Source: Nitrospinia bacterium
GTDB lineage: Bacteria > Nitrospinota > Nitrospinia > Nitrospinales > JAJDAT01
Assembly: GCA_029261715.1 (NCBI GenBank)
Contig: JAJDAT010000016.1
Coordinates: forward strand, 186,001 to 250,000
Length of the DNA: 64,000 nt
Direction of reading: 5' to 3'
Position 1 is the first letter of the stretch. Every line of letters begins with the position of its first letter. The notes below the pieces were generated by a model. The model was not told the origin of the DNA. It made no database searches and saw nothing but the letters and a program-made list of their open reading frames with translations. Positions 1 to 64,000 of the stretch are shown piece by piece. Position numbers and translations under genes: made by a program.

Positions 1-555
1 AAACTTCGTCCATGTTAAATATGTTTGATCCAATCCATACCCTGCAACGCCAAAATTTAACACTTCAAAGTTTTTTCCCGTTATTGCTCCAAACTCTTCG
101 TTTAGTTTTTTTTCCAAAAGTTGACCGGCTGTTTTATCAAAATCGACTTCTCTCGCCGCAATCATAGAATCCCCCAAAAGAGCTATCCGTACAGTGTTTT
201 TCTCTCTTTGAATTTTTCTTTCAAAATCCCTAAACCCCTGAGAGTTTATTTTAACTTGCGGACTAAACTCGCGAGCATACCAGTGTTGACCGGTATGCGT
301 GTGTTCTGAGCTGGGCAAAAACTTCCATCCCAATAACGAATCTGGAACTAAAACTAAGTTTATATATGAAGGATTCAAATAACCATAAACTTGGCCTCCA
401 ATTTCAACCACAACTCCTAAACTAATTAAACACAATAAACTAGCCAGGAAAATAAAAACTGCTTTCAGCCTAAAATAAAAAAATAAAAAAATTATGTAGG
501 AAAATAAACCAACGGCAAGTAACGACAAAATAAAGTATGGGAAGGTAATATTCAT
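1..555 (-). CDS. SGNH/GDSL-type hydrolase, C-terminus beyond the window
   Basis: An ATG at 555 opens a frame that stays open to the window edge (185 codons), so the C-terminal part is missing. It begins with two hydrophobic segments (about residues 5-27 and 30-50). A periplasmic-looking domain follows with the order NSQGFRD, then RIALLGDSM, which carries the block I nucleophile Ser, then LNFGVAGYGLDQ, which is typical of block II. Membrane-anchored SGNH proteins of this layout usually deacylate or modify extracellular polysaccharides. The substrate cannot be told here. The catalytic Asp-His block lies outside the window. It reads in the same direction as the next two genes. Confidence 0.8.
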   Translation of the reverse strand, partial: MNITFPYFILSLLAVGLFSYIIFLFFYFRLKAVFIFLASLLCLISLGVVVEIGGQVYGYLNPSYINLVLVPDSLLGWKFLPSSEHTHTGQHWYAREFSPQVKINSQGFRDFERKIQREKNTVRIALLGDSMIAAREVDFDKTAGQLLEKKLNEEFGAITGKNFEVLNFGVAGYGLDQTYLTWTKF

Positions 556-571
556 TATCAGGTATCTAAAA

Positions 572-2965
572 TCAAAATTCTACGATTGTGACACCATCGC
601 CACCTTCTTCTCGCTCCCCAGGAATAACCCGTTTTCCAATTCCGCAACTTTGAAGATAATCGCGAACGAATCTTTTAATTTTCCCCATGCCATGTCCGTG
701 ATTGATTTTCACTCGATCCACATTATTTAATAGGGCTTGATCTATAAAAGATTCTAATGCAGTCTTGGCTTCTTCAACTCGCATTCCATGTAGGTTGCAG
801 GAAAATTGTGGGTTCGAATTAGTTTCTGCATGTATGGTAAATTTTACTTCTTGGTTATTCGCTTTGTTTTGTCTATTTCTTTCTCTTGGATGTCCTTTAA
901 TTTTTTTTGCATCCACAAGAGAATCTAAATTACCTATACGAATTCGCAGTTTATTTTTACTTTTCGGATCTTCTAATAAATATCCCTTTGTTCCATATTC
1001 GCTAAGAATCACAGGGTCGCCTTCTCTAAGCTCTGCCGCTGGAACGTTCCATTGTGAAAAATCAGCTAGGTTAGCGTTTCGCATGGATTTATCTACAAAG
1101 TGGATTTTATTCTCGGCTCGCTTGATTGAACCTGTGCTTTTAGATTTTTTAGCGTGGTCAACAATTTGCCGAATTTCTCGTTTAGATTCTTGAACCGTTT
1201 TTTTCAACCGTTTAGCTTTTTCTTTTTCAAATTCTTTTTCTTTTTCAGACAACCTTTCCGCTGCATCTTCACTTTCTTTTCTCAGTTCTCGGGCTTTATA
1301 AAGGTCAGCCTGAATTCGGTCCTTATCCTTTTCTAAATTCAACTTTTGCCTATGTAACGACTCCAAAAGTGATGCGGCGCGGTTATCGTTCAAATCGTAG
1401 ATTTCTCGGGCGCGACGTATAACATTAGAATCCAGCCCTAGCCTTTCAGCCGTTTCTAAAGCCGCGCTCCTTCCTGGAGCGCCCAGTATAAGTTTGAAAG
1501 TTGGTCTCGATTGATCTTCATTAAACTCCATACAAGCGTTTACAAAACCTTTTTCAGTTTGGGCTATCGTTTTTAAAGCAAGATAATGGGTTGACACAAA
1601 AGTGGATATTCCCCTTTCGTTTAACTCTCGCAAAATTGCTTCAGCTAAGGCTGCTCCCTGTGCAGGGTCTGTTGCAACACCTAATTCGTCTAGTAAAACC
1701 AGCGAACCAGCAGGAGAATAATCTAAAATATGAATCATTTTTTTTAAATGCGCCGAAAATGTAGATAAGCTCTCCGCAATATTTTGATCGTCCCCTATAT
1801 CTGCATAGATTTTCGGGAAAAACGGTATTTCTGAATTTTCGTCTACTGGTAATAATAAACCAGCTCGCGCCATTAAAGACATAGAGCCAATGGTTTTCAA
1901 AACAACCGTTTTACCGCCAGTGTTCGGTCCAGAAATAACGACAGTAGACGTTCCTATTTCAGTCACAATATCGTTTGCCACAACAAATTGGCCATTTAGT
2001 AATAATTCTGGATTTCTCGCCTGTTTAAGCCTTATTTTTCCATCTTTTGAAAATTTGAAAATTCGAGCTTCCATCTTTTTAGCCAATCTTACTTTGGCGT
2101 TTATTAAATCAAAAGCGCATAAAATTGAAAGATTTGATTTGAGAATCTCAGCATATTGAAGAACCGTTTTAGCAAGTTGTCTTAAGATCCGAACTTTTTC
2201 TCTTTCAACTTCGATGCGTTTTATTTTTAATTGATTATTGAGGGGAACTATTTTTGACGGCTCCAAAAATAGAGTTACTCCACTACCAGAAGTATCGTGA
2301 ACAACTCCTTCAATTTTAGATTTAAATTCTGCACGAATAGGAAAAACAATGCGCCCTTCCCTCTCAGTGACATAAGAGTCTTGTAAACAGTCTTTAACCT
2401 TTGGCTGGGAAAGTAATCTTTCAACTACTATATCTAATTCGTCTTTAGAGTTTTTGACAGCTTTTGAAGCTTGTTTTAACTGTGGAGTTGCAGTCTCTTT
2501 AATTTCTCCCTCATCGTCAATACAACTAAATAAAGCTTCGAACAAATCTGGTATAGAATCTAATTCGATGGCGCGATTTAATAAATTAGGCGCATTATCG
2601 ACTTTTTTAAAAAACGAATCGATCGTCCGTATCAAGCGTAAGAAGTTTAAAATTTCTAATCCTTCAAACGCTTCTAAAGTTCCAGTTTTAGGTAATCCTT
2701 TTAGAATCTTTTCAAGGTCTTCAAAATGAGCTAAAGGAATCCGCGTGTTGGACTCCTCTAATCGTAAAGCCTCTCCAGTTTCTTCTAAAGAAACTTCAGC
2801 CGAAGAAAGTTCATTTTCAGGAAGAAAAGAACGGCAGCGGTTTTGCGTCGCGGGTGAATAAACCTGTTCAGACAAAGCTTGTTGAATTTGTTCCCATCCT
2901 AATATAGTCATGGATCGGGAAAGAAAAGTATCTACTGACGTCTTTTTAGAGTTCATTGATTCCAT
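572..2965 (-). CDS. mutS2: Endonuclease MutS2 (Smr-domain MutS paralogue)
   Basis: MutS2 binds branched DNA (or, in some bacteria, collided ribosomes) and lacks the mismatch-recognition domain of MutS. At 797 aa it has the usual length. Walker A (GPNTGGKT) lies near residue 347, Walker B (LVLLDELG) near 424, a long charged coiled coil follows at about 520-640, and a C-terminal Smr domain is present. The Smr motifs are LHGMR near 725, where the usual preceding Asp is Asn, and HGHGMG near 756. The start overlaps the upstream lipoprotein gene by 13 bases. Met4 at 2956 is an equally possible start. The family call is firm; whether this copy acts on recombination or on ribosomes is not visible. 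Confidence 0.95.
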   Translation of the reverse strand: MESMNSKKTSVDTFLSRSMTILGWEQIQQALSEQVYSPATQNRCRSFLPENELSSAEVSLEETGEALRLEESNTRIPLAHFEDLEKILKGLPKTGTLEAFEGLEILNFLRLIRTIDSFFKKVDNAPNLLNRAIELDSIPDLFEALFSCIDDEGEIKETATPQLKQASKAVKNSKDELDIVVERLLSQPKVKDCLQDSYVTEREGRIVFPIRAEFKSKIEGVVHDTSGSGVTLFLEPSKIVPLNNQLKIKRIEVEREKVRILRQLAKTVLQYAEILKSNLSILCAFDLINAKVRLAKKMEARIFKFSKDGKIRLKQARNPELLLNGQFVVANDIVTEIGTSTVVISGPNTGGKTVVLKTIGSMSLMARAGLLLPVDENSEIPFFPKIYADIGDDQNIAESLSTFSAHLKKMIHILDYSPAGSLVLLDELGVATDPAQGAALAEAILRELNERGISTFVSTHYLALKTIAQTEKGFVNACMEFNEDQSRPTFKLILGAPGRSAALETAERLGLDSNVIRRAREIYDLNDNRAASLLESLHRQKLNLEKDKDRIQADLYKARELRKESEDAAERLSEKEKEFEKEKAKRLKKTVQESKREIRQIVDHAKKSKSTGSIKRAENKIHFVDKSMRNANLADFSQWNVPAAELREGDPVILSEYGTKGYLLEDPKSKNKLRIRIGNLDSLVDAKKIKGHPRERNRQNKANNQEVKFTIHAETNSNPQFSCNLHGMRVEEAKTALESFIDQALLNNVDRVKINHGHGMGKIKRFVRDYLQSCGIGKRVIPGEREEGGDGVTIVEF

Positions 2966-4314
2966 GCAATTTGGGTAGTCGGCTTTAAGCTAATTGGTAA
3001 CACAGCGTCAAACATTAAATCTGGGTCGCGCCGCCTTTTATAACTCCTTAAAAGAACTCCTAAATCTTTTTTTACCAAGCCATTAAAACCAACCGTCGAT
3101 TCACCTGGAGTTAACTCTTTACCTTTATCGATAATTTGGCGATTTAAGACAGTAACCGATTTTGAAAAGTCGATCATTTCCGAGTTTAAATATATCTCGT
3201 AATCAATCAAATTTTTACCCATAACTTCAATTCGATTTTCAGTTTTCAGCGTTGCAAATAAAGTAGCTACCTTTCCATCTTGGATGTTCAGATTCTCCTT
3301 TTCTGGGCCTGGGATCTGTAGAGCCGCCATTTTTTTTCCTTTAGAAATTCGAGCCCAGAAGATGGGACCTAAATGGTTTCCTTCTCTCGTCATGCGAATA
3401 GTACGAGGAGTTAAAATTCTTTCTTGAACGCTTAACCAAGCCGCCATAGGAGCTATTTCAGCATCTGGTAAAAAGTGACCGCCATGAGCCATTCCCGACT
3501 CCTGGTGTTCGCGAAAAATTACTGGATATTTCATATCCGATAAGATTCTATTCACTCTACGTAAATAAGTAACAGGGAATATAGGGTCTTTAGCTCCATG
3601 AATCATATAAACAGGCGTGTTATTTAGATTAACTAAAAAAGTCATAAGCCGCTCGGTAATACCTCCCGCGATAGGAACAATCCCAGCAAAGTAATCTGGA
3701 TAATTCATTCCTATCATAAAAGCTCCGACCGCCCCATTAGAAAGCCCGGATAAGAATATTCTATTTTGGTCTACGGGATATTTCTCTTGTGTTTCTTGTA
3801 CCAACCTTAAAACAATTTCTTCCGCAGTCTTAGTCCACCATGCACCTATTGGATAAGTAGGACAAACAACAATAAACTTTTCGCTCAATCTCTTAACCCA
3901 CTTTTCTACCGTTCCGTCTCCTGAGCCTCCCATGCCATGTAGCACTACAATCAATGGAAGTCGTTTTTCAGGCTCCAAACTAGTGGGGGCAAATAAAGCA
4001 TAAGAATACGTTTTGCCTCGATGTTTTAATTTTAATCCTTTATGTAATCCACTTAGCCCCTCAGATCCAATAGAACGATTTTTTAGGGCCGCTCGCACTG
4101 ACTCGTGAGAAACCTTTTTCTCCTTTAGACGATTTAAAATATGATCTTCTACTTCTTGATCTGGAGCTATCAAAAACGCTTCAATATCGCCAGAAAAATC
4201 ATAGGTTTCGACTGATGGCGCTAATACATTATCTTCATTTTTCTTGGACGATGGGTTCCCCGCACAGGCAGCAGTGAAAATTATTATTGTAAATAGTCCG
4301 ATAATTTTTTTCAT
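2953..4314 (-). CDS. Alpha/beta-hydrolase lipoprotein (esterase/depolymerase type)
   Basis: The open frame begins at 4371, but the ATG at 4314 is preferred because it puts a lipoprotein signal at the N-terminus: MKK, a hydrophobic core, then the lipobox TAAC. The product is 453 aa and should be membrane-anchored in the periplasm or outer membrane. The hydrolase core shows an oxyanion region LHGMGGSG, the nucleophile elbow GLSNG (Ser near 188), an acid in HGAKDP (near 241) and a His in HGGHF (near 279). This pattern fits the poly-hydroxyalkanoate depolymerase/phospholipase-like esterase families. A C-terminal region of about 130 residues looks like an added beta domain. The substrate is unknown. 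It overlaps mutS2 by 13 bases and is probably co-transcribed with it. Confidence 0.8.
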   Translation of the reverse strand: MKKIIGLFTIIIFTAACAGNPSSKKNEDNVLAPSVETYDFSGDIEAFLIAPDQEVEDHILNRLKEKKVSHESVRAALKNRSIGSEGLSGLHKGLKLKHRGKTYSYALFAPTSLEPEKRLPLIVVLHGMGGSGDGTVEKWVKRLSEKFIVVCPTYPIGAWWTKTAEEIVLRLVQETQEKYPVDQNRIFLSGLSNGAVGAFMIGMNYPDYFAGIVPIAGGITERLMTFLVNLNNTPVYMIHGAKDPIFPVTYLRRVNRILSDMKYPVIFREHQESGMAHGGHFLPDAEIAPMAAWLSVQERILTPRTIRMTREGNHLGPIFWARISKGKKMAALQIPGPEKENLNIQDGKVATLFATLKTENRIEVMGKNLIDYEIYLNSEMIDFSKSVTVLNRQIIDKGKELTPGESTVGFNGLVKKDLGVLLRSYKRRRDPDLMFDAVLPISLKPTTQIAWNQ

Positions 4315-4657
4315 AACAATAGATTTTAAAAAGATTATTACGAGGACAATTAAATATCTGACATTAAGCAATCAAAACATATCGATGTAAAACTTTATTT
4401 CTGTATGATATGTCTAGACTGACGCCATCCATTTAAGTCTCTGGTTAATAATTTAAGACAATTGACCTGGTAGGGAGGGGGAACCTTCCTGGCGCTTCAG
4501 TCCGTTTGATTTATTAAATTGTAATATGATTTGCCTCGATATAAAATAGCCAAAGATTGATTTTAAACCCCTAGATGGTTCTTATTTCACCAAGAATCAA
4601 ATTGAACTTTAAATTCTTGTCCCTTTCATGGGTTATCCCCCCACCCAAGAGTTCTAA
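4315..4657. other. Intergenic stretch between divergent genes
   Basis: About 340 bases separate the esterase lipoprotein from the SprT-like gene, which is transcribed away from it. I see no convincing ORF, RNA or strong hairpin. Promoters for both genes should lie here. A short imperfect GGGAGG/CCTTCC pairing near 4473 is not strong enough to name. Confidence 0.5.
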
Positions 4658-5365
4658 ATGTCTCCATTTGAAACTTTAAAATTAGGAAAAATAGAGTACT
4701 CCTCAAGAAAGAGAGCTCTATTCCAATGCAAAAAAGATGGTTTTGCCTTTTTAGGCCAAGCTAAACTTTGTCCAATGGAAAAAGGGATTATAGTCGAATT
4801 ATTTAATGAAAGTTTTTGGGAACGGTTCAAAAATAAAGAAGAAGTTGTAACACTGCTAGAAGAAAAACTACTCCAGCTATTAAAGACATCCGATCAAATA
4901 CCTTCCAATGAGTATGAAAAAATAACCGCCATATGGGAAAACCAGAAGCGTCCAAACACAGAAGTTAATAAAACAACCTACAATGAAAGCCTGGAAAAAG
5001 ATTTAACGAGTCTTTTTAATGGACTCAACAAAGAATATTTTGCAGATAAAATCGAAGCTCAAATCGAATGGGGAAAAGGCTATCGTAGCGGGGCTCGTCG
5101 GTCATTCCGGTTTGGGTCATACGATATAAAAAAGAAACGCATACGAATTAACCCCGCTTTAAGAAAAGAGTTCGTTCCACACTATGTATTGGAATTAACA
5201 GTTTTTCACGAAATGTGCCACCAATTCGTCCCTCCTATTAGAAACAACGGTAAATGGCGCGTTCACCATCCTGGGTTTAAAAAAAAGGAGCGCGAATATC
5301 GGTTTTATAGAGAAGCTTTACTCTGGGAAAAGCAGCATTGGAAAGAGTTGATAGGGGCAAATTAA
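4658..5365 (+). CDS. SprT-like zinc metalloprotease
   Basis: The 235-aa protein has an N-terminal region of about 100 residues that I do not recognise. It is followed by a SprT-like domain: FNGLNKEYF near the domain start, the zinc motif HEMCH at 184-188, and a third His in HHPGFK near 203. The order HExxH, then a short loop, then H-x-x-F is that of SprT/Spartan-type domains. Known relatives are zinc metalloproteins, and in eukaryotes they cleave DNA-protein crosslinks. The bacterial role is largely unknown. There is no signal peptide, so it is cytoplasmic. The gene stands alone. Confidence 0.8.
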   Translation: MSPFETLKLGKIEYSSRKRALFQCKKDGFAFLGQAKLCPMEKGIIVELFNESFWERFKNKEEVVTLLEEKLLQLLKTSDQIPSNEYEKITAIWENQKRPNTEVNKTTYNESLEKDLTSLFNGLNKEYFADKIEAQIEWGKGYRSGARRSFRFGSYDIKKKRIRINPALRKEFVPHYVLELTVFHEMCHQFVPPIRNNGKWRVHHPGFKKKEREYRFYREALLWEKQHWKELIGAN

Positions 5366-5462
5366 CCTACTTGGAAAAAGTTGAGTGATCAAGTTCCCTA
5401 TGCTATTCTCAAACCTTACTCCTTACGAAATAAAAATATCATCTAATTAGGATTTACGCCGT

Positions 5463-6653
5463 TTGTCAATAAGCATACCCACAACAAATAATTGCATTAT
5501 TAAGAAATTCTTTATCTTTATTAGTTTTGCCGTTTCCATATCTCTTATAAGTTGCTCAGGCTCCAAAGAACCAAGACAACTGCCAAAAATGTTCTACCCT
5601 GCCGCAGTTTTGGAAACGGGTAAAGAACCTTCTTATATTATCACTGAAGATTTTTCAGGGGATGGAAACCTAGATCTAATTTCAACGAATAGTGGCGATG
5701 ATACGTTGTCTTACTTCAAAGGAAAAGGAGACGGGACTTTTGACGATCAGATTATACTTAGAACTGGCGATAATCCCATTTGCGTTGGCGCCGCTGATTT
5801 TAATGGAGATAAGTTACCCGATTTAGCAGTTTTAAACTATGGCGACCAAAATATCCATATTTATTTAAATACTGGAGGCGGTAGTTTTAAAAATACTGGC
5901 AAATTTCTGAGTCCTGGGAAAATCCCTATCAATTTAATAACTGCAGACGTGAATGATGACGGTTTTTTCGATATTGTAGTAACGATGCGCTACCACAAAA
6001 TAGTTATTATATTAGGACTGGGGAAAGGACATTTTGCTGAACCGAAGCCTTATCCCGTAAAAGGACAACCCACCGGTTTAGTTACCGGAGATTATAACAA
6101 TGATGGATTCCCAGATATAGCCGCCGCTTTAGCTGGATCGGGAAACGTTGGGGTACAAATTTATTGGGGTAAAGGAAACAATCGTTTTGAAGGATCAGAT
6201 GTTTTTCGCGGAGGCGGTCAACCTCTGGCCATAGCCAATATTGAAGTGAATTCTGACGGGTTAATGGATCTTGTTACAGCCAGTAACTCAACTCATATAA
6301 TTGCAGTTTTTGAAAATCAGGGCAACCAAACTTTTAAAAGGTTAAAGCCATTCGCGTCTGGCGAGTTTCCAAAATTTATTATTGCAGCCGATTTTTCTGG
6401 AGACGGACTCGATGATATTGCCGTTTCAAACTCCACGTTTGACACAATTTCTATGGTACTTGGGCGAGGTGATGGCAGTTTTACCTATCCTCCTATTTAT
6501 CACCCTGTAAACGAATATCCTCAGGGAATGGCCATTGGTGATTTTAACAATGACGGTATGCTCGATCTAGCAACTACTTGTAGGGATAAAACGTTAGTCG
6601 ACGTTATGCTTAGAAGAAATATGCTCTATCCTACTGTTGCTGTTAAGAGTTAG
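5463..6653 (+). CDS. FG-GAP/VCBS seven-repeat lipoprotein
   Basis: No ATG precedes the signal sequence, so the start is the TTG at 5463, with AGGA about 10 bases upstream. The signal ends in the lipobox LISC, predicting a lipoprotein. The mature part is a run of seven repeats. Each carries a calcium-type loop of the form D-x-(N/S/D)-x-D-G, for example DFSGDGNLD, DFNGDKLPD, DVNDDGFFD, DYNNDGFPD, EVNSDGLMD, DFSGDGLDD and DFNNDGMLD. Seven repeats are what a closed seven-blade integrin-alpha-like propeller needs. The family usually mediates adhesion or surface binding; the ligand is unknown. Confidence 0.88.
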   Translation: MSISIPTTNNCIIKKFFIFISFAVSISLISCSGSKEPRQLPKMFYPAAVLETGKEPSYIITEDFSGDGNLDLISTNSGDDTLSYFKGKGDGTFDDQIILRTGDNPICVGAADFNGDKLPDLAVLNYGDQNIHIYLNTGGGSFKNTGKFLSPGKIPINLITADVNDDGFFDIVVTMRYHKIVIILGLGKGHFAEPKPYPVKGQPTGLVTGDYNNDGFPDIAAALAGSGNVGVQIYWGKGNNRFEGSDVFRGGGQPLAIANIEVNSDGLMDLVTASNSTHIIAVFENQGNQTFKRLKPFASGEFPKFIIAADFSGDGLDDIAVSNSTFDTISMVLGRGDGSFTYPPIYHPVNEYPQGMAIGDFNNDGMLDLATTCRDKTLVDVMLRRNMLYPTVAVKS

Positions 6654-6734
6654 TCATTCCCTAATTTATATCGCTAAAAAATTATTCCTAAATCAAAGCT
6701 TTAACTTTAGGTTTTCCTTTTGAAAAAGGAAACA

Positions 6735-8948
6735 ATGAAAGAACTCCCTTCCTCCTCAATCGCTCCTCAATCAAAACTACCGCTTGAATATGGAATATTC
6801 GCGGTAATCTTTATTTTCTTTTTTTTACTACTGACTCCTCTTGGACTTTTTAACGATTGGATACCCCCTTTAACTCAAAAAGGTTTTTATTCAATTACAG
6901 TAATAGATCAAGGAGACGACACAGGGTATTACTCTTTTATAAGATCAGCATTTTTTGATAACGACTTTGATTTTTTTAATGAAAGGAATTACGCCCATTC
7001 TCAAAAAATAATGCCCACTGGTTACGTGTTTAATAACTGGCAAATTGGCCAGGCCATTTTATATTTCCCATTTTTTTTGGTCGGCCATGCAGTCGCCAAA
7101 ATTTTAAACGGAGTTGGAATTGCAGTTTCTTTAGATGGATACAGCTTCCCATATTATATGGCCACCGCTTTGGCCGCTCATGTCTATATGTTTGCGGGAC
7201 TGTTAATTTTATTCAATCTACTAAAAAATCATTATTCAAAAACCGTAGCTTTCATTTCGATGTTAGGTGTTTGGTTAGGTTCTTCCTTAATCTACTATAC
7301 TTTTGTTCGCCAAAGAATGGCCCACGTTCCAGAATTTTTTAGCGCTGCACTTTTTTTAGTTGTCTGGATTAAGGACCGCAAATCTAACTTTTCTAACCCT
7401 CCCATATTAGCCGGAATTTTATTGGCCTTTTTATCGACTATTAGACTTACAAATGTAGCCTATATATTTATATATCTAATCGATTGGTTCCTACTTCATT
7501 ACAAAGCTAAAAGTTTCTTAAAAGAAAAAACTGAACACTTAAAATTTTTCCTAATGTTTTCTGGAATTTTTTTTCTCGGTTTTTTGCCTCAACTTTTCAT
7601 TTGGCAAAAAATTAATGGAGTTCCCTTCCCTAAACACATTACAGGAATGGCTAGCGATTCCATTGAGGGTTTCAACTTCCAAAAATACATTGATCGATTC
7701 GTTGATATATTTATAGGAGCAGACTGGGGAATAATATACTCCATGCCGCTTATGGTATTGGCTGTATATGGATTATTTTTTTTGAAAAGCTTTCTTTCCG
7801 ATTCAAAGCCGGGAATGGCTATTTTTTTTACTTTCCTTCTAACCATTAGCGTCGTTTTTCCCGCTCCAGACGCTTACGGAGAACGCTATTTATTTCCTGC
7901 CATTCCGTTATTAGTTTTTGGCCTCGCTAATGTTTTTGAAAAATGTTGGACTTCTAAAATGCTGCGGCCAATCTCCTTACTCTTTGCCTTAGCATGCGTT
8001 ATCGCTCAGTATTTAATGTTGATCCAATATAAAACCTCTCTAAAATATGACAGCCCAAAATTCTCTCTAATTGCTTTAGCGGAAACTCCTTCATTAATTT
8101 TCCAACGAACTGGAGAATTATTAAGATCAACCAACTTTGTGAAGCTGTTGAGCCTCAAAAACGGTTCACTCTACGAAAACAATATTGACTGTATTTTTAT
8201 GGTCGGTTTTCCTTTGATCCAAGTGATTTTACTTTGGATCTTATTACGGAGTTTTCAATTTTTTATTAAACAGCCTCTCTCCAAATTAGATACCAAGAAA
8301 TTAGTTGGAATAATTATTTTTGGGATCGTAACTTTATTAATTCTCATCCAAGCTTTGACACCATCAAAATCATATGACGAAATAGAAAAAAGAATGAGAT
8401 ATGCCAACTTCATGCAAAATGGAGATTTTGCGGCAAAAGCGGGAAACAGAGAATTAGCGCTGAACTTTTTTAGTAAATCTCAAAATTTATTTCCAGATCA
8501 ATTACGTCCTTACTATAAAAAAGGCAGGGTCTTAATTGCTTTTGGACAACTGGAGGAAGCTGAAGCGAATTTTAGAGAAGTTTTTAATAAAGATCCAGAT
8601 CACCCTGGAACTTTATTTTATCTAGGTAATCTCATGTTGGATAAAGGCGACTTTTATCAAGCCGAAGATTTTGCTTTAAAAGCGATTCGTATTTATCCAG
8701 AAAACTCTCTTTTCTTTGATTTCCTCGGGAGGGTTTATTTTAAAACTAACAGGTTTAATCTTGCCGAAACTAACTTTAAAAACGCTATTTCTTTAAAGCC
8801 CGACTCTTGGCAAGCTCATGGTAATTTAGGGATTCTCTACTATTTTGTTGAGAAATTAAACTTGGCAAAATTTCACCTTCAAAAATCGATAGAGTATGGA
8901 AATTTAAATTCCAGCGTTTCTGAATTGGCAAAAACGTTAAAAAATTAA
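6735..8948 (+). CDS. GT-C-like polytopic membrane protein with C-terminal TPRs
   Basis: The ATG at 6735 is chosen over the TTG at 6720 because AAGGA sits just upstream of it. Roughly the first 530 residues are a run of ten or more hydrophobic helices. The first periplasmic loop carries an acidic patch (DQGDDTGYY) and a GYVFNNWQIG motif, an arrangement like the loop-1 Asp of GT-C glycosyltransferases. The last 180 residues hold about four TPR units. The stop overlaps the convergent ABC gene by four bases. A full paralogue sits at 33431-35725 with the same motifs. Transfer of a lipid-linked sugar to a surface polymer is inferred from the fold alone. Confidence 0.75.
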   Translation: MKELPSSSIAPQSKLPLEYGIFAVIFIFFFLLLTPLGLFNDWIPPLTQKGFYSITVIDQGDDTGYYSFIRSAFFDNDFDFFNERNYAHSQKIMPTGYVFNNWQIGQAILYFPFFLVGHAVAKILNGVGIAVSLDGYSFPYYMATALAAHVYMFAGLLILFNLLKNHYSKTVAFISMLGVWLGSSLIYYTFVRQRMAHVPEFFSAALFLVVWIKDRKSNFSNPPILAGILLAFLSTIRLTNVAYIFIYLIDWFLLHYKAKSFLKEKTEHLKFFLMFSGIFFLGFLPQLFIWQKINGVPFPKHITGMASDSIEGFNFQKYIDRFVDIFIGADWGIIYSMPLMVLAVYGLFFLKSFLSDSKPGMAIFFTFLLTISVVFPAPDAYGERYLFPAIPLLVFGLANVFEKCWTSKMLRPISLLFALACVIAQYLMLIQYKTSLKYDSPKFSLIALAETPSLIFQRTGELLRSTNFVKLLSLKNGSLYENNIDCIFMVGFPLIQVILLWILLRSFQFFIKQPLSKLDTKKLVGIIIFGIVTLLILIQALTPSKSYDEIEKRMRYANFMQNGDFAAKAGNRELALNFFSKSQNLFPDQLRPYYKKGRVLIAFGQLEEAEANFREVFNKDPDHPGTLFYLGNLMLDKGDFYQAEDFALKAIRIYPENSLFFDFLGRVYFKTNRFNLAETNFKNAISLKPDSWQAHGNLGILYYFVEKLNLAKFHLQKSIEYGNLNSSVSELAKTLKN

Positions 8949-9763
8949 TCTACGGGTAGATATTTATTTTTTTTCGGAACGCTACAGCCTGTAATCCAAT
9001 ATCTACCAGAATCTTCTTTAAGGCTGATCTGACAATCCAAGGCGTCAGAAAGAATTTCTGGAGTTAGAGTTTCCTCCTTTTTTCCTTGCTTAAAAATATT
9101 CCCATCCTTCATGAAAAGAACATGTGTCATATCCGAAATAATTTCTTCTATATGGTGGGTAACATAGATCATTTGAGTTCCTAATTTTGCCGCTTGCTGA
9201 ACAGTCTGCAAAAATATTTCTTTTGAGGGAATATCTAAGCCCGAACAAGGTTCGTCTAAAATCAACAATTCCGGTTCATTAACCAAGGCACGCGCTAAAA
9301 GAACCCGGCGCGCTTCTCCATAGGACATGGAATGAAATCTTTTTTTTGACAGAGATGTGATATTTAAATAGTCCATCCACTCCATTGCGTTTCGCGTCTG
9401 TACATGGCCTGGTTTTTTGTATAAACCAACGCTAGAAAAAAAACCGGAAAGGGCAACTTCTAAGCCAGTGGCATTGCGGTGATAGTCGGCTTGATACTCT
9501 GCAGAAACCACTCCTATTTTTTTTCGAATTTCTAAAATAGGAACTAAATGACGTTGACCAAACCAAAAAACCGTTCCTCCATGAATAGGAATCAATTCAC
9601 CAAATACAAGACGAATGAAGGTCGACTTACCTGCCCCATTATTTCCAATAATTGCCCAGTTTTCGTTGGACCTCATTTTCCAAGAAATATTTGAAAGAAT
9701 TTGCGAACCTTGAAGACATGTTGAAGCGTTTTCAATTTCGACAATAAAAGAGTCTGTAGGCAT
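8945..9763 (-). CDS. ABC transporter ATP-binding protein (ModF/YlmA-like)
   Basis: This is a complete ABC ATPase of 272 aa: Walker A GNNGAGKST at 40-48, signature SYGEA at 147-151 in place of the usual LSGGQ, Walker B ELLILDEP at 165-172, and the switch His in VTHH. The SYGEARR-type signature and stand-alone setting are typical of the ModF/YlmA group of unpaired ATPases. No permease or binding protein lies nearby, so transport is not assured. The phosphatase gene upstream is 28 bases away on the same strand. Confidence 0.9.
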   Translation of the reverse strand: MPTDSFIVEIENASTCLQGSQILSNISWKMRSNENWAIIGNNGAGKSTFIRLVFGELIPIHGGTVFWFGQRHLVPILEIRKKIGVVSAEYQADYHRNATGLEVALSGFFSSVGLYKKPGHVQTRNAMEWMDYLNITSLSKKRFHSMSYGEARRVLLARALVNEPELLILDEPCSGLDIPSKEIFLQTVQQAAKLGTQMIYVTHHIEEIISDMTHVLFMKDGNIFKQGKKEETLTPEILSDALDCQISLKEDSGRYWITGCSVPKKNKYLPVD

Positions 9764-9791
9764 GGGTTCGTTTGATATAACGCTTAAAAAA

Positions 9792-10421
9792 TTATGAGTC
9801 GATATTTACGCCGGGCTTAGCGTTAATAAATTCCACAATTGGATGATCTGGATAAAAATGAATTAAATTGATACATGTAAAACTCTGCTTCATACGATAA
9901 ATATTTTTCCAGGGAATCTCTAATAAGTGGCAAAGTATGATGCGATTTACACCACCATGAGCCACTATAGCAATTGTCTCATCCAAGTGCTTGAGCGCCA
10001 GAGTCATAAATTGAGGAATAACTCGGTTATGAACTTCTTCAATAGTTTCTCCACCATCTACTTTGGAAGTCTCAATATTTTTAAATCGACGCTCTATTTC
10101 CCCTGGATACTTTTCATTCACTTCTTCGAGAGTCAAACCTTCCCATTTCCCTACCGAAATTTCACGAAGTTCTTTTAACGGCTCTGAGGTAATTCCATGA
10201 AGTTTTGCAATCTCTTGAGCTCCTCTATGAGATCGTTTTAAATCACTTGAGTAAACAGCTTTGATTGGTCTATCAGATAAAATTTTCGCGGCTTCTTGAG
10301 ATTGCTCAAGCCCTAACGAAGACAAATCAGCATTATAGTGACCGTTAAAACAATTTCTATCTGAATTCTCAACATGCCCATGGCGCAATAAGTATATTGT
10401 GCAACCTTTAGACTTCTCCAT
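9792..10421 (-). CDS. Histidine phosphatase family protein (phosphoglycerate mutase-like)
   Basis: The 209-aa protein has the RHG phospho-acceptor motif at 13-15 and the second catalytic His in AHGG near 155. It also has the SSDLKRS and REISVGKWEG segments typical of the cofactor-dependent mutase/CobC/broad-specificity phosphatase branch. The length fits alpha-ribazole phosphatase or PhoE-like enzymes rather than glycolytic mutase, but no cobalamin gene lies next to it. The only CobS-like gene in the window, 11 kb away, looks inactive. The substrate is therefore left open. An 18-base palindrome lies 48 bases upstream of the start. Confidence 0.88.
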   Translation of the reverse strand: MEKSKGCTIYLLRHGHVENSDRNCFNGHYNADLSSLGLEQSQEAAKILSDRPIKAVYSSDLKRSHRGAQEIAKLHGITSEPLKELREISVGKWEGLTLEEVNEKYPGEIERRFKNIETSKVDGGETIEEVHNRVIPQFMTLALKHLDETIAIVAHGGVNRIILCHLLEIPWKNIYRMKQSFTCINLIHFYPDHPIVEFINAKPGVNIDS

Positions 10422-10468
10422 AATTACGAAAACGAAATTAAAACTTGAGTTAATTATTTTTAAGTTAG

Positions 10469-10486
10469 GTTCACAGCCCTGTGAAC
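10469..10486. promoter_or_regulatory. Perfect 8-bp inverted repeat upstream of the phosphatase gene
   Basis: The arms GTTCACAG and CTGTGAAC are perfect and separated by CC. With no T-run after it, the element looks more like a dimeric repressor operator than a terminator. It lies 48 bases before the phosphatase ATG. The regulator is unknown. Confidence 0.4.
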
Positions 10487-10517
10487 AAAAACACTTACCT
10501 AGTTACAAATTTAAGAC

Positions 10518-10552
10518 AAAAAAAAAGACAAGCCCACGAAAGGCTTGTCTTT
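10518..10552 (-). terminator. Rho-independent terminator of the small-protein genes
   Basis: On the minus strand an 11-bp perfect stem (arms AAAGACAAGCC and GGCTTGTCTTT, seven-base loop) is followed by a run of eight or more T. It closes the minus-strand transcript carrying the small membrane-protein genes at 10588 and 10805. Confidence 0.9.
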
Positions 10553-10587
10553 ATACTTCGAAGGTTCAAGAACCTTAAATCTAAACT

Positions 10588-10755
10588 TTAGTGACCGCCA
10601 GCTACTTCTCCGCCTGCACTCCATAAATAGAAGAAATCCAAGCCTTGTACTTCCATCAAGCCAACGTTAATCATAAAGTAATATCCCGCCATTCCGATTA
10701 AAGCGATAATAAAATGCATAATGGACTTTGGCGTAACAAATTTTTTCTGCTCCAT
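10588..10755 (-). CDS. Small membrane protein (55 aa)
   Basis: The start is the second of two adjacent ATGs, because AGGGGG lies five bases before it. The peptide reads MEQKKFVTPKSIMHF, then one hydrophobic helix (about residues 15-33), then a short tail ending GGEVAGGH. It is followed within 36 bases by a strong terminator, which supports a real gene. I do not recognise the family. Its setting beside another one-helix peptide and a DUF420 protein suggests an accessory subunit of a respiratory complex, which is inference only. Confidence 0.7.
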   Translation of the reverse strand: MEQKKFVTPKSIMHFIIALIGMAGYYFMINVGLMEVQGLDFFYLWSAGGEVAGGH

Positions 10756-10804
10756 CATTTCCCCCTAATAAACCTAAAATTATTTTTTCTTGAAAATTAT
10801 AAAA

Positions 10805-10903
10805 TTACCGCCACACGGAAGCAAACCAGTAAAAGAACCAGAGACAAAAAACACATGTCCCGATATAAATCCAAGGTCCAGCTTTTTCCTTAAAGTTGTC
10901 CAT
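10805..10903 (-). CDS. Very small single-helix membrane protein (32 aa)
   Basis: The frame reads MDNFKEKAGPWIY and then a strongly hydrophobic, Trp/Phe-rich helix ending in ASVWR and a stop. GAGGGG lies nine bases before the ATG. It is 50 bases upstream of the 55-aa gene on the same strand and probably shares its transcript. A short charged head before one aromatic helix resembles the tiny subunits of haem-copper and cbb3-type oxidases. No family assignment is made. Confidence 0.55.
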   Translation of the reverse strand: MDNFKEKAGPWIYIGTCVFCLWFFYWFASVWR

Positions 10904-10950
10904 TCTAAAAGGCCCCTCTAAAAATTAATATAAGGTTAATTTATTTGTTC

Positions 10951-10963
10951 TTGACAGAGTCAA
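10951..10963. promoter_or_regulatory. TTGAC-AGA-GTCAA palindrome between divergent small genes
   Basis: A perfect 5-bp inverted repeat with a three-base centre lies between the minus-strand 32-aa gene (start 10903) and the plus-strand 35-aa gene (start 11015). Each arm contains a TTGAC, so it could be two overlapping -35 boxes firing in opposite directions, or an operator. Confidence 0.35.
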
Positions 10964-11014
10964 ATTTTGAATGTTAATTTCAAACCCTCTTTAACACCAC
11001 GTACTGAGGAACAT

Positions 11015-11122
11015 ATGGCAAGCAAAGACGGGAAAATTTTCGATACTATAGTATATATTGGCCTTGGCGTCAATTGCTTAACAGCGATTTATTTATTATT
11101 GACTTACTTTGAAGTAATATAG
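11015..11122 (+). CDS. Very small single-helix membrane protein (35 aa)
   Basis: An ATG with GAGGA four bases upstream opens 35 codons: MASKDGKIFDT followed by one hydrophobic helix to the end. It is the only plus-strand gene in a minus-strand block, between the DUF420 gene and the 32-aa gene. The ribosome-binding site, charged head and clean helix support it; its size is the main doubt. Confidence 0.45.
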   Translation: MASKDGKIFDTIVYIGLGVNCLTAIYLLLTYFEVI

Positions 11123-11243
11123 AGGGAGCATTAAACCACAGCCATTGAAGCAGGTCAAGCCATAAATAGCCAAAATTAAAGTATTTATGGCGCTGCTGGC
11201 TAAAAAAAAATGGAACTTATCGGGAGGAAAAACTACAAACTTC

Positions 11244-11960
11244 CTAAACCGGCTTAGCTGGATATATTACGTAGAGCATTAAATATGTTAGAGTGCTTGT
11301 TACCAAAATGAGGATATAAACTACCATCGTTCCTCTACCAAGCACTCGATGCCTTTTAGCTCCATCAGGCAACCATTTTTCAATAGCTTTCTCTAGACTT
11401 ATAACTAAAGCAATAGTCCCAAAAATCAACGCCCAGGCTAAGCTACTTTGCCAGGAAGCATGACGAACGAAGGTTAAAATAATTTGATTTAGGCCCCAGG
11501 CGCCTAGTAGTATCAACATTACTTTTTTAAATGTCGTAGAGCGAACCTTTAGATCCCCTTCCGTTAAAACATACTTCCCTTCTATTTTTTTTGAGCTCCT
11601 AAACCCTTGAATAACCATATAGAAAGCCAAAATAAGGCCCATGGTTACTAAAAATAAATGCACACTCAAAATAGGGACAAAAACCCCGTTGTAAACTTCT
11701 TCTGGACCGCCAAACCCTTCTTTTCCTTCCAGCGCTAATACCCCTAATTGCCGGAAAAAATAATAAACAGTAAAATAAATAACCATGGAAACCATAGATA
11801 TGAACACCAAATTGTGGTGTTTGGTCCCCTCACCTTTTTTGGCCAGTACCCAAGAAGTTGTGAACATAGCGGTGAAAACAACGGCAAGCAAATAGCTCAA
11901 ATCAGCGCCAACCGTTCCCGCTGTGCCAAAAAAACCGGCAGTTCCTAAGAGTTCTTTCAT
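11244..11960 (-). CDS. DUF420-like polytopic membrane protein (CtaM-like)
   Basis: The 238-aa protein has about six hydrophobic helices. Histidines sit in KKGEGTKHHN after helix 1, in ILSVHLFLV, in FVRHASW and in GAKRHRVLGRGT. That layout is the one I associate with DUF420/CtaM, proteins needed to assemble or activate aa3-type oxidases in some bacteria, though this one is longer than usual. AGGAG precedes the ATG. No oxidase subunit gene is in the window, but four tiny membrane proteins flank it. The function as an oxidase assembly factor is inference. Confidence 0.6.
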   Translation of the reverse strand: MKELLGTAGFFGTAGTVGADLSYLLAVVFTAMFTTSWVLAKKGEGTKHHNLVFISMVSMVIYFTVYYFFRQLGVLALEGKEGFGGPEEVYNGVFVPILSVHLFLVTMGLILAFYMVIQGFRSSKKIEGKYVLTEGDLKVRSTTFKKVMLILLGAWGLNQIILTFVRHASWQSSLAWALIFGTIALVISLEKAIEKWLPDGAKRHRVLGRGTMVVYILILVTSTLTYLMLYVIYPAKPV

Positions 11961-12026
11961 AGGCTCCTAAACGAAAATCAGCGAATTAAAAATCGAAAAA
12001 AAATTCCTGAATCCCTTCTTATTTAT

Positions 12027-12206
12027 TTAACTATTTTCCCCACCCAGCAAAAAAGTGCCTAAATAAAATTCAATAATGCCTAATAGAGACCAATATAGTA
12101 GAGGTTCCATCTTCATCTGCGAGAAAAACATAAAAACAACTGCAGTGATTGTCATTAGACCTACGAATTGCAAAGCCTTTCCAAAAAAATATCTTATTGG
12201 GCTCAT
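12027..12206 (-). CDS. Small two-helix membrane protein (59 aa)
   Basis: The frame begins three bases after the stop of the 194-aa gene, which indicates translational coupling rather than an independent ribosome-binding site. It reads MSPIRYFFGKALQF, a first helix, FSQMKMEPLLYW, then a second helix ending LLGGENS. Two clean helices joined by a short charged loop support a real protein. The family is not recognised. With the neighbouring DUF420 gene downstream it may belong to a membrane-complex operon. Confidence 0.6.
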   Translation of the reverse strand: MSPIRYFFGKALQFVGLMTITAVVFMFFSQMKMEPLLYWSLLGIIEFYLGTFLLGGENS

Positions 12207-12209
12207 GAA

Positions 12210-12794
12210 TTAATTGCTTAATGATGACTTTACTTGTTTATTGGCGTTAATCAGAGTCGCAATATTTTCCTTACCTAATTCTTGCATAGTTTCTCGAACC
12301 ATCATCAATACCAGTTTACCTTGTAGGGTTAAAATTCCAGGAACATCTGGTATTGATTGATCATATTCCCCTTTTTTAGAGGCTTCAAATCGCTTTATTA
12401 GTTCGTTATCGTCAAAAAGATCATTTAACGAATATTGATAAATAAGTTTTACGTAATCTCTTTCCTTTTCCGTGTCTTTTTTGGAATCCCAGACAATGTT
12501 TTCCATTTCAACCAAAAGAGGTTTAGATTTTTCTTTATTAAGGACCTTTTTAATGGAATCGAAATATTTTTTCATTTCTTTATTTCCATTTAATTCATCT
12601 TCTGGAATTTTGGAACTTATTTCAAACTCAATATTTTCTTCTTTTAAAACAGGCCTTCCAATTTCATAAGTGATGTTATTGTGATGAAATCTTCGCCCTT
12701 TTTTAGGCTTATATTTATCTTGCATCTCTTTAACCAAAAGATTAAAGCCTTCGCTTGCGAATTGACTGAAAAGAATTCCCTTAAGATTTGCCAT
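12210..12794 (-). CDS. Hypothetical cytoplasmic protein (194 aa)
   Basis: I do not recognise this family. GGTAGGAG lies seven bases before the ATG. The protein begins MANLKGILFSQFASEGFNLL, is rich in Lys and Glu, has no signal or membrane segment and looks mostly helical, with a hydrophobic segment near residues 155-170. It heads a probable operon with the coupled 59-aa membrane protein and the DUF420 protein. Confidence 0.75.
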   Translation of the reverse strand: MANLKGILFSQFASEGFNLLVKEMQDKYKPKKGRRFHHNNITYEIGRPVLKEENIEFEISSKIPEDELNGNKEMKKYFDSIKKVLNKEKSKPLLVEMENIVWDSKKDTEKERDYVKLIYQYSLNDLFDDNELIKRFEASKKGEYDQSIPDVPGILTLQGKLVLMMVRETMQELGKENIATLINANKQVKSSLSN

Positions 12795-12901
12795 GAAGTT
12801 TCTCCTACCTCTAATATAACAATTATATCAAAACACAACTAAACGGTATGGAACCAATAAATTCTAAACTTAAACTACTGAATTTAGGCTCGAAATAAAC
12901 A

Positions 12902-12923
12902 ACCCCGAGGCAAGCCACGGGGT
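12902..12923 (-). terminator. Probable terminator after the HmuY-like gene
   Basis: A six-bp GC-rich stem (ACCCCG/CGGGGT) is followed on the minus strand by a T-rich tract. It lies about 105 bases beyond the stop of the HmuY-like gene and before the next minus-strand operon. Confidence 0.6.
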
Positions 12924-13028
12924 ATTAAAAATATTGCTTCAATTTTTTTTGAAAACTTTTAAACGAATAGCAAAAGATAGCGGAAATTTGACGGGGGGTC
13001 AAAACCAAAATTAGAATTTTACCAAATT

Positions 13029-13793
13029 TTACAAACTATTTGGCAAACTCTCATTCACAAAACCGCTCGTTCCGTTACTCTGGTATACATACCGCAACTT
13101 TATACATCCTGTTTCATCATTTGCACAGTAAAAACTTAAAAACTGAATTTTGGCAAACTTTCCTTTTGCGGACTTCAAAGCATAAATATTGTTTCTAGCG
13201 GTCAATTTATGAGTCAAAAAATTATATTTATACCAGCTATCTAATTCTTTATTAAGCGATTCAGTTTTTCGCCTGGAATCCTCAACATAATCATCTCTTT
13301 GAACTTTAAGAACATCATGAAATGGCATTTCTCCCAGGTTTAGCGCAGCTCCTTTACCAAACTTATTGGTTGCCCCTCCATTTGTAATAACTTTTCCTCT
13401 ACGAAATGCAAGATCCCATTCAAGAGAAGTAGGATCTTTTATATCCACAGTCTTCCCTTGAGCTAAACTAAAATAAACCCACTTAGTTTCTGAAGATGCG
13501 TTTATCGTAACATACTTAGGCATTAGCAAGTTTTTTGGAAGTCTAATAGTACGAACTTTAGGTTTTTCCTCTTTTTTTTCAGCCACATCGCCAGTTTTTG
13601 GTAAATTTACGCTGGGAGAATTAAAGAAATCATTAACTTCAATTGCTTTTAAGGGTACCCAAAACATACCAACCAAAAAAATTGAAGCTGTAAGACTTAA
13701 CAAAAAACGCTTCTTCCACTTTTTTTGGTTTTCTAGGGCGATTTCTTCGTTAAAACTGGAGGTGTGAGGATGTGAACCGGACGATTCTGACAT
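13029..13793 (-). CDS. Membrane-anchored HmuY-like protein
   Basis: The protein has 254 aa. A cytoplasmic N-terminus is followed by one hydrophobic helix (about 29-48) and a linker. A beta-rich domain follows with the HmuY signatures WVYFSLAQGK, then WDLAFRRGKV and TNGGATN, ending in SFYCANDETGCIKLRYVY. HmuY proteins are surface haem binders or lectin-like proteins; the haem-ligand His pair of Porphyromonas HmuY cannot be assigned here. It lies nine bases after the LpoB/CsgG-like gene, so the two are an operon, without the outer-membrane receptor usual for haem uptake. Confidence 0.7.
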   Translation of the reverse strand: MSESSGSHPHTSSFNEEIALENQKKWKKRFLLSLTASIFLVGMFWVPLKAIEVNDFFNSPSVNLPKTGDVAEKKEEKPKVRTIRLPKNLLMPKYVTINASSETKWVYFSLAQGKTVDIKDPTSLEWDLAFRRGKVITNGGATNKFGKGAALNLGEMPFHDVLKVQRDDYVEDSRRKTESLNKELDSWYKYNFLTHKLTARNNIYALKSAKGKFAKIQFLSFYCANDETGCIKLRYVYQSNGTSGFVNESLPNSL

Positions 13794-13802
13794 GGCGCTC
13801 AG

Positions 13803-14795
13803 CTAATTTTGAGATCGGTCGTTGTTAAAAACTTTCAAAACGTTACGTGTTGCTAAACGAGAAAGCGATTTTTTACTTTTCCATTGGCCCCCATTTTTGA
13901 AAAACTCAAAAAACCCTGGGCTTTGAGAAGACACGTAGCGCGCGCCCCAAAGAACTTTACCACTTTTTACGCTAATCAAATAGGAACCAAACTCAATACC
14001 ACTAGCAAGACTTTTTTGATTATTGCCATTTTCATCGATAAAAGAGTCTCGATATTTAGTAACAGCTCCAACCATAACTGCATCAATATGGTTTGGGTTA
14101 ACTTTTGGATTCGCTGAAATGGACTTGGCTGGAAATTCTATATAGCTTTCTACATCTGAAGCTAAAGATGGGTCGCTTATTATCTTCATCCGGAATCCAT
14201 CGTTTTTTCCGGCCAGTGGGTCAGAAACCACTGCATATTCATTATTATTCCGTAATTGTTGGTAAATATGTCGTGCCACCACTTTACCTGCATTTTCATC
14301 ACCATGGAGTAAATTCGTTTTATTCTCAAACTCTTTAACCAAAATTCGACGAACTTTTTTAAACTCCTCAGATTCAAATACTTTACTTTGAATATAATCA
14401 ATAGGCTCTTTTTTAACCAATTCCTTATAAAAACTTTTTAGATCACCCTGCACAGCTAGTTGGTCTAGTTTTTCAGGAAAAGGCCGAGGCTCATTTATTG
14501 CGTCGGAAAGGTTTGGATTATTCGGATTAATTTTAATAATTTGATAATTTTGATTCTTTGGTGGAGCCTTATCCCGTTTTGCTAAGCTATACCCCATACT
14601 CATACTATTAACCCCCAGATAAGGCCCGAAACCAGGGGCCGGATTCCAGCCAGAAGCGGGAGGAATATCTGCTTGGTAAGTACGATTTAGCGGTTCGCTA
14701 TTAAAGGGTTGAATTCCCAAAGAAACTACTGCAACTCCTATTAAGAGAAGTAATTTCCCCGTAGCCCCAACTTTATGTTTTACGTTAAAATCCAT
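13803..14795 (-). CDS. Exported protein with a possible LpoB/CsgG-like C-terminal domain
   Basis: The frame opens at a TTG (14807), but the ATG at 14795 is preferred (330 aa). An N-terminal hydrophobic segment (about 12-32) acts as signal or anchor. A Pro-rich region follows with the repeat-like PASGWNPAPGFGPYLG. The C-terminal half, around AVMVGAVTKYRDS, EFGSYLISVKSGKVLWGARY and RLATRNVLKVF, reads like the TolB-N/CsgG/LpoB fold, in which a protein tests for a strand pair ending in VLW. The resemblance is by eye and weak. The HmuY-like gene follows nine bases later. Confidence 0.55.
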   Translation of the reverse strand: MDFNVKHKVGATGKLLLLIGVAVVSLGIQPFNSEPLNRTYQADIPPASGWNPAPGFGPYLGVNSMSMGYSLAKRDKAPPKNQNYQIIKINPNNPNLSDAINEPRPFPEKLDQLAVQGDLKSFYKELVKKEPIDYIQSKVFESEEFKKVRRILVKEFENKTNLLHGDENAGKVVARHIYQQLRNNNEYAVVSDPLAGKNDGFRMKIISDPSLASDVESYIEFPAKSISANPKVNPNHIDAVMVGAVTKYRDSFIDENGNNQKSLASGIEFGSYLISVKSGKVLWGARYVSSQSPGFFEFFKNGGQWKSKKSLSRLATRNVLKVFNNDRSQN

Positions 14796-14922
14796 GGTAG
14801 TTGACAAAATAATAATAATTTACCCATCAGAGTATATTTAATAGTATACCTTACATAGGTATTTGAATTCAAAAGTATTTAGCGTTTTATTAATTTGAAA
14901 ACAATTTGGTAGACAAGAAACC

Positions 14923-16905
14923 ATGAACGGAATCCCCAATCGAGCTATAAATTGGATCAGTCCAGAAATGCAACCCTGGGTGTTAGGGGGCTTAACTCTG
15001 CTATCTATAGCTTTTTTTACAAATAAAATATGGTCTAAAATTAAGGTTTTACGCTTGGCTCAACCCGAAAATAGGTTTGAGAATCCTGGAAAACGTTTTT
15101 TACATATGCTTTGGGTTGCTTTCGCACAAGCAAAACTATTTAAAAGAGCTCAATCTGGGTGGATGCATGCTTTTATTTTTTGGGGCTTTTGCGTACTTTT
15201 ATTGAGAGCCGTACAATTTTTTATTATTGGTTTCTTCCCCACCACCCAATTTCTACAGCTTGGACCTCTATGGTCCACATATTTATTATTAAAAGATTTT
15301 TTTATCGCTTTAATTTTTTTAGCGGTTGGTTTTGCAATTTTTAGACGGACGGTTTTAAAACCCAATCGATTGACTTTATCAATTGAAGGACTAATGATTT
15401 TAGGGCTTATCGCACTTATTTTAATTAGCGATATTGTTTTCGACGCCGCCTTTTTAAACGAAAACCCAAAAGCTTTTTCATGGGAAGCTCCCCTTGGCGC
15501 CTCGTTATATCTTGTATTCTCTGGTTTTTTAGAAAATACAACTTGGACTGCTCTACATAATTTATCTTATTGGGTTCATGTTTCCAGCATTTTAATTTTT
15601 ATAAATATCCTACCAAATTCAAAACATCTTCATGTAATTGCGTCATTTCCAAACGTATTCTTTGCAAATATCGCCAAAAACGGGAAACAAATTCATAGAA
15701 TCGATTTTGAGGACGAATCTAAAGAAGAATTTGGAGTAGTTCGTATTCAAGATTTTTCCTGGAAGCGATTGCTAGATTTTTACACTTGTACAGAGTGCGG
15801 TCGGTGCGATCTGGTATGTCCAGCCTTAAATAGCTCCAAACCCCTTTCCCCAAAAGAGTTCACTGTAGATTTAAGAAATCATCTAAATGGAATAAGTTCT
15901 TCTCTTATTGATGGTAACTCAGAGGCAATTCCTGCATTGGCAGGCAACGCCATCTTAGACGAAACAATTTGGTCCTGCACTACTTGTGGAGCTTGTGAAG
16001 AAGAATGTCCCGTTGAAATTGAATATGTAAATAAAATGATAGATCTCAGAAGAGGTTTGGTTTTATCAGAAGACCGGTTTCCTCAAGAATTTAACAACGC
16101 TTTTAAGTCGCTTGAAGTTAATAGTAATCCCTGGGGATTTGGGCAAGATAGTAGAGCCGATTGGGCGGAGGGGTTAGACGTTAAAATTTGGGATAAAAAT
16201 AATCCATCAGAATATCTTTATTTCGTAGGGTGTAACGGGTCGTTCGATAGTCGCGGTAAAAAGATTTCAACTTCAGTTGTAAAACTTTTAAAACAAGCGG
16301 AAGTCGACTTTTCAATTCTTGGTAATTGTGAAAAATGCACAGGCGATCCTGCACGAAGAGCCGGGAACGAATATTTATTTGAAATGTTGGCTACAGATAA
16401 TGCCGAATTATTAAAAGAATCCGGCGTAACAAAAATTGTGACTCATTGCCCTCATTGCTTTAACTCTTTAAAAAATGAATACCCGGATTTTGACGCTCAC
16501 TTTGAAGTGCTTCATCATTCAGAACTCTTAGAAAGCCTCATAAACAATGGTAAAGTTGAAGCTGCTTCAAGGACCCAAGAAACCGTTGTATTTCATGATT
16601 CATGTTATTTAGGTCGGCATAACAATATTTACGATCCTCCAAGAAAAGTATCAAACGACCTAAAAGAAGTCGAAAACAGTCGAGAAAGAGGGACTTGTTG
16701 CGGAGCAGGAGGAGCTCGATTTCTATTAGAAGAAAAAACCGGAACAAGAATGAGTCACAATAGAATTGATGAACTTATGGAATCAAACCCCGATACCATT
16801 GCCGTTTCATGCCCCTTTTGCGTTTTGATGATTGAAGATGGACTGAAAGCCAAAAAGTTGGACACTCAGGTAAAAGTTAAAGATATTTCTGAAATCCTAA
16901 CTTAA
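14923..16905 (+). CDS. Membrane HdrD-like iron-sulfur oxidoreductase (ETF:quinone oxidoreductase type)
   Basis: The first 260 residues are a NarI-like membrane domain of five to six helices with candidate haem histidines. Two 4Fe-4S motifs follow: CTECGRCDLVC near 288 and CTTCGACEEEC near 351. Two CCG domains come next, the first with GNCEKCTGDPARR near 469 and HCPHC near 508, the second with CCGAGGARF near 592 and SCPFC near 625. This fused HdrE-HdrD layout is that of proteins that pass electrons from electron-transfer flavoprotein to membrane quinone (EMO/EtfD). No etfAB genes are in the window. It is transcribed divergently from the LpoB-like gene. Confidence 0.85.
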   Translation: MNGIPNRAINWISPEMQPWVLGGLTLLSIAFFTNKIWSKIKVLRLAQPENRFENPGKRFLHMLWVAFAQAKLFKRAQSGWMHAFIFWGFCVLLLRAVQFFIIGFFPTTQFLQLGPLWSTYLLLKDFFIALIFLAVGFAIFRRTVLKPNRLTLSIEGLMILGLIALILISDIVFDAAFLNENPKAFSWEAPLGASLYLVFSGFLENTTWTALHNLSYWVHVSSILIFINILPNSKHLHVIASFPNVFFANIAKNGKQIHRIDFEDESKEEFGVVRIQDFSWKRLLDFYTCTECGRCDLVCPALNSSKPLSPKEFTVDLRNHLNGISSSLIDGNSEAIPALAGNAILDETIWSCTTCGACEEECPVEIEYVNKMIDLRRGLVLSEDRFPQEFNNAFKSLEVNSNPWGFGQDSRADWAEGLDVKIWDKNNPSEYLYFVGCNGSFDSRGKKISTSVVKLLKQAEVDFSILGNCEKCTGDPARRAGNEYLFEMLATDNAELLKESGVTKIVTHCPHCFNSLKNEYPDFDAHFEVLHHSELLESLINNGKVEAASRTQETVVFHDSCYLGRHNNIYDPPRKVSNDLKEVENSRERGTCCGAGGARFLLEEKTGTRMSHNRIDELMESNPDTIAVSCPFCVLMIEDGLKAKKLDTQVKVKDISEILT

Positions 16906-17075
16906 AAGAAATATAAAATTAATATCCCAATTTAATCATTATTACATTTACGTATTAAAGCCTGAATAAACTGTTTACTCTGAATAGTTCCTTGATTTCA
17001 AAACTAATGTTAGATTAATAACATTACTATATATCTTTTCTCCCATCTTAAAGCGCAATACAAAGCTATTAACCG

Positions 17076-18258
17076 ATGAACTTTCCTTTTCTAATAGCTT
17101 CAAAAAAAATAAATTTTAGATTTTTTTATTATCTTTTGTCCCGATCTTAATTATTTCGTTTCTATTTTATCTTCTACTAGTCGATAGTCTATTTGAAGCA
17201 GCTGAAAAGGAACAAAAGTTAATCAAGAACGCTTATTCTGGCTACACAAAAACCTCACTGATCAAAGAGCTAATTTATGACTTCTTTACGTTACTTTTTT
17301 TTAAAGGATTTTTGCCATTTCTTTGTGTAGAAATCGTTTTGGGGGGGGACGCTACCCGCAAATCTTATAAATGCACTTCTAGCTTTATTTATTGCGTTGT
17401 CGGCAAAAACTTTATTCATTGCATATTATCCTTCGTTAACAAACGAGGAAAAACGCAATTATAAAAAAACCGCAAAAAAACTAACTAGTCCCAACGACCT
17501 ATTAGTTTTGCCAAACGTAAATAATCATTTATATGTCAGAGTACTTATAAGAAATAACCTCTCCAATATTATTCTTCAAAACAAACTATCTAGTATTAAA
17601 GTCATTGCACCCCAAAACTCTATTAGAAACAAATCAAAAAATACAACACCTCTAAAATATGAAATTTTTTTAGTTATCTTTAAAAACTGTTTTCACCCCA
17701 TACTGTACAAACTTAATAACTCTATCTGGCGACGAGTCGTTCTCTTTATTGCCAAAGGATTTTGAAGGTTCAGCCAATTGGCTAGCTAGGTCCAATACAG
17801 GAGAAACGCTGAAGGAAAAATTTGAGAATTTTTCTGGTAACTTTTCTTTAAAAATTATCAGTCAAGACTCTCAGAATTTCATTATAAAAACCACTTTGCC
17901 ATGGCAGTTTCAACTTTTAAAAGATAATTTAGTTGTAGCTCTCTGGATGGTTAAAAACTCAGATAAGGATTACGATACAAAACCCTTATTGGCTCCGGTT
18001 TTAGAACTGAAAGAATTTAGTAAGTAAGGATCATTTCTCCAAGTCTCCATGGAGAAAATCAATCGAGGGTTGGATTTTTTTGAGAAAGACAAAACTCCGG
18101 AACTGTTGAAGTCAAACTGGATAATGGTAGCATCATTAGGTATGGCCCCACCTGGTAAATACGCAGGTAAAACTTTGATTACGGTTCCTCGAGGGCGTAC
18201 TATCGTTTTTGATAATCTGCGTTTACTTTTTATCGAAATCAAAAATAAAGGTGAATAA
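17076..18258 (+). pseudogene. Decayed gene(s) with several frameshifts and a stop
   Basis: Protein-like sequence continues through all three plus frames. It starts at an ATG at 17076 in one frame and moves near 17130 to a second frame that encodes a membrane helix (FVPILIISFLFYLLLVDS) and a soluble part. At an eight-G run (17340-17347) it returns to the first frame (TLPANLINALLALFIALS), and near 17750 it passes to the third frame (LPKDFEGSANWLARSNTGET). An in-frame TAA at 18025 follows, after which that frame continues to 18258. It may be one gene or two. I do not recognise the ancestor. Sequencing error at the poly-G run could explain one shift but not all. Confidence 0.5.
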
Positions 18259-18322
18259 AAAACCAATGGTACATCTACATTACACCGAATCACTGAATAG
18301 ATTACTGTTGCCTTCCAAATGA

Positions 18323-18790
18323 CTAACTAAATGCAAAACCACTCTTCAGTTCTTCAGAAGTAGCCTCTCGCACTTCTAAAACTTTTCCTGTGTAATATAG
18401 TTTTTTCCCCGCAAAGGGGTGGTTACCATCCAAAAAAGCTTTATCCCCTTCAATTTTGATAACACGCATCAAAATTTCTTTATTATCGCGTTGGGTTTCA
18501 AAAAAAGTCCCAATCTCTATTTTCTGACCACGACTTGGTAAACTATCAATAGAAAATTCTTTAAAAAGCGTTGTATCTATTTGCCCATAAGCTTCTTCTG
18601 GATAAAACGTCGCTTTAAACTTTTCTCCCTCTTGTTTACCCAATAGTTTTTTTTCCAAGGCAGGAAGAACTTTAGATTTCCCATGAATAAACGTCAAAGG
18701 CCCAAACTCCTCTGAACTATCCAAAAGGTTTCCTTCCTTGTCTGTCAAAAAGAAATGAATGGTCACTACGCGGCCGTTAATAATCTCCAT
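18323..18790 (-). CDS. slyD: FKBP-type peptidyl-prolyl isomerase, SlyD-like
   Basis: The protein has 155 aa. The FKBP core is split by an insert-in-flap chaperone domain. Diagnostic segments are DSSEEFGPLTFIHG near 24-37, the EEAYGQ turn near 86, and FLDGNHPFAGKKLYYTG near 118-134, which matches the SlyD consensus D(G/x)NHPLAGK. The His/Cys-rich metal-binding tail of E. coli SlyD is absent. It is a cytoplasmic folding catalyst. The gene is transcribed alone, divergently from the ferredoxin gene. Confidence 0.92.
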   Translation of the reverse strand: MEIINGRVVTIHFFLTDKEGNLLDSSEEFGPLTFIHGKSKVLPALEKKLLGKQEGEKFKATFYPEEAYGQIDTTLFKEFSIDSLPSRGQKIEIGTFFETQRDNKEILMRVIKIEGDKAFLDGNHPFAGKKLYYTGKVLEVREATSEELKSGFAFS

Positions 18791-18977
18791 AGGACTTAAA
18801 ACTTTTTTTACCTTTTAAAGATAGATTTTTTATTCAGCGAAGGTTAGGCTATTCTCTTGATCCAGTCAAAATTAAAACTGTCAAAAGTATAGCTGACGCT
18901 TCACACTAAGCTACGCTCTTTTCAAAAGAATTAACGCGGTTAAAATATTAAAGCTAGTAATATATTGGAATAAGTTT

Positions 18978-19265
18978 ATGGCTAAAGTTATTTTCGCTTC
19001 AGACAAAATCACCATTGAAACTAAAGACGATTCCGATGTTTGCTTTGTTGCAGATAAGGCAAAGGCAAGCCTCCCTTTTGATTGCTATGAGGGTGTCTGC
19101 GAAACATGTCGGGTTTTAGTCGATGAAGGGGGAGAAAATTTAAGCGAAGTTAACGAACAAGAGAAATACACCTTGGGCGAAGAAAAAATCGCCCAAGGAT
19201 TCAGACTTGGATGTCAAATCAAAATTAAATCTGGTTACGTGATTCTTAGAAACGGTTGGGATTAG
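18978..19265 (+). CDS. Plant-type [2Fe-2S] ferredoxin
   Basis: This is a small ferredoxin of 95 aa with the cluster ligands Cys36, Cys41, Cys44 (C-x4-C-x2-C) and Cys79 in RLGCQIK. It carries soluble one-electron chemistry in the cytoplasm. The partner is not evident; no oxygenase or cytochrome P450 gene lies nearby. The last codons form the left arm of a perfect hairpin that spans the stop codon. Confidence 0.93.
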   Translation: MAKVIFASDKITIETKDDSDVCFVADKAKASLPFDCYEGVCETCRVLVDEGGENLSEVNEQEKYTLGEEKIAQGFRLGCQIKIKSGYVILRNGWD

Positions 19266-19279
19266 AAACCCAACCGTTT
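19250..19279. promoter_or_regulatory. Perfect 11-bp hairpin spanning the ferredoxin stop codon
   Basis: The arms AAACGGTTGGG and CCCAACCGTTT are perfect, with the stop codon in an eight-base loop. No T-run follows on either strand, so it is not a classical terminator. It may protect the mRNA 3' end or work with Rho. Confidence 0.6.
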
Positions 19280-19387
19280 GAAGAGATACAAAACTGGGCG
19301 CTGAATTAATTTTATTCTTAACTTTATCAGGAAGTATTTTCGATTTGAACTGGAGGGAAAGCTTTAAACTTTGGCTTAAGCCAGCAA

Positions 19388-19738
19388 TTACCTCTTCCTT
19401 GCTTTTGCCTTAGGCTTAGCTTTTGCCTTAGTTTTTGCTTTTGCCTTAGGCTTAGCTTTTACTTTAGTCTTTGCCTTTGCCTTAGGTCGAGCTTTTACTT
19501 TAGTTTTTGCTTTTGCCTTAGGTCGAGCTTTTACTTTAGTTTTTGCTTTTGCCTTAGCTTTCACCTTAGTCTTTGCTTTTGCCTTAGGCTTAGCTTTTAC
19601 CTTAGGTCGAGCTTTCACTTTAGTTTTTGCTTTTGCCTTAGCTTTTACTGGCGCCTTAGCTTTGGTTTTTGCCTTAGCTTTGGTTTTAGTTTTTGCCTTA
19701 GCTTTGGTTTTTGCTTTTGCTTTTGTCTTGGTTGCCAT
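19388..19738 (-). CDS. Histone H1-like Lys/Ala-rich DNA-binding protein
   Basis: The ATG at 19738 is chosen over the in-frame TTG just before it because AAGGAG lies six bases upstream. The 116-aa product is almost entirely made of K, A, T, V, P and R in KAKAKTK, KARPKAK and KAKPKAK units. It has no hydrophobic core. Proteins of this kind (AlgP, Hc2, histone H1-like) bind DNA without sequence specificity and compact the nucleoid. The gene is made of imperfect tandem repeats, so its length is likely to vary between strains. Confidence 0.88.
   Translation of the reverse strand: MATKTKAKAKTKAKAKTKTKAKAKTKAKAPVKAKAKAKTKVKARPKVKAKPKAKAKTKVKAKAKAKTKVKARPKAKAKTKVKARPKAKAKTKVKAKPKAKAKTKAKAKPKAKARKR
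19400..19735. repeat. Imperfect tandem repeats encoding Lys-Ala units
   Basis: The coding strand repeats units of 12 to 30 bases built on GCTTTTGCCTTA and GGTCGAGCTTTTACTTTAG (shown on the plus strand). The copies differ by a few bases, which points to expansion by slippage or unequal exchange. Confidence 0.85.
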
Positions 19739-20029
19739 CAAGATCTCCTTTCAAAAAAAACTGGTTTTTTTCAGCGCCCAATTTTTTAATTCATTTTATG
19801 CGATAGTTACTTATTGTCAAGCAAATAATACCCGTTTAAAATCATACACACTTAAAAAAAATCATTCAAAATACATGAATCCTTATTCAGATATAGGACC
19901 ACCGTAACACATGCGGCGATCCCTTGAAATAAAGGCTTAACTTGAATGCCAGCTTTTTATTTCAATATCCCAATTCCAAATTATCTAAATTCGGATTTTT
20001 TATTTTTTTTTATTTCCTGAGCCTAAAAA

Positions 20030-20797
20030 ATGCAAATTGATGCTGTAAAAATTCCAAGCTTAATAAAATTCAATAAACTGATCCATGGAATAAGTCCTAG
20101 GTTCTACTTAACTGAGGACCAAAGCAAGGCCGAATTGAATCTAAATCCAAAGGCTAATGACTGGCGCCGCGACAACCTTTGGAAAGATTTCCTTCGTCCA
20201 CTAGGGGCCCACCAGCATGAACCATTTTTCTTAAATCAAGTTCACGGAGATCAGATTTATTGCATTGATGAAATAAGCCAACCTCATATAGGCGGCGTTT
20301 TCATGGGGGATGCCATAATCTCAAGCGTTCCAAATCAAAACATAGCGATATTTACCGCCGATTGCCTTCCAGTTATTATCTACGACACTTATCTTAATAT
20401 CGTTGGGGTAATCCACGCAGGTAGAAAAGGAACTTCTTTAATCATCGTCGGCAAAACTATTCGAAAGATGGTAGAAAAGTATGGTAGCGATCCCAAAAAT
20501 ATTGTAGTTGGATTTGGACCCGGGGTTGGAGGATGTTGCTACGAAGTTGATTATGAATGTTTAGAACCTTTTAGGGATTTCTATTCTCCCATCAATCGAT
20601 TTACGATTGCGAAAGAAAACAAAAAATATATGTTAGATTTGAAAATAGCCAACCATTTAAACGCATTAGATGAAGGAATTTTGAAAGAAAATATCTTTGA
20701 TTGTGATATTTGTACAGTTTGCAATAATGACCTATTCTTTTCTCACCGCAAAATGGATGCTGGGCGAACAATGACTGTCGCTATGCTATTGCCTTAA
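20030..20797 (+). CDS. pgeF: PgeF/YfiH-type purine nucleoside phosphorylase (peptidoglycan editing factor)
   Basis: The protein has 255 aa. The family motifs are in order: NQVHGDQI near 77, TADCLPVIIYD near 110, VIHAGRKGTS near 132, GFGPGVGGCCYEV near 166-178 and the C-terminal HRKMDAGRTMTVAML. The metal-ligand set H, C and H of the family is present. Members phosphorolyse purine nucleosides and, in E. coli, keep wrong amino acids out of peptidoglycan precursors. It is the first of three closely spaced genes (gaps of 20 and 26 bases). Confidence 0.9.
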   Translation: MQIDAVKIPSLIKFNKLIHGISPRFYLTEDQSKAELNLNPKANDWRRDNLWKDFLRPLGAHQHEPFFLNQVHGDQIYCIDEISQPHIGGVFMGDAIISSVPNQNIAIFTADCLPVIIYDTYLNIVGVIHAGRKGTSLIIVGKTIRKMVEKYGSDPKNIVVGFGPGVGGCCYEVDYECLEPFRDFYSPINRFTIAKENKKYMLDLKIANHLNALDEGILKENIFDCDICTVCNNDLFFSHRKMDAGRTMTVAMLLP

Positions 20798-20816
20798 ATA
20801 ATATTAGAAAAAATCA

Positions 20817-21584
20817 ATGAACAATCTACTTTCGTTACCCGCTTTAGCCTTTCATGAGCTAACTCTATTTGAAAGCAACTCTACATATAGAAAAACTACA
20901 TCTTATAGGCAATCCATTTTAGCTACCGCGTTTTATCCTTTAGTTGGGTTATTTTTAGGAGTTTTATTGGTTCTTATACATAAATCTATCGACTCAGTTT
21001 TACCCGAAAATATTGCTGACTTGTTCGTAATTACAGGTATGGCTGTTTTTTCTAATGGGAAACACTTAGTAGGACTAGTTTCAACTTTTCAAAAATTTTT
21101 GACTTGGAAATCAACGAAATCCTCTTGGAAATTTCTAAGGAAAGTATTTAAAACGCCTCCTTTAGTTGGAATAACAGTCATAGCGATTCTTTGGTTATGG
21201 GTTTACGGTCTATCGTTAGCCCCCTTCAATTTAAAAAATCAGATTATTTTAGTTATTCCTATCGCTTGTAATTGGGGAGTGGTTTTATTTACGCTCGACA
21301 ACGCACGGAAACTTATTGCAAAAAATAATCTCGAAAACGATGAAATAGTTTCTGGGAAAGAATGCTTTTCCACGTTAGCCTTGGCTTTTGCTTTTACCTT
21401 TGCATGCTTTGGTTTTCTTCTAAAGTTGAATGGAATCTTAATTCTACTTATAATAACTATATCTCTAACGCTAATTATAAAAGCGACTTCAGAACAAAAG
21501 CACGATTTTAGTAAACCTGCTTTAGGCGTCGTTCATGAGTTATCCGGGATAATTTTTCTCTTTCTGGCATACTGCCTCCTTTAA
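20817..21584 (+). CDS. CobS-like membrane protein lacking the catalytic acidic motif
   Basis: The 255-aa polytopic protein lines up by eye along its full length with adenosylcobinamide-GDP ribazoletransferase (CobS). It has the opening segment ALAFHELT, then YPLVGLFLG, then a C-terminal region ending LGVVHELSGIIFLFLA. The hallmark GG-x-HLDGLADT-x-DG of true CobS has become NGKHLVGLVSTFQK, losing the metal-binding aspartates. It should therefore be inactive as a cobalamin synthase. The downstream DUF6178-like gene is 26 bases away. The CobS relation is my reading and needs a profile search. Confidence 0.5.
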   Translation: MNNLLSLPALAFHELTLFESNSTYRKTTSYRQSILATAFYPLVGLFLGVLLVLIHKSIDSVLPENIADLFVITGMAVFSNGKHLVGLVSTFQKFLTWKSTKSSWKFLRKVFKTPPLVGITVIAILWLWVYGLSLAPFNLKNQIILVIPIACNWGVVLFTLDNARKLIAKNNLENDEIVSGKECFSTLALAFAFTFACFGFLLKLNGILILLIITISLTLIIKATSEQKHDFSKPALGVVHELSGIIFLFLAYCLL

Positions 21585-21610
21585 CCTATTTTTTGTAAAC
21601 CCGCGCTATC

Positions 21611-23428
21611 ATGAATCCAATTCGGTCGAACTCCGATAAAGAAACGGATCAGGTACTTTTTGATCCAGATTGGTTAGAAAATAATCCAAAAAAAGCGGAA
21701 GCAGTTTTAAAAAAGCTCCCGGTAAAAGAGCAAGCAAGGCATTTATCTCAGCTGGCTGGTAAGCAAAAGCTTAAGTTTCTATATTTATCTTCAAAATCTG
21801 AACAAGTAGTCCAAATTCTTCCTCCAGAAGAGGTGTACTACATAGTTAAAGAAAATGGGACATCTGACTCCACACCTGTTCTATCTGCTGTTACTAGCGA
21901 ACAAATGCAATATTTTTTTGATTTGGAATGGTGGCAAAGAGACAAATTCTTACCACAAAGGGCATTGGATTGGATACTACTAATGACCCAACATAATCCA
22001 AAGAAGTTACTAGATTGGTTTTTACAAGAAGAGGTAGATCAAGTTGTTACATTATTAAAGAATTTGGTCCTAATATATAAAAATGATGAGATGACCGATT
22101 CTTATGCGGGAATTGCAGGTCTAAAACACTATAGCCCCGACGAAGTTTATGATTTTTTCTTTCTCGATCCCAAAGCATTTGAGCCACTGAAATTTATTTT
22201 AAAGCTATTGCGGGATCAATACCCTGAATCGTTCTTTATTATCATGGAAGCGTCTATTTGGTATCAAAAGGAACCAACCGAAGAAACCGCTTACCGTTGG
22301 CGAACATCAAGAACTTCTGTCAGAGGAATTCCTGAACTTGAAGAAGCATTAGAAATATATAGTCGACTAGATCCAGAAGCCATCAAAGAGTTACCCGCTT
22401 CCGAAGCTGACTTTTCTGGAGAATACCCCACTAATCCACCCTCATATATTATTGCGAACGCCAATCCAAAGATTTTTTTTACTCAATGTTGGTCGTTTAT
22501 AAAAAACGAAGATCGCCAAAAAATTATCCATTGGGAACTAGTTTATTTGGCTAATAAATTAATGGTCGCCGACAATTTAGATCCCGGAAATTTTGAAGAT
22601 CATAAAAAAGCCATTGCTAAATCTTTAGGCCTAGTAAACCTTGGGTTAGAAATTTCGGCCAAAGAGGACGTTCAAAAAGGAGCAATCATTTTAGAGCGGG
22701 CTTGGATTCAACCTATTTTTCAAGTTGGGTTTGGACGCTTAATTAACTTAAAAAAAGAAGCTCTGGAATTACTTAAAGAAGAGGGGATTTTGTTAGATCG
22801 TATAATTGACGAAAAAGACAAGGATGTCCTCTCTGCTTTAACAGTCTTTCCTATACCAATGATTAAAATAATAGAAAACAAACATGGCAACTTGTTAAAA
22901 GACTTTGAATCTTTAGATGAAGTCAGAAAAACATTAAAGTTTATTAAAAAACTGAAGTTTTTTAAACGTTTCGCTAAACAATGCTTAGAATTGTCAGATA
23001 CCGTTTTTGAACTTATTTTTCAAACTAAGGATATTGATAATCGAGTTGAAGACATCCCACTACCTACTTTAATTGCAACAGCGCTAGCAAGGTTTGCCTT
23101 ATTTCAAAAAATCAGTTGTGAACCTTTATCCGCATCAGCCGCTGAATCTTTTCTCAAGTTCATCTTTATTCCGAGAGTTCCAGCTGTTCCTGGTGAACCA
23201 GTACAAGTATGCGATGATGAAATAGTTGGAGATTTTTATGGAGCATTGTTAGAACACCCATTGGCATGGACGGAAGACGACCGAGAGTTTCTTGGAGACC
23301 TTTTAGCCCAAACCGTTCAGGAATTAGAAAGTCAATTTGGTATGATCAATCTTAAAAAACCTATAAATTGGCAATACGTTAATATTTTGACTGTCCAATT
23401 AAACTTAAAATCGGGACTGATAAACTAA
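21611..23428 (+). CDS. DUF6178-like protein
   Basis: The soluble 605-aa protein has many Trp, Leu and Glu residues and repeated motifs of the type FFDLEWWQRDKFLPQRALDWI near residue 100, WFLQEEVDQV near 137 and HYSPDEVYDFFF near 174. I associate this pattern with the DUF6178 family of Desulfobacterota and related phyla, whose function is unknown. It is the third gene of the pgeF operon. There are no signal or membrane segments. Confidence 0.6.
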   Translation: MNPIRSNSDKETDQVLFDPDWLENNPKKAEAVLKKLPVKEQARHLSQLAGKQKLKFLYLSSKSEQVVQILPPEEVYYIVKENGTSDSTPVLSAVTSEQMQYFFDLEWWQRDKFLPQRALDWILLMTQHNPKKLLDWFLQEEVDQVVTLLKNLVLIYKNDEMTDSYAGIAGLKHYSPDEVYDFFFLDPKAFEPLKFILKLLRDQYPESFFIIMEASIWYQKEPTEETAYRWRTSRTSVRGIPELEEALEIYSRLDPEAIKELPASEADFSGEYPTNPPSYIIANANPKIFFTQCWSFIKNEDRQKIIHWELVYLANKLMVADNLDPGNFEDHKKAIAKSLGLVNLGLEISAKEDVQKGAIILERAWIQPIFQVGFGRLINLKKEALELLKEEGILLDRIIDEKDKDVLSALTVFPIPMIKIIENKHGNLLKDFESLDEVRKTLKFIKKLKFFKRFAKQCLELSDTVFELIFQTKDIDNRVEDIPLPTLIATALARFALFQKISCEPLSASAAESFLKFIFIPRVPAVPGEPVQVCDDEIVGDFYGALLEHPLAWTEDDREFLGDLLAQTVQELESQFGMINLKKPINWQYVNILTVQLNLKSGLIN

Positions 23429-23578
23429 TAAATAATGACTTAGCAGGAAATAAGATAAGAAAATAGAACCTAAAATTAAAAAAATATTTAAAATTCATAA
23501 AAAAAATAGTAGTATTCCCACTCCCGTTGAAAAAACGTAGAAATATATTAATTTTTGCTGTCACACTTCGAGGTAATG

Positions 23579-23764
23579 ATGGCCGAAGAAGTAAAACCAA
23601 AAGAAAAAGAACAAACAGAGTCTCCTATGGTTTCTGCTGAGGAACCCGGCTTATTGGATTCATTTGGAACGTTTCCCGTTTGGATGCTAAAAATCATCCA
23701 GTTAATCACTCCTAATTCTTTAATTTCGAAGACCCCTCCCGAGAAGAAGAAATACCGACTTTAA
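23579..23764 (+). CDS. Small hypothetical protein (61 aa)
   Basis: The second of two adjacent ATGs is chosen because GAGG lies five bases upstream. The peptide has a charged start (MAEEVKPKEKEQTE), an amphipathic stretch around FGTFPVWMLKIIQLITPN, and a basic tail. It is not recognised. It follows the DUF6178-like gene by 150 bases. Confidence 0.5.
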   Translation: MAEEVKPKEKEQTESPMVSAEEPGLLDSFGTFPVWMLKIIQLITPNSLISKTPPEKKKYRL

Positions 23765-23980
23765 GGGCGCCTCGAATAAATAACTTGGCGTTGATCCAAG
23801 AATTATTTGGAATGAGTAGAACTTTTAGACGTCCTAATTGTTGCCGTGAAATTTCCATAAGAAATTCAGTTACCTTTTACTGCTTAAAGGTTCTAGTTAA
23901 AAAAACTTTATAAATTAAATCATCAAATGCCTGCGCTTCAGATCTAAAAACAGGCAATAATAAAAGGCCTCGCGTAAGCT

Positions 23981-25534
23981 ATGCATCCTATAAAAAGAGC
24001 TCTTATAAGCGTTTCCGATAAAACTGGTATTACCGAATTTGCTCGTTCTTTGAGCGATATGGGGGTAGAAATTTTATCCACAGGCGGTACTGCTCGTTTA
24101 TTAAAGGAACAAAAAATTCCCGTAACAATGGTATCCGATTATACGGGCTTTCCTGAGATAATGGATGGTAGAGTTAAAACTCTACACCCTAGAGTTCATG
24201 GTGGGATTTTAGCTAAAAGGGATAACGAAGAACATAAGCAAGCCATGGATACTAATGGGATCAAACCAATTGATTTGGTCGCCATCAATTTATATCCATT
24301 TGAGCAAACAGTAAATAAAGAAGGTTGTACACTGGAAGACGCTATTGAAAATATAGATATTGGCGGCCCCGCAATGGTGAGAGCCTCTTCCAAAAACTTT
24401 GCTTATGTCACGATATTAGTAAACCCAGACGACTACAAAATAGTTCTGGAGGAAATGAAGTCAAACGACAATAAAGTGTCATTTGAAACTCGAAAACGCC
24501 TGAGCCGAGATGCATTTTCCCATACCGCTAGGTACGATGGACTTATTGCAGAATATCTATCTGGACAATTAGAGGACAAATCAAAGTTCACTCCAAAGTT
24601 TCAAAAAACTTATGAATTATTTCAAAACCTACGTTATGGAGAAAACCCTCATCAAGAAGCCTCTTTCTATCGAGAGGTAGGAGCCCGAGAATCGGATATA
24701 GTTTCCGCTAAACAACTCCAGGGCAAAGAGCTTTCCTTCAATAATATCGTCGATATTGAAGCTGCATGGCGACTTGTTACTGACTTTGAAGATGGAGCTG
24801 TCGCTATTATTAAACATACCAATCCTTGCGGAGCCGCTTGTGGGGATAACCAGCTCGAAACCTTTATTAAAGCTCGGGAAACAGACTCCACTTCTGCTTT
24901 TGGGGGAATTCTTGGATTTAATAGAACCGTAACTGCAGACGTAGCCGAAGAAATCCTAAAAAACTTTGTGGAAGCTGTAATCGCTCCTAACTTTGAACCT
25001 AAAGCATTAGAAATATTTGCCGCAAAAAAGAATATTCGAGTTATGGAATTACCTTTACCTAATAAAGATGAACCATCTAGATTAGATATTAAAAAGGTGA
25101 CTGGAGGCGTTCTGCTTCAAGATGAAGATTCAATTAATCTAGACCCAGAAAAAATAAAAGTTGCCGGTGAGGTAAAACCAACTGAAGCTCAGATGAAAGA
25201 CCTGAAGTTTGCATGGACCGTAGCGAAGCATGTAAAGTCGAACGCTATCATTTATGTAAAAAACTTAGAAACTGTTGGAATCGGCGCGGGACAAATGAGC
25301 CGCGTGGATTCAGCCCGCTTAGCAGTCGAAAAAGCTAATAAACCCGTTAAAGGATGCGTTATGGCATCCGATGCTTTTTTCCCTTTCCGTGATTCAATCG
25401 ATACCGCAGCCAAAGCGGGAATTTCAGCCATCATTCAACCTGGCGGTTCCATACGCGATGAAGAAGTAGTGCAAGCGGCTAATGAAAATAAAATTCCCAT
25501 GGTGTTCACTGGTATCCGGCACTTCAAGCATTAA
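23981..25534 (+). CDS. purH: Bifunctional purine biosynthesis protein PurH
   Basis: The protein has 517 aa. The N-terminal IMP cyclohydrolase domain has KTGITEFA near 13, [10 protein letters not shown] near 33, and [15 protein letters not shown] near 62-76. The C-terminal AICAR transformylase domain has RYGENPHQ near 217, the catalytic IKHTNPCG near 264 and [14 protein letters not shown] near 464. It catalyses the last two steps of IMP synthesis. The gene stands alone. I see no purine riboswitch in the 216 bases upstream. Confidence 0.97.
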
Positions 25535-25739
25535 AACCCATCAATAAAGGTCAAACCTGAGGTTGGTATTAATCTTGAGTCTTTGTATTCAAGCTTTAAT
25601 ATTTAATGGCCTTCCCTACTCTTTCTGCTTTAAATAAACTTTCCCATCTAAAGTTTTAGTTAACTTTCTCCTTTAAATACCCGAAAATAATAAAATAGCT
25701 TTATCTTTAATAAAAGTTTTCTACTTTTTTGGCAAATCT

Positions 25740-26504
25740 ATGGATTTTTTAATAAAACTTTTAGTCCGGCTTCTATTATTAGCAATTTTTGCCGCCTCTG
25801 GAGGCGGTTATTTTGCATGGAAATACAAAATTGAACCTAAGTTAGCTCAACTTAGAGAAAAAGATACCATCAGGTACTTTGAAATGGTTAAAGAGGCAAA
25901 AGCGCTACATTTCTCTGAAGCACAAAGTTTGTATTTTGAACTAGACTCTATGACTTCAACACAAGTCGCCATTTTAAACTACAACAAATTCAACGCGCGC
26001 TGGAGACAAGATCCTGACTTTCGACAAGAAGTTTTAAAAGAGCAAGAGATTGTGCGCGAGCTACACAAAGAAATAATGTCGTATGTCTATAAGGGGGAAA
26101 AAGAAACTATCAATTCTTTTGAAAAATCTGGAGCTTGGGTTTTGAAAGAATGGGAAAAGATGAGTCCTTGGAAAAAAGGATTAGTCTTGCGGGAAAAATG
26201 TTTTGACTATTTAAATCAGGAAAAATTAAACGATAAGAAAAGGAGCGAAAGCTTAAACCTTACCCGGTTTGAAGGATTACAAGAAAACTTAAGAAGAAAA
26301 CAAGCTTCCTCGGAACTATGCGAAAAATGGGTTCCTATTGGGCAAAAAGAAGAATCTGTAGAAAAAGGCTTACAAAACTTAAAAGTAAAAATGAGCTATC
26401 TTTCTTATACTTCTATTTTACAAGAATTGGGAATACCAGAAAAAAAAGTATTTAATTTTTCCACACAATTCAAACGGTTAGTAGGCGATTTTATCGACTC
26501 TTGA
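25740..26504 (+). CDS. Hypothetical membrane-anchored helical protein (254 aa)
   Basis: One N-terminal helix (about residues 5-27, with a GGGYFAW turn) is followed by a highly charged, helical domain rich in Lys and Glu. There are two Cys and no recognised motif. It probably sits in the inner membrane with the bulk on one side. It converges with the HAMP protein gene, 22 bases away. Confidence 0.7.
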   Translation: MDFLIKLLVRLLLLAIFAASGGGYFAWKYKIEPKLAQLREKDTIRYFEMVKEAKALHFSEAQSLYFELDSMTSTQVAILNYNKFNARWRQDPDFRQEVLKEQEIVRELHKEIMSYVYKGEKETINSFEKSGAWVLKEWEKMSPWKKGLVLREKCFDYLNQEKLNDKKRSESLNLTRFEGLQENLRRKQASSELCEKWVPIGQKEESVEKGLQNLKVKMSYLSYTSILQELGIPEKKVFNFSTQFKRLVGDFIDS

Positions 26505-26526
26505 GAAAACGACTTCACATTCTTCA

Positions 26527-26985
26527 CTACACTTCTCGATTGGTAGGCTCTACTTGACGAATTTCTTGAATTGCCGTCGTCAATTGTTTGATCTCGTTGT
26601 TGGTCTTAATTTCAGGAGCGCTAGTTACTCCTCCATCCTCAGTATAAGAAACCAATTTTCTCAAAGGTTTAACCACAAGATTATAAGTGTACATTCCTCC
26701 CATAATCGAAACGACAGTTCCAATAATAGCTAACCAAATAACTTCCTGTCGGATTTGAACTGTAGCTCGAATCACTCGTGTTTTTAACAAATTAAACTGT
26801 TCAACCGTAAGAGTCTCTACATTCATTTTAGAGGTAATTCGATCCATTTGAGTCAATTGGATATTTAGAAAAAATGCCATATATCCCATAAACGACACAG
26901 TCACGAAGTAACCCGTCATTAGCAATGTTGAAATAGTTTTTCTTTCGCCTGGTCGTTCTTCTCGAAAAATTCGATTTTGATTCAT
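26527..26985 (-). CDS. Two-helix membrane protein with a HAMP-like end
   Basis: The protein has 152 aa. Helix 1 is about 19-41 and helix 2 about 80-102. Between them lies a short periplasmic loop of about 38 residues. After helix 2 comes VVKPLRKLVSYTEDGG and NNEIKQLTTAI, which has the proline and spacing of a HAMP linker. No kinase, cyclase or MCP domain follows, so this is a truncated-looking or stand-alone HAMP protein. Its ATG overlaps the stop of the M48 protease gene by four bases, so the two are translationally coupled. Confidence 0.75.
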   Translation of the reverse strand: MNQNRIFREERPGERKTISTLLMTGYFVTVSFMGYMAFFLNIQLTQMDRITSKMNVETLTVEQFNLLKTRVIRATVQIRQEVIWLAIIGTVVSIMGGMYTYNLVVKPLRKLVSYTEDGGVTSAPEIKTNNEIKQLTTAIQEIRQVEPTNREV

Positions 26986-28040
26986 AATAAGTTTTCAGTC
27001 ATTCTTTTAAAACGGTCAGCCAATAATGGGTTTTTCCGGGAATCTTCAAAATTGGTTAACTCTTTAACTAATAATCTATACCTTTGTCGGGCTGAAGGAT
27101 GCGTGCTTAAGATTGTTGAACGTTGCAATTCTTGAGAATTACCAAGAATCTTTAGAAAATCCTTTAATCCTGAAGGGTAATACCCTGCTCTAACAGCATA
27201 TTCAAGACCCATTCGGTCTGCTTCAAATTCCAAGTTTTTATCTAGCCCTTGAGTAAAAAGTAAATCCGAAACTTGATCAATAAGTTGACTGAATTGAGCT
27301 GGGTCTTTTTCCATCACCGACATAGTCAACGCTCCAATCCCCTGTAGCTGTTTACTTCGTTGAATTGTCCCTAGAGCATGTTTATGAGTGACATGAGCTA
27401 TTTCATGACCTAATACTCCAGCCAACTGAGCTTCATTTTGAATCATCCGCAACAATCCAATGCTGACAAAAACATAACCACCGGGAGTGGCAAATGCGTT
27501 AGGAGCTTTCGAATTGACAATAGCAAAATAGTAATCGATATCAGGTCTATCAGATACTCTTGCAACCGCTTGCCCAACAAGATTGACATATTTTAAAAGA
27601 TTAGGGTCATCGTAAGCTCCCTCAAAACGATTAAAAACTTCCACAGCTAGCGTAGAACCAATAGTTTTTTCTTCTTCATACTCTATCGGTTGCAAAGCTT
27701 TATAGGTATTAAGCGATTGACGCGCTATGTTAGCGGTTTTTTTATCGATTAAGCCAAAGGATTCGCCCACTCCTAATAATCCCCCATTTGCATCGGTTCC
27801 AGTGTCACCAATGCCTTGGGTACTAACATTCGGTACAACTGCATCAATTTGGCCGGAAGCAGCTCCCGTGGGATCTTCTATAATTTTCTGAGTCTGATCA
27901 ATCGTGTCTTTAGTTTTTTGAACCTCTTTTGTTTTTTCATCTAATTCGTTTAGAAAATTACCTAGGTTGAAAGCGTGCGATTGAACAATAAATAAAATAG
28001 AAATAGCAATTGCTGTTATGGTTAAAAAACTTCGTTTCAT
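26982..28040 (-). CDS. M48-family periplasmic metalloprotease (BepA/LoiP-like)
   Basis: The protein has 352 aa. A signal peptide ends near residue 23. A Gln/Gly-rich linker follows, then the protease core: GHEIAHVTHKHA (HEIAH near 211) and the third ligand in EFEADRMG near 276. NAFATPGGYVFVS upstream of the zinc motif is typical of periplasmic M48 proteins. E. coli relatives clean up outer-membrane assembly. There is no TPR domain as in BepA. It is followed by the coupled HAMP protein. Confidence 0.9.
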   Translation of the reverse strand: MKRSFLTITAIAISILFIVQSHAFNLGNFLNELDEKTKEVQKTKDTIDQTQKIIEDPTGAASGQIDAVVPNVSTQGIGDTGTDANGGLLGVGESFGLIDKKTANIARQSLNTYKALQPIEYEEEKTIGSTLAVEVFNRFEGAYDDPNLLKYVNLVGQAVARVSDRPDIDYYFAIVNSKAPNAFATPGGYVFVSIGLLRMIQNEAQLAGVLGHEIAHVTHKHALGTIQRSKQLQGIGALTMSVMEKDPAQFSQLIDQVSDLLFTQGLDKNLEFEADRMGLEYAVRAGYYPSGLKDFLKILGNSQELQRSTILSTHPSARQRYRLLVKELTNFEDSRKNPLLADRFKRMTENLL

Positions 28041-28080
28041 TTAGCTAACGCCTTTGAAATTATGTTTAATGAATATTTAA

Positions 28081-28602
28081 CTAAGGACCGTACTCCCCTA
28101 ATTGTCCTTCTTGAAGAAACTTATCAAGTTCTACAGAATCTATTTTAAAAGCCTCCATCTTATCAACCGCCTCTATATTTTGCGTAGATATACCTTTGCT
28201 TTTAGCATAGTTTTCAGAAACTGGACTGAGACCACGGATGCTGGAAGCTGAGGTTGATTCGTTAGCGCTAATTTGATTACCAGCTAATACATCAGCAAAA
28301 CCACCTCCGCCACTACCGCCTCCAGCAGGAGCTTTTTTAGAAAGCTTAAATTTAAAAACCCAACCTTTTTGACCGTTTTCTAAACCAACTTTGAAAAACC
28401 TCTTAGATTTTACGATGACAGTCACTACAGTTCCTTTTTCTAAAAGTCCTAAAACGGATGCTTTTACGTTGTCCGACGAACGCAATTTTGTTTTTGAACT
28501 TTTGACATATAGCGTCTCTGCAAAACTAAGTGAGGAAAAACATATAAAAAAGAGGGTGAAACTAAAAACAAAAAGTAAAAATAAACTTTGAAAACGTCTC
28601 AT
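28081..28602 (-). CDS. Exported bacterial SH3-domain protein
   Basis: The ATG at 28602 is preferred over an upstream frame start at 28659, because TAAGGAG lies directly before it and a clean signal peptide follows (cut after SFAE). The mature part has an SH3b domain (LYVKSSKTKLRSSDNVKAS through GWVFKFKLSKK) that should bind peptidoglycan or protein. A Gly-rich hinge and a tail of about 85 residues with no known motif follow. It lies 40 bases upstream of the M48 gene on the same strand and probably forms one operon with it. Confidence 0.85.
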   Translation of the reverse strand: MRRFQSLFLLFVFSFTLFFICFSSLSFAETLYVKSSKTKLRSSDNVKASVLGLLEKGTVVTVIVKSKRFFKVGLENGQKGWVFKFKLSKKAPAGGGSGGGGFADVLAGNQISANESTSASSIRGLSPVSENYAKSKGISTQNIEAVDKMEAFKIDSVELDKFLQEGQLGEYGP

Positions 28603-28959
28603 AATCTCCTTACTCACATGAAAGTAAACAAATATTTTGTTAATAAAAGCTTCTCCCAATCCCTAAAAAAGGTCAACCTTTTTTTCCAGCTCCAGACCTG
28701 AATAAATAATGTATTACTAATTTTCATATTTTTCACATAGACATATGGAAATCTATTTAGCTCTAGCTAATTTTTTATTTTGAGCGCTCTATCCATAAAA
28801 CTATTTAGTAAAGCCAATAATAAAATTTGGCACGGCAAGAACTGGGCTTGACCAACATTATTTTTTGACTTCTATTAAAGAACAAGTGAGTGACTAAAAA
28901 TACAGTATGGCTTTGACTTAAATATTATTACGATTTTGTAACAAATACTTTGACTTTAG

Positions 28960-28988
28960 GTATTTTCCTATTTAAAATAGGAAAATAC
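28960..28988. promoter_or_regulatory. Perfect 29-base palindrome
   Basis: Two 14-base arms (GTATTTTCCTATTT and its exact complement) flank a single A. No T-run follows, so it reads as an operator or a cruciform rather than a terminator. It lies about 290 bases before the Tll0287-type gene. Confidence 0.55.
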
Positions 28989-29003
28989 TCAGAAATTTTA
29001 GAG

Positions 29004-29045
29004 CTTCTTAGATAAATTTTACATTAATCATGATGACCTAAGAAG
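29004..29045. promoter_or_regulatory. Inverted repeat CTTCTTAG/CTAAGAAG
   Basis: Two perfect 8-base arms are separated by 26 bases, starting 15 bases after the 29-base palindrome. It may be part of the same regulatory region. Confidence 0.35.
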
Positions 29046-29281
29046 TTTAAAAAACAAAACCCTCAAGTAGCCTTGCCACGAATTTACAGGGAAAGTATAT
29101 AATAATGTTAAGCAAGAAATTTATTTTTACCTAATCAAATTTGAAGCTGAGAAATTGAAGCAGATTCAACTAATACTGATTGTTTCGATCTAGCTAAATA
29201 GAACCTACCTTAAAGGACTTAGATATATAGGAAAAATAGTTTGAGAAGTAAACCATCAACCTTCGTTTGGGGGGAATTCAA

Positions 29282-30052
29282 ATGGCAAAAAAAGCTCTCA
29301 TTAAACACTTTTCCACAGTATCAAGTATCGTTTTACTTTTATCTTTTGTTCTACCTGGAATCGCTTTTGCGGCTCTTTCTGACGACGACAAGAAAGGAAT
29401 TGGCTTAGAAGTCACTAAAATTTATCGAGCCGCCCGTGGAGTCATCGCAAAAAATCAAAAACTAATCAACGACGCTAGCAAAGGCGATAAAGGCCTGAGC
29501 GGTGATGCCGTTATTACTGGAGCCAAAGCGAATTATAAAAAAGCCTCTGGAACAGACCTAGTTTTAGCTGACGCTTCAACTCCCAAAGGTCAAATGCAAA
29601 CCGCCATGATCAATGCTGTTAAACAAGTAATGAATCAAGCGCAAGGTTTAATCAACGAGAAAGGAAAAGGTTTTAAAGGATTTCTCCCTGCAATTTTTGC
29701 AAAGCAGGTAGCAGATCAATTCAACAAACTTACCTCAGGAAAAGCCTACATTAAGTTAACAGCTCCAAAAAGTTATGTGCGTAACCGCGCAAACCGACCT
29801 GACAAATGGGAACACGAGGTCATTGAAAAACAATTTAAGAGTTCAGGTTACCCAAAAGATAAAGTACATACGGCAAACGCTAAACACAAAGGCAAAGATG
29901 CTTTTCGACTTATTCTTCCCGAGTATTATAAAAAAGCTTGCTTAAATTGCCACGGTGAACCCAAAGGTTCTAAAGACATTACCGGCGGTAAAAAAGAAGG
30001 CGGAAAATTAGGCGAACTCGGAGGAGCAATAAGCTTTGCGCTCTACAATTAA
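29282..30052 (+). CDS. Periplasmic Tll0287-like (DUF3365) c-type haem protein
   Basis: The ATG at 29282 is chosen, with a GGGGGG seven bases upstream; the frame also opens at a TTG five codons earlier. A signal peptide ends in IAFAA. The mature domain of about 225 residues has the Tll0287 pattern: FKGFLPAIFAKQVADQFNKL, then RNRANRPDKWEHEVIEKQF, and finally the haem-attachment motif CLNCH near 220. Tll0287 domains are haem-based sensors, usually fused to chemoreceptors or kinases. Here the domain is a separate protein, and the chemoreceptor gene begins 40 bases later, which suggests a two-protein sensor. Confidence 0.85.
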   Translation: MAKKALIKHFSTVSSIVLLLSFVLPGIAFAALSDDDKKGIGLEVTKIYRAARGVIAKNQKLINDASKGDKGLSGDAVITGAKANYKKASGTDLVLADASTPKGQMQTAMINAVKQVMNQAQGLINEKGKGFKGFLPAIFAKQVADQFNKLTSGKAYIKLTAPKSYVRNRANRPDKWEHEVIEKQFKSSGYPKDKVHTANAKHKGKDAFRLILPEYYKKACLNCHGEPKGSKDITGGKKEGGKLGELGGAISFALYN

Positions 30053-30092
30053 TAATTCCTAACCCTTTGTTTTTTTTTGAGAGGAGTTTATT

Positions 30093-31937
30093 GTGGGCAT
30101 TAAATTAAATATAGGGGGGAAGTTACTATCTCTAAATGGGTTAATCATTTTGTTACTCGCGGGTTCCCTTTTGTATATCTACTTTGAACTAAATAATGGC
30201 ACTCATAAAATTGAAGAGCAAAGCGCAGCTTTGGGGAGGATGGATACTATTTCATCCATTGCCAAAAACTTCTCGGAATTGCGTTATTGGCTAGTCGACT
30301 TATCGCTCAGTTGGCAAAATGAATCAGAGGATAATGCTAACGCTGCCAAAGAAAAGTTAGACAAACTCCTTAAAAGGATTGGAAAAACAGACCCTGAGTT
30401 AGTTAAGTTCATTCAGTCAAATTCACAAAAGTTTTTCGACCTTATGATGGAGTCTGTTGACTCTTACGTAGACGAGAATCGCGTTTTAGGCAACTCTCAG
30501 GTGGCAGAGGGACGTAGAATTTCGGATGAAATAGACCAAAGGTTGTCAAAAATTATTAAGGGATCAAAAGTTGAAGCTGAAAAAGCCAGTAAAAAAGTAA
30601 TTGACGGAAACATAATGATGCGTAATTTAGCTCTTATATTAATTGTTTCCGCTACTTTGATTGGCATTGTTTTGACTGTATTATTTTCACGCTCCATTAC
30701 CGGTCCTCTGCGTACAATCATTCGTTCTATGGAGAGGATTGCTTCGGGTAATCTCAGACAAAAACGATTAGAGATTAAATCTTCCGATGAAATTGGTTCT
30801 CTTTCAAAAACTTATAACGCCATGCTTGAGTCAATGCAAAGTATTGAAGCCCAAGCAGGCGACATTGCGGCTGGAGAGCTGGAGAAATCTTATAATTTGA
30901 AAGGAGATTTAGCGGATGCTTTTCAAAAGATGGCAATTCAATTGCAAGAAAAGAAGAAAAGCGACGAACGGGAAAAACTACAAGCGGTAGACTTGAAAGA
31001 AAAAGTCGATAGTATGTTAGAAGTCGTTATGAGCGCTTCCCAAGGAGACCTTACTAAGGAGATCTCCGTTAACGGCTCAGATTCCATTGGTCAAATGGGC
31101 TCGGGGCTTAGTCAATTCATGAATAGTCTCAGAAGCGTCATTGGGCAGATAGGCAGGAATGCAGAAACATTATCGGCTTCATCCGGACAACTGATGGAAG
31201 TTAGCGAAACGATGGCTAGTAGTTCTCAGGAAACATCCGCTCAAGCAGGCGTAGTTTCATCTGCTTCGGACCAAGTGAACTCCAATGTAGGAGCTGTTGT
31301 TACCGGAGCGGAAGAGATGGCTGTTAGCATTAAGGAAATCGCGGAAAACTCGAACCAGGCGGCACAAATTGCTTCTTCAGCAGTTAAGCTCGCGGAAAAA
31401 ACCACTTCTTCAGTCTCTAAGCTGGGTGAAAGCAGTATAGAAATTGGACAAGTCCTAAAAGTCATTACATCCATTGCGGAACAAACCAACTTACTTGCAT
31501 TGAATGCCACTATTGAAGCGGCACGCGCAGGAGAAGCTGGTAAAGGGTTTGCAGTGGTAGCCAATGAGGTTAAGGATTTGGCCAAAGAAACCGCAAAAGC
31601 AACTGAAGATATCAGTAATAAAATCGAGAAAATTCAAAACGACACACAAAGCGCTATCGAAGCAATTACTGAAATTAGTGAGGTAATTAATAATATTAAT
31701 GATATTTCCAATACAATTGCCAGCGCAGTGGAGGAACAGACTGCGACTACGGCGGAAATGAATCGTGGAATGTCGCAAGCTTCCCAAGGAGTTCAGGAAA
31801 TTAGCGATAATATTACAGGAGTCGCTCAAGCTGCCGAAAGTTCGACAAAGGGCGCAAATGACACTCAAGTTGCCGCCAGCGAGCTGTCAACATTAGCCAG
31901 TGAATTACAACAAATCGTTAACAGGTTCCAAACTTAG
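30093..31937 (+). CDS. Methyl-accepting chemotaxis protein
   Basis: The start is a GTG with AGGAG six bases upstream. In 614 aa: TM1 at about 11-30, a periplasmic helical-bundle domain of about 145 residues, TM2 at about 178-199 and a HAMP domain after it. A second HAMP-like stretch precedes the signalling domain, whose hairpin tip [20 protein letters not shown] is near 464. No CheR-binding pentapeptide ends the protein. With the Tll0287 protein upstream, it may read redox state or a small gas through a separate haem partner. Confidence 0.95.
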
Positions 31938-31994
31938 AGGTTTTTGATTTTACTACTTTCATTTTTCAACAGTATTTTTCACTAAAATCATTTT

Positions 31995-32030
31995 ACCGCC
32001 TCATTTGTATTCTACAGTGGGGCGGTTTTG
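31995..32030 (+). terminator. Terminator after the chemoreceptor gene
   Basis: An 8-bp stem (ACCGCCTC with GGGGCGGT, one G-T pair) is followed by TTTTG. It lies 58 bases after the stop. The 285 bases between it and the next gene hold no ORF that I can support. Confidence 0.7.
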
Positions 32031-32315
32031 CATGAGAACTGATGAATTAACTTAAGAATGTTGAATATCGAGATGTAGTCGCCTAACTAACTTACCTCAT
32101 TCGGAAATAGGGATGGGGCTCAAACCATCTCATCCCAACCATTTTAATTTAAGGCTGTTTTTTTAACGGCCTCTTTCTTTTTACCGAAACAAATAAAAAA
32201 CCCTTGATTTGAAAGAATTTACTACCGATAATAGAACCATCTTAAAGGTAAACCAAAAGGATTTTTCCATTTGTACTTGCTTGTTTAATGCCTAGTGATT
32301 CAGGGAGGATTGAAA

Positions 32316-32801
32316 ATGGTAGTTTCAAATAAGGTTAAAGTTTTATGTTTTACGATTCTTTTTTTAATCTTAAATAGCGTAAACTCTTTTGCAGAAAAAA
32401 TAGTTACTCCAGGAGATGAGGTTTCATCTAAGTTAAACCCTTCTTCTAAGTGGACTCAGTTAGCGGAAATCAATGAAGTTGAAAGCTTCATTTTCAATCG
32501 AGATAAAAACCCAGGAGCTGCTGATCAACGTATGACATGGGAAGGAATTTTATCTACCGACTCTCCCGAAAAAGCCTCTTGCAAAAAAGAATGCTTGGCT
32601 AACTATGGGCAAGGAAGCGAAGTTGCCTCATGCGACGATAACGCTTGGAATAATTGTATGGCCTATATGGATTGGGGATTCCTTCATTTACATAGAGAAT
32701 GTAAGGGAAGTCATGAAGCGGAATGTAAAGCATGCTGGAACAAACACACTCAATCTTGCTACGACAAATCTTTTAAAAGTTGTTTAGATCACTGCAAATA
32801 A
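32316..32801 (+). CDS. Exported Cys-rich protein (161 aa)
   Basis: The ATG at 32316 is chosen because GGGAGG lies just upstream; the frame starts seven codons earlier. A signal peptide (to SVNSFA) is followed by a mature domain with ten cysteines, mostly in C-x3-C, C-x8-C or tighter pairs, for example CKKEC, CDDNAWNNC and ECKACWNKHTQSC. No CxxCH motif is present. Ten cysteines suggest five disulfides in the periplasm or outside. The family is not recognised. A strong terminator follows. Confidence 0.75.
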   Translation: MVVSNKVKVLCFTILFLILNSVNSFAEKIVTPGDEVSSKLNPSSKWTQLAEINEVESFIFNRDKNPGAADQRMTWEGILSTDSPEKASCKKECLANYGQGSEVASCDDNAWNNCMAYMDWGFLHLHRECKGSHEAECKACWNKHTQSCYDKSFKSCLDHCK

Positions 32802-32830
32802 AAAATAGTTATATATTTCTATAAACACCC

Positions 32831-32868
32831 AAAAAGGTTTGGAGATTCCATCTCCAAACCTTTTTTTT
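32831..32868 (+). terminator. Strong Rho-independent terminator
   Basis: A near-perfect stem of 12-15 bp (arms around AGGTTTGGAGA and TCTCCAAACCT, five-base loop) is followed by eight T. It lies 30 bases after the Cys-rich gene. The A-run on its left arm may let it act in both directions. Confidence 0.93.
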
Positions 32869-32888
32869 ATTTACACAGAGTCGTTACT

Positions 32889-33404
32889 ATGGAAAAAGTT
32901 ATCTATCGTCCATTAACCAATAACGACGAACCATTTTTGTGGGAAATGCTATTTGAAGCCGCAAAAATGGCAGAATCCAGAGAAACAATTGAAGAAGCTA
33001 AATCAAACCCAACCTTATCCCTATATGTCAACGATTTTGGAAATAAACCAACCGATATTGGTTTTTTAGCTATTCACAAAATCACAAAAGAAAAAATTGG
33101 GGCGGCTTGGGTAAGACTTCTTATAGACAATTCAAAAGGTTATTCATTTATAGACAATGGAACAGCCGAACTTGCAATGGCAACCGTTAAAAGTTATAGA
33201 AATCGAGGAATTGGCTCTAAACTTCTTAGCCTACTGATAAAAACGCCTCAAAAAAAAATTAACGCTATAGGGTTGAGCGTCCGAGATTCTAATCCCGCAT
33301 TAAGACTTTATAAACGTTTTGGCTTTAAAATTATTGATCAGGGTAAGATTCTTAATAGAGTCGGAGGAGCTTCTTACTTAATGAAATTAAAATTGCAAAA
33401 TTAG
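32889..33404 (+). CDS. GNAT-family N-acetyltransferase
   Basis: The protein has 171 aa. The acetyl-CoA motif A is at TVKSYRNRGIGSKLL (R/Q-x-x-G-x-G/A type) near residue 99-112, and the C-terminal SVRDSNPALRLYKRFGFKI is the standard motif B. It acetylates an amine on a small molecule or protein that is not identifiable. The gene begins 20 bases after a terminator, so it has its own promoter. Confidence 0.88.
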   Translation: MEKVIYRPLTNNDEPFLWEMLFEAAKMAESRETIEEAKSNPTLSLYVNDFGNKPTDIGFLAIHKITKEKIGAAWVRLLIDNSKGYSFIDNGTAELAMATVKSYRNRGIGSKLLSLLIKTPQKKINAIGLSVRDSNPALRLYKRFGFKIIDQGKILNRVGGASYLMKLKLQN

Positions 33405-33430
33405 CCAACCAGTTCTGATGTTTCAATTTT

Positions 33431-35725
33431 TCATTCTGTTTTTTTAACTTCATAAACTTGAATACCATAAAACCTCATCAACCTACCCATGATTGGGCTG
33501 GTAATTCCTTCGTCAAACGCTTTTTTTAAATGAAAAATAGCTTCATCATAACGCTTCAAGTTAGTAAGTAATATAGCAAAATTTAAATGCGCTTTTCCAA
33601 ATTTTGGGTTTAATGCAATAACCTTTCTAAAAAGTCTTTCCGCTTCTTCGTGCCGATTCAGGAGATTCAATAAAATAGCAAAATTTGAATAAGCCAATTC
33701 AAAGTTTGGATCCAACGCAATAGCCTTAATGAAAAAGCGTTCCGCTTCCTCAGCTTTTTTTTGTTTAGAAAGTAATTGAGCCAAACTTTGATAAGGTTTA
33801 GGGTTCATCGGATTATCTTGAATAGAAGAACGAAATAAATCTTCGGCTTCCTTCAGTTTTCCAAGTTTAACGAAGTTCTTAGCCAAATTGTTTTTACTAG
33901 CTTGTTGATTAGGATTTAAACGCAAAGTTTCCTCATAATATTTGTTTGCCTGTTCAATATCCCCTTTGGAATTTAAGAATAAGGCCAATCTAAAGTTTGC
34001 GCGCCAGGAACCAGGTACCGCTGCAACCGCCTTTTCCAACAATATAATTATCTTACCTAAATCTCCTTTTTCTTCGGCCATCGATACTTCGTAATTAAAC
34101 TTCATATAATCTTGCCTAGCCATAATTTCAGCTTTAGATTTCTCAGGTCCCGAAAAAACTAAAACGATGTTTAAAATACAGATTATTAAAAAACCTAAAA
34201 TGCATATTGTTTTCGATTTTTCTCCTTTAACTTTTTCAAAATAAACCTTAGCTCTAAAAAAAACTTTGTAACCTATAATTGCAAAAGCTAACTGTAATAT
34301 CGGGTAGCAAATAAAATATGAAAATTCCTTATAACTCCAATCAAAGTCTAAAGAAAATAATTTAAAAAAGTTAGACGATCGCAAAAGCAAATCGGGTCTT
34401 AAACTTAAAATCTCAGGAATATTTAATAACGCTTTAACCGAAAATTCTTTATCGTTATAAGGGATAATCACTTTATATTGAATCAGAATAAAGTATTGCG
34501 CGGCAACAAAAACAAAAGCGGAAGTCAAAACTAATATTTTCAAACTTCGCTTCTTCAAGGCCTCGTTTAAAATAAAACAAAAACCCAAACTAATTAACGG
34601 ATATATTGGAGATAAATAGCGATATTGATATGATGCCAACGTATTCAACACATAAATAATCAGAAAAAAATAAGCTAACACTGTCATGAGTATTGGAGCA
34701 CGAAAGGAAATCAGGTTTCTCCCCAAAATCAAACCAAAAACTCCAATCAAAATAATTGGCGAAGACCATAAAATCCCCCACTGAAAACCTATAGTAAAAT
34801 CGACAAAATTATCAAAAAAAAGTTTTAACGAATAACCTCCAGAATAATCTTTGTTGACGCTCAAATTATGAACTGGGAGAGGGTACCCTTCTATTTTATA
34901 CCAGGTCAAAAATTGTAATGAAAAAGTAAAAAACCAAAAAACAACAAAGTAACTTAAGTTTTCAAAAGAAAACTTTTTTTCTCTTTCCTTAATAACTTTC
35001 CATAACTGATCGACCACATATAAAATCCCAATTCCCAAAGCTGTTATTCGTATAACGCCCAAAAGCCCCAATATGGATCCCATCATTGCATGTTTCCACT
35101 TATCGGAAGAGTCTCGGTTGTCAATCCAAACCCAAATGAATAACGCGCTTACAAAAAATTCAGCTGCATGCGCCATTCTTTGTCGAATAAACGAGTAGTA
35201 AATCATCGGAGAAGCCAACCAAGTCAATAGCGCACTAGATAAAGCAACGCCTTGGCTAATAAACCTTCGATTGATTTGATAAACCAGCAAAAGCCCAACA
35301 AACAAATAAGTTTGCGATGCCAAAGCTGTGGACATTAAATATGGAAATGAATAACCGTCCAAAGCAACCGGATAGCCAAACGCATTTAAAGTAATGGCCC
35401 ACAAATGTCCAATAAGAAAAAAAGGTAAAAATAGAACACTCAATCCTATTTGCCAATTGTTGAAGACATATCCCGTTTCCGTGAATCGTTCTATATGAGC
35501 GTAAAACCTTTCGTTAATAAAATCGATATCACCGTCAAAGAAAATAGACCTTAAATAGACGTAATATCCATAGTCGTCTCCTGGATCAATATTGACAATC
35601 GAATAGTTTCCAGTATGTAATGTCGGAGGAATCCAATCATTAAACACTCCTAGAGGAGTCGTTAATAGGAAGGTAATAAAAAAGATGCTGACAAAAATAA
35701 ACGGTATGGTAAACCGGTTTTTCAT
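33431..35725 (-). CDS. GT-C-like membrane protein with TPRs (paralogue of 6735-8948)
   Basis: The 764-aa protein has the same architecture and diagnostic phrases as the gene at 6735: TTPLGVFNDWIPP, DPGDDYGYYVYLRS, GYVFNNWQIG, DGYSFPY and FIRQRMAH. About ten helices precede a TPR domain that begins near residue 555 and carries about six repeats, two more than its paralogue. It lies in the glycan cluster, which supports a role in making a surface polysaccharide. Its end is repeated in the fossil at 36621-37075. Confidence 0.8.
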   Translation of the reverse strand: MKNRFTIPFIFVSIFFITFLLTTPLGVFNDWIPPTLHTGNYSIVNIDPGDDYGYYVYLRSIFFDGDIDFINERFYAHIERFTETGYVFNNWQIGLSVLFLPFFLIGHLWAITLNAFGYPVALDGYSFPYLMSTALASQTYLFVGLLLVYQINRRFISQGVALSSALLTWLASPMIYYSFIRQRMAHAAEFFVSALFIWVWIDNRDSSDKWKHAMMGSILGLLGVIRITALGIGILYVVDQLWKVIKEREKKFSFENLSYFVVFWFFTFSLQFLTWYKIEGYPLPVHNLSVNKDYSGGYSLKLFFDNFVDFTIGFQWGILWSSPIILIGVFGLILGRNLISFRAPILMTVLAYFFLIIYVLNTLASYQYRYLSPIYPLISLGFCFILNEALKKRSLKILVLTSAFVFVAAQYFILIQYKVIIPYNDKEFSVKALLNIPEILSLRPDLLLRSSNFFKLFSLDFDWSYKEFSYFICYPILQLAFAIIGYKVFFRAKVYFEKVKGEKSKTICILGFLIICILNIVLVFSGPEKSKAEIMARQDYMKFNYEVSMAEEKGDLGKIIILLEKAVAAVPGSWRANFRLALFLNSKGDIEQANKYYEETLRLNPNQQASKNNLAKNFVKLGKLKEAEDLFRSSIQDNPMNPKPYQSLAQLLSKQKKAEEAERFFIKAIALDPNFELAYSNFAILLNLLNRHEEAERLFRKVIALNPKFGKAHLNFAILLTNLKRYDEAIFHLKKAFDEGITSPIMGRLMRFYGIQVYEVKKTE

Positions 35726-35821
35726 AATTTATGGAATTAAAAATTTATGAAAAATTAAGAAAAGGAAAGTTGGGTTGGAACTTCTAAAGATAAAACTTAA
35801 TTGGTTTAGTTCAATATAAAT

Positions 35822-36484
35822 TTAGGCGTCAAAATTCTTGCTTGAAATCGGATCTTTTTTACCGGGAACCCCTTTATAAACACTCCAAGGCTCTGTTTCT
35901 CCGGTGATGGCTGTGGACATCGCCACTAAAACTCCTTCTTTCACATGAACACCTTCGCGAATCGCTGAGTTCATTCCCAAAAAAGAGTATGAATCGATCT
36001 TGCAATGGCCGGATATAATAGATTGTGCCCCCAAAAATACATGGTCGTCAATTGATGCATGGTGAGAAACTTGGACTCCGCTCCAAATAACCACATTATT
36101 TCCTATATTAACAAATGGTTGAATGACCGTTTTTTCAAGTATAAAACAGTTTTCTCCAATATTTGTTCCTGGAGCAACAGTTGCAGTTGAACTCACATAA
36201 CTAATCACTTCATATTCTTTTTCTTTGATCTGTCGATATACATCCGCTCGCAAACGATTCATTTTTCGATAAGACATAGGAGCAAAAAACCGGTAGTTTT
36301 TTGGAGGCAATTCTTTCTCGACATCCTCAAAAGGAATGACTGGCAACCCTTCAAACTTTTGAATACCAATCATATACTCTTTACTAATGGAAAATGCAAC
36401 AACCTCGTGCTCAGTATCATTTTTCAAATAAAAGTGAGCCAAAGACGAACTATCTAAAAGCCCAAAAATAATTATTTTTGCCAT
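35822..36484 (-). CDS. NeuD-like sugar O-acetyltransferase (left-handed beta-helix)
   Basis: The protein has 220 aa. The N-terminal Rossmann-like domain reads MAKIIIFGLLDSSSLAHF. A left-handed beta-helix follows with hexapeptide turns, for example GTNIGENCFILEKTVIQPFVNIGNNV and DDHVFLGAQSII. It should transfer an acetyl group to an amino sugar or sialic acid-like residue. It precedes the GT-C/TPR gene by 96 bases on the same strand. A damaged copy of its first half is found 320 bases upstream. Confidence 0.85.
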   Translation of the reverse strand: MAKIIIFGLLDSSSLAHFYLKNDTEHEVVAFSISKEYMIGIQKFEGLPVIPFEDVEKELPPKNYRFFAPMSYRKMNRLRADVYRQIKEKEYEVISYVSSTATVAPGTNIGENCFILEKTVIQPFVNIGNNVVIWSGVQVSHHASIDDHVFLGAQSIISGHCKIDSYSFLGMNSAIREGVHVKEGVLVAMSTAITGETEPWSVYKGVPGKKDPISSKNFDA

Positions 36485-36620
36485 TTTTTAATCAGATTAT
36501 TAAAAGAAATATTTCAACTTGCAACAATAACCACCATGGTTTTATATTTTAAGAGCTTAATAAATATTGCACGTTGAACGAAAAAAATTTCAATATCTAG
36601 CAACACTGCTTTGCCAAAAG

Positions 36621-37075
36621 TTATTCTGCGCATCTAACTTCATAAACTTGAATGCTATAATATTTCACCAAATTCTTCAAAGCTGGGCTTTTAACCCCCT
36701 CCCCAACCGCTATTTCCATGCAATGAATAGCTTTGTTATAGCGCTTGAAATTAGTCAACAAGATAGAAAGATTCAAATGAGTAATTTTAAGTTTCGGAAT
36801 CAACTCAATTACTCGCTTTAAAATCTCTATGCAGGGAGACCTGAGAACCGCTCCCAGTCATAACGTTATTTCCAATACTAACGAAAGGTTGGACCACTAC
36901 CTTTTCAATAATAAAACAGTTATCGCCAATTTGCGTTTCAGGTGCAACAATTGTGCTGGAACCTATATAATTTATCATTTTGTATCCCTTATCGATAGCC
37001 TCCATATAAATTCGGCGAATCATTTTTTAAATAGAAGTATGCGTCTCCAACCCCAAAAATAATTACTTTAGCCAT
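36621..37075 (-). pseudogene. Fossil of a duplicated acetyltransferase-TPR gene pair
   Basis: Reading on the minus strand from the ATG at 37075, the sequence starts like the acetyltransferase (MAKVIIFG and YLKN). It then jumps to IRRIYMEAIDKGYKMINYIGSS and a hexapeptide stretch, and after VSLH it passes to the C-terminal end of the TPR protein (LNLSILLTNFKRYNKAIHCM and then YYSIQVYEV). The order is the same as in the intact pair, with the middle deleted. It cannot encode a functional protein. Divergence from the intact copies suggests that the duplication is not recent. Confidence 0.8.
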
Positions 37076-37086
37076 CGTTCAAGTTT

Positions 37087-37710
37087 CTACTTATAAACAT
37101 AAGCGGTGTATTCATAAAGACCATAATCATTTCGGATAACAAAATCACGAGTCAATTCCTTAGTGAGGAAAAACGCAAGGGTGTCCAAGGGTAAATGAAA
37201 CAAAAAGTCCTTTTCCCAATCAACCTGCTTTGACATAACATTGAAAGCTATGCCTTTGTTAGCTTTAATAAAAACAGTCCTAATCATTTTCTTAAAATAA
37301 TCCCACATTTCATCAAAGGTAAGATTAATTCTTTCCGTAAAAACGCCATTCATGACAATATAATCAAAATTTTCCAGTTCCTCAGGAGTTTGTAACACGT
37401 CAAAACAAAAAAATTTAGTCTCGGGAAATTTAACTTTTGCAGCTTTTATGAACTTTGAACTTAAATCGAGACCGCTATATTCAATCTTTTCATTCGTAAT
37501 ATTTTCTCGAATATAACTATAAAACATAGCCGACCCACATCCAAAATCAAGTAGTGTATTCTTTTGGTTTGGGGTTTTTATTACACCCAACATTGTATTA
37601 TAGCGCTTCTTCAGATCTTCCATATTGGGCCAATGATGACCTTCAGGACTGTCTCCATGTTGATCAAAGCAGCCTTCATAAAACGAAACAATCGATTTAT
37701 AATGTTCCAC
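37087..37710 (-). CDS. Class I SAM-dependent methyltransferase
   Basis: The start is a GTG with AAGGA eight bases upstream. The 207-aa protein has SAM motif I LLDFGCGSAMF near 48-58, motif II GLDLSSKFIKAAK and motif III NFDYIVMNGVF. The fold is complete. It is likely to methylate a sugar or nucleotide-sugar intermediate given its neighbours, but the substrate is unknown. The WbqC gene is divergent. Confidence 0.85.
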   Translation of the reverse strand: MEHYKSIVSFYEGCFDQHGDSPEGHHWPNMEDLKKRYNTMLGVIKTPNQKNTLLDFGCGSAMFYSYIRENITNEKIEYSGLDLSSKFIKAAKVKFPETKFFCFDVLQTPEELENFDYIVMNGVFTERINLTFDEMWDYFKKMIRTVFIKANKGIAFNVMSKQVDWEKDFLFHLPLDTLAFFLTKELTRDFVIRNDYGLYEYTAYVYK

Positions 37711-37793
37711 TTGAAGTTCCTTTTTTCCGAAACGTGTAATTTTCTCTTTATTCTTAAATCAATGAATTAAAAGAAATTCAAACAAAAAAAATC

Positions 37794-38492
37794 ATGAAAA
37801 TTGCGATCGTACAACCTTATTTTTTACCTTACATCGGTTATTTTCAATTAATTAACGCAGTGGATCGTTTTATAGTTTATGACGACGTTAATTTCATGAA
37901 AAAAAAGTGGATAAACCGTAATAACATTTTAATAGCTGGCCAACCCAACCTTTTTATAGTTCCGTTGAAAAAAGTAAGCCAAAATAAGCTGATCAAAGAC
38001 GTTGAAATTGCTGTCGATTTAAATTGGAAATCAAAAACTTTAAAAAAAATAGATTTAGCCTACCAAAAAGCTCCTTATTTTCAAAAAGCATTTGATTTAA
38101 TTGAAAGTATTATTAACCAAAATCAAACACACATCACAAAGTTAGCATTTACAAGTCTTAAAGAAATATGTAGTTATTTAAATATACAAACTCACCTAAC
38201 GCCTTCATCGACAATTTACGAAAATGCCCATTTAAGAAGCCAAGAAAGAATAATAGATATTTGCAAAAAAGAAGACGCAGATCATTACATAAATCCAATA
38301 GGAGGGACCGATCTTTATTCCAAAGAAAACTTTCTACATCACCAAATTCGCTTAAATTTTTTAAAGCCAGAACTAATTGTTTATCGTCAATTTAAGAATG
38401 AATTTGTATCCCATCTATCAATTTTGGATACTATCATGTTTAATGATCCAGAGGCGATTCATAATTTTTTAAAACGCTTTCAGCTAATATAA
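37794..38492 (+). CDS. WbqC family protein
   Basis: The 232-aa protein starts with the family hallmark MKIAIVQPYFLPYIGYFQLI and DRFIVYDDVNFMKKKWINRNN. The C-terminal part has HYINPIGGTDLY, which is also typical. WbqC proteins occur in O-antigen and other surface-glycan clusters. They often sit beside methyltransferases and aminotransferases, as here. A biochemical role is not established. Confidence 0.92.
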   Translation: MKIAIVQPYFLPYIGYFQLINAVDRFIVYDDVNFMKKKWINRNNILIAGQPNLFIVPLKKVSQNKLIKDVEIAVDLNWKSKTLKKIDLAYQKAPYFQKAFDLIESIINQNQTHITKLAFTSLKEICSYLNIQTHLTPSSTIYENAHLRSQERIIDICKKEDADHYINPIGGTDLYSKENFLHHQIRLNFLKPELIVYRQFKNEFVSHLSILDTIMFNDPEAIHNFLKRFQLI

Positions 38493-38707
38493 AACTATTG
38501 CGTTTTTTATGATATTATTAGCCTTCTGAAATTGTTATATTTCAGTTCAATGCTCCACCTTTAGCGTTAAAATTTTACCGCTTTGAATTGTTAGAATAAG
38601 TTTTTCTTAATAGAAACGTTTTTGGAGTTTAACTTGCCTCTCGTTTTCCCAAATCCACGTTTCTTCCACAAATTTCCAAAAAAACATTTATACCTTAAGT
38701 CAAAAAA

Positions 38708-39811
38708 ATGATTTCAGTTTTTGGTTCCAAAGTAGGACAAGAGGAGCTCCGCGAAGTACAATCAAGCCTGGAAAATCAATGGATGGGAATCGGCCCCAAA
38801 ACTCGCCAATTTGAGGAAGCTTTTTCAAAACGGCTGAATCTACCTTCATTTACTTTACTAAATAGTGGATCAAACTCTCTATTAATGGCCGTAAAACTCT
38901 TGGACTTGCCAAAGGGTTCGGAAGTAATTCTCCCGTCTTTCACCTGGATTTCCTGCGCTCACTCTATTCTGCTAGCAGGACTTAAACCCGTTTTTTGTGA
39001 TGTGGATATTAACACGCACAATGTAACCTTAGAAACGATAGAACCTTGCATTACTAAAAATACTAAAGCTCTTATGGTCGTGCATTATGCCGGTAAACCT
39101 GTAAGAATGGAGACACTTTCAGAATTAGGATTGCCAATTATCGAAGACGCAGCGCATGCAGTAGATTCAAAACTAGGCGATCAATATTGTGGAAGTATTG
39201 GAGACATTGGAATTTATAGTTTTGACGCTATCAAAAATTTACCAATGCCAGAAGGTGGAGGAATTACGGCCAAAAACCCAAAGCATACCGAACAAACAAA
39301 CAATTTAAGATATTGTGGCATTGGAAAATCTGGTTTCGAAGTCTCTCAAACCAAATCCCATCGTTGGTGGGAGTATCATATTTTCGATGTCTACCCAAAA
39401 TTAATTCCAAATGATATCTGCGCAAGCGTGGGGCTGGCTCAATTAAAAAAAGTCGATCTCCATCAAAAACTTAGAAAAAAAATATGGAATCTTTACCAAG
39501 AAACATTTAAAAATTTACCGTGGCTTATTCTTCCCAAAGATCCCGAACCTGACGAGCAACATTCCTATTTCACATATTGTATTCGATTAACTAATGGAAG
39601 ACGCGATGAGTTTGCTCATTATCTTTTAGATAAAGGCATTTATTCAACCTTGAGATACCACCCACTCCATTTAAATCCTATTTACCAATCGACAAAAAAA
39701 TTACCAAATTGCGAACAGCTCAACGAAACCGCTTTGAATCTCCCCCTTCATCCAAACCTCAGCGATTCCGACATTCAAAAAATCATAGAAACAGTAAAAA
39801 ACTTCGCCTGA
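38708..39811 (+). CDS. DegT/DnrJ/EryC1-family sugar aminotransferase
   Basis: The protein has 367 aa. The PLP lysine is Lys176 in SFDAIKNLPMPEGGG. The fold start LNSGSNSLLMAV and the cofactor Asp in EDAAHAVDS are as expected. It should transaminate a nucleotide-linked keto-sugar. In the family, the active-site Lys is usually preceded by Thr or His (TxxK, HxxK). Here the preceding residues are DAI. That is within the range seen in the family. Confidence 0.92.
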   Translation: MISVFGSKVGQEELREVQSSLENQWMGIGPKTRQFEEAFSKRLNLPSFTLLNSGSNSLLMAVKLLDLPKGSEVILPSFTWISCAHSILLAGLKPVFCDVDINTHNVTLETIEPCITKNTKALMVVHYAGKPVRMETLSELGLPIIEDAAHAVDSKLGDQYCGSIGDIGIYSFDAIKNLPMPEGGGITAKNPKHTEQTNNLRYCGIGKSGFEVSQTKSHRWWEYHIFDVYPKLIPNDICASVGLAQLKKVDLHQKLRKKIWNLYQETFKNLPWLILPKDPEPDEQHSYFTYCIRLTNGRRDEFAHYLLDKGIYSTLRYHPLHLNPIYQSTKKLPNCEQLNETALNLPLHPNLSDSDIQKIIETVKNFA

Positions 39812-39840
39812 TAATGGCCTATCATTTATTCTTAATGTAA

Positions 39841-41241
39841 ATGCAAAATAAAGAAAAAGTAGTTATTTTAGGCGGAGGTATTGCCGGTTTATCCGCAGCT
39901 TGGCGCCTTTCTAAAAAAGATTTTGAAGTCCATGTCATTGAAATGTCAAATAGGCCTGGCGGCTTGGCTGGCGGAGTTGAATGGAACGGAAATATTTACG
40001 AATTTGGCCCTCATGTTTTTCATACTATCGATCAAGAAATTCTAAACGATATCAAAAACATTATGGGCGAAGATTTAATCCGCTTTAAAAGAACTGTGAA
40101 AATAAAGTTCATGGGCGAATATTTCAACTTCCCTCTTTCAATAACGGATATTCTTAAGAAATTGCCCTTCAAAACTGTGGTCGAATGTTTATTCAGTCTC
40201 ATTTACCATAATTTGAAGTCTATGATCAATCAACCCGAGCGTGAAAATAGCGAGACCGTATTATTGGCAAATTACGGCAAAGGTCTATACGAAATATTTT
40301 TTAAATCCTATATTGAAAAAGTTTGGGGGATTCCTCCTAAAGAATTTTCTCCTGATTTTGCTAAACAGAGAATTCCTAAAATGAATCTATTGGTAGTGGC
40401 CGAAAAATTATTCGAAAACTTAAAGCCTAAAAGCTCAAAAGAGATAGACATTAAAGGATATGTAGAAAAAGTTGAGGGAGAAATTTTCACTACCAAACAT
40501 GGTTTTTCGTTAATTGCAGAAAAAATTGGAAATGAAATTCAAAGATCTGGTGGTTCTATTTTATTAAACCATAAGGCCATTGAAATTAATTTTTCAAATC
40601 AGAAAGCAAAATCAGTCAACATTGTTTCTAATAATATTGAAAAAATGATTGAATGCGATCATTTAATTTCAACCATTCCCCTAAAACATTTAGTTCAATT
40701 ATCTACTCCTACACCAGATCAAACCACAGTTAATGCCGCCAACGATTTAAAATCAAGAGCCACGCTCTTTGTAGGTATTGTAGTCGATAAGCCTATAGCT
40801 CTACCCGCCTCGTTTATGTATTTTAGAGAAATAACATTTAACCGGATAATGGATTTAAGTTATTTCGGGTTCGATATAACTCCACCTAACGCAACGATAC
40901 TGATTGCAGAAGTAAATTGCGACGTATCAGATACAATTTGGAACAACGAAGAAAAAGCAATTGAAAAAGTTCTAACTGATTTAGAAGATGAACTAATTAT
41001 TAAACGCGAAGAAGTTATAGAAAACCACGTATTTAAAGCCCCTAATGCCTACCCTATCTACCTATTAGACTACGAAAAAAAATTAGAAACTGTTTTTAAT
41101 TGGATAGATGGGATATCTAATATGCAATCTATTGGGAGGCAGGGCGCATTCAGCTACGTAAATTCTCATATTGCAATGAAAATGGCTTACAACGCAGCCG
41201 ACAACATCATTCAAGGGGACTATACAAAACCTACAAAATAA
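39841..41241 (+). CDS. FAD-dependent oxidoreductase (protoporphyrinogen oxidase/UGM-like)
   Basis: The protein has 466 aa. The FAD dinucleotide motif is VVILGGGIAGLSAAWRL near 7-23. It is followed by PGGLAGGVEWNGNIYEFGPHVFHT, which is typical of the amine-oxidase/protoporphyrinogen oxidase and UDP-galactopyranose mutase relatives in glycan clusters. A C-terminal block around SIGRQGAFSYVN-HIAMKMAYNAAD contacts the flavin. It begins 29 bases after the aminotransferase gene and may act on the same sugar nucleotide. Confidence 0.85.
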   Translation: MQNKEKVVILGGGIAGLSAAWRLSKKDFEVHVIEMSNRPGGLAGGVEWNGNIYEFGPHVFHTIDQEILNDIKNIMGEDLIRFKRTVKIKFMGEYFNFPLSITDILKKLPFKTVVECLFSLIYHNLKSMINQPERENSETVLLANYGKGLYEIFFKSYIEKVWGIPPKEFSPDFAKQRIPKMNLLVVAEKLFENLKPKSSKEIDIKGYVEKVEGEIFTTKHGFSLIAEKIGNEIQRSGGSILLNHKAIEINFSNQKAKSVNIVSNNIEKMIECDHLISTIPLKHLVQLSTPTPDQTTVNAANDLKSRATLFVGIVVDKPIALPASFMYFREITFNRIMDLSYFGFDITPPNATILIAEVNCDVSDTIWNNEEKAIEKVLTDLEDELIIKREEVIENHVFKAPNAYPIYLLDYEKKLETVFNWIDGISNMQSIGRQGAFSYVNSHIAMKMAYNAADNIIQGDYTKPTK

Positions 41242-41305
41242 CTAGAAAAGGGGAAGGATGATTCAAATAGACAAATAAAATCATCGGGAAAATCTATAAA
41301 ACTAG

Positions 41306-42214
41306 TTATTCAACTTTTCTAGAAAAAGCTATCAACTTCAGAAAAGGATTCACATAAATATTACGTTCTTTTAATCCAATGGTTTCAATCATTCTCTGCA
41401 AAGAAGTAAAAATAAGTTTATTGTAAATTTGAAGCCTATGACATAAATGCCCAAGTTTGAAATACCTTCCCATAGTTTTTATCTCAAGGACTTCAAATCC
41501 AGTTTTTTCTAAAATCTGACTTAACGTTTCACTATTAAAAAAATACAGATGCTCGCCAGAGTTTGCTCTCTGTAAGTCCTCCCACCTAGTGCCCAAAAGC
41601 TTTAGCACCCATGATGCGGAATTCGGAACGGCAAGAACCAACAAACCTCCAGGTTTAATCATCGCGTGAATCGTTTTCAAAGTCTTCACTGGGTCATGCA
41701 TATGCTCTAAAACATCAAAAAAAACTACAGAATCGAATTGATGTGAAGAGTCGAACTCTTTTAATGGACCGGAAAAAGGTTGAATCCCAAACTCTTTTTC
41801 GCAGGCGTCTCTTGCATTTCCAGACAATTCAATACCGGAAACCTCCCATCCTTTTTGTTTAGCTTGATTTAGAAAATAACCATATGCCGATCCAACTTCA
41901 AGAAGCTTACCTGGTTTGATAAAGCGCCCCATTTGTCCGACAATTTTTCGATACATTGTCTCGACGTTCTCTCTACTCTCCCCATAGTCGGAGTACCCAT
42001 ATATCCTGGAGCTATCGCCAGAAAAAAAACCTGGGTTTGTAAAATAACTATCGTCGTAAAGCTTTAAAATTCTACTTTCTGTATACCGAGGACTTACATA
42101 ATTTAAACCACAGTCCAGACAACGAACTAATTTAAATGGGTTTAAATCGAATAATTCATCTTGTCGAGCCCCTCCGCACAAATTACAATTTATTTCTTCA
42201 AGATCTTCTGACAT
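41306..42214 (-). CDS. SAM-dependent methyltransferase with N-terminal zinc finger
   Basis: The ATG at 42214 is preferred over a TTG at 42229. An N-terminal CNLCGG and RCLDCGLNY form a zinc site. The SAM domain has LLEVGSAYGYFLNQAK near 103 and FDSVVFFDVLEHMHDP near 155. This C-x2-C...C-x2-C plus methyltransferase layout is typical of sugar C- or O-methyltransferases in polysaccharide clusters. It starts 18 bases after polA on the same strand but probably belongs functionally to the glycan genes. Confidence 0.87.
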   Translation of the reverse strand: MSEDLEEINCNLCGGARQDELFDLNPFKLVRCLDCGLNYVSPRYTESRILKLYDDSYFTNPGFFSGDSSRIYGYSDYGESRENVETMYRKIVGQMGRFIKPGKLLEVGSAYGYFLNQAKQKGWEVSGIELSGNARDACEKEFGIQPFSGPLKEFDSSHQFDSVVFFDVLEHMHDPVKTLKTIHAMIKPGGLLVLAVPNSASWVLKLLGTRWEDLQRANSGEHLYFFNSETLSQILEKTGFEVLEIKTMGRYFKLGHLCHRLQIYNKLIFTSLQRMIETIGLKERNIYVNPFLKLIAFSRKVE

Positions 42215-42232
42215 ATAAACAATATTCAAAAA

Positions 42233-44911
42233 TTAATGGGCTTCGTTCCAATTAGATCCCCAACCAGTATCAACGATTAACGGAGCCTTCAAGTCATAAG
42301 CGCCCTCCATTTCCTGTTTTACTAGCTGTTCCAGAGTCGACTTTTCTTTTGAAGAACACTCGAAGACTAATTCATCGTGAACTTGCAAAATCATTTGCGC
42401 ATGCATCTTTGCTTCTTTCAATTTCCTATGCAAATTGATCATTGCGGCTTTAATTATATCGGCTGCGCTTCCCTGAACGGGAGAGTTAATCGCAATTCTC
42501 TCCGCTGCTTTTCTGGCTTGATGATTCTTGCTATTTAAATCTGGCAAATATCTTTTCCGATTCATTAAAGTTTTCGTATAGCCTCGCTTTGCAGATTCTT
42601 GAACAGTTTCTTCCATAAATGTTTTCACATTTTTGTAAAGCAGGAAATACTGATCTATAAAAGCTTTCGCTTCTTTAGGAGAAATTTTTAATTGTCGAGA
42701 CAGACCAAAAGCGCTTAAACCATAAATAATTCCAAAGTTTACCGCCTTGGCCATTCTTCTTTCAGATTCTCCTATATCTTCAATTGATCGCCCTAAAATT
42801 TCTGCCGCTGTTCTTGAATGAACATCCTCTCCTTTTTTAAAAGCCTCTATTAGAGCTGGATCATCCGACAAATGCGCCATAATTCGCAATTCAATTTGAG
42901 AATAATCTGCCGAAAACATAGTGTTTCCGTCTTCAACGATAAAGGCAGATCGAATCTCTTTACCAATATCAGATTTTATCGGAATGTTTTGTAAATTGGG
43001 ATCGCTACTGCTTAATCTCCCGGTGGCGGCCACGGTTTGATTGAACGACGTATGAACTCTTCCCGTTTTCGAATTAACTTCTTCTGGGAGCGTGTCTACA
43101 TAGGTTGATTTCAATTTCGCTAATTGTCGATAAATCAGGATTTTTTCTGGCAGAGGATGTTTTTCGGCTAATTCTTCCAATACCGAAACATCGGTAGAGT
43201 ACCCAGTTTTTGTTTTCTTTATTACCGGAAGTTCTAACTTCTCAAATAAAATTTGGGATAATTGTTTTGGAGAATTTATTGCAAACTTTTCGCCCGCGAC
43301 CTCATAAATTTCCTCTTCAGCCTCAATCAAATCGACTTCCAATCGCTTTGATAATTCCTTAAGTTTATTTGTATCTAATAAAACTCCCGCCATTTCAATA
43401 TCTGCTAAAACTTTGATTAACGGAACTTCCATATTTATATACAAGTCAAGCGTTTCATCTTGCAGAAGCGGCTCCATTTTCTCTTTAAAAGTCCAAGTCA
43501 CGTCGGAGTCTTCTGCCGCATAATCTGTGGCCTTATCAATTTCTACTTCTTCAAAACCAATTTGTTTTGCCCCTGATCCAGCGACATCTTTATATTGAAC
43601 CGTCTTGTATTTCAAAAGCTCCCAAGCTAAATCGTCCATATTATGATTATTTTTAGACGGGTTTAAGATATAAGAAGCCAGCATAGAGTCAAAACCAATT
43701 CCATCTAGATTGACTCCTTCGTTTCGAAAAACAATTAAATCGTATTTAATGTTGTGTCCGTATTTTTTTACCTTCGGGTTTTCAAGGATAGGTTTCAACT
43801 TTTTTAGAGTTTCATTTTTATCCAATTGTTTTGGCGCTCCAAGGTATCTATGAGCAAGTGGAATATAATATGCCTGTGAGGTTTTATGTGAAAATGATAT
43901 TCCTACAATTTCGGCTTGCATTGGGCGCTTACTTGTCGTTTCGAGATCTACTGCAAACTCGCCAGCTTTCTCTAGGTCCGAAATCAGTTGTTGCAATGAA
44001 ACTTCGTCAAAAATCGTTTTATACTCTTTTTCTTCGGCAGGCGTTTCTTGCTCTTCTTCCGAATCCACAATTAACGAATCAAACTCTAACTCTTTAAAGA
44101 ATTCGTTAATTTTTTTCTGATCAGGGCTTTGAAACTTTAAATCCTCTATAGTAACGTCTAATTTCACGTCGATATCTATCGTAACGAGTTTTCGACTTAG
44201 GAATGCGTTATCTCTATCGTTTTCTATTTTCTCCCTTTGCTTCTTCTTATCGATCAAATCAAGGTTGTCGTATAAATTTTCTAACGTGTCGAATCTTTTG
44301 ATCAAATCAGCGGCATTTTTCGGTCCAATTCCTTTCACCCCAGGAATGTTATCACTGCTATCGCCTATGAGAGCCATCGCTTCGATTACTTTTTCCGGAG
44401 GCACTCCAAATTTCTCAATCACTCCATCAATTCCGAATGTCTTATTCTTCATCGTATCCAACATGCAAACGTTTGGCGAAATCAATTGCATCATATCTTT
44501 ATCGCCGCTAACAATCGTAACGTCAAGGCCAGAAGACTCGCCTTGTTTAGCAAGCGTCCCAATAATGTCATCCGCTTCAAATCCAGGTTTTTTGAGAGAA
44601 ACAATATTAAAAGATTGCACTAATGGTTCAAAGTAAGGAAATTGAGGAACTAAATCTTCAGGAGGAGCAGACCGATTAGCCTTATACTCAGTGTACATTT
44701 CATGGCGAAACGTTTTTTCTTTTGCATCAAAAATCACCGATAAATAGTCGGGTTTTTTCTCTCGAACTACCTTTTGTAACATATTCACAAAGCCGTATAG
44801 CGCATTTGTGGGCATCCCTTTAGAATTTGAAAGATTTTGCCTGACGGCAAAAAAAGCTCTAAAAATATAAGATGAACCGTCAATTAAATATAGCGATTTT
44901 CTCGTTTCCAA
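42233..44911 (-). CDS. polA: DNA polymerase I
   Basis: The start is most likely the TTG at 44911, where GGAG lies five bases upstream (892 aa). All three domains are present: the 5' nuclease (SLYLIDGSSYIFRAFFAVR through GDSSDNIPGVKGIGPK), the 3'-5' exonuclease with the DxE pair in FAVDLETTS, and the polymerase with DYSQIELRIMAH, the finger helix RMAKAVNFGIIYGLS and QVHDELVFE. Unlike many polA genes outside the Enterobacteria, the proofreading acidic residues appear intact. It carries out Okazaki fragment processing and repair. Confidence 0.97.
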   Translation of the reverse strand: METRKSLYLIDGSSYIFRAFFAVRQNLSNSKGMPTNALYGFVNMLQKVVREKKPDYLSVIFDAKEKTFRHEMYTEYKANRSAPPEDLVPQFPYFEPLVQSFNIVSLKKPGFEADDIIGTLAKQGESSGLDVTIVSGDKDMMQLISPNVCMLDTMKNKTFGIDGVIEKFGVPPEKVIEAMALIGDSSDNIPGVKGIGPKNAADLIKRFDTLENLYDNLDLIDKKKQREKIENDRDNAFLSRKLVTIDIDVKLDVTIEDLKFQSPDQKKINEFFKELEFDSLIVDSEEEQETPAEEKEYKTIFDEVSLQQLISDLEKAGEFAVDLETTSKRPMQAEIVGISFSHKTSQAYYIPLAHRYLGAPKQLDKNETLKKLKPILENPKVKKYGHNIKYDLIVFRNEGVNLDGIGFDSMLASYILNPSKNNHNMDDLAWELLKYKTVQYKDVAGSGAKQIGFEEVEIDKATDYAAEDSDVTWTFKEKMEPLLQDETLDLYINMEVPLIKVLADIEMAGVLLDTNKLKELSKRLEVDLIEAEEEIYEVAGEKFAINSPKQLSQILFEKLELPVIKKTKTGYSTDVSVLEELAEKHPLPEKILIYRQLAKLKSTYVDTLPEEVNSKTGRVHTSFNQTVAATGRLSSSDPNLQNIPIKSDIGKEIRSAFIVEDGNTMFSADYSQIELRIMAHLSDDPALIEAFKKGEDVHSRTAAEILGRSIEDIGESERRMAKAVNFGIIYGLSAFGLSRQLKISPKEAKAFIDQYFLLYKNVKTFMEETVQESAKRGYTKTLMNRKRYLPDLNSKNHQARKAAERIAINSPVQGSAADIIKAAMINLHRKLKEAKMHAQMILQVHDELVFECSSKEKSTLEQLVKQEMEGAYDLKAPLIVDTGWGSNWNEAH

Positions 44912-45067
44912 GTTAGCTCCAAACAATCACAGTTATCAAATTTTGAATTGGATATTTTGACAAAAAATCATTTTTAGAAATTGATTTTTTCAGGACAGTA
45001 TTTTCACAAAAACAAAGCCTAAAAGTTCCAAATTTATTTTTTATTGGAAGTTAAAAGTTGGGAGGAA

Positions 45068-45733
45068 TTAAATGGTGGGGTTATTGACCAACCCTGTGCT
45101 TATAGCATAACTCACAAGTTCAGCATTACTTTCCATATTAAATTTTTTGAGAATTCGAGTGCGGTGAGTACTCACCGTCCCCACGCTAATAGAAAGCTCT
45201 TCAGCAATGGTAATCAATTTTTTGCCACCCACAATTAAAGAAAAAATTTCGAACTCTCGTGCAGAAAGTATATCGTGAAGCGCATTGCCATTTTTCTTTC
45301 GCGGCCGCTTTCTTATTTGTTTAGCCAACTCTTCGCTTACAAACATATCTCCACTATTTATAGTCCGGATTGCCTCGACAACTTGTTTGGTAGCGGTATT
45401 CTTATTTAAATAACCAGAAGCTCCCGCATGTATCAAGCGAACTCCGTAAAAGCTTTCTGGATAAACACTTAAAATTAAGACTTCCAAGTTCGGAAACCTT
45501 TCTTGGCAAAACTTTAGAGCCTCCCATCCATTTTTTTCGGGCATTTCTAAATCCAATAATAGAACATCCGGTTCTCGGGATTCTAGTTTTTCTATTATCT
45601 CTTTTCCATTTTCGGCTTGCCCGATTACTTCTATATCATCTGTCTTAGAAACAACATGAATCAATCCCTCTCGGACTATTTCGTGGTCGTCCGCAATCAT
45701 AACTTGGATTTTTTGATTTTCTGTCGCGTCCAT
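45068..45733 (-). CDS. NarL/FixJ-family response regulator
   Basis: The protein has 221 aa. The receiver domain has the acidic pair DD near 15-16 and the phospho-acceptor Asp61 in LLLDLEMPEKNGW. The C-terminal LuxR-type HTH is AREFEIFSLIVGGKKLITIAEELSISVGTVSTH at about 162-195. No sensor kinase is next to it, so it is an orphan or is served by a distant kinase. It is transcribed divergently from kdsD. Confidence 0.93.
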   Translation of the reverse strand: MDATENQKIQVMIADDHEIVREGLIHVVSKTDDIEVIGQAENGKEIIEKLESREPDVLLLDLEMPEKNGWEALKFCQERFPNLEVLILSVYPESFYGVRLIHAGASGYLNKNTATKQVVEAIRTINSGDMFVSEELAKQIRKRPRKKNGNALHDILSAREFEIFSLIVGGKKLITIAEELSISVGTVSTHRTRILKKFNMESNAELVSYAISTGLVNNPTI

Positions 45734-45978
45734 AACCTAAATTTATTGAAAGAGTATTTAATTCTTTTTAAGCAAAACATAACAGTAGAACTTTATTGAA
45801 GAGATTTCAACCAACTTATCCCAAAATATCTGAAAAATATCTTTCCCCCCTATTTCCGCATCGAATATTAACAAATCTGATATTTTGAACTTGTTAAAAA
45901 ATCGTTCAATTGTTGGACCGAATAAATTATGATAAGCTGTTTGTTTTCATAAAAAAATCAATGAGTTTTGGTATTTAA

Positions 45979-46977
45979 ATGGTTCAAAATACACTAGTAG
46001 TAGATAAAGAAAAAGAGACGATCCTTCAATCGGCCAAAAGTGTTTTTAAAATAGAGAGCGAAGCTGTTGCCGCTTTAGCTGACCGTTTGACAGACGAGTT
46101 TGTGAATGTCGTCAATTTAATTGATCAACGTTCCGGCGTCATTATTGTAACGGGGATTGGAAAATCAGGTTTGATTGGGAAAAAAATTGCGGCGACATTT
46201 TCAAGTATTGGAATTCCAGCCGTATTTTTACACGCCGCCGAAGGTAGTCATGGCGATTTAGGAATCGTTTCTAAAGATGACTTGATTATTGCTATATCCA
46301 ATAGCGGAGAGACAGAAGAAATTCTTAAAATTTTACCGTATGTGAGCCGTATTGGCGCAACTCTTGTTGGGTTAACGGGAAATCTAGAATCAACTCTGGC
46401 AAAGCGGAGCGACCATGTTCTGGATACTGGAGTGGAAAAAGAAGCTTGTCCCCTGGACTTGGCTCCAACAGCTAGCACAGCTACCGCATTAGCTATGGGC
46501 GACGCTCTCGCCATCTCCCTCATTAATAAAAAAGGGATTCGAGAAGAAGACTTTGCTCAAAATCATCCCGGGGGCAACCTTGGTAAAAGACTTTTGACAA
46601 GTGTTGGCGATTTAATGCGAACCGAAAATGAAATTCCTTCGATTCCATTGGAAGCCAATATCTCCACCGTTCTTTCAGAGATGAGCCAAAAAGGTTTAGG
46701 GACAACTGCAGTAGTTGATTCTGAAAATCATATTGTAGGCATCATTACTGATGGAGATATTCGCCGTCTAATCGAAACTAAAAAAAATATTTCAGAAGCT
46801 TGTGCAAAAGAAATGATGAGTAAAAACCCTAAGACGATTAATAAAAAAAGTTTGGCTACTAAAGCCGTTCAGATAATGGAAAAACACACGATTTCCTCCT
46901 TGATTGTTTCTGAAGATCAGAGGACAATCGACGGCATTATTCATTTACAAGACTTACTAAAGGCGGGAATTGTTTAG
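45979..46977 (+). CDS. kdsD: Arabinose-5-phosphate isomerase
   Basis: The protein has 332 aa. A SIS domain (VTGIGKSGLIGKKIAATFSSIG near 55, LHAAEGSHGDLG near 85, AISNSGETEEI near 105, and FAQNHPGGNLGKRLL near 193) is followed by two CBS domains. The length and layout are those of KdsD/KpsF. It converts ribulose-5-phosphate to arabinose-5-phosphate, the precursor of Kdo in LPS, and so indicates a Gram-negative cell. It is followed 43 bases later by alaS. Confidence 0.95.
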   Translation: MVQNTLVVDKEKETILQSAKSVFKIESEAVAALADRLTDEFVNVVNLIDQRSGVIIVTGIGKSGLIGKKIAATFSSIGIPAVFLHAAEGSHGDLGIVSKDDLIIAISNSGETEEILKILPYVSRIGATLVGLTGNLESTLAKRSDHVLDTGVEKEACPLDLAPTASTATALAMGDALAISLINKKGIREEDFAQNHPGGNLGKRLLTSVGDLMRTENEIPSIPLEANISTVLSEMSQKGLGTTAVVDSENHIVGIITDGDIRRLIETKKNISEACAKEMMSKNPKTINKKSLATKAVQIMEKHTISSLIVSEDQRTIDGIIHLQDLLKAGIV

Positions 46978-47020
46978 AACTCCTCACTTTGGAAAACTTG
47001 AAACTAACTAATACAGAACT

Positions 47021-49657
47021 ATGACAGGCGACGAAATTCGAACAAAATTTACGGACTATTTTGTAGAACGCGGGCACACTCTTGTTAAAAGCGACATTCT
47101 AGTTCCGCAAAACGATCCAACTCTCCTTTTCACAAACGCTGGAATGGTTCAGTTTAAAAACGTTTTTCTTGGCAAAGAAAAACGAGCCTACAAAAGAGCG
47201 GTATCGGTTCAAAAATGCGTTCGCGCGGGAGGAAAGCACAACGACCTCGAAATGGTTGGCAGAACAGCCCGTCATCATACTTTCTTTGAAATGCTGGGAA
47301 ATTTTTCTTTCGGCGATTATTTCAAAAAAGAAGCTATCGAATTTGGCTGGGAGTTTCTGACGGATGTCCTACAACTTCCTAAAGAGAAACTTTATGTATC
47401 GGTTTTCGAAACCGACGATGAAGCCTTTAATTACTGGGCTAACGACATCGGAATCCCAAAAGAACGAATATCCAGATTAGGCGAAGAAGATAACTTTTGG
47501 TCAATGGGACCTACCGGCCCTTGCGGTCCGTGCTCAGAAATTCATATAGACCAAGGAGAAGCCTTAGGTTGCGGCAAATCTGATTGCGCAGTGGGGTGTG
47601 AGTGCGATCGATACTTGGAAATCTGGAACTTGGTTTTCATGCAATACAATAGAGATGCAGAAGGGAATTTATCCCCACTACCAAATCCTTGTATCGATAC
47701 AGGAATGGGACTAGAGCGACTAACAGCCGTCGTACAAAAACAACCAAGTAATTACGATTCAGATCTCTTGTCAAAAATTATTGCGGATGCCGCGAAAATA
47801 GCAAAAATTTCTTACGGCTCAGACCAATCTAAAGACGTTTCCCTCAAAGTGCTTGCAGATCATTCGAGAGCTGCCACTTTCCTAATCAACGATGGCATTC
47901 TTCCCTCGAATGAAGGCCGAGGTTACGTACTCAGGAGGATTATTCGACGCGCATTGAGGCACGGTAAAATGCTTGATATAGAATTCCCATTTCTTCATCA
48001 AATAACCGACAAAATCGTTTCGTATTTTAAGGGAGCCTACCCGGAACTAGAAGAAAACCGAGTTTTCATTAATAGAGTCGCTCAAAATGAAGAAGAAAGT
48101 TTTAAAAACACTTTGCACTATGGCACTCAACGATTAGACGAAATTTTGGAAAAAGTGAAAAAATCAGGCAACTCGGTAGTTCCAGGCGACGAAGTTTTTA
48201 AGCTTTACGATACTTACGGATTCCCGGTCGACTTAGCTCAAGATATAGCGCAAGACGCAAACTATAGTCTCGACTTAGAGGGTTTTAACAAAGCCATGCA
48301 GAATCAAAAAGAAATGGCTATGGCCTCCTGGAAAGGGTCTGGAGAAAAAGAAATTTCTCCCTTTTTCAAAGACTATTTACAAAGCTCACCTCCTACTGAA
48401 TTTGAAGGTTACACTCGAACTCAATCCGAGAGTCTAACGACTGCTATCTTAAAAAACGATAACGAAATTGATTCTGCGTCCGAAGGCGAAGAGATTACAT
48501 TCCTTACGAAGTCCACTCCTTTTTATGGGGAATCTGGCGGACAGGTGGGGGACTTTGGAAGAGCGTCTAACGAAAATGTACAGCTAGAAATTACCAGCGC
48601 AACCAAACCCGTTCCCGAACTTATCGCTCATCATGCAAAAGTAATCCAAGGATCAATAAAAAAGGGAGATAAAATATCTCTCCAAGTTGACCAAACCAGT
48701 CGACAGAATACCGCTTTGAACCATACTTCAACTCATCTTTTGCATGCGGCGTTGAAAACAGTATTAGGCGACCATGTTAAACAAGCAGGTTCCTTAGTGT
48801 CTCCAGACCGTCTTCGCTTTGACTATTCCCACTTTTCGCCGTTAACAGAAAAAGAACGATCGAAGATTGAAACTCTAGTCAACGAAGAGATCCGAAAAAA
48901 TACGGCTGTGCAAACTAAAGAAATGAGTATCCAGGAAGCTTTGGACGATGGAGCTACCGCCTTATTCGGAGAAAAATACGGTTCTAGCGTTCGTGTAGTT
49001 TCCGTTCCAGGTTTCAGTAAAGAGCTTTGCGGCGGAACACACATTTCAGCCACAGGCGATGTCGGAATTTTTAAAATAATTTCCGAAGGAAGCGTCGCTT
49101 CTGGAGTTCGACGCATAGAGGGACTCACTGGACCAGCAGCTTTGCAAAAAATCCAAGAGGATGGAGAATCTCTGAATGAAATCCGAAACGTTCTTAAATC
49201 GCAACCTAAAGAGGAACTTGGACGAATCCAAAAACTGATTGAAAAAAACCGAGAACTGGAAAAACAAATTCAATCATTAAAAGAAAAAATGCTTTTTGGA
49301 GGCGGACAAAATAAAGGCGAAGAATTTGTCGAAATCAACGGCATCAAAACCCTGGTTAAAAACCTCGAAAGCATGGATTCTAAAACAATGCGAACCTATA
49401 TCGACAACGCCAAAAATAAGATGAAAAGTGGAGTTGTCGTTGTCGGAAGCGTACAGAACGGAAAAGTATTATTAGCCGCTGGAGTGACTAAAGATTTAAC
49501 AAAACAATATCATGCAGGCAACTTATTAAAAGAAATCGCCCAAATAGTTGGCGGAAGCGGCGGCGGACGTCCAGATATGGCTCAAGCTGGCGGTTCTCAA
49601 CCTGAAAACCTGGATAAAGCTTTAGAAGAAGTCTCTAAACTTATCCAAAACAATTAA
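47021..49657 (+). CDS. alaS: Alanine-tRNA ligase
   Basis: The protein has 878 aa, the usual full length. The class II catalytic domain has MVQFKNVFLG and HHTFFEMLGNFSFGDYF, and motif 3 lies near GMGLERL. The editing domain has the zinc ligands HTSTHLLHAAL and ELCGGTHI. The C-terminal C-Ala domain with GGSGGGRPDMAQAGG closes the protein. It charges tRNA-Ala. There is no unusual insertion. Confidence 0.98.
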   Translation: MTGDEIRTKFTDYFVERGHTLVKSDILVPQNDPTLLFTNAGMVQFKNVFLGKEKRAYKRAVSVQKCVRAGGKHNDLEMVGRTARHHTFFEMLGNFSFGDYFKKEAIEFGWEFLTDVLQLPKEKLYVSVFETDDEAFNYWANDIGIPKERISRLGEEDNFWSMGPTGPCGPCSEIHIDQGEALGCGKSDCAVGCECDRYLEIWNLVFMQYNRDAEGNLSPLPNPCIDTGMGLERLTAVVQKQPSNYDSDLLSKIIADAAKIAKISYGSDQSKDVSLKVLADHSRAATFLINDGILPSNEGRGYVLRRIIRRALRHGKMLDIEFPFLHQITDKIVSYFKGAYPELEENRVFINRVAQNEEESFKNTLHYGTQRLDEILEKVKKSGNSVVPGDEVFKLYDTYGFPVDLAQDIAQDANYSLDLEGFNKAMQNQKEMAMASWKGSGEKEISPFFKDYLQSSPPTEFEGYTRTQSESLTTAILKNDNEIDSASEGEEITFLTKSTPFYGESGGQVGDFGRASNENVQLEITSATKPVPELIAHHAKVIQGSIKKGDKISLQVDQTSRQNTALNHTSTHLLHAALKTVLGDHVKQAGSLVSPDRLRFDYSHFSPLTEKERSKIETLVNEEIRKNTAVQTKEMSIQEALDDGATALFGEKYGSSVRVVSVPGFSKELCGGTHISATGDVGIFKIISEGSVASGVRRIEGLTGPAALQKIQEDGESLNEIRNVLKSQPKEELGRIQKLIEKNRELEKQIQSLKEKMLFGGGQNKGEEFVEINGIKTLVKNLESMDSKTMRTYIDNAKNKMKSGVVVVGSVQNGKVLLAAGVTKDLTKQYHAGNLLKEIAQIVGGSGGGRPDMAQAGGSQPENLDKALEEVSKLIQNN

Positions 49658-49779
49658 GTCCTGCTTATAGTTTTTTTAACAAGCTAAAAACATTAAAGAA
49701 TTTTTGCGAAACCAACAATATTACATCTAACTGAATTATTGATTAATTTAAATTAAAGAGTTTAAAAGAGGAAATACCG

Positions 49780-50112
49780 ATGAGTTTAAGCCCGAAGAAA
49801 AAAGCCGATATGGACGCGAAATGGCAAAAGGTTGCAGCCAAAGCAGTGACACAAGAAGATTTCAAAAAGAAGTTACTAAAAGACACCTTGGGTACTTTAA
49901 AAGAACATGGTTTAGAGTTGCCCGAATCCGCTAAACTTAACGTATCCGCAGTAGATAAAGAGATCAGCATCGGATTTCCGGATGATTGCACCGAAGCTAT
50001 CAGAGAAGAAATTCAGTGGTGGCGTTGGCGCATTGCCGCCATAAAGGAATTCGGGCATGAGTTAAAGAAAAGTACAGAAGACATCGCTCCCATGAGTGAA
50101 GAAGGAATCTAA
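49780..50112 (+). CDS. NHLP-leader-like small protein (possible RiPP precursor relative)
   Basis: GAGG lies just upstream of the ATG. Residues 15-68 read WQKVAAKAVTQEDFKKKLL, then GTLKEHGLELPES and ISIGFPDD. This follows the shape of the nitrile-hydratase-like leader peptide (NHLP) of RiPP precursors: AxxDxxFkxxLLxdPxxxLkexGixlPe, then a beta strand ending LPxx. Unlike true precursors there is no GG cleavage site. Instead the C-terminus is a helical, Trp-rich stretch (EEIQWWRWRIAAIK). No modification enzyme lies nearby. It may be a stand-alone protein of the nitrile-hydratase-alpha fold. Confidence 0.55.
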   Translation: MSLSPKKKADMDAKWQKVAAKAVTQEDFKKKLLKDTLGTLKEHGLELPESAKLNVSAVDKEISIGFPDDCTEAIREEIQWWRWRIAAIKEFGHELKKSTEDIAPMSEEGI

Positions 50113-50133
50113 AAAACTATTTCTCTTAGATAT

Positions 50134-50207
50134 GCGCCCGTAGCTCAGCTGGATAGAGTGTTGGCCTCCGAAGCCAAAGGTCGCGCGTTCGAATCGCGCC
50201 GGGCGCA
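50134..50207 (+). tRNA. tRNA-Arg (anticodon CCG)
   Basis: A full 74-base cloverleaf: acceptor GCGCCCG/CGGGCGC, D arm GCTC-AGCTGGATA-GAGT, anticodon stem TTGGC/GCCAA with loop CTCCGAA, T stem GCGCG/CGCGC around TTCGAAT, discriminator A. CCA is not encoded. The anticodon CCG reads CGG. tRNA-Arg genes are frequent attachment sites for islands. Accessory genes start directly downstream. Confidence 0.97.
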
Positions 50208-50511
50208 CTTGTAAAAACAATAAGCTACAAGATTTAGACTTATAAGTATTTCTTACTTTCTCTTATTTTTGCCACCCCTTTGCCACCTTTGGCAAAATAT
50301 CCTCATTTATTTATAAAGACATCCTTATTGTTATTATTTTAAAGAGATAATAGCTTTTTATCGCTATGTAGCGTTGCTAATCTTGCTAATCCCGCTAATC
50401 CTCTCTACTTTTGTCTACTTTAGAGGATGGCTGAAAATTCAGTCGTCGTAATACCTTCAAACCTGATATCATTTCTTTATACTTTTAAAATACTATTTAG
50501 CCTTAATCGTC
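50208..50511. other. Intergenic segment downstream of tRNA-Arg
   Basis: About 300 bases without a supported ORF. The segment carries two GCCACC copies 11 bases apart followed by TGGC near 50271-50294, and three 9-base repeats at 50374-50400. Short repeats next to a tRNA can be integrase arm sites or a deletion scar; no integrase gene is seen. Confidence 0.5.
50374..50400. repeat. Three tandem copies of a 9-base unit
   Basis: TTGCTAATC is repeated twice exactly and once as CCGCTAATC. It lies 167 bases beyond the tRNA. Confidence 0.7.
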
Positions 50512-50745
50512 ATGAAAGAAAACTCATCATTTAAAGGTTATCCATATGAGGTAAGAGAACTTTCCAAGGAAGAAGGAGGAGGGTATCTCGTAACGCTCCC
50601 TGATCTACCTGGCTGCATGTCTGACGGTGATACGATAGAAGAAGCCATTGAGAACGCCAAGGACGCGTTTAATGCTTGGACGGAATCCAATAAGCATTTA
50701 GAGAAGCCAACTCCGAAACCTACTTTGTCGATCGATGACTCCTGA
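50512..50745 (+). CDS. HicB-like protein (orphan antitoxin type)
   Basis: The 77-aa protein has the HicB partial RNase H-like fold: YPYEVRELSKEEGGGYLVTLPDLPGC, then DGDTIEEAIENAKDAFNAW. In HicAB systems it blocks the mRNA interferase HicA and binds its own promoter. No HicA-like ORF lies on either side and there is no C-terminal HTH, so it is an orphan or has another partner. Confidence 0.85.
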   Translation: MKENSSFKGYPYEVRELSKEEGGGYLVTLPDLPGCMSDGDTIEEAIENAKDAFNAWTESNKHLEKPTPKPTLSIDDS

Positions 50746-50965
50746 AAATTTCTGTAATTCTTTTTAACTCTTGGAGTTGAACGTGAGTTGTCAAAAAAAA
50801 GAAACTATTACCCAACTTAATCAATCCGTAGAATTGAAGGCGTTAAAATGTCAACATTTGTGAACATATAGAATGTTTTTTTATAGTTAGTTTTACTAAA
50901 AGAATAATAAAATAAAATTAAAAACTTTATTAGACTAAAAATTATAAACTTCGTATTAGGAAAAA

Positions 50966-52459
50966 ATGCCTCAATTTAGTCCTCCTGATGGTTTTCAACT
51001 AATAGATCAAATTAATCCAAATGTTTATGGTACTAATTTTTGCTGGGCCCCCGACGGAGAAAGCTTGGCCTTTTCAAATGGAGATACTATTAATTTATGG
51101 GAATTACGAAGTAAAGAAATAAAAAATATAATTAAATTACCACCTCCTCACTGTTTAATAGAAGCCATTACTTTTTCAAATGACGGAAAATATTTAAGCT
51201 TTATTGATGGGACACAAAATGTTTTCATTTTGAACATCGATAATAATAAATTAATTAGCATAGGGGGTGGTTTTAATTTTGCCAGTAATATGGAATGGGC
51301 ACCGGATAAACTAATTCTTGCGGTTGTTCGTGGGAAAACCCTCATGCTTTACGATTTGGAAAGTAGGAAATTTATTCGCGAAAAAGAAGAGTTATCTGAT
51401 GCAATTTTTTGTCTTTCGTGGAAACGAGATGGAAGCCAAATTTGTTGGGGTACTTCGAATGGATCAATCAGAAGAGGTGTATTAGGAGGACTTCAAACTG
51501 GTTCTAAGGTACACACTCAAACAATCAGTTGTTTAACATGGTCTCCAGATGGAAAAGTTTTAGCAAGCGGTTCTTATGATAGATCCGTAAATCTGGGCAA
51601 TCGACAAATACTTAAAGGACACAGAAGGCCAGTTTGCGCAGTGTCTTTTTCCTTTGATAACTCTTTATTAGCATCATTATCTTTGGATGGAATAGCTAAG
51701 GTTTGGAGGGTCCTAGATCGAAATTGCGTTTCTTTTTTGGATTTAAAACAACTTTCTTCTACGAGAAGTAATTTAATGTTTCATCCGCATGATAATTATT
51801 TTGCAACCCCAGGACCAAAGGGTAATGGAGTGATAATCTGGCAATTTGATATTAATTATTTATCTAATTCCATTCCGATTGAAGAAAAGTTATATATGCC
51901 GAAAGATAGCAACCAATTTGAAAAAGAATACCAATCTGCAATGGCAGAAGTTAGGTTAATGGAAAAATTTCAATCAAATTTTAGTAACAATCCCACTTGT
52001 TATATTACATATGCATGGGGAATTCAGGAAGAAGAGAATTGGGTTAAGGACTTTGTAAAAGAACTAGAAAAGCAAGGGATTGAATTATTTTTCGATAAGT
52101 GGTCAAACTCCCCAGGCGCAAGTTTGCCTAGGTTTATTGATAATATTGAAAAATGTAATTTAGTCGTGATAGTTGGAACTCCAAATTTGAAATTAAAACA
52201 TAAAAATACCCAAAACCAAACCATTGTTTCTCAGGAGTTGGAAATTATTCAACAAAGGGTAATAAATGGGGAATCAATCATTCCAATAATTCTTAAAGGA
52301 AATAATGAAGAGTCTTTACCTATATTTCTGCAAAAACATATAAGTTTGGATTTTCGAGAAGATGAAAATTATTATAAAGAAATTTTCAAATTAATATTAG
52401 GGGTTTATAAAATACCTCAAAGAAACATCGAAGATTTTGTAGAAAAATATTGGCTTTGA
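50966..52459 (+). CDS. WD40 propeller fused to a C-terminal TIR domain
   Basis: An ATG with AGG just upstream opens 497 aa. Residues about 15-310 contain seven WD40-type repeats, each of the (W/F)S-x-D-G-x-x-(L/I)-A type with a W-x-(L/V) or similar end. Seven is a closed propeller. A helical linker (about 315-340) leads to a TIR domain starting near 345: CYITYAWGIQEEENWVKDF, LEKQGIELFFDKW, FIDNIEKCNLVVIVGTP, SQELEIIQQR and IIPIILKG. The Glu in SQELE (near 423) is placed like the catalytic Glu of NAD-cleaving TIRs. The likely role is a sensor-effector in immunity or cell suicide, with the propeller recognising a trigger. Confidence 0.85.
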   Translation: MPQFSPPDGFQLIDQINPNVYGTNFCWAPDGESLAFSNGDTINLWELRSKEIKNIIKLPPPHCLIEAITFSNDGKYLSFIDGTQNVFILNIDNNKLISIGGGFNFASNMEWAPDKLILAVVRGKTLMLYDLESRKFIREKEELSDAIFCLSWKRDGSQICWGTSNGSIRRGVLGGLQTGSKVHTQTISCLTWSPDGKVLASGSYDRSVNLGNRQILKGHRRPVCAVSFSFDNSLLASLSLDGIAKVWRVLDRNCVSFLDLKQLSSTRSNLMFHPHDNYFATPGPKGNGVIIWQFDINYLSNSIPIEEKLYMPKDSNQFEKEYQSAMAEVRLMEKFQSNFSNNPTCYITYAWGIQEEENWVKDFVKELEKQGIELFFDKWSNSPGASLPRFIDNIEKCNLVVIVGTPNLKLKHKNTQNQTIVSQELEIIQQRVINGESIIPIILKGNNEESLPIFLQKHISLDFREDENYYKEIFKLILGVYKIPQRNIEDFVEKYWL

Positions 52460-52504
52460 CTTTACCTTCCGATAATTTTCTATTCAAATTTGATAAACTT
52501 AATA

Positions 52505-52759
52505 TCAAGCCCTTTCCCCCTTCAACATCTCTCCCTCATTAAACAATAGCCACATAATATTTAGATTTGTCTTCTTGTGAAACATGGCAACTGTTTCCAT
52601 AGATGGAAGGCTATGGCCGTTTTCAGCTTCAGATAACGGTCCTATTGTTCCTTTGATCTTGCCAGCTACTTCAACCAGCGTTAAACCTTGAGACTTACGC
52701 CATTTCTTCAACCGTTCGCCAAGCTTTGGTAACGACTTAATGTTTTTTCTATGAGGCAT
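52505..52759 (-). CDS. XRE-family HTH regulator (84 aa)
   Basis: AGGAG lies upstream of the ATG. The HTH is LGERLKKWRKSQGLTLVEVAGKI followed by GTIGPLSEAENG, the usual Cro/CI layout with the recognition helix near 37-48. It is followed by a short helical tail (NLNIMWLLFNEGEML) typical of phage and island repressors. It converges with the WD40-TIR gene and is divergent from the polytopic membrane gene, which it may control. Confidence 0.88.
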   Translation of the reverse strand: MPHRKNIKSLPKLGERLKKWRKSQGLTLVEVAGKIKGTIGPLSEAENGHSLPSMETVAMFHKKTNLNIMWLLFNEGEMLKGERA

Positions 52760-52972
52760 TCCCTTCTCCTAATTAGTTCAATATATCGAAATATAGTTTT
52801 TCGTTATATTACCAGTCTTTAGAAGATAGAGTGGAAGCAAAATTAGGAAGAACTAAAATATTACGAAATATCTCAGTAACTTTCCTACTAATTTTGGGTT
52901 GCAATATTTTCTACATAGTGATGTAGTGATGAAATAGTTGTATTGGAAACTTAAGAGAAGAAATGTATAGAA

Positions 52973-54451
52973 ATGATTGAATCGATAAAGGAGAACCCAG
53001 CCTTATTCAGCGTAATGATTACGTTGTTTTTTAGTTTCTTTTTCCCCAGAGTTTTTGAAGAGAACAATGCTCGTAAGAAGCTATCGAAATGGTTATACGG
53101 TAAATCTTATCGAAAGCGATATCGAAACCTATTAGGTTACGCTTTAAATCAACTTGAAATCAATATTGATAACAAGCCCATTCCCTCGCATAAGTCTAGA
53201 TGGAAAAATCATGCAAAATTTTATTTTAGACCAGCCGTTTACCTCTGGTGGTTCCCCATATCTTTCGCATATCCAATTATGTTACTGCTTTTTGAATGGG
53301 CCGCTAGTGGAACATCAGGATTAGTAAATGATTTACCAAATATGGATAGTTTATGGCGTTGGCTTGTCGCTAGTAGTTATGTCTTTCTCTTTTTTCTATC
53401 ATGTATAGGTTTTAAAAAAATTTCAGGTAGTTCTCTTTCTGTTCTCATCGGTGTATTTCTAGCTATCATAACTACTGCGGCTGTCTCCTTATCTTCAGAT
53501 ACTATTAACGCTTTCCTCGTAACGCTCTCTGTCCTTATCATTTCTGGTGCCGTTCTATCTGCTGGCTCCGGTGCCAGTATCAATTTTGCTACTAATTTTG
53601 GCATTGGAGTCTCCCTAGGAGCTGCCATCGGTTCCTTTATTGGTTTAGCTCACGATATTGGTTCCGTTACGAGTATGACTTTTATTTTGCCTATCATCCT
53701 TTACCTTTCTATTTTCTTCGGTGTCAATATCGGTGCTGCTGCCGGCGCTGCCATCGGTGCCGCTGTCGGAGCTACTGTCGGTATCGGTATCGGTTGCGCT
53801 GTCGTTGTTTTCATCGCTTCCGCTTTCAGCGTGGATTTATATTTCGATTTAATTTCAAAAAACGTCTATTTGACTATTTTTCTTTCCGTTCTTCCACTCC
53901 TAAATTGCTTGGTTGATTATTTATCTTGGGGTATCAGCCGTTGGTTTTTGCGCCACATTGCAAGCAACGAACATATTTTAAAAACTGTCATTTATTCTGT
54001 ATTGGATGTTCTTTTTGCCTTGTTGTTTCTTTTAATGTTGGCTTTTTTACTTCCTTTTATTCTTGAATGGATTATTTATTTGACTAAACGCGCGGTTCAT
54101 ATACCAAGCTACTTAGAGCATTTTCGTAACGACCCGTTTGGAAAAGGGCTAGGGATTACTGGGATGTTCGTCACAACACTCCTTCCCACAACGATTCATC
54201 TAGTCATAGCTTTGGGAGCTATCTGCTTACCAATTCCAAAATTACGAATTATTACTGCAAAGCGTTTAGCTAAAGATCATATCGACATTTATACCAGCAT
54301 GAAGGATATGGCATGTGTAGCTTGGCTTGTTGGCACACCCATATTAATTATTGGGGGATTTTTCTCTCTTATAAGGGTGCCTGAAGCGATTAAGTGGGTT
54401 AATGAGTTTTTATACCAGGCTGCAATGGCGGGGGTTAATATGGCGCATTAA
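52973..54451 (+). CDS. Polytopic membrane protein with glycine zippers
   Basis: The 492-aa protein has about ten hydrophobic segments. A central Gly/Ala region (about 195-285) holds repeated GxxxG-type motifs, for example GASINFATNFGIGVSLGAA and GAAAGAAIGAAVGATVG, packing helices closely. The N-terminus has one helix and a basic loop (RKKLSKWLYGKSYRKRYR). I do not recognise the family. Gly-zipper helices occur in channels and in membrane-lytic effectors. A 52-aa gene is convergent and overlaps the stop. Confidence 0.7.
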   Translation: MIESIKENPALFSVMITLFFSFFFPRVFEENNARKKLSKWLYGKSYRKRYRNLLGYALNQLEINIDNKPIPSHKSRWKNHAKFYFRPAVYLWWFPISFAYPIMLLLFEWAASGTSGLVNDLPNMDSLWRWLVASSYVFLFFLSCIGFKKISGSSLSVLIGVFLAIITTAAVSLSSDTINAFLVTLSVLIISGAVLSAGSGASINFATNFGIGVSLGAAIGSFIGLAHDIGSVTSMTFILPIILYLSIFFGVNIGAAAGAAIGAAVGATVGIGIGCAVVVFIASAFSVDLYFDLISKNVYLTIFLSVLPLLNCLVDYLSWGISRWFLRHIASNEHILKTVIYSVLDVLFALLFLLMLAFLLPFILEWIIYLTKRAVHIPSYLEHFRNDPFGKGLGITGMFVTTLLPTTIHLVIALGAICLPIPKLRIITAKRLAKDHIDIYTSMKDMACVAWLVGTPILIIGGFFSLIRVPEAIKWVNEFLYQAAMAGVNMAH

Positions 54452-54606
54452 TTCCCCCGCATATCCTTTATCCGCTCCAACACTTCCTGTTTGGTAAGCA
54501 ATCCCTTTTCTTCCAATAGCTCGATCATGGCTTCGAGTTGATACATGTTAGATAACGCTAGTTCCTCAACGGTTACTTTTTGGCGCTTATTCTTGTTTTC
54601 TGGCAT
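54448..54606 (-). CDS. Small SHOCT-like protein (52 aa)
   Basis: The frame reads MPENKNKRQKVTVEEL, then NMYQLEAMIELLEEKGLLTKQE and VLERIKDMRGN. The stop overlaps that of the polytopic membrane gene by four bases. The second half has the same shape as the C-terminal tail of the nuclease at 57885 (LINVLEEKGTIQKGDIFNKVKEMRE): L-x3-LEEKG-x3-K-x7-K-x-MR. Such short helical-hairpin tails resemble SHOCT domains. The shared tail supports both being real. Confidence 0.7.
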   Translation of the reverse strand: MPENKNKRQKVTVEELALSNMYQLEAMIELLEEKGLLTKQEVLERIKDMRGN

Positions 54607-54788
54607 TGGTATTTATTTCTCCACTAATCGTCAACGTAGATTTTTTGTTTTCCTTTTTTCTACAAAACGTCTTTAAAAAAAATGATTTTAACCTTTTAAG
54701 CCACACTAGATTAAGTCGAGACCAACGCTCTTATATGGGCCTGAGTTTGACCAAAAACGTACGTTCAGCAATCAACACAAGAAATATC

Positions 54789-55454
54789 TTAATTAATTAT
54801 GTCTACCTCGACGAGAGTAAATTTCTTTATTTTATGTGTGCATCTACACTGAGCTTTTACTCCTCCAACAAGCAGTATTTCTTTTTCTTGCCTATAACCC
54901 CCTCTTGCATTGTCATATACGAATGCAGGCATATCAACTTCATCCCGAATAGTTATTACCCATAGGCAAGGGTTATCATTTTGTAGTGAGTGTACAGCCG
55001 CTGCTCGAGGGCACAATGATGTAGAAAAAGGTTCAATTAATTTTAATTCATCTCCTTTTTGAGGTAGAGAATTTTTCGTTGTCCAACCTCCCCCATGAAA
55101 GAGAACCTGTTTTTTCATCAGAACAAACCTTAATTGTCTAATTTCCCGACAAACCTCAGATAAATTAACCTTTGAATTACTTCTATATTTACAGATATAA
55201 GGAACATCTTTAAGAAAAGGCATCTTTTTTTTGCATTCTTTATATTCTTTACAAATTTTTAGAGCTTCACCTAATGCATTAGGAAGTCCATGATCCTCAA
55301 AATCATTTGCTGCAAATATTGCCATCTCTAGTGCAGTATTAGCCTGACGCCTAGAAGGAGGATCTTCCCCTTTAGCTTTAAAGCATAATAACTCTCTATA
55401 AGAAAATTCTCGCTCAATAACTGGATAAACATCTATTAATGGCAATGAGTTCAA
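54789..55454 (-). CDS. Putative ADP-ribosyltransferase (toxin-like)
   Basis: The frame opens at TTG 55469, but the TTG at 55454 has AAGGA six bases upstream and is preferred (221 aa; there is no ATG). The second half follows the ART fold in order: QVLFHGGGW (His120, in the place of the usual Arg), GDELKLIEPFSTSLCPRAAA (Ser-Thr-Ser at 144-146), a beta strand LWVITIRDEVDM, and YRQEKEILLVGG (Glu190 and Glu192, the E-x-E motif). The first half is helical. The His in place of Arg is closer to the H-Y-E branch. The target and any antitoxin are unknown. Confidence 0.55.
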   Translation of the reverse strand: MNSLPLIDVYPVIEREFSYRELLCFKAKGEDPPSRRQANTALEMAIFAANDFEDHGLPNALGEALKICKEYKECKKKMPFLKDVPYICKYRSNSKVNLSEVCREIRQLRFVLMKKQVLFHGGGWTTKNSLPQKGDELKLIEPFSTSLCPRAAAVHSLQNDNPCLWVITIRDEVDMPAFVYDNARGGYRQEKEILLVGGVKAQCRCTHKIKKFTLVEVDIIN

Positions 55455-55671
55455 ATTTATTCCTTTCAAATTTCGGATATCATTGGGGAAAGAAAAGTCA
55501 ATTTTATTACTTTTTAATTATCCTTTTTTTCTTTACAGAGAAATGTGTACTTTAGGTCATTAAAGAATATTTAAGGCTTTTTATAGGAAACGTTAAGCTT
55601 ACAAAGAATATCAATTGTAGCTTCTATACTTTTAATCCCAATTGCCTTAATAATTTTAATTCTCTCAAAAA

Positions 55672-55860
55672 CTAGTTTGCATAGTTCCCGGCATCGGCAT
55701 TCCTTCCCCCCTTCGAATCCAAATAATATATCTGCTCTTTATAACACTTCAAACATTTCCCCTTCATACTTCCTTTGGGCGATCCGTTCTTGTTTTCAGC
55801 GACGGTTAGAATCATATCGCTTCCACATTGTGGGCATTTACGAGGGATATAGGAGGCCAT
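55672..55860 (-). CDS. Small zinc-ribbon protein (62 aa)
   Basis: The protein carries CPQCGSDM and CLKCYKEQ, a complete four-Cys zinc site on a 62-aa protein. It starts three bases after the stop of the 388-aa gene, so it is translationally coupled to it. Phage and island genomes carry many such proteins. The function is unknown. Confidence 0.75.
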   Translation of the reverse strand: MASYIPRKCPQCGSDMILTVAENKNGSPKGSMKGKCLKCYKEQIYYLDSKGGRNADAGNYAN

Positions 55861-55863
55861 TAT

Positions 55864-57030
55864 TTAATCTTTGGATCCATATTCTCTAATAAAGTAAAAC
55901 CATTGATATTTTTCTTTTTTCCTTTTCTCATAGAACTCTGGGCCAAAATCTCTAATTAAATCACTGGCAAGGGCCCCTACATGAGGAATTAATTTTAATG
56001 GAATTGTGGATCTAAAAATCATCTTTTTCTTTTTCTCAACATCTTTTTTTATTTCCTTAATGTCATCAAAAGTCCGTTGAGCAAATTCTAAGTCAAATTC
56101 AACTTCTCCATTTGCTGCATCTTGGACAAGTTTTCTTAGTTTAATTATTCGTTTATCTTTTAAGGCTGAAACTAGACTCGCCACATTCCAATTTTTAAAG
56201 TCTGGAAATGAAACCTCGAATAAGTTTTTAACGGCCTGATTCATGTTTTGGGTTATATCTATCTTATCCTCTTCTTCGGTCATTAGATTAAATTTCTTTG
56301 AATAGAATGGTTCCAAGTCTTGCCAATCATAAAACCCACTGTTTAATATTTTAGAAATTAATATATTTGAGTTTACATATTTTAAATAGCCTACCAATCT
56401 ATCTTCTCTATTTTTGCACCTTATATTTTCATAATGATTTTTAAAAAAGTCTAGTACGTTATTTTTAATTTTTTTAAAATATTTCGAATTTCCCTTAAAA
56501 TCGGAATTTGGAAAATAATTAGTTTTTTCTACATCTAATAAAAAATGTTCAACCTGAGTACTCGTTTTTATTATTTTAATGTGATGCGATTTAGTATTAG
56601 CATTTTGGTTATCATTGATTTTTCCCTGAATCAATTTGTTGAACTTCGCCCACTTTGATCTTGATTTATCCAATATTGGTATCCATTGATCTATAGACAG
56701 TAAATCTGTCTCTAACATTTGATCTAATTGATCTTTGTTCTCTGACAAGATGGATTCAAAATCTACCGTTTTAACAAAGCCTTCTGACTTTAGTATTTTA
56801 AAAGTAGTAAAAACCTCAGAATATAAACCTGATTTATTATTGCCTAACCTTTCAAAAGCCTGCTGATCTAAAATAAATCGATTTGCCAGTAATAAAACTT
56901 CGTAGTCTGGGATAAAACGATCTTTAAAAGAAGATATTGAGACAGGAGGCATCTTATAGAAGATATTATCGCTACTAGTTTCTTCTAAATTTTTATTGAA
57001 AAGATCAAAGGAAGTTAAGAGTAGATCCAT
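55864..57030 (-). CDS. Hypothetical protein (388 aa)
   Basis: I do not recognise this family. It is soluble, rich in Lys, Asn and Phe, and mostly helical by composition. The C-terminus (FRSTIPLKLIPHVGALASDLIRDFG) holds the only clear hydrophobic stretch. It has few Cys and no catalytic motif that I can see. It follows the six-helix membrane gene by 21 bases, and the zinc-ribbon gene is coupled downstream. Confidence 0.7.
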   Translation of the reverse strand: MDLLLTSFDLFNKNLEETSSDNIFYKMPPVSISSFKDRFIPDYEVLLLANRFILDQQAFERLGNNKSGLYSEVFTTFKILKSEGFVKTVDFESILSENKDQLDQMLETDLLSIDQWIPILDKSRSKWAKFNKLIQGKINDNQNANTKSHHIKIIKTSTQVEHFLLDVEKTNYFPNSDFKGNSKYFKKIKNNVLDFFKNHYENIRCKNREDRLVGYLKYVNSNILISKILNSGFYDWQDLEPFYSKKFNLMTEEEDKIDITQNMNQAVKNLFEVSFPDFKNWNVASLVSALKDKRIIKLRKLVQDAANGEVEFDLEFAQRTFDDIKEIKKDVEKKKKMIFRSTIPLKLIPHVGALASDLIRDFGPEFYEKRKKEKYQWFYFIREYGSKD

Positions 57031-57051
57031 TTTATATTTTTCTTCAGGCTA

Positions 57052-57879
57052 TTATTTTCCTAATACGAAAGGTGCTGCGATTAGATAGATTATGAAAACC
57101 GTAGCCATTGAAACGATTCCTAATGAATGGAATGGTTTATTGTCTATATCAAGGTTTTTAGTGAAAAATTTTCCATACTTAATCAACGCACTGGAAAGCA
57201 GAAATAAATATAACCATGTGGAAGTGAAGAAGGTTGTTAAAAGAAACAATAAGATTTCCGGCCTCTTTATTATCCCTAAAATAAAATTAGGTTTTAGAAC
57301 ATTAAAATACATTTTGAAATTTAGATCATTTCCAGGCATAAATATAAACACCATACTCATCGTAAAAATAATAAATATTAAGTATGTAGCAATAATATCT
57401 AATATTGGTATTAATGCTTTATTAAAACTGGAACGAGCTTTACTAAAAAGCTTTATAAAAAAACGTGTCTGTATATAAGATAAATAATCTGGAAAAATGT
57501 TAACGGCAAGTCCTCCCACTAAAAAACTTATCACCCACAAATATATAGGCCCCTCACTAAACTTTTCATAATATGTATTTGGATTAATAGAAAATAAAAT
57601 GGCAAAACAAACTAGTAGGGATAAATAAGATGCTATGCAAGACCTTTTAAATCGCTTCCATGAAAAATGATTTTCTCCCATTATTCGGTCAAAGAAGCTT
57701 CCAAAAGTTACCACCCAGTTTTCAAATTCCTCACCTGCGTCAAGATTTTTAAGTAACCTAGAAAAAGCTATTTTTATTTCCTTTTTCAGAACAACTTCCA
57801 TTTTTTCAAAAAGAAAATACACGAAGGTCGCTGAAGCGCAAAAGGAACCTATATATAAAAAAACTGGATGTAATCCCAT
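57052..57879 (-). CDS. Hypothetical polytopic membrane protein (275 aa)
   Basis: About six hydrophobic helices. A conserved-looking cytoplasmic segment, FDRIMGENHFSWKRFKRSCIAS, lies between helix 1 and helix 2. It is not recognised. It lies five bases after the nuclease gene and 21 before the 388-aa gene on the same strand. Confidence 0.7.
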   Translation of the reverse strand: MGLHPVFLYIGSFCASATFVYFLFEKMEVVLKKEIKIAFSRLLKNLDAGEEFENWVVTFGSFFDRIMGENHFSWKRFKRSCIASYLSLLVCFAILFSINPNTYYEKFSEGPIYLWVISFLVGGLAVNIFPDYLSYIQTRFFIKLFSKARSSFNKALIPILDIIATYLIFIIFTMSMVFIFMPGNDLNFKMYFNVLKPNFILGIIKRPEILLFLLTTFFTSTWLYLFLLSSALIKYGKFFTKNLDIDNKPFHSLGIVSMATVFIIYLIAAPFVLGK

Positions 57880-57884
57880 GAGCT

Positions 57885-59060
57885 TTATTCCCTCATTTCC
57901 TTAACTTTGTTAAAGATATCGCCCTTTTGAATCGTTCCTTTTTCTTCCAAGACATTGATTAACGCTCTTAACAATTCGCCGTCAGTTGGCTTTATTTCTT
58001 CTGTTTTGTTCTCTGCTTCTGGTTCTTCAGCTTGGCTAGAGATAATTACTTTTGCCGTGCCTGGAAAACAATTGCTTGGCAGTACAAATTTTCTTTTAAG
58101 CGGCCAAAGCTTCATTGCTTTCTTCTTTAAAAGTTTTCTTTTCTTTGCTGGAGCCAAATTCAAATTATTAAAAAACTTCAATCCAGTTTTTCTTTGAATA
58201 TTGTTTACTGAGGTAAGGTACTTCAAGTGGTCCTGGGGCTTATAAGACCCACAACTATTGGAGAATTCTTTGCCATTGCTTTTCTTTTGAGGGTAAATAA
58301 AGGCTAAAATATCCGGTATCCCCGTACTATTGTTTTCTTTAACAACAATTTTAAAAAATTCGTCAGGGATCGCCACCGGAATTTCTTTGGGGTCTCCAAT
58401 GAATTTAAAATTTTTAGATTTAAAAATTGGACCTGTAATAACCCAAACTTTCCTGAATTTATTTGCCCATCCTCCCGTAATTTCTTCAAGATTCCTCCAG
58501 ATACCTTGATTTTGCCCAGCTCGTTGAGGAACAGCGTTTAAAAAGAAATGGGTATTACATCCAGCTTCAGGACTGATTCGGCTACCGTGTAATCGCATTG
58601 CTAAATGCCCTCTATTAAAAATATGCCCAATGCCGGAATAAGATTTATCAAACTTCATTTTTTTACTAATACCATCTGTTCTAAGGAAAGAATGCCCAGG
58701 ATGTTCGTACCAGGGCGAAGGGCGCTTAAAGGTTTTAGGTTTTTTAAAGTTCCCACTGCTATCTTTTTTTAACCGCCTCATTTCATAGCTTACCCATGTT
58801 GGAACGGCTAACAAATCTTGTATTCCATCACCATTGTCATCGTCAATTCCATCAAAGCTTGAAACATAAGCCGCTAATTCAAAGAATTTTTCCTTAGGAA
58901 GAGTCCCCCACTTATCATGTTTATATCCAAGTGGAGTTTTTAACTCATATTTGGAAAAACCACCTGGCTTCTTTTCGCAATTTTGGGAATAGGCATTTGA
59001 GGTAATAAAAATAGATATAAAAATTAAAGGCAAAATAAATTTAAATAGAAATTTGGTCAC
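57885..59060 (-). CDS. Secreted NUC-type DNA/RNA non-specific endonuclease
   Basis: The frame opens at 59108, but AGGAGG immediately precedes a GTG at 59060 that starts a signal peptide; this is preferred (391 aa). The NUC core has GHIFNRGHLAMR near 146-157, where the catalytic His follows an NRG in place of the usual DRG, and QNQGIWRNLE near 183-192 with the metal-binding Asn. The length is longer than Serratia nuclease by a 100-residue tail that ends in a SHOCT-like motif. It should act outside the cytoplasm. The Asp-to-Asn change may weaken activity. Confidence 0.85.
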   Translation of the reverse strand: MTKFLFKFILPLIFISIFITSNAYSQNCEKKPGGFSKYELKTPLGYKHDKWGTLPKEKFFELAAYVSSFDGIDDDNGDGIQDLLAVPTWVSYEMRRLKKDSSGNFKKPKTFKRPSPWYEHPGHSFLRTDGISKKMKFDKSYSGIGHIFNRGHLAMRLHGSRISPEAGCNTHFFLNAVPQRAGQNQGIWRNLEEITGGWANKFRKVWVITGPIFKSKNFKFIGDPKEIPVAIPDEFFKIVVKENNSTGIPDILAFIYPQKKSNGKEFSNSCGSYKPQDHLKYLTSVNNIQRKTGLKFFNNLNLAPAKKRKLLKKKAMKLWPLKRKFVLPSNCFPGTAKVIISSQAEEPEAENKTEEIKPTDGELLRALINVLEEKGTIQKGDIFNKVKEMRE

Positions 59061-59115
59061 TTCTCCTCCTCTAGTTTTTAAATCGCATTGTTTTTTAACT
59101 TTAATCATTTATAGA

Positions 59116-59412
59116 TTAATTCCCCGAATCACGAGGCTTTGATGTCTCTTCCGCTTCCGGTTTATCCTTGTCGACGGTTAATTTCACATTCGAAACCTTT
59201 GGCTTGACCTTTGTTTCTTCAAATGGATTGGCGGTTTGCTTAATAACCGTCTCTTTCCGGTTATGACAGTGGCGTTGACCGGAGATCTCTCCCCACTTAG
59301 AGCAATTGGTCCGACAATAATGACAACCATCTGAGGCTGTCCTACCAGGATGAGCAAACGATAGTGATGGGAATAACCAAACAAGAATTAATGCTAAGAC
59401 TAGCTTTTTCAT
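59116..59412 (-). CDS. Exported YHYH-like Cys/His protein (98 aa)
   Basis: GGAGGCCAC lies just before the ATG. A signal peptide (to SFAH) is followed by HPGRTASDGCHYCRTNCSKWG and GQRHCHN. This matches the small YHYH-type motif HPGRTdxnGgHxCrtnC...W...YHYH, with the last four residues as RHCH. The tail is Lys/Glu rich. Such proteins commonly sit beside secreted nucleases and surface proteins. It ends 56 bases before the nuclease start. Confidence 0.75.
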   Translation of the reverse strand: MKKLVLALILVWLFPSLSFAHPGRTASDGCHYCRTNCSKWGEISGQRHCHNRKETVIKQTANPFEETKVKPKVSNVKLTVDKDKPEAEETSKPRDSGN

Positions 59413-59523
59413 GTGGCCTCCTAGGATCTGTAATAAGGAATCCTATTGTAAATACCACAAAATGGATGTATTTTGAATGCAAAAAATATATTTGGAAATT
59501 AAAACGTTTTTAAGGGTGAGGAA

Positions 59524-60078
59524 GTGGGAAATTTTGGACCATTAATCGATTGTCCAAATTGTGGGCAACTCATAAGTTCTAATTTAAAAACTTGCCCATT
59601 ATGTCGTCACTCTAAAGAAGACGAGCTTGTCAAAGAAAAGAAACCGGCAACGCAAACCAAACAACAAAAGTTTGACTTTGGCCCTATATTGCAAGTTATC
59701 CGCGACGCTATAAATAAGATCCCGATACTATATGTGATCGGTTTTACTATAATCGCTCCAATTTATTTAATGATTTCTACTTTTAATGAAGGTGCGTCCA
59801 CGCTAAACCCAGCCTCTACAATGGATGAAAACGGTTTGGGTTGGTGGATTATGGGAGGGTTGTTCCTGGTGCTTTGGTCGACAATCAAAAGCGCGTTTGC
59901 AAAAAAATTCTGTCCTTTATGTCAAACCATTGCCATTCCTAAGGATTACGACTCGGGTTGGTACCCCCCGCATAAGCTGCTTATCACAACTAAAGGGTGT
60001 CCGGAATGTGGCAATAAACATTTAGTCAAGCTTAGTTCGCCAGTGTTTAAACGGCATATGGAAGGGATGCAGAAATAA
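59524..60078 (+). CDS. Zinc-ribbon membrane protein (184 aa)
   Basis: The GTG start has GAGG upstream. An N-terminal zinc ribbon (CPNCGQL and CPLCRH) is followed by a basic linker, a helix around IPILYVIGFTIIAPIYLMIS and another around LGWWIMGGLFLVLWS. A C-terminal ribbon follows (CPLCQT and GCPECGNK). Both ends face the cytoplasm. The two stops at its end are followed by a 36-codon open stretch without a start, perhaps the relic of a gene. Confidence 0.75.
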   Translation: MGNFGPLIDCPNCGQLISSNLKTCPLCRHSKEDELVKEKKPATQTKQQKFDFGPILQVIRDAINKIPILYVIGFTIIAPIYLMISTFNEGASTLNPASTMDENGLGWWIMGGLFLVLWSTIKSAFAKKFCPLCQTIAIPKDYDSGWYPPHKLLITTKGCPECGNKHLVKLSSPVFKRHMEGMQK

Positions 60079-60195
60079 TAAAGCAGCAATTCAGAAGAAC
60101 TCAAAGACACTAAAGCTGATTGGAGTAAGTTATTAAAAGATTACATTTCTATCCATGAATCATTTAGAGGAAGATTTTATTTTATAAATTAGCTT

Positions 60196-61017
60196 ATGAG
60201 ATTAATTATGAAGTTAACTTTTTACAAGTGTTTGATGTTTTTTATATTAGCTTTTTCTTATAGTTCAGCTTTTGGAGGAGATTCAAAATATCCATATGTT
60301 GCTCTTTTATATGCGCCAGATAAAAATGTTAAATTAGAAGTAAAATGCGATTTAATTTCCAACACAAAAATGACTTGTGACTTCAAGCAAATTTCGGTTA
60401 CTAAAATAGGTAAAGCAGAAGATCTTAAAAAACTTCTAAGGCAAGGAGTTAAAGAGCTCGAAAAAAGCATGGGTGCAAGCAAAGGACCGTTTGATGAAAA
60501 ATTTTGTTCAAATACTAAATCTTCTCTTGACTCAATTAAAACAGGAAAGATGCCTCAAAAGGCTGACGCCATAAAATTCAAAAACTTCTTAACCAAGGTA
60601 AAAGCTAATTCCCGCCATCGATCAGATTTTATAAATTTATTAGAAATCACATTAAAGGTTTGCGACGATCCTTCCCAAATAAACATTGAATCTATGATTA
60701 GATTAACGCATGACAAGCAAATGAGAACCTGCAGAATAAACACTTCTGATTGGAGTGAAACTTTTATACCTTCAGCTAAAGGAACTCAATGGACTAGCAA
60801 TAAAGGCCCGGTGGGAGAATGTGGAATTATTGACATTGGGGTATTTAAAAAAACTACTGAGAATTTTTGGACTTATGAATCTAATAGAATAGTAACCAAC
60901 AAAAAAGGGAAATGGGCTATGGGGCAATTGAGTTGCGGAGAAAGGGAATACAAATCATTTTATGATTGGAGAAGTTCAGAAAACTTTTTAGGCTGTGATT
61001 ATATTGAAGGAATGTAG
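60196..61017 (+). CDS. Exported hypothetical protein (273 aa)
   Basis: The signal peptide (from Met1 or Met5) is cut near SSAFGG. The mature part has Cys at about 53, 60, 106, 156, 173, 209, 247 and 262, which suggests disulfides. It has a helical middle (about 75-150) and a beta-rich end (TWTSNKGPVGECGIIDIG and FWTYESNRIVTN). It is not recognised. Confidence 0.65.
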   Translation: MRLIMKLTFYKCLMFFILAFSYSSAFGGDSKYPYVALLYAPDKNVKLEVKCDLISNTKMTCDFKQISVTKIGKAEDLKKLLRQGVKELEKSMGASKGPFDEKFCSNTKSSLDSIKTGKMPQKADAIKFKNFLTKVKANSRHRSDFINLLEITLKVCDDPSQINIESMIRLTHDKQMRTCRINTSDWSETFIPSAKGTQWTSNKGPVGECGIIDIGVFKKTTENFWTYESNRIVTNKKGKWAMGQLSCGEREYKSFYDWRSSENFLGCDYIEGM

Positions 61018-61048
61018 TTTCCTAAAATACCTTCCATTAATTTTTCCA

Positions 61049-61747
61049 TTAAAGCCCCGAAGTATCATTTTCCTTTTTCTCTTTCTTTGCTTTTAATTTC
61101 TTTTCTACCTTTTCTTTTTCTATCCTAGCTTGGTCTTGTAATTTGAAGTGAAGGTATGAAATAGATAGTTCGTCTTTAAATTTTTTATTAACATTACACC
61201 GTACTCTTATTCCGGCTTTCGCCTGGTTGATTAAAATAAACGAACTCGATTTATTTGAAACTCTTCCATATTTTTTTGTAAGTATTTTTTCTAAGTTCTT
61301 TAATTCATTGGAACAATCAGTCATGGAGCTCACGATACCTGCTGCACTCACTCCATATACCTCTCTACCTTTTGGCGTTACCGTCACCATATATTTTGAA
61401 AAGACTTTGTATGGCTTTGTAGGTTTGAAGTAATAAGCTGTATCTTTGACCTTTGATTGCGATGGATCCATTCCGTTACTTTTTATTATCTCTGTCGTCT
61501 CACCAAAGTTAACTCCAAATGCTCCTGTAACCTCTTTGTATTCTTCTGGCTTCTTAATCTCAACTTCAATTGGTACATCTTCAAACTTTGGTTCCTCCTT
61601 TGCCGGTTTCTTAACCTCAATACTCTCTTCGTTAAAATGAGGATGAGGATTATTAGTCTTACCATGGGAAACTCCAGGGTTGATATTTGGAGCCCCAATT
61701 ATGCTATAATTTGGGAAGTTTTTATATACCAAAATATCTAGGGGCAA
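61049..61747 (-). CDS. Hypothetical protein, possibly N-terminally truncated
   Basis: The frame is bounded by a stop at 61750 and has no ATG before the core, only TTG candidates at 61747 and 61732. The first 60 residues are Pro/Glu/Lys-rich and contain no signal peptide. The core has AFGVNFGETTEIIKSNG, KVFSKYMVTVTPKGREVYGV and ILTKKYGRV. It looks like proteins that are normally exported. The 5' end may be decayed. The next gene starts divergently at 61750. Confidence 0.5.
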   Translation of the reverse strand: MPLDILVYKNFPNYSIIGAPNINPGVSHGKTNNPHPHFNEESIEVKKPAKEEPKFEDVPIEVEIKKPEEYKEVTGAFGVNFGETTEIIKSNGMDPSQSKVKDTAYYFKPTKPYKVFSKYMVTVTPKGREVYGVSAAGIVSSMTDCSNELKNLEKILTKKYGRVSNKSSSFILINQAKAGIRVRCNVNKKFKDELSISYLHFKLQDQARIEKEKVEKKLKAKKEKKENDTSGL

Positions 61748-61749
61748 TT

Positions 61750-62487
61750 ATGGAATTTGCGGATTTATTTCATGACAAAGACGAAATTATTGAGTTTCTT
61801 GAATCAGAAAATCGTAATCTACTTATTACTTCTATACATGCAGGTTTTGAACATAGATTTTTAGATTTTTTCCAAAAACCCATTAGAGATTTAAATATTA
61901 AAATGGTGCGGGTGTACGAGGCAACAAATTTTATAGAGATCTTTAAACGTCTACCATCCTCCAAACTGCCTTCACAAAAAAAAAGCGCATCCACACCTTT
62001 AACTCTAATAGCTTTATCTGGAATCAACAATTTATCTACGAAGGAATTTTCAATTATTACCGAAATCGTTAAACAGCCATTTTTTAATAAAAATAACTTT
62101 AAGGTTTTGGCTTTGGAAGGTTGGAAACTAAAGATAGGCACTAGAAAAAATCCCGATTATTTAAAGAATCAAGATAATCTATTTGGTTCATTTGATCTAT
62201 GGGATCAAAAGTCACCAGCTTCCATATGGGATAGAATTCCAATCCATAAAAATGATGGAATAATTTCAAATCAACTTATAACCCCCCACCTTCATGGGCA
62301 ATTATATATTAAATTTGAATCGGACAATCTCATTATTGATTTTGACCCCGAAATGGTTGATCAAGATGACATAGTGGAGCTTCTTGTCACTTTAGACGAA
62401 ATTTATAAACTTCTTGGCGGATCCGAACTAGTAATACATGAAGAAGAACATGAATTTTCGCCTACTGAATCATTGGTTAAATCATGA
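61750..62487 (+). CDS. Unknown protein, first of a coupled pair
   Basis: The ATG at 61750 is preferred (245 aa). It begins MEFADLFHDKDEIIEFL. A strand (LLITSIHAG) is in the place where a P-loop might be, but no Walker motif is present. Later strands (LTLIALSGINN and FKVLALEGWKL) give it an alpha/beta look. The C-terminal block, IDFDPEMVDQDDIVELLVTLDEIYKLLGGSELVI, resembles a short alpha-beta unit seen in several proteins of bacterial conflict systems; that resemblance is from memory. Its stop overlaps the next ATG. Confidence 0.7.
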   Translation: MEFADLFHDKDEIIEFLESENRNLLITSIHAGFEHRFLDFFQKPIRDLNIKMVRVYEATNFIEIFKRLPSSKLPSQKKSASTPLTLIALSGINNLSTKEFSIITEIVKQPFFNKNNFKVLALEGWKLKIGTRKNPDYLKNQDNLFGSFDLWDQKSPASIWDRIPIHKNDGIISNQLITPHLHGQLYIKFESDNLIIDFDPEMVDQDDIVELLVTLDEIYKLLGGSELVIHEEEHEFSPTESLVKS

Positions 62488-63089
62488 GTGAAGATTTCGA
62501 GGATAATCTACCAATTGATCGCTCCAGAAAACAAATAATTAGACTTACTGTATCTGGAGAACCTGATGGAATATGGGAAATATTAAAACACAAAATATTC
62601 AATTTACTAGATAATCTCTCCCAAAAAATTTCGAATAAATTTAAAACAGATGAAACCATTAAAAAATTTTCAGAACAAGGTCTTAAATCGGCAGAAGCTA
62701 TAATTGAAAAGCCAGTTTTACAAAGCGATCTACTGAAGGCAGATATTGCCAAAAAATTTGCCGAGGCAAAAAGAACTGATGCAGAAGCTCGTTCTATTGA
62801 ACTTGAAAACGAAGAAAAAGAGCTTCAATTAAACTTAAAGATTAAAAACTTAGAACAAATTTTACTACGGATTAGGGAAAATGGAGCTCAAATAAAATTT
62901 GAACAAAAGAAACATAAAGGGTATTTAACAATAAAAAAAGAAAACATTGCTATAAAGAAAGTGCTTATTCATAATTATGGGCGAATTAAAGATTCGTTAA
63001 AAAAAATTTCAGACAAAAATTTAATTGAAGATCTTAAAGATTCTTTAGATCAAAACATAGACCTTGATAAAAAACCGCCTGAAGGCTAG
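62484..63089 (+). CDS. Unknown coiled-coil protein, second of a coupled pair
   Basis: The ATGA overlap with the previous gene shows that the two are translated together. The 201-aa protein has RLTVSGEPDGIWEILKHKIFNLL at the start and a charged coiled coil (about 85-140). It ends with a basic stretch and a DLDKKPPEG tail. No transmembrane helix is seen. The two genes probably form one complex; the function is unknown. Confidence 0.7.
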   Translation: MSEDFEDNLPIDRSRKQIIRLTVSGEPDGIWEILKHKIFNLLDNLSQKISNKFKTDETIKKFSEQGLKSAEAIIEKPVLQSDLLKADIAKKFAEAKRTDAEARSIELENEEKELQLNLKIKNLEQILLRIRENGAQIKFEQKKHKGYLTIKKENIAIKKVLIHNYGRIKDSLKKISDKNLIEDLKDSLDQNIDLDKKPPEG

Positions 63090-63191
63090 TATTATTATTC
63101 CTTCCCTCGTCCTAGCAGCATCCAATTTCCTGATAATTTCGCGTTTCCTGGTTTGGCTTAAATGGGCAGGTATTTTTAAACTTAAAGATTA

Positions 63192-63494
63192 CTACTTTCC
63201 TTTTTTTTTCTTAGTGTCTTTGGATTTAGATTTTATAAGAGCAAGGTTGTCTTTGGCTAATCTATCTTTAATTTCTTTTTGGATTTTTGGATCTTTTTCC
63301 AGTGGATCGACTCGCCTTGAATCAATATATTCCTCAAGGTCTGATATCCTATACCTAACCCACTTCCCAATCTTATAAAAAGGGATGGGCATCCTGCATA
63401 ATGACCCTGGGTGGACTCCAAGTATTTTTGCTGCCTCTTGTTTGGTTAGAAATGGTTCTATAGCTTTTGCTTGACCGTCAGTACTATCTGCCAT
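63192..63494 (-). CDS. Excisionase/MerR-like HTH protein (100 aa)
   Basis: GAGGA lies six bases before the ATG. The winged-helix core is FLTKQEAAKILGVHPGSLCRM, then FYKIGKWVRYRISDLEEYIDSRR, the layout of AlpA/Xis proteins and of helix-turn-helix type 17. A Lys-rich tail follows. Proteins of this type direct excision or control integrase in islands. No integrase is visible, but it may be just outside the window. Confidence 0.88.
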   Translation of the reverse strand: MADSTDGQAKAIEPFLTKQEAAKILGVHPGSLCRMPIPFYKIGKWVRYRISDLEEYIDSRRVDPLEKDPKIQKEIKDRLAKDNLALIKSKSKDTKKKKGK

Positions 63495-63626
63495 TGCTCT
63501 TCCTCGTGTTTTAGTGGATATATGCTATCAGAGGAAATATGACAGAGCAATAAGCGTGGACGCTCTAGGCCATTTTTAGGAATGAATGGTACTACTCTTT
63601 GTGATTTTGACGGAGTGGAAAGGTCT

Positions 63627-64000
63627 TTACATGAGATCGGAATATTGATCATTGTGATCGGCCATATATGAGCCTGAACTCTCTTCATATATCTCCATTA
63701 CAAATTTCACTTCACAGCCGGGGCATTTTCTATTGGAGTCATAAGGTTTTTCTGGATTAAACACCAACGGGATAGGATTATTTTCCTTAATCCAACAACC
63801 GGGGCAAAATGGACCTTCCTTCTTTGTTTCGTTTTGATTTTTAATTTCCATCCAGTAAAAACCATTTTCAAGAACCATCGTTTCCTTGGTTTTTAAGCTT
63901 TCTTGGAGGGATTTATTTTCTTCTTTTATAGCTATATTTTCTTCCATTAAATCCATTGCTTGCTTTTGGATATCTATCACTTTTTTTATCAGTTCGATAT
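63627..64000 (-). CDS. Coiled-coil zinc-ribbon protein, N-terminus beyond the window
   Basis: A GTG at 63980 could start it, but the frame is open to the window edge (IELIKKVIDIQ), so the N-terminus is probably cut off. A short coiled coil (EENIAIKEENKSLQESLKTKE) is followed by FYWMEIKN, GPFCPGCW and KCPGCEV, four Cys for one zinc. This layout is common in phage and island proteins of unknown function. Confidence 0.75.
   Translation of the reverse strand, partial: IELIKKVIDIQKQAMDLMEENIAIKEENKSLQESLKTKETMVLENGFYWMEIKNQNETKKEGPFCPGCWIKENNPIPLVFNPEKPYDSNRKCPGCEVKFVMEIYEESSGSYMADHNDQYSDLM

Follow-up and report, generated by a model that had tools for sequence, protein, structure and literature searches.

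The stretch of DNA analysed here (64,000 nucleotides, hereafter the window) comes from the 5.3 Mb genome of a nitrite-oxidising bacterium, and nearly all close relatives of this genome are Nitrospinaceae/Nitrospinota MAGs. An initial annotation had described four tiny ORFs around a DUF420 gene, and all four are present. Two of them lie one after the other on the minus strand, namely s55 (10588-10755, 55 aa) and s32 (10805-10903, 32 aa). An intergenic region of 111 bp (10904-11014) separates s32 from the divergent s35 (11015-11122, plus strand, 35 aa), which is on the strand opposite to the three other small ORFs and runs towards the 3' end of the DUF420 gene (11244-11960, minus strand, 238 aa). 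The fourth, s59 (12027-12206, minus strand, 59 aa, two hydrophobic stretches), starts 3 nt beyond the stop codon of a gene for a conserved 194 aa protein of unknown family (12210-12794, minus strand), an arrangement pointing to translational coupling. Good Shine-Dalgarno sequences precede s55, s32 and s35; the ribosome-binding sites and the coupling are as initially described. Just past s55 is a strong intrinsic terminator (10524-10552, minus strand; 12-pair stem followed by a T tract, fold z-score -4.2), and s32-s55 thus looks like one short transcription unit. A sigma-70 scan returned a number of sites no higher than chance.

Hydropathy maxima of 1.73-1.94 predict one transmembrane helix in each of s32, s35 and s55. 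Only five ORFs of 28-62 aa in the window, counting either strand, combine a Shine-Dalgarno sequence with an ATG and a hydrophobic 19-mer; s55, s32 and s35 make up three of them, which is above chance. A WFFYWFA motif is conserved in s32, while s55 has a lysine-rich N-terminus, a conserved LMxxQGLDxFY motif and a glycine-rich tail usually ending in His. In one genus (loci L016, L034 and L036), a cysteine-containing tail (KYCYLGCFWPF) replaces DFFYLW in s55. Searches of Pfam, NCBIfam and PDB found no relative of the four small proteins, s32, s35 and s55 having no match in Pfam up to an E value of 10 or in NCBIfam up to an E value of 1; these three proteins are thus unannotated and missed by current family databases. 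A weak Ribophorin_II_C match of s59 was below the family cut-off and was taken as chance. The 194 aa protein has no match in Pfam or NCBIfam either.

Conservation was evaluated by comparing up to 60 relatives from the same order as the window (Nitrospinota, Nitrospinales-like). Identity across the order is 80-94% for s35, 62-81% for s32, 54-73% for s59, 57-69% for the DUF420 protein and 49-63% for the 194 aa protein; for s55 it is mostly 57-83%, falling to 39-43% in one genus with a divergent s55. Median pairwise dN/dS values are 0.074 (s35), 0.091 (s32), 0.089 (s59), 0.103 (s55) and 0.101 (DUF420), and values of about 0.07-0.10 show that each small ORF is coding. The order, strand and start codons of the four ORFs are kept across the order, with full synteny, DUF420 included, in practically all relatives whose contigs are long enough. 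The four small ORFs are therefore real genes, and two expectations attached to them, a gene order shared with relatives and purifying dN/dS, are borne out. The shared gene order, identical in nearly all long loci of the order, reads FeS protein, 334 aa protein, HmuY-like protein, 194 aa protein, s59, DUF420, s35 (opposite strand), s32, s55, phosphatase and ABC ATPase. As the flanking genes are also syntenic, synteny by itself is no proof of joint function. Among these flanking genes, the HmuY-like membrane-anchored protein (13029-13793, minus strand; PF14064, 75 bits), whose place is kept in the order, is a candidate haem-handling neighbour, and a membrane Fe-S/CCG-domain protein of 660 aa, HdrD/GlpC-like (14923-16905, plus strand), is a conserved neighbour of the cluster in the order.

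The DUF420 protein, encoded by a single-copy gene in the window's genome, matches PF04238 at 57.6 bits (cut-off 30.5) and is present in 58 of the 61 order genomes. It has six long predicted helices and three histidines (His48, His101 and His204) that are invariant in 38 sequences from three phyla. Foldseek comparison of its AlphaFold2 model, a good one (pLDDT 82.6), with solved folds gave no significant match, and CtaA was not among the matches listed. The three invariant histidines and the six-helix model would fit a cofactor role, although they do not show it. Genomes were scanned with a DUF420 alignment and 80 loci were kept, in which close relatives come from Nitrospinota, Nitrospirota and Scalindua, besides a few apparently mislabelled bins; the distribution tracks nitrite oxidisers and their relatives. 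One contig labelled Alphaproteobacteria (OFTM99; L069) carries a Nitrospinaceae DUF420 locus and is probably a binning error. TIGR03479, tried as a marker of nitrite oxidoreductase (NXR), was too broad to separate nitrite-oxidising bacteria (NOB) from non-NOB.

Downstream of DUF420 in Nitrospirales come genes for a PCP_red protein and for a membrane protein of 355 aa, and then a bd-like oxidase gene, which is present in all 28 loci whose downstream sequence is long enough. The 1.1 kb gap between the PCP_red gene and this first bd-like gene was considered as a possible site for small ORFs, but what fills it is the gene for the 355 aa membrane protein. Next to DUF420 there is a protein with a PCP_red domain both in Nitrospirales (e.g., L110:6722-7204) and in Scalindua (L108:55-543), both copies having a Cys-rich N-terminus. 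Nitrospinota family f9 and genomes G008 and G062 have bd-like oxidases but no DUF420, which is thus not needed for every bd-like member.

Two long bd-like genes are found in the window's genome, on contigs C30 and C38, and 72 of 77 Nitrospinota carry such genes. As the small genes are not beside these oxidase genes, which are on other contigs, and are likewise apart from the oxidase in Nitrospinales, the link to the oxidase rests on other lineages. A genome-wide search with an s35 profile found matches in five Nitrospirota genomes (E values from 1e-6 to 4e-9), four of them just beyond the Nitrospirales DUF420 loci. In these four Nitrospirales genomes, s35 diverges from s32-s55 on the opposite strand, and a bd-like oxidase gene and cytochrome c genes come after s55. 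At locus L158, for example, the divergent gap between s32 and s35 is about 105 bp (versus 111 bp in the window) and the oxidase gene begins about 90 bp after s55. The fifth genome (G083) keeps the s35/s32/s55 trio, beside which 8 kb of sequence is masked. Profiles built from the Nitrospirales peptides only were then run against the window, searched as 2497 six-frame segments, and their best matches were s55 (E = 6.7e-7), s32 (E = 1.9e-9) and s35 (E = 7.2e-10), with 26-36 bits versus 7.8-13.5 bits for the next matches and at most 11.1 bits for shuffled controls.

The oxidase that follows s55 is the second copy of the Nitrospirales cluster, DUF420 lying upstream of the other. At 59% identity, it is the nearest relative of the C30 oxidase of the window's genome, and identity between the C30 oxidase and the other Nitrospirales copy is 47%. 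Moreover, three cytochrome c genes beside the C30 oxidase are 36-45% identical to the Nitrospirales ones, in the same order. In Nitrospirales, the two bd-like genes have two tandem membrane-anchored formylglycine-enzyme-like (SUMF1-type) proteins encoded between them (L159:13090-15058). In Nitrospirota, the search for s32 and s55 covered the sequence up to about 20 kb from the cluster. Troglogloeales have counterparts of both that precede the bd-like gene, in the order s32-s55-bd-like. A genome from another Nitrospinota family (G061) likewise has such counterparts at the head of a cytochrome c/bd-like cluster, in which a gene for a two-haem cytochrome c protein comes first after the small genes; taken alone, the s32-like match is a weak one (E = 0.003). 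Linkage to a bd-like oxidase is thus found across lineages, and s35, s32 and s55 track one bd-like oxidase across phyla. Not every bd-like oxidase is accompanied by the whole set, as family f9 lacks DUF420 and no small homologues were seen near the Scalindua bd-like genes.

From the description in PMC6606698, we infer that the counterpart of the tracked oxidase is bd-like_3, which in N. moscoviensis lies in a cluster with alt-NxrC_2, and not the NIDE0901-like putative terminal oxidase; the complex may consequently reduce O2 or serve reverse electron flow. NOB and anammox bacteria share a conserved bd-like/cytochrome c/alt-NxrC cluster, which is highly transcribed (PMC6606698, PMC8026999). It corresponds to the OR-N CydAA'/alt-NxrC cluster of Nitrospira, Nitrospina and anammox bacteria, and the bd-like and three cytochrome c genes of the window's genome are orthologous to its Nitrospirales version. 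Small subunits are not mentioned for this cluster in the open-licence papers that we found, which could miss an earlier report of the peptides. With the exception of N. gracilis, the Nitrospinae strains studied in published work are reported to have bd-like (OR-N, CydAA') oxidases and no canonical haem-copper oxidases (PMC8026999, PMC10839748), the absence of which leaves the route of O2 reduction open in most marine Nitrospinota nitrite oxidisers (PMC8026999). In that respiratory chain, the complex considered here is the least understood; the locus supplies three conserved peptides as markers for it, together with one candidate maturation factor, and makes its composition testable by proteomics.

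On genomic evidence, s35, s32 and s55 are probably single-helix accessory components of the OR-N bd-like/cytochrome c complex, with DUF420 as a maturation factor. The three small proteins would pack against the multi-helix bd-like subunit of the nitrite oxidisers' complex and would stabilise either this subunit or the haem site in it, which is what CydX, CydS and CydH do in canonical bd oxidases. The analogy with these three proteins (PMC8951039) makes structural subunits the most likely role of s35, s32 and s55. DUF420 most likely acts in the maturation of a bd-like complex of this kind, and the chemical role that we infer for it would be haem or metal insertion, or late assembly, in the membrane; it would be comparable to CtaM of aa3 oxidases, although the enzyme that it serves has no haem A. 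The small genes and DUF420 would have left the oxidase operon in Nitrospinales and would now form a separate conserved unit. A more specific proposal has about an even chance of being correct, namely that a dedicated trio of one-helix subunits, unrelated in detectable sequence to CydX/CydH, and a DUF420 maturation factor serve an OR-N bd-like oxidase that is linked to cytochrome c and has its own biogenesis route, with no need of haem A.

Known systems offer partial parallels. CydX/AppX, CydS and CydH/CydY are, like the small proteins here, single-helix proteins (about 30-40 aa) encoded beside or near a CydA-type oxidase, and one-helix subunits of the CydX type are a requirement of canonical bd oxidases in proteobacteria (PMC8951039). 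In Nitrospirales and Troglogloeales, small genes are found beside the CydA-type gene, while in the window's genome they are unlinked to it, as is CydH, encoded outside the cyd operon (PMC8951039). However, no sequence similarity between s32/s35/s55 and CydX/CydS/CydH was detectable, family models included, and the partner of CydX-type proteins is a canonical bd oxidase, whereas the partner here is an OR-N bd-like oxidase, reported without quinol-site residues and linked to cytochromes c. As for DUF420, CtaM/YozB belongs to the same Pfam family and is also a multi-helix membrane protein, but four or five segments are reported for CtaM (PMC9145763), as compared to the six long helices predicted here. 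Furthermore, CtaM serves aa3 oxidases, whereas the DUF420 lineage studied here is without haem A synthase or aa3 oxidase, its linkage in Nitrospirales being to PCP_red and bd-like genes instead. The present results indicate that DUF420 is not confined to haem A oxidases. Against a role of DUF420 with a bd-like enzyme stands the finding that ctaM and bd-type genes have no tendency to occur together (Hammer et al. 2016, PMC4958251).

The fourth small protein does not follow the trio. In three other Nitrospinota genera, belonging to family f9 and devoid of DUF420, s59 homologues are located between rimO-like and cutA-like genes (L164:9704-9907, L165:8132-8314 and L166:4421-4624), away from DUF420 and from the oxidase. 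Outside the order, s59 is thus not tied to the oxidase, and the initial idea that all the small proteins form one oxidase unit is supported for s35, s32 and s55, linked to the bd-like oxidase, and not for s59. It is quite possible, at a little under an even chance, that s59, and perhaps DUF420, acts in an unrelated envelope function and that both are mere neighbours of three oxidase-linked proteins. The f9 locations favour this explanation, while the invariant order of the 194 aa gene, s59 and DUF420 in the window's order argues against it, as does the bd-like linkage that DUF420 has of its own in Nitrospirales.

An unlikely alternative to the accessory-subunit reading is that DUF420 and the small proteins act only transiently, in the assembly of the bd-like complex, and are absent from its mature form. 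Their separation from the oxidase in Nitrospinales would agree with such a role, as would their position next to DUF420, whose relative CtaM is an assembly factor (PMC9145763). However, s32-s55 directly precede structural genes in Nitrospirales, and one-helix proteins of such size are subunits in solved bd complexes (PMC8951039). Membership in the nitrite oxidoreductase membrane anchor or in an NXR-oxidase supercomplex, with the bd-like oxidase merely encoded in the same region, is less probable still. An alternative NxrC has been reported in the bd-like cluster (PMC6606698), the distribution of DUF420 follows nitrite oxidisers and their relatives, and the two-haem cytochrome c gene of G061 comes directly after the small genes, but in Nitrospirales and Troglogloeales the small genes are directly ahead of the bd-like gene itself.

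Finally, a haem-copper (aa3-type) terminal oxidase as the enzyme assembled by this locus, an idea resting on the requirement of Firmicutes aa3 oxidases for DUF420/CtaM (PMC4958251), is rejected as very improbable, since haem A synthase (CtaA) was found in none of the 64 order genomes searched, a full-length haem-copper oxidase subunit I (COX1) was found in only 5 of 61 order genomes (versus 58 for DUF420) and not in the window's genome, and the near-complete genome G008 has COX1 and no DUF420 match. DUF420 does not, therefore, co-occur here with haem A synthase and an aa3-type oxidase as CtaM would. Haem-copper oxidases also have single-helix small subunits, similar to the proteins described here, but their partner is the very enzyme of which no full-length copy was found in this genome. 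Of the initial proposal of a unit serving a terminal oxidase encoded elsewhere, the link to an oxidase elsewhere in the genome is thus retained and its haem-copper identity is abandoned. Part of a canonical cydA-like gene, interrupted by two in-frame stops, is also present in the window's genome (G000:C25:670450-670764, locus L060) and is possibly a pseudogene.
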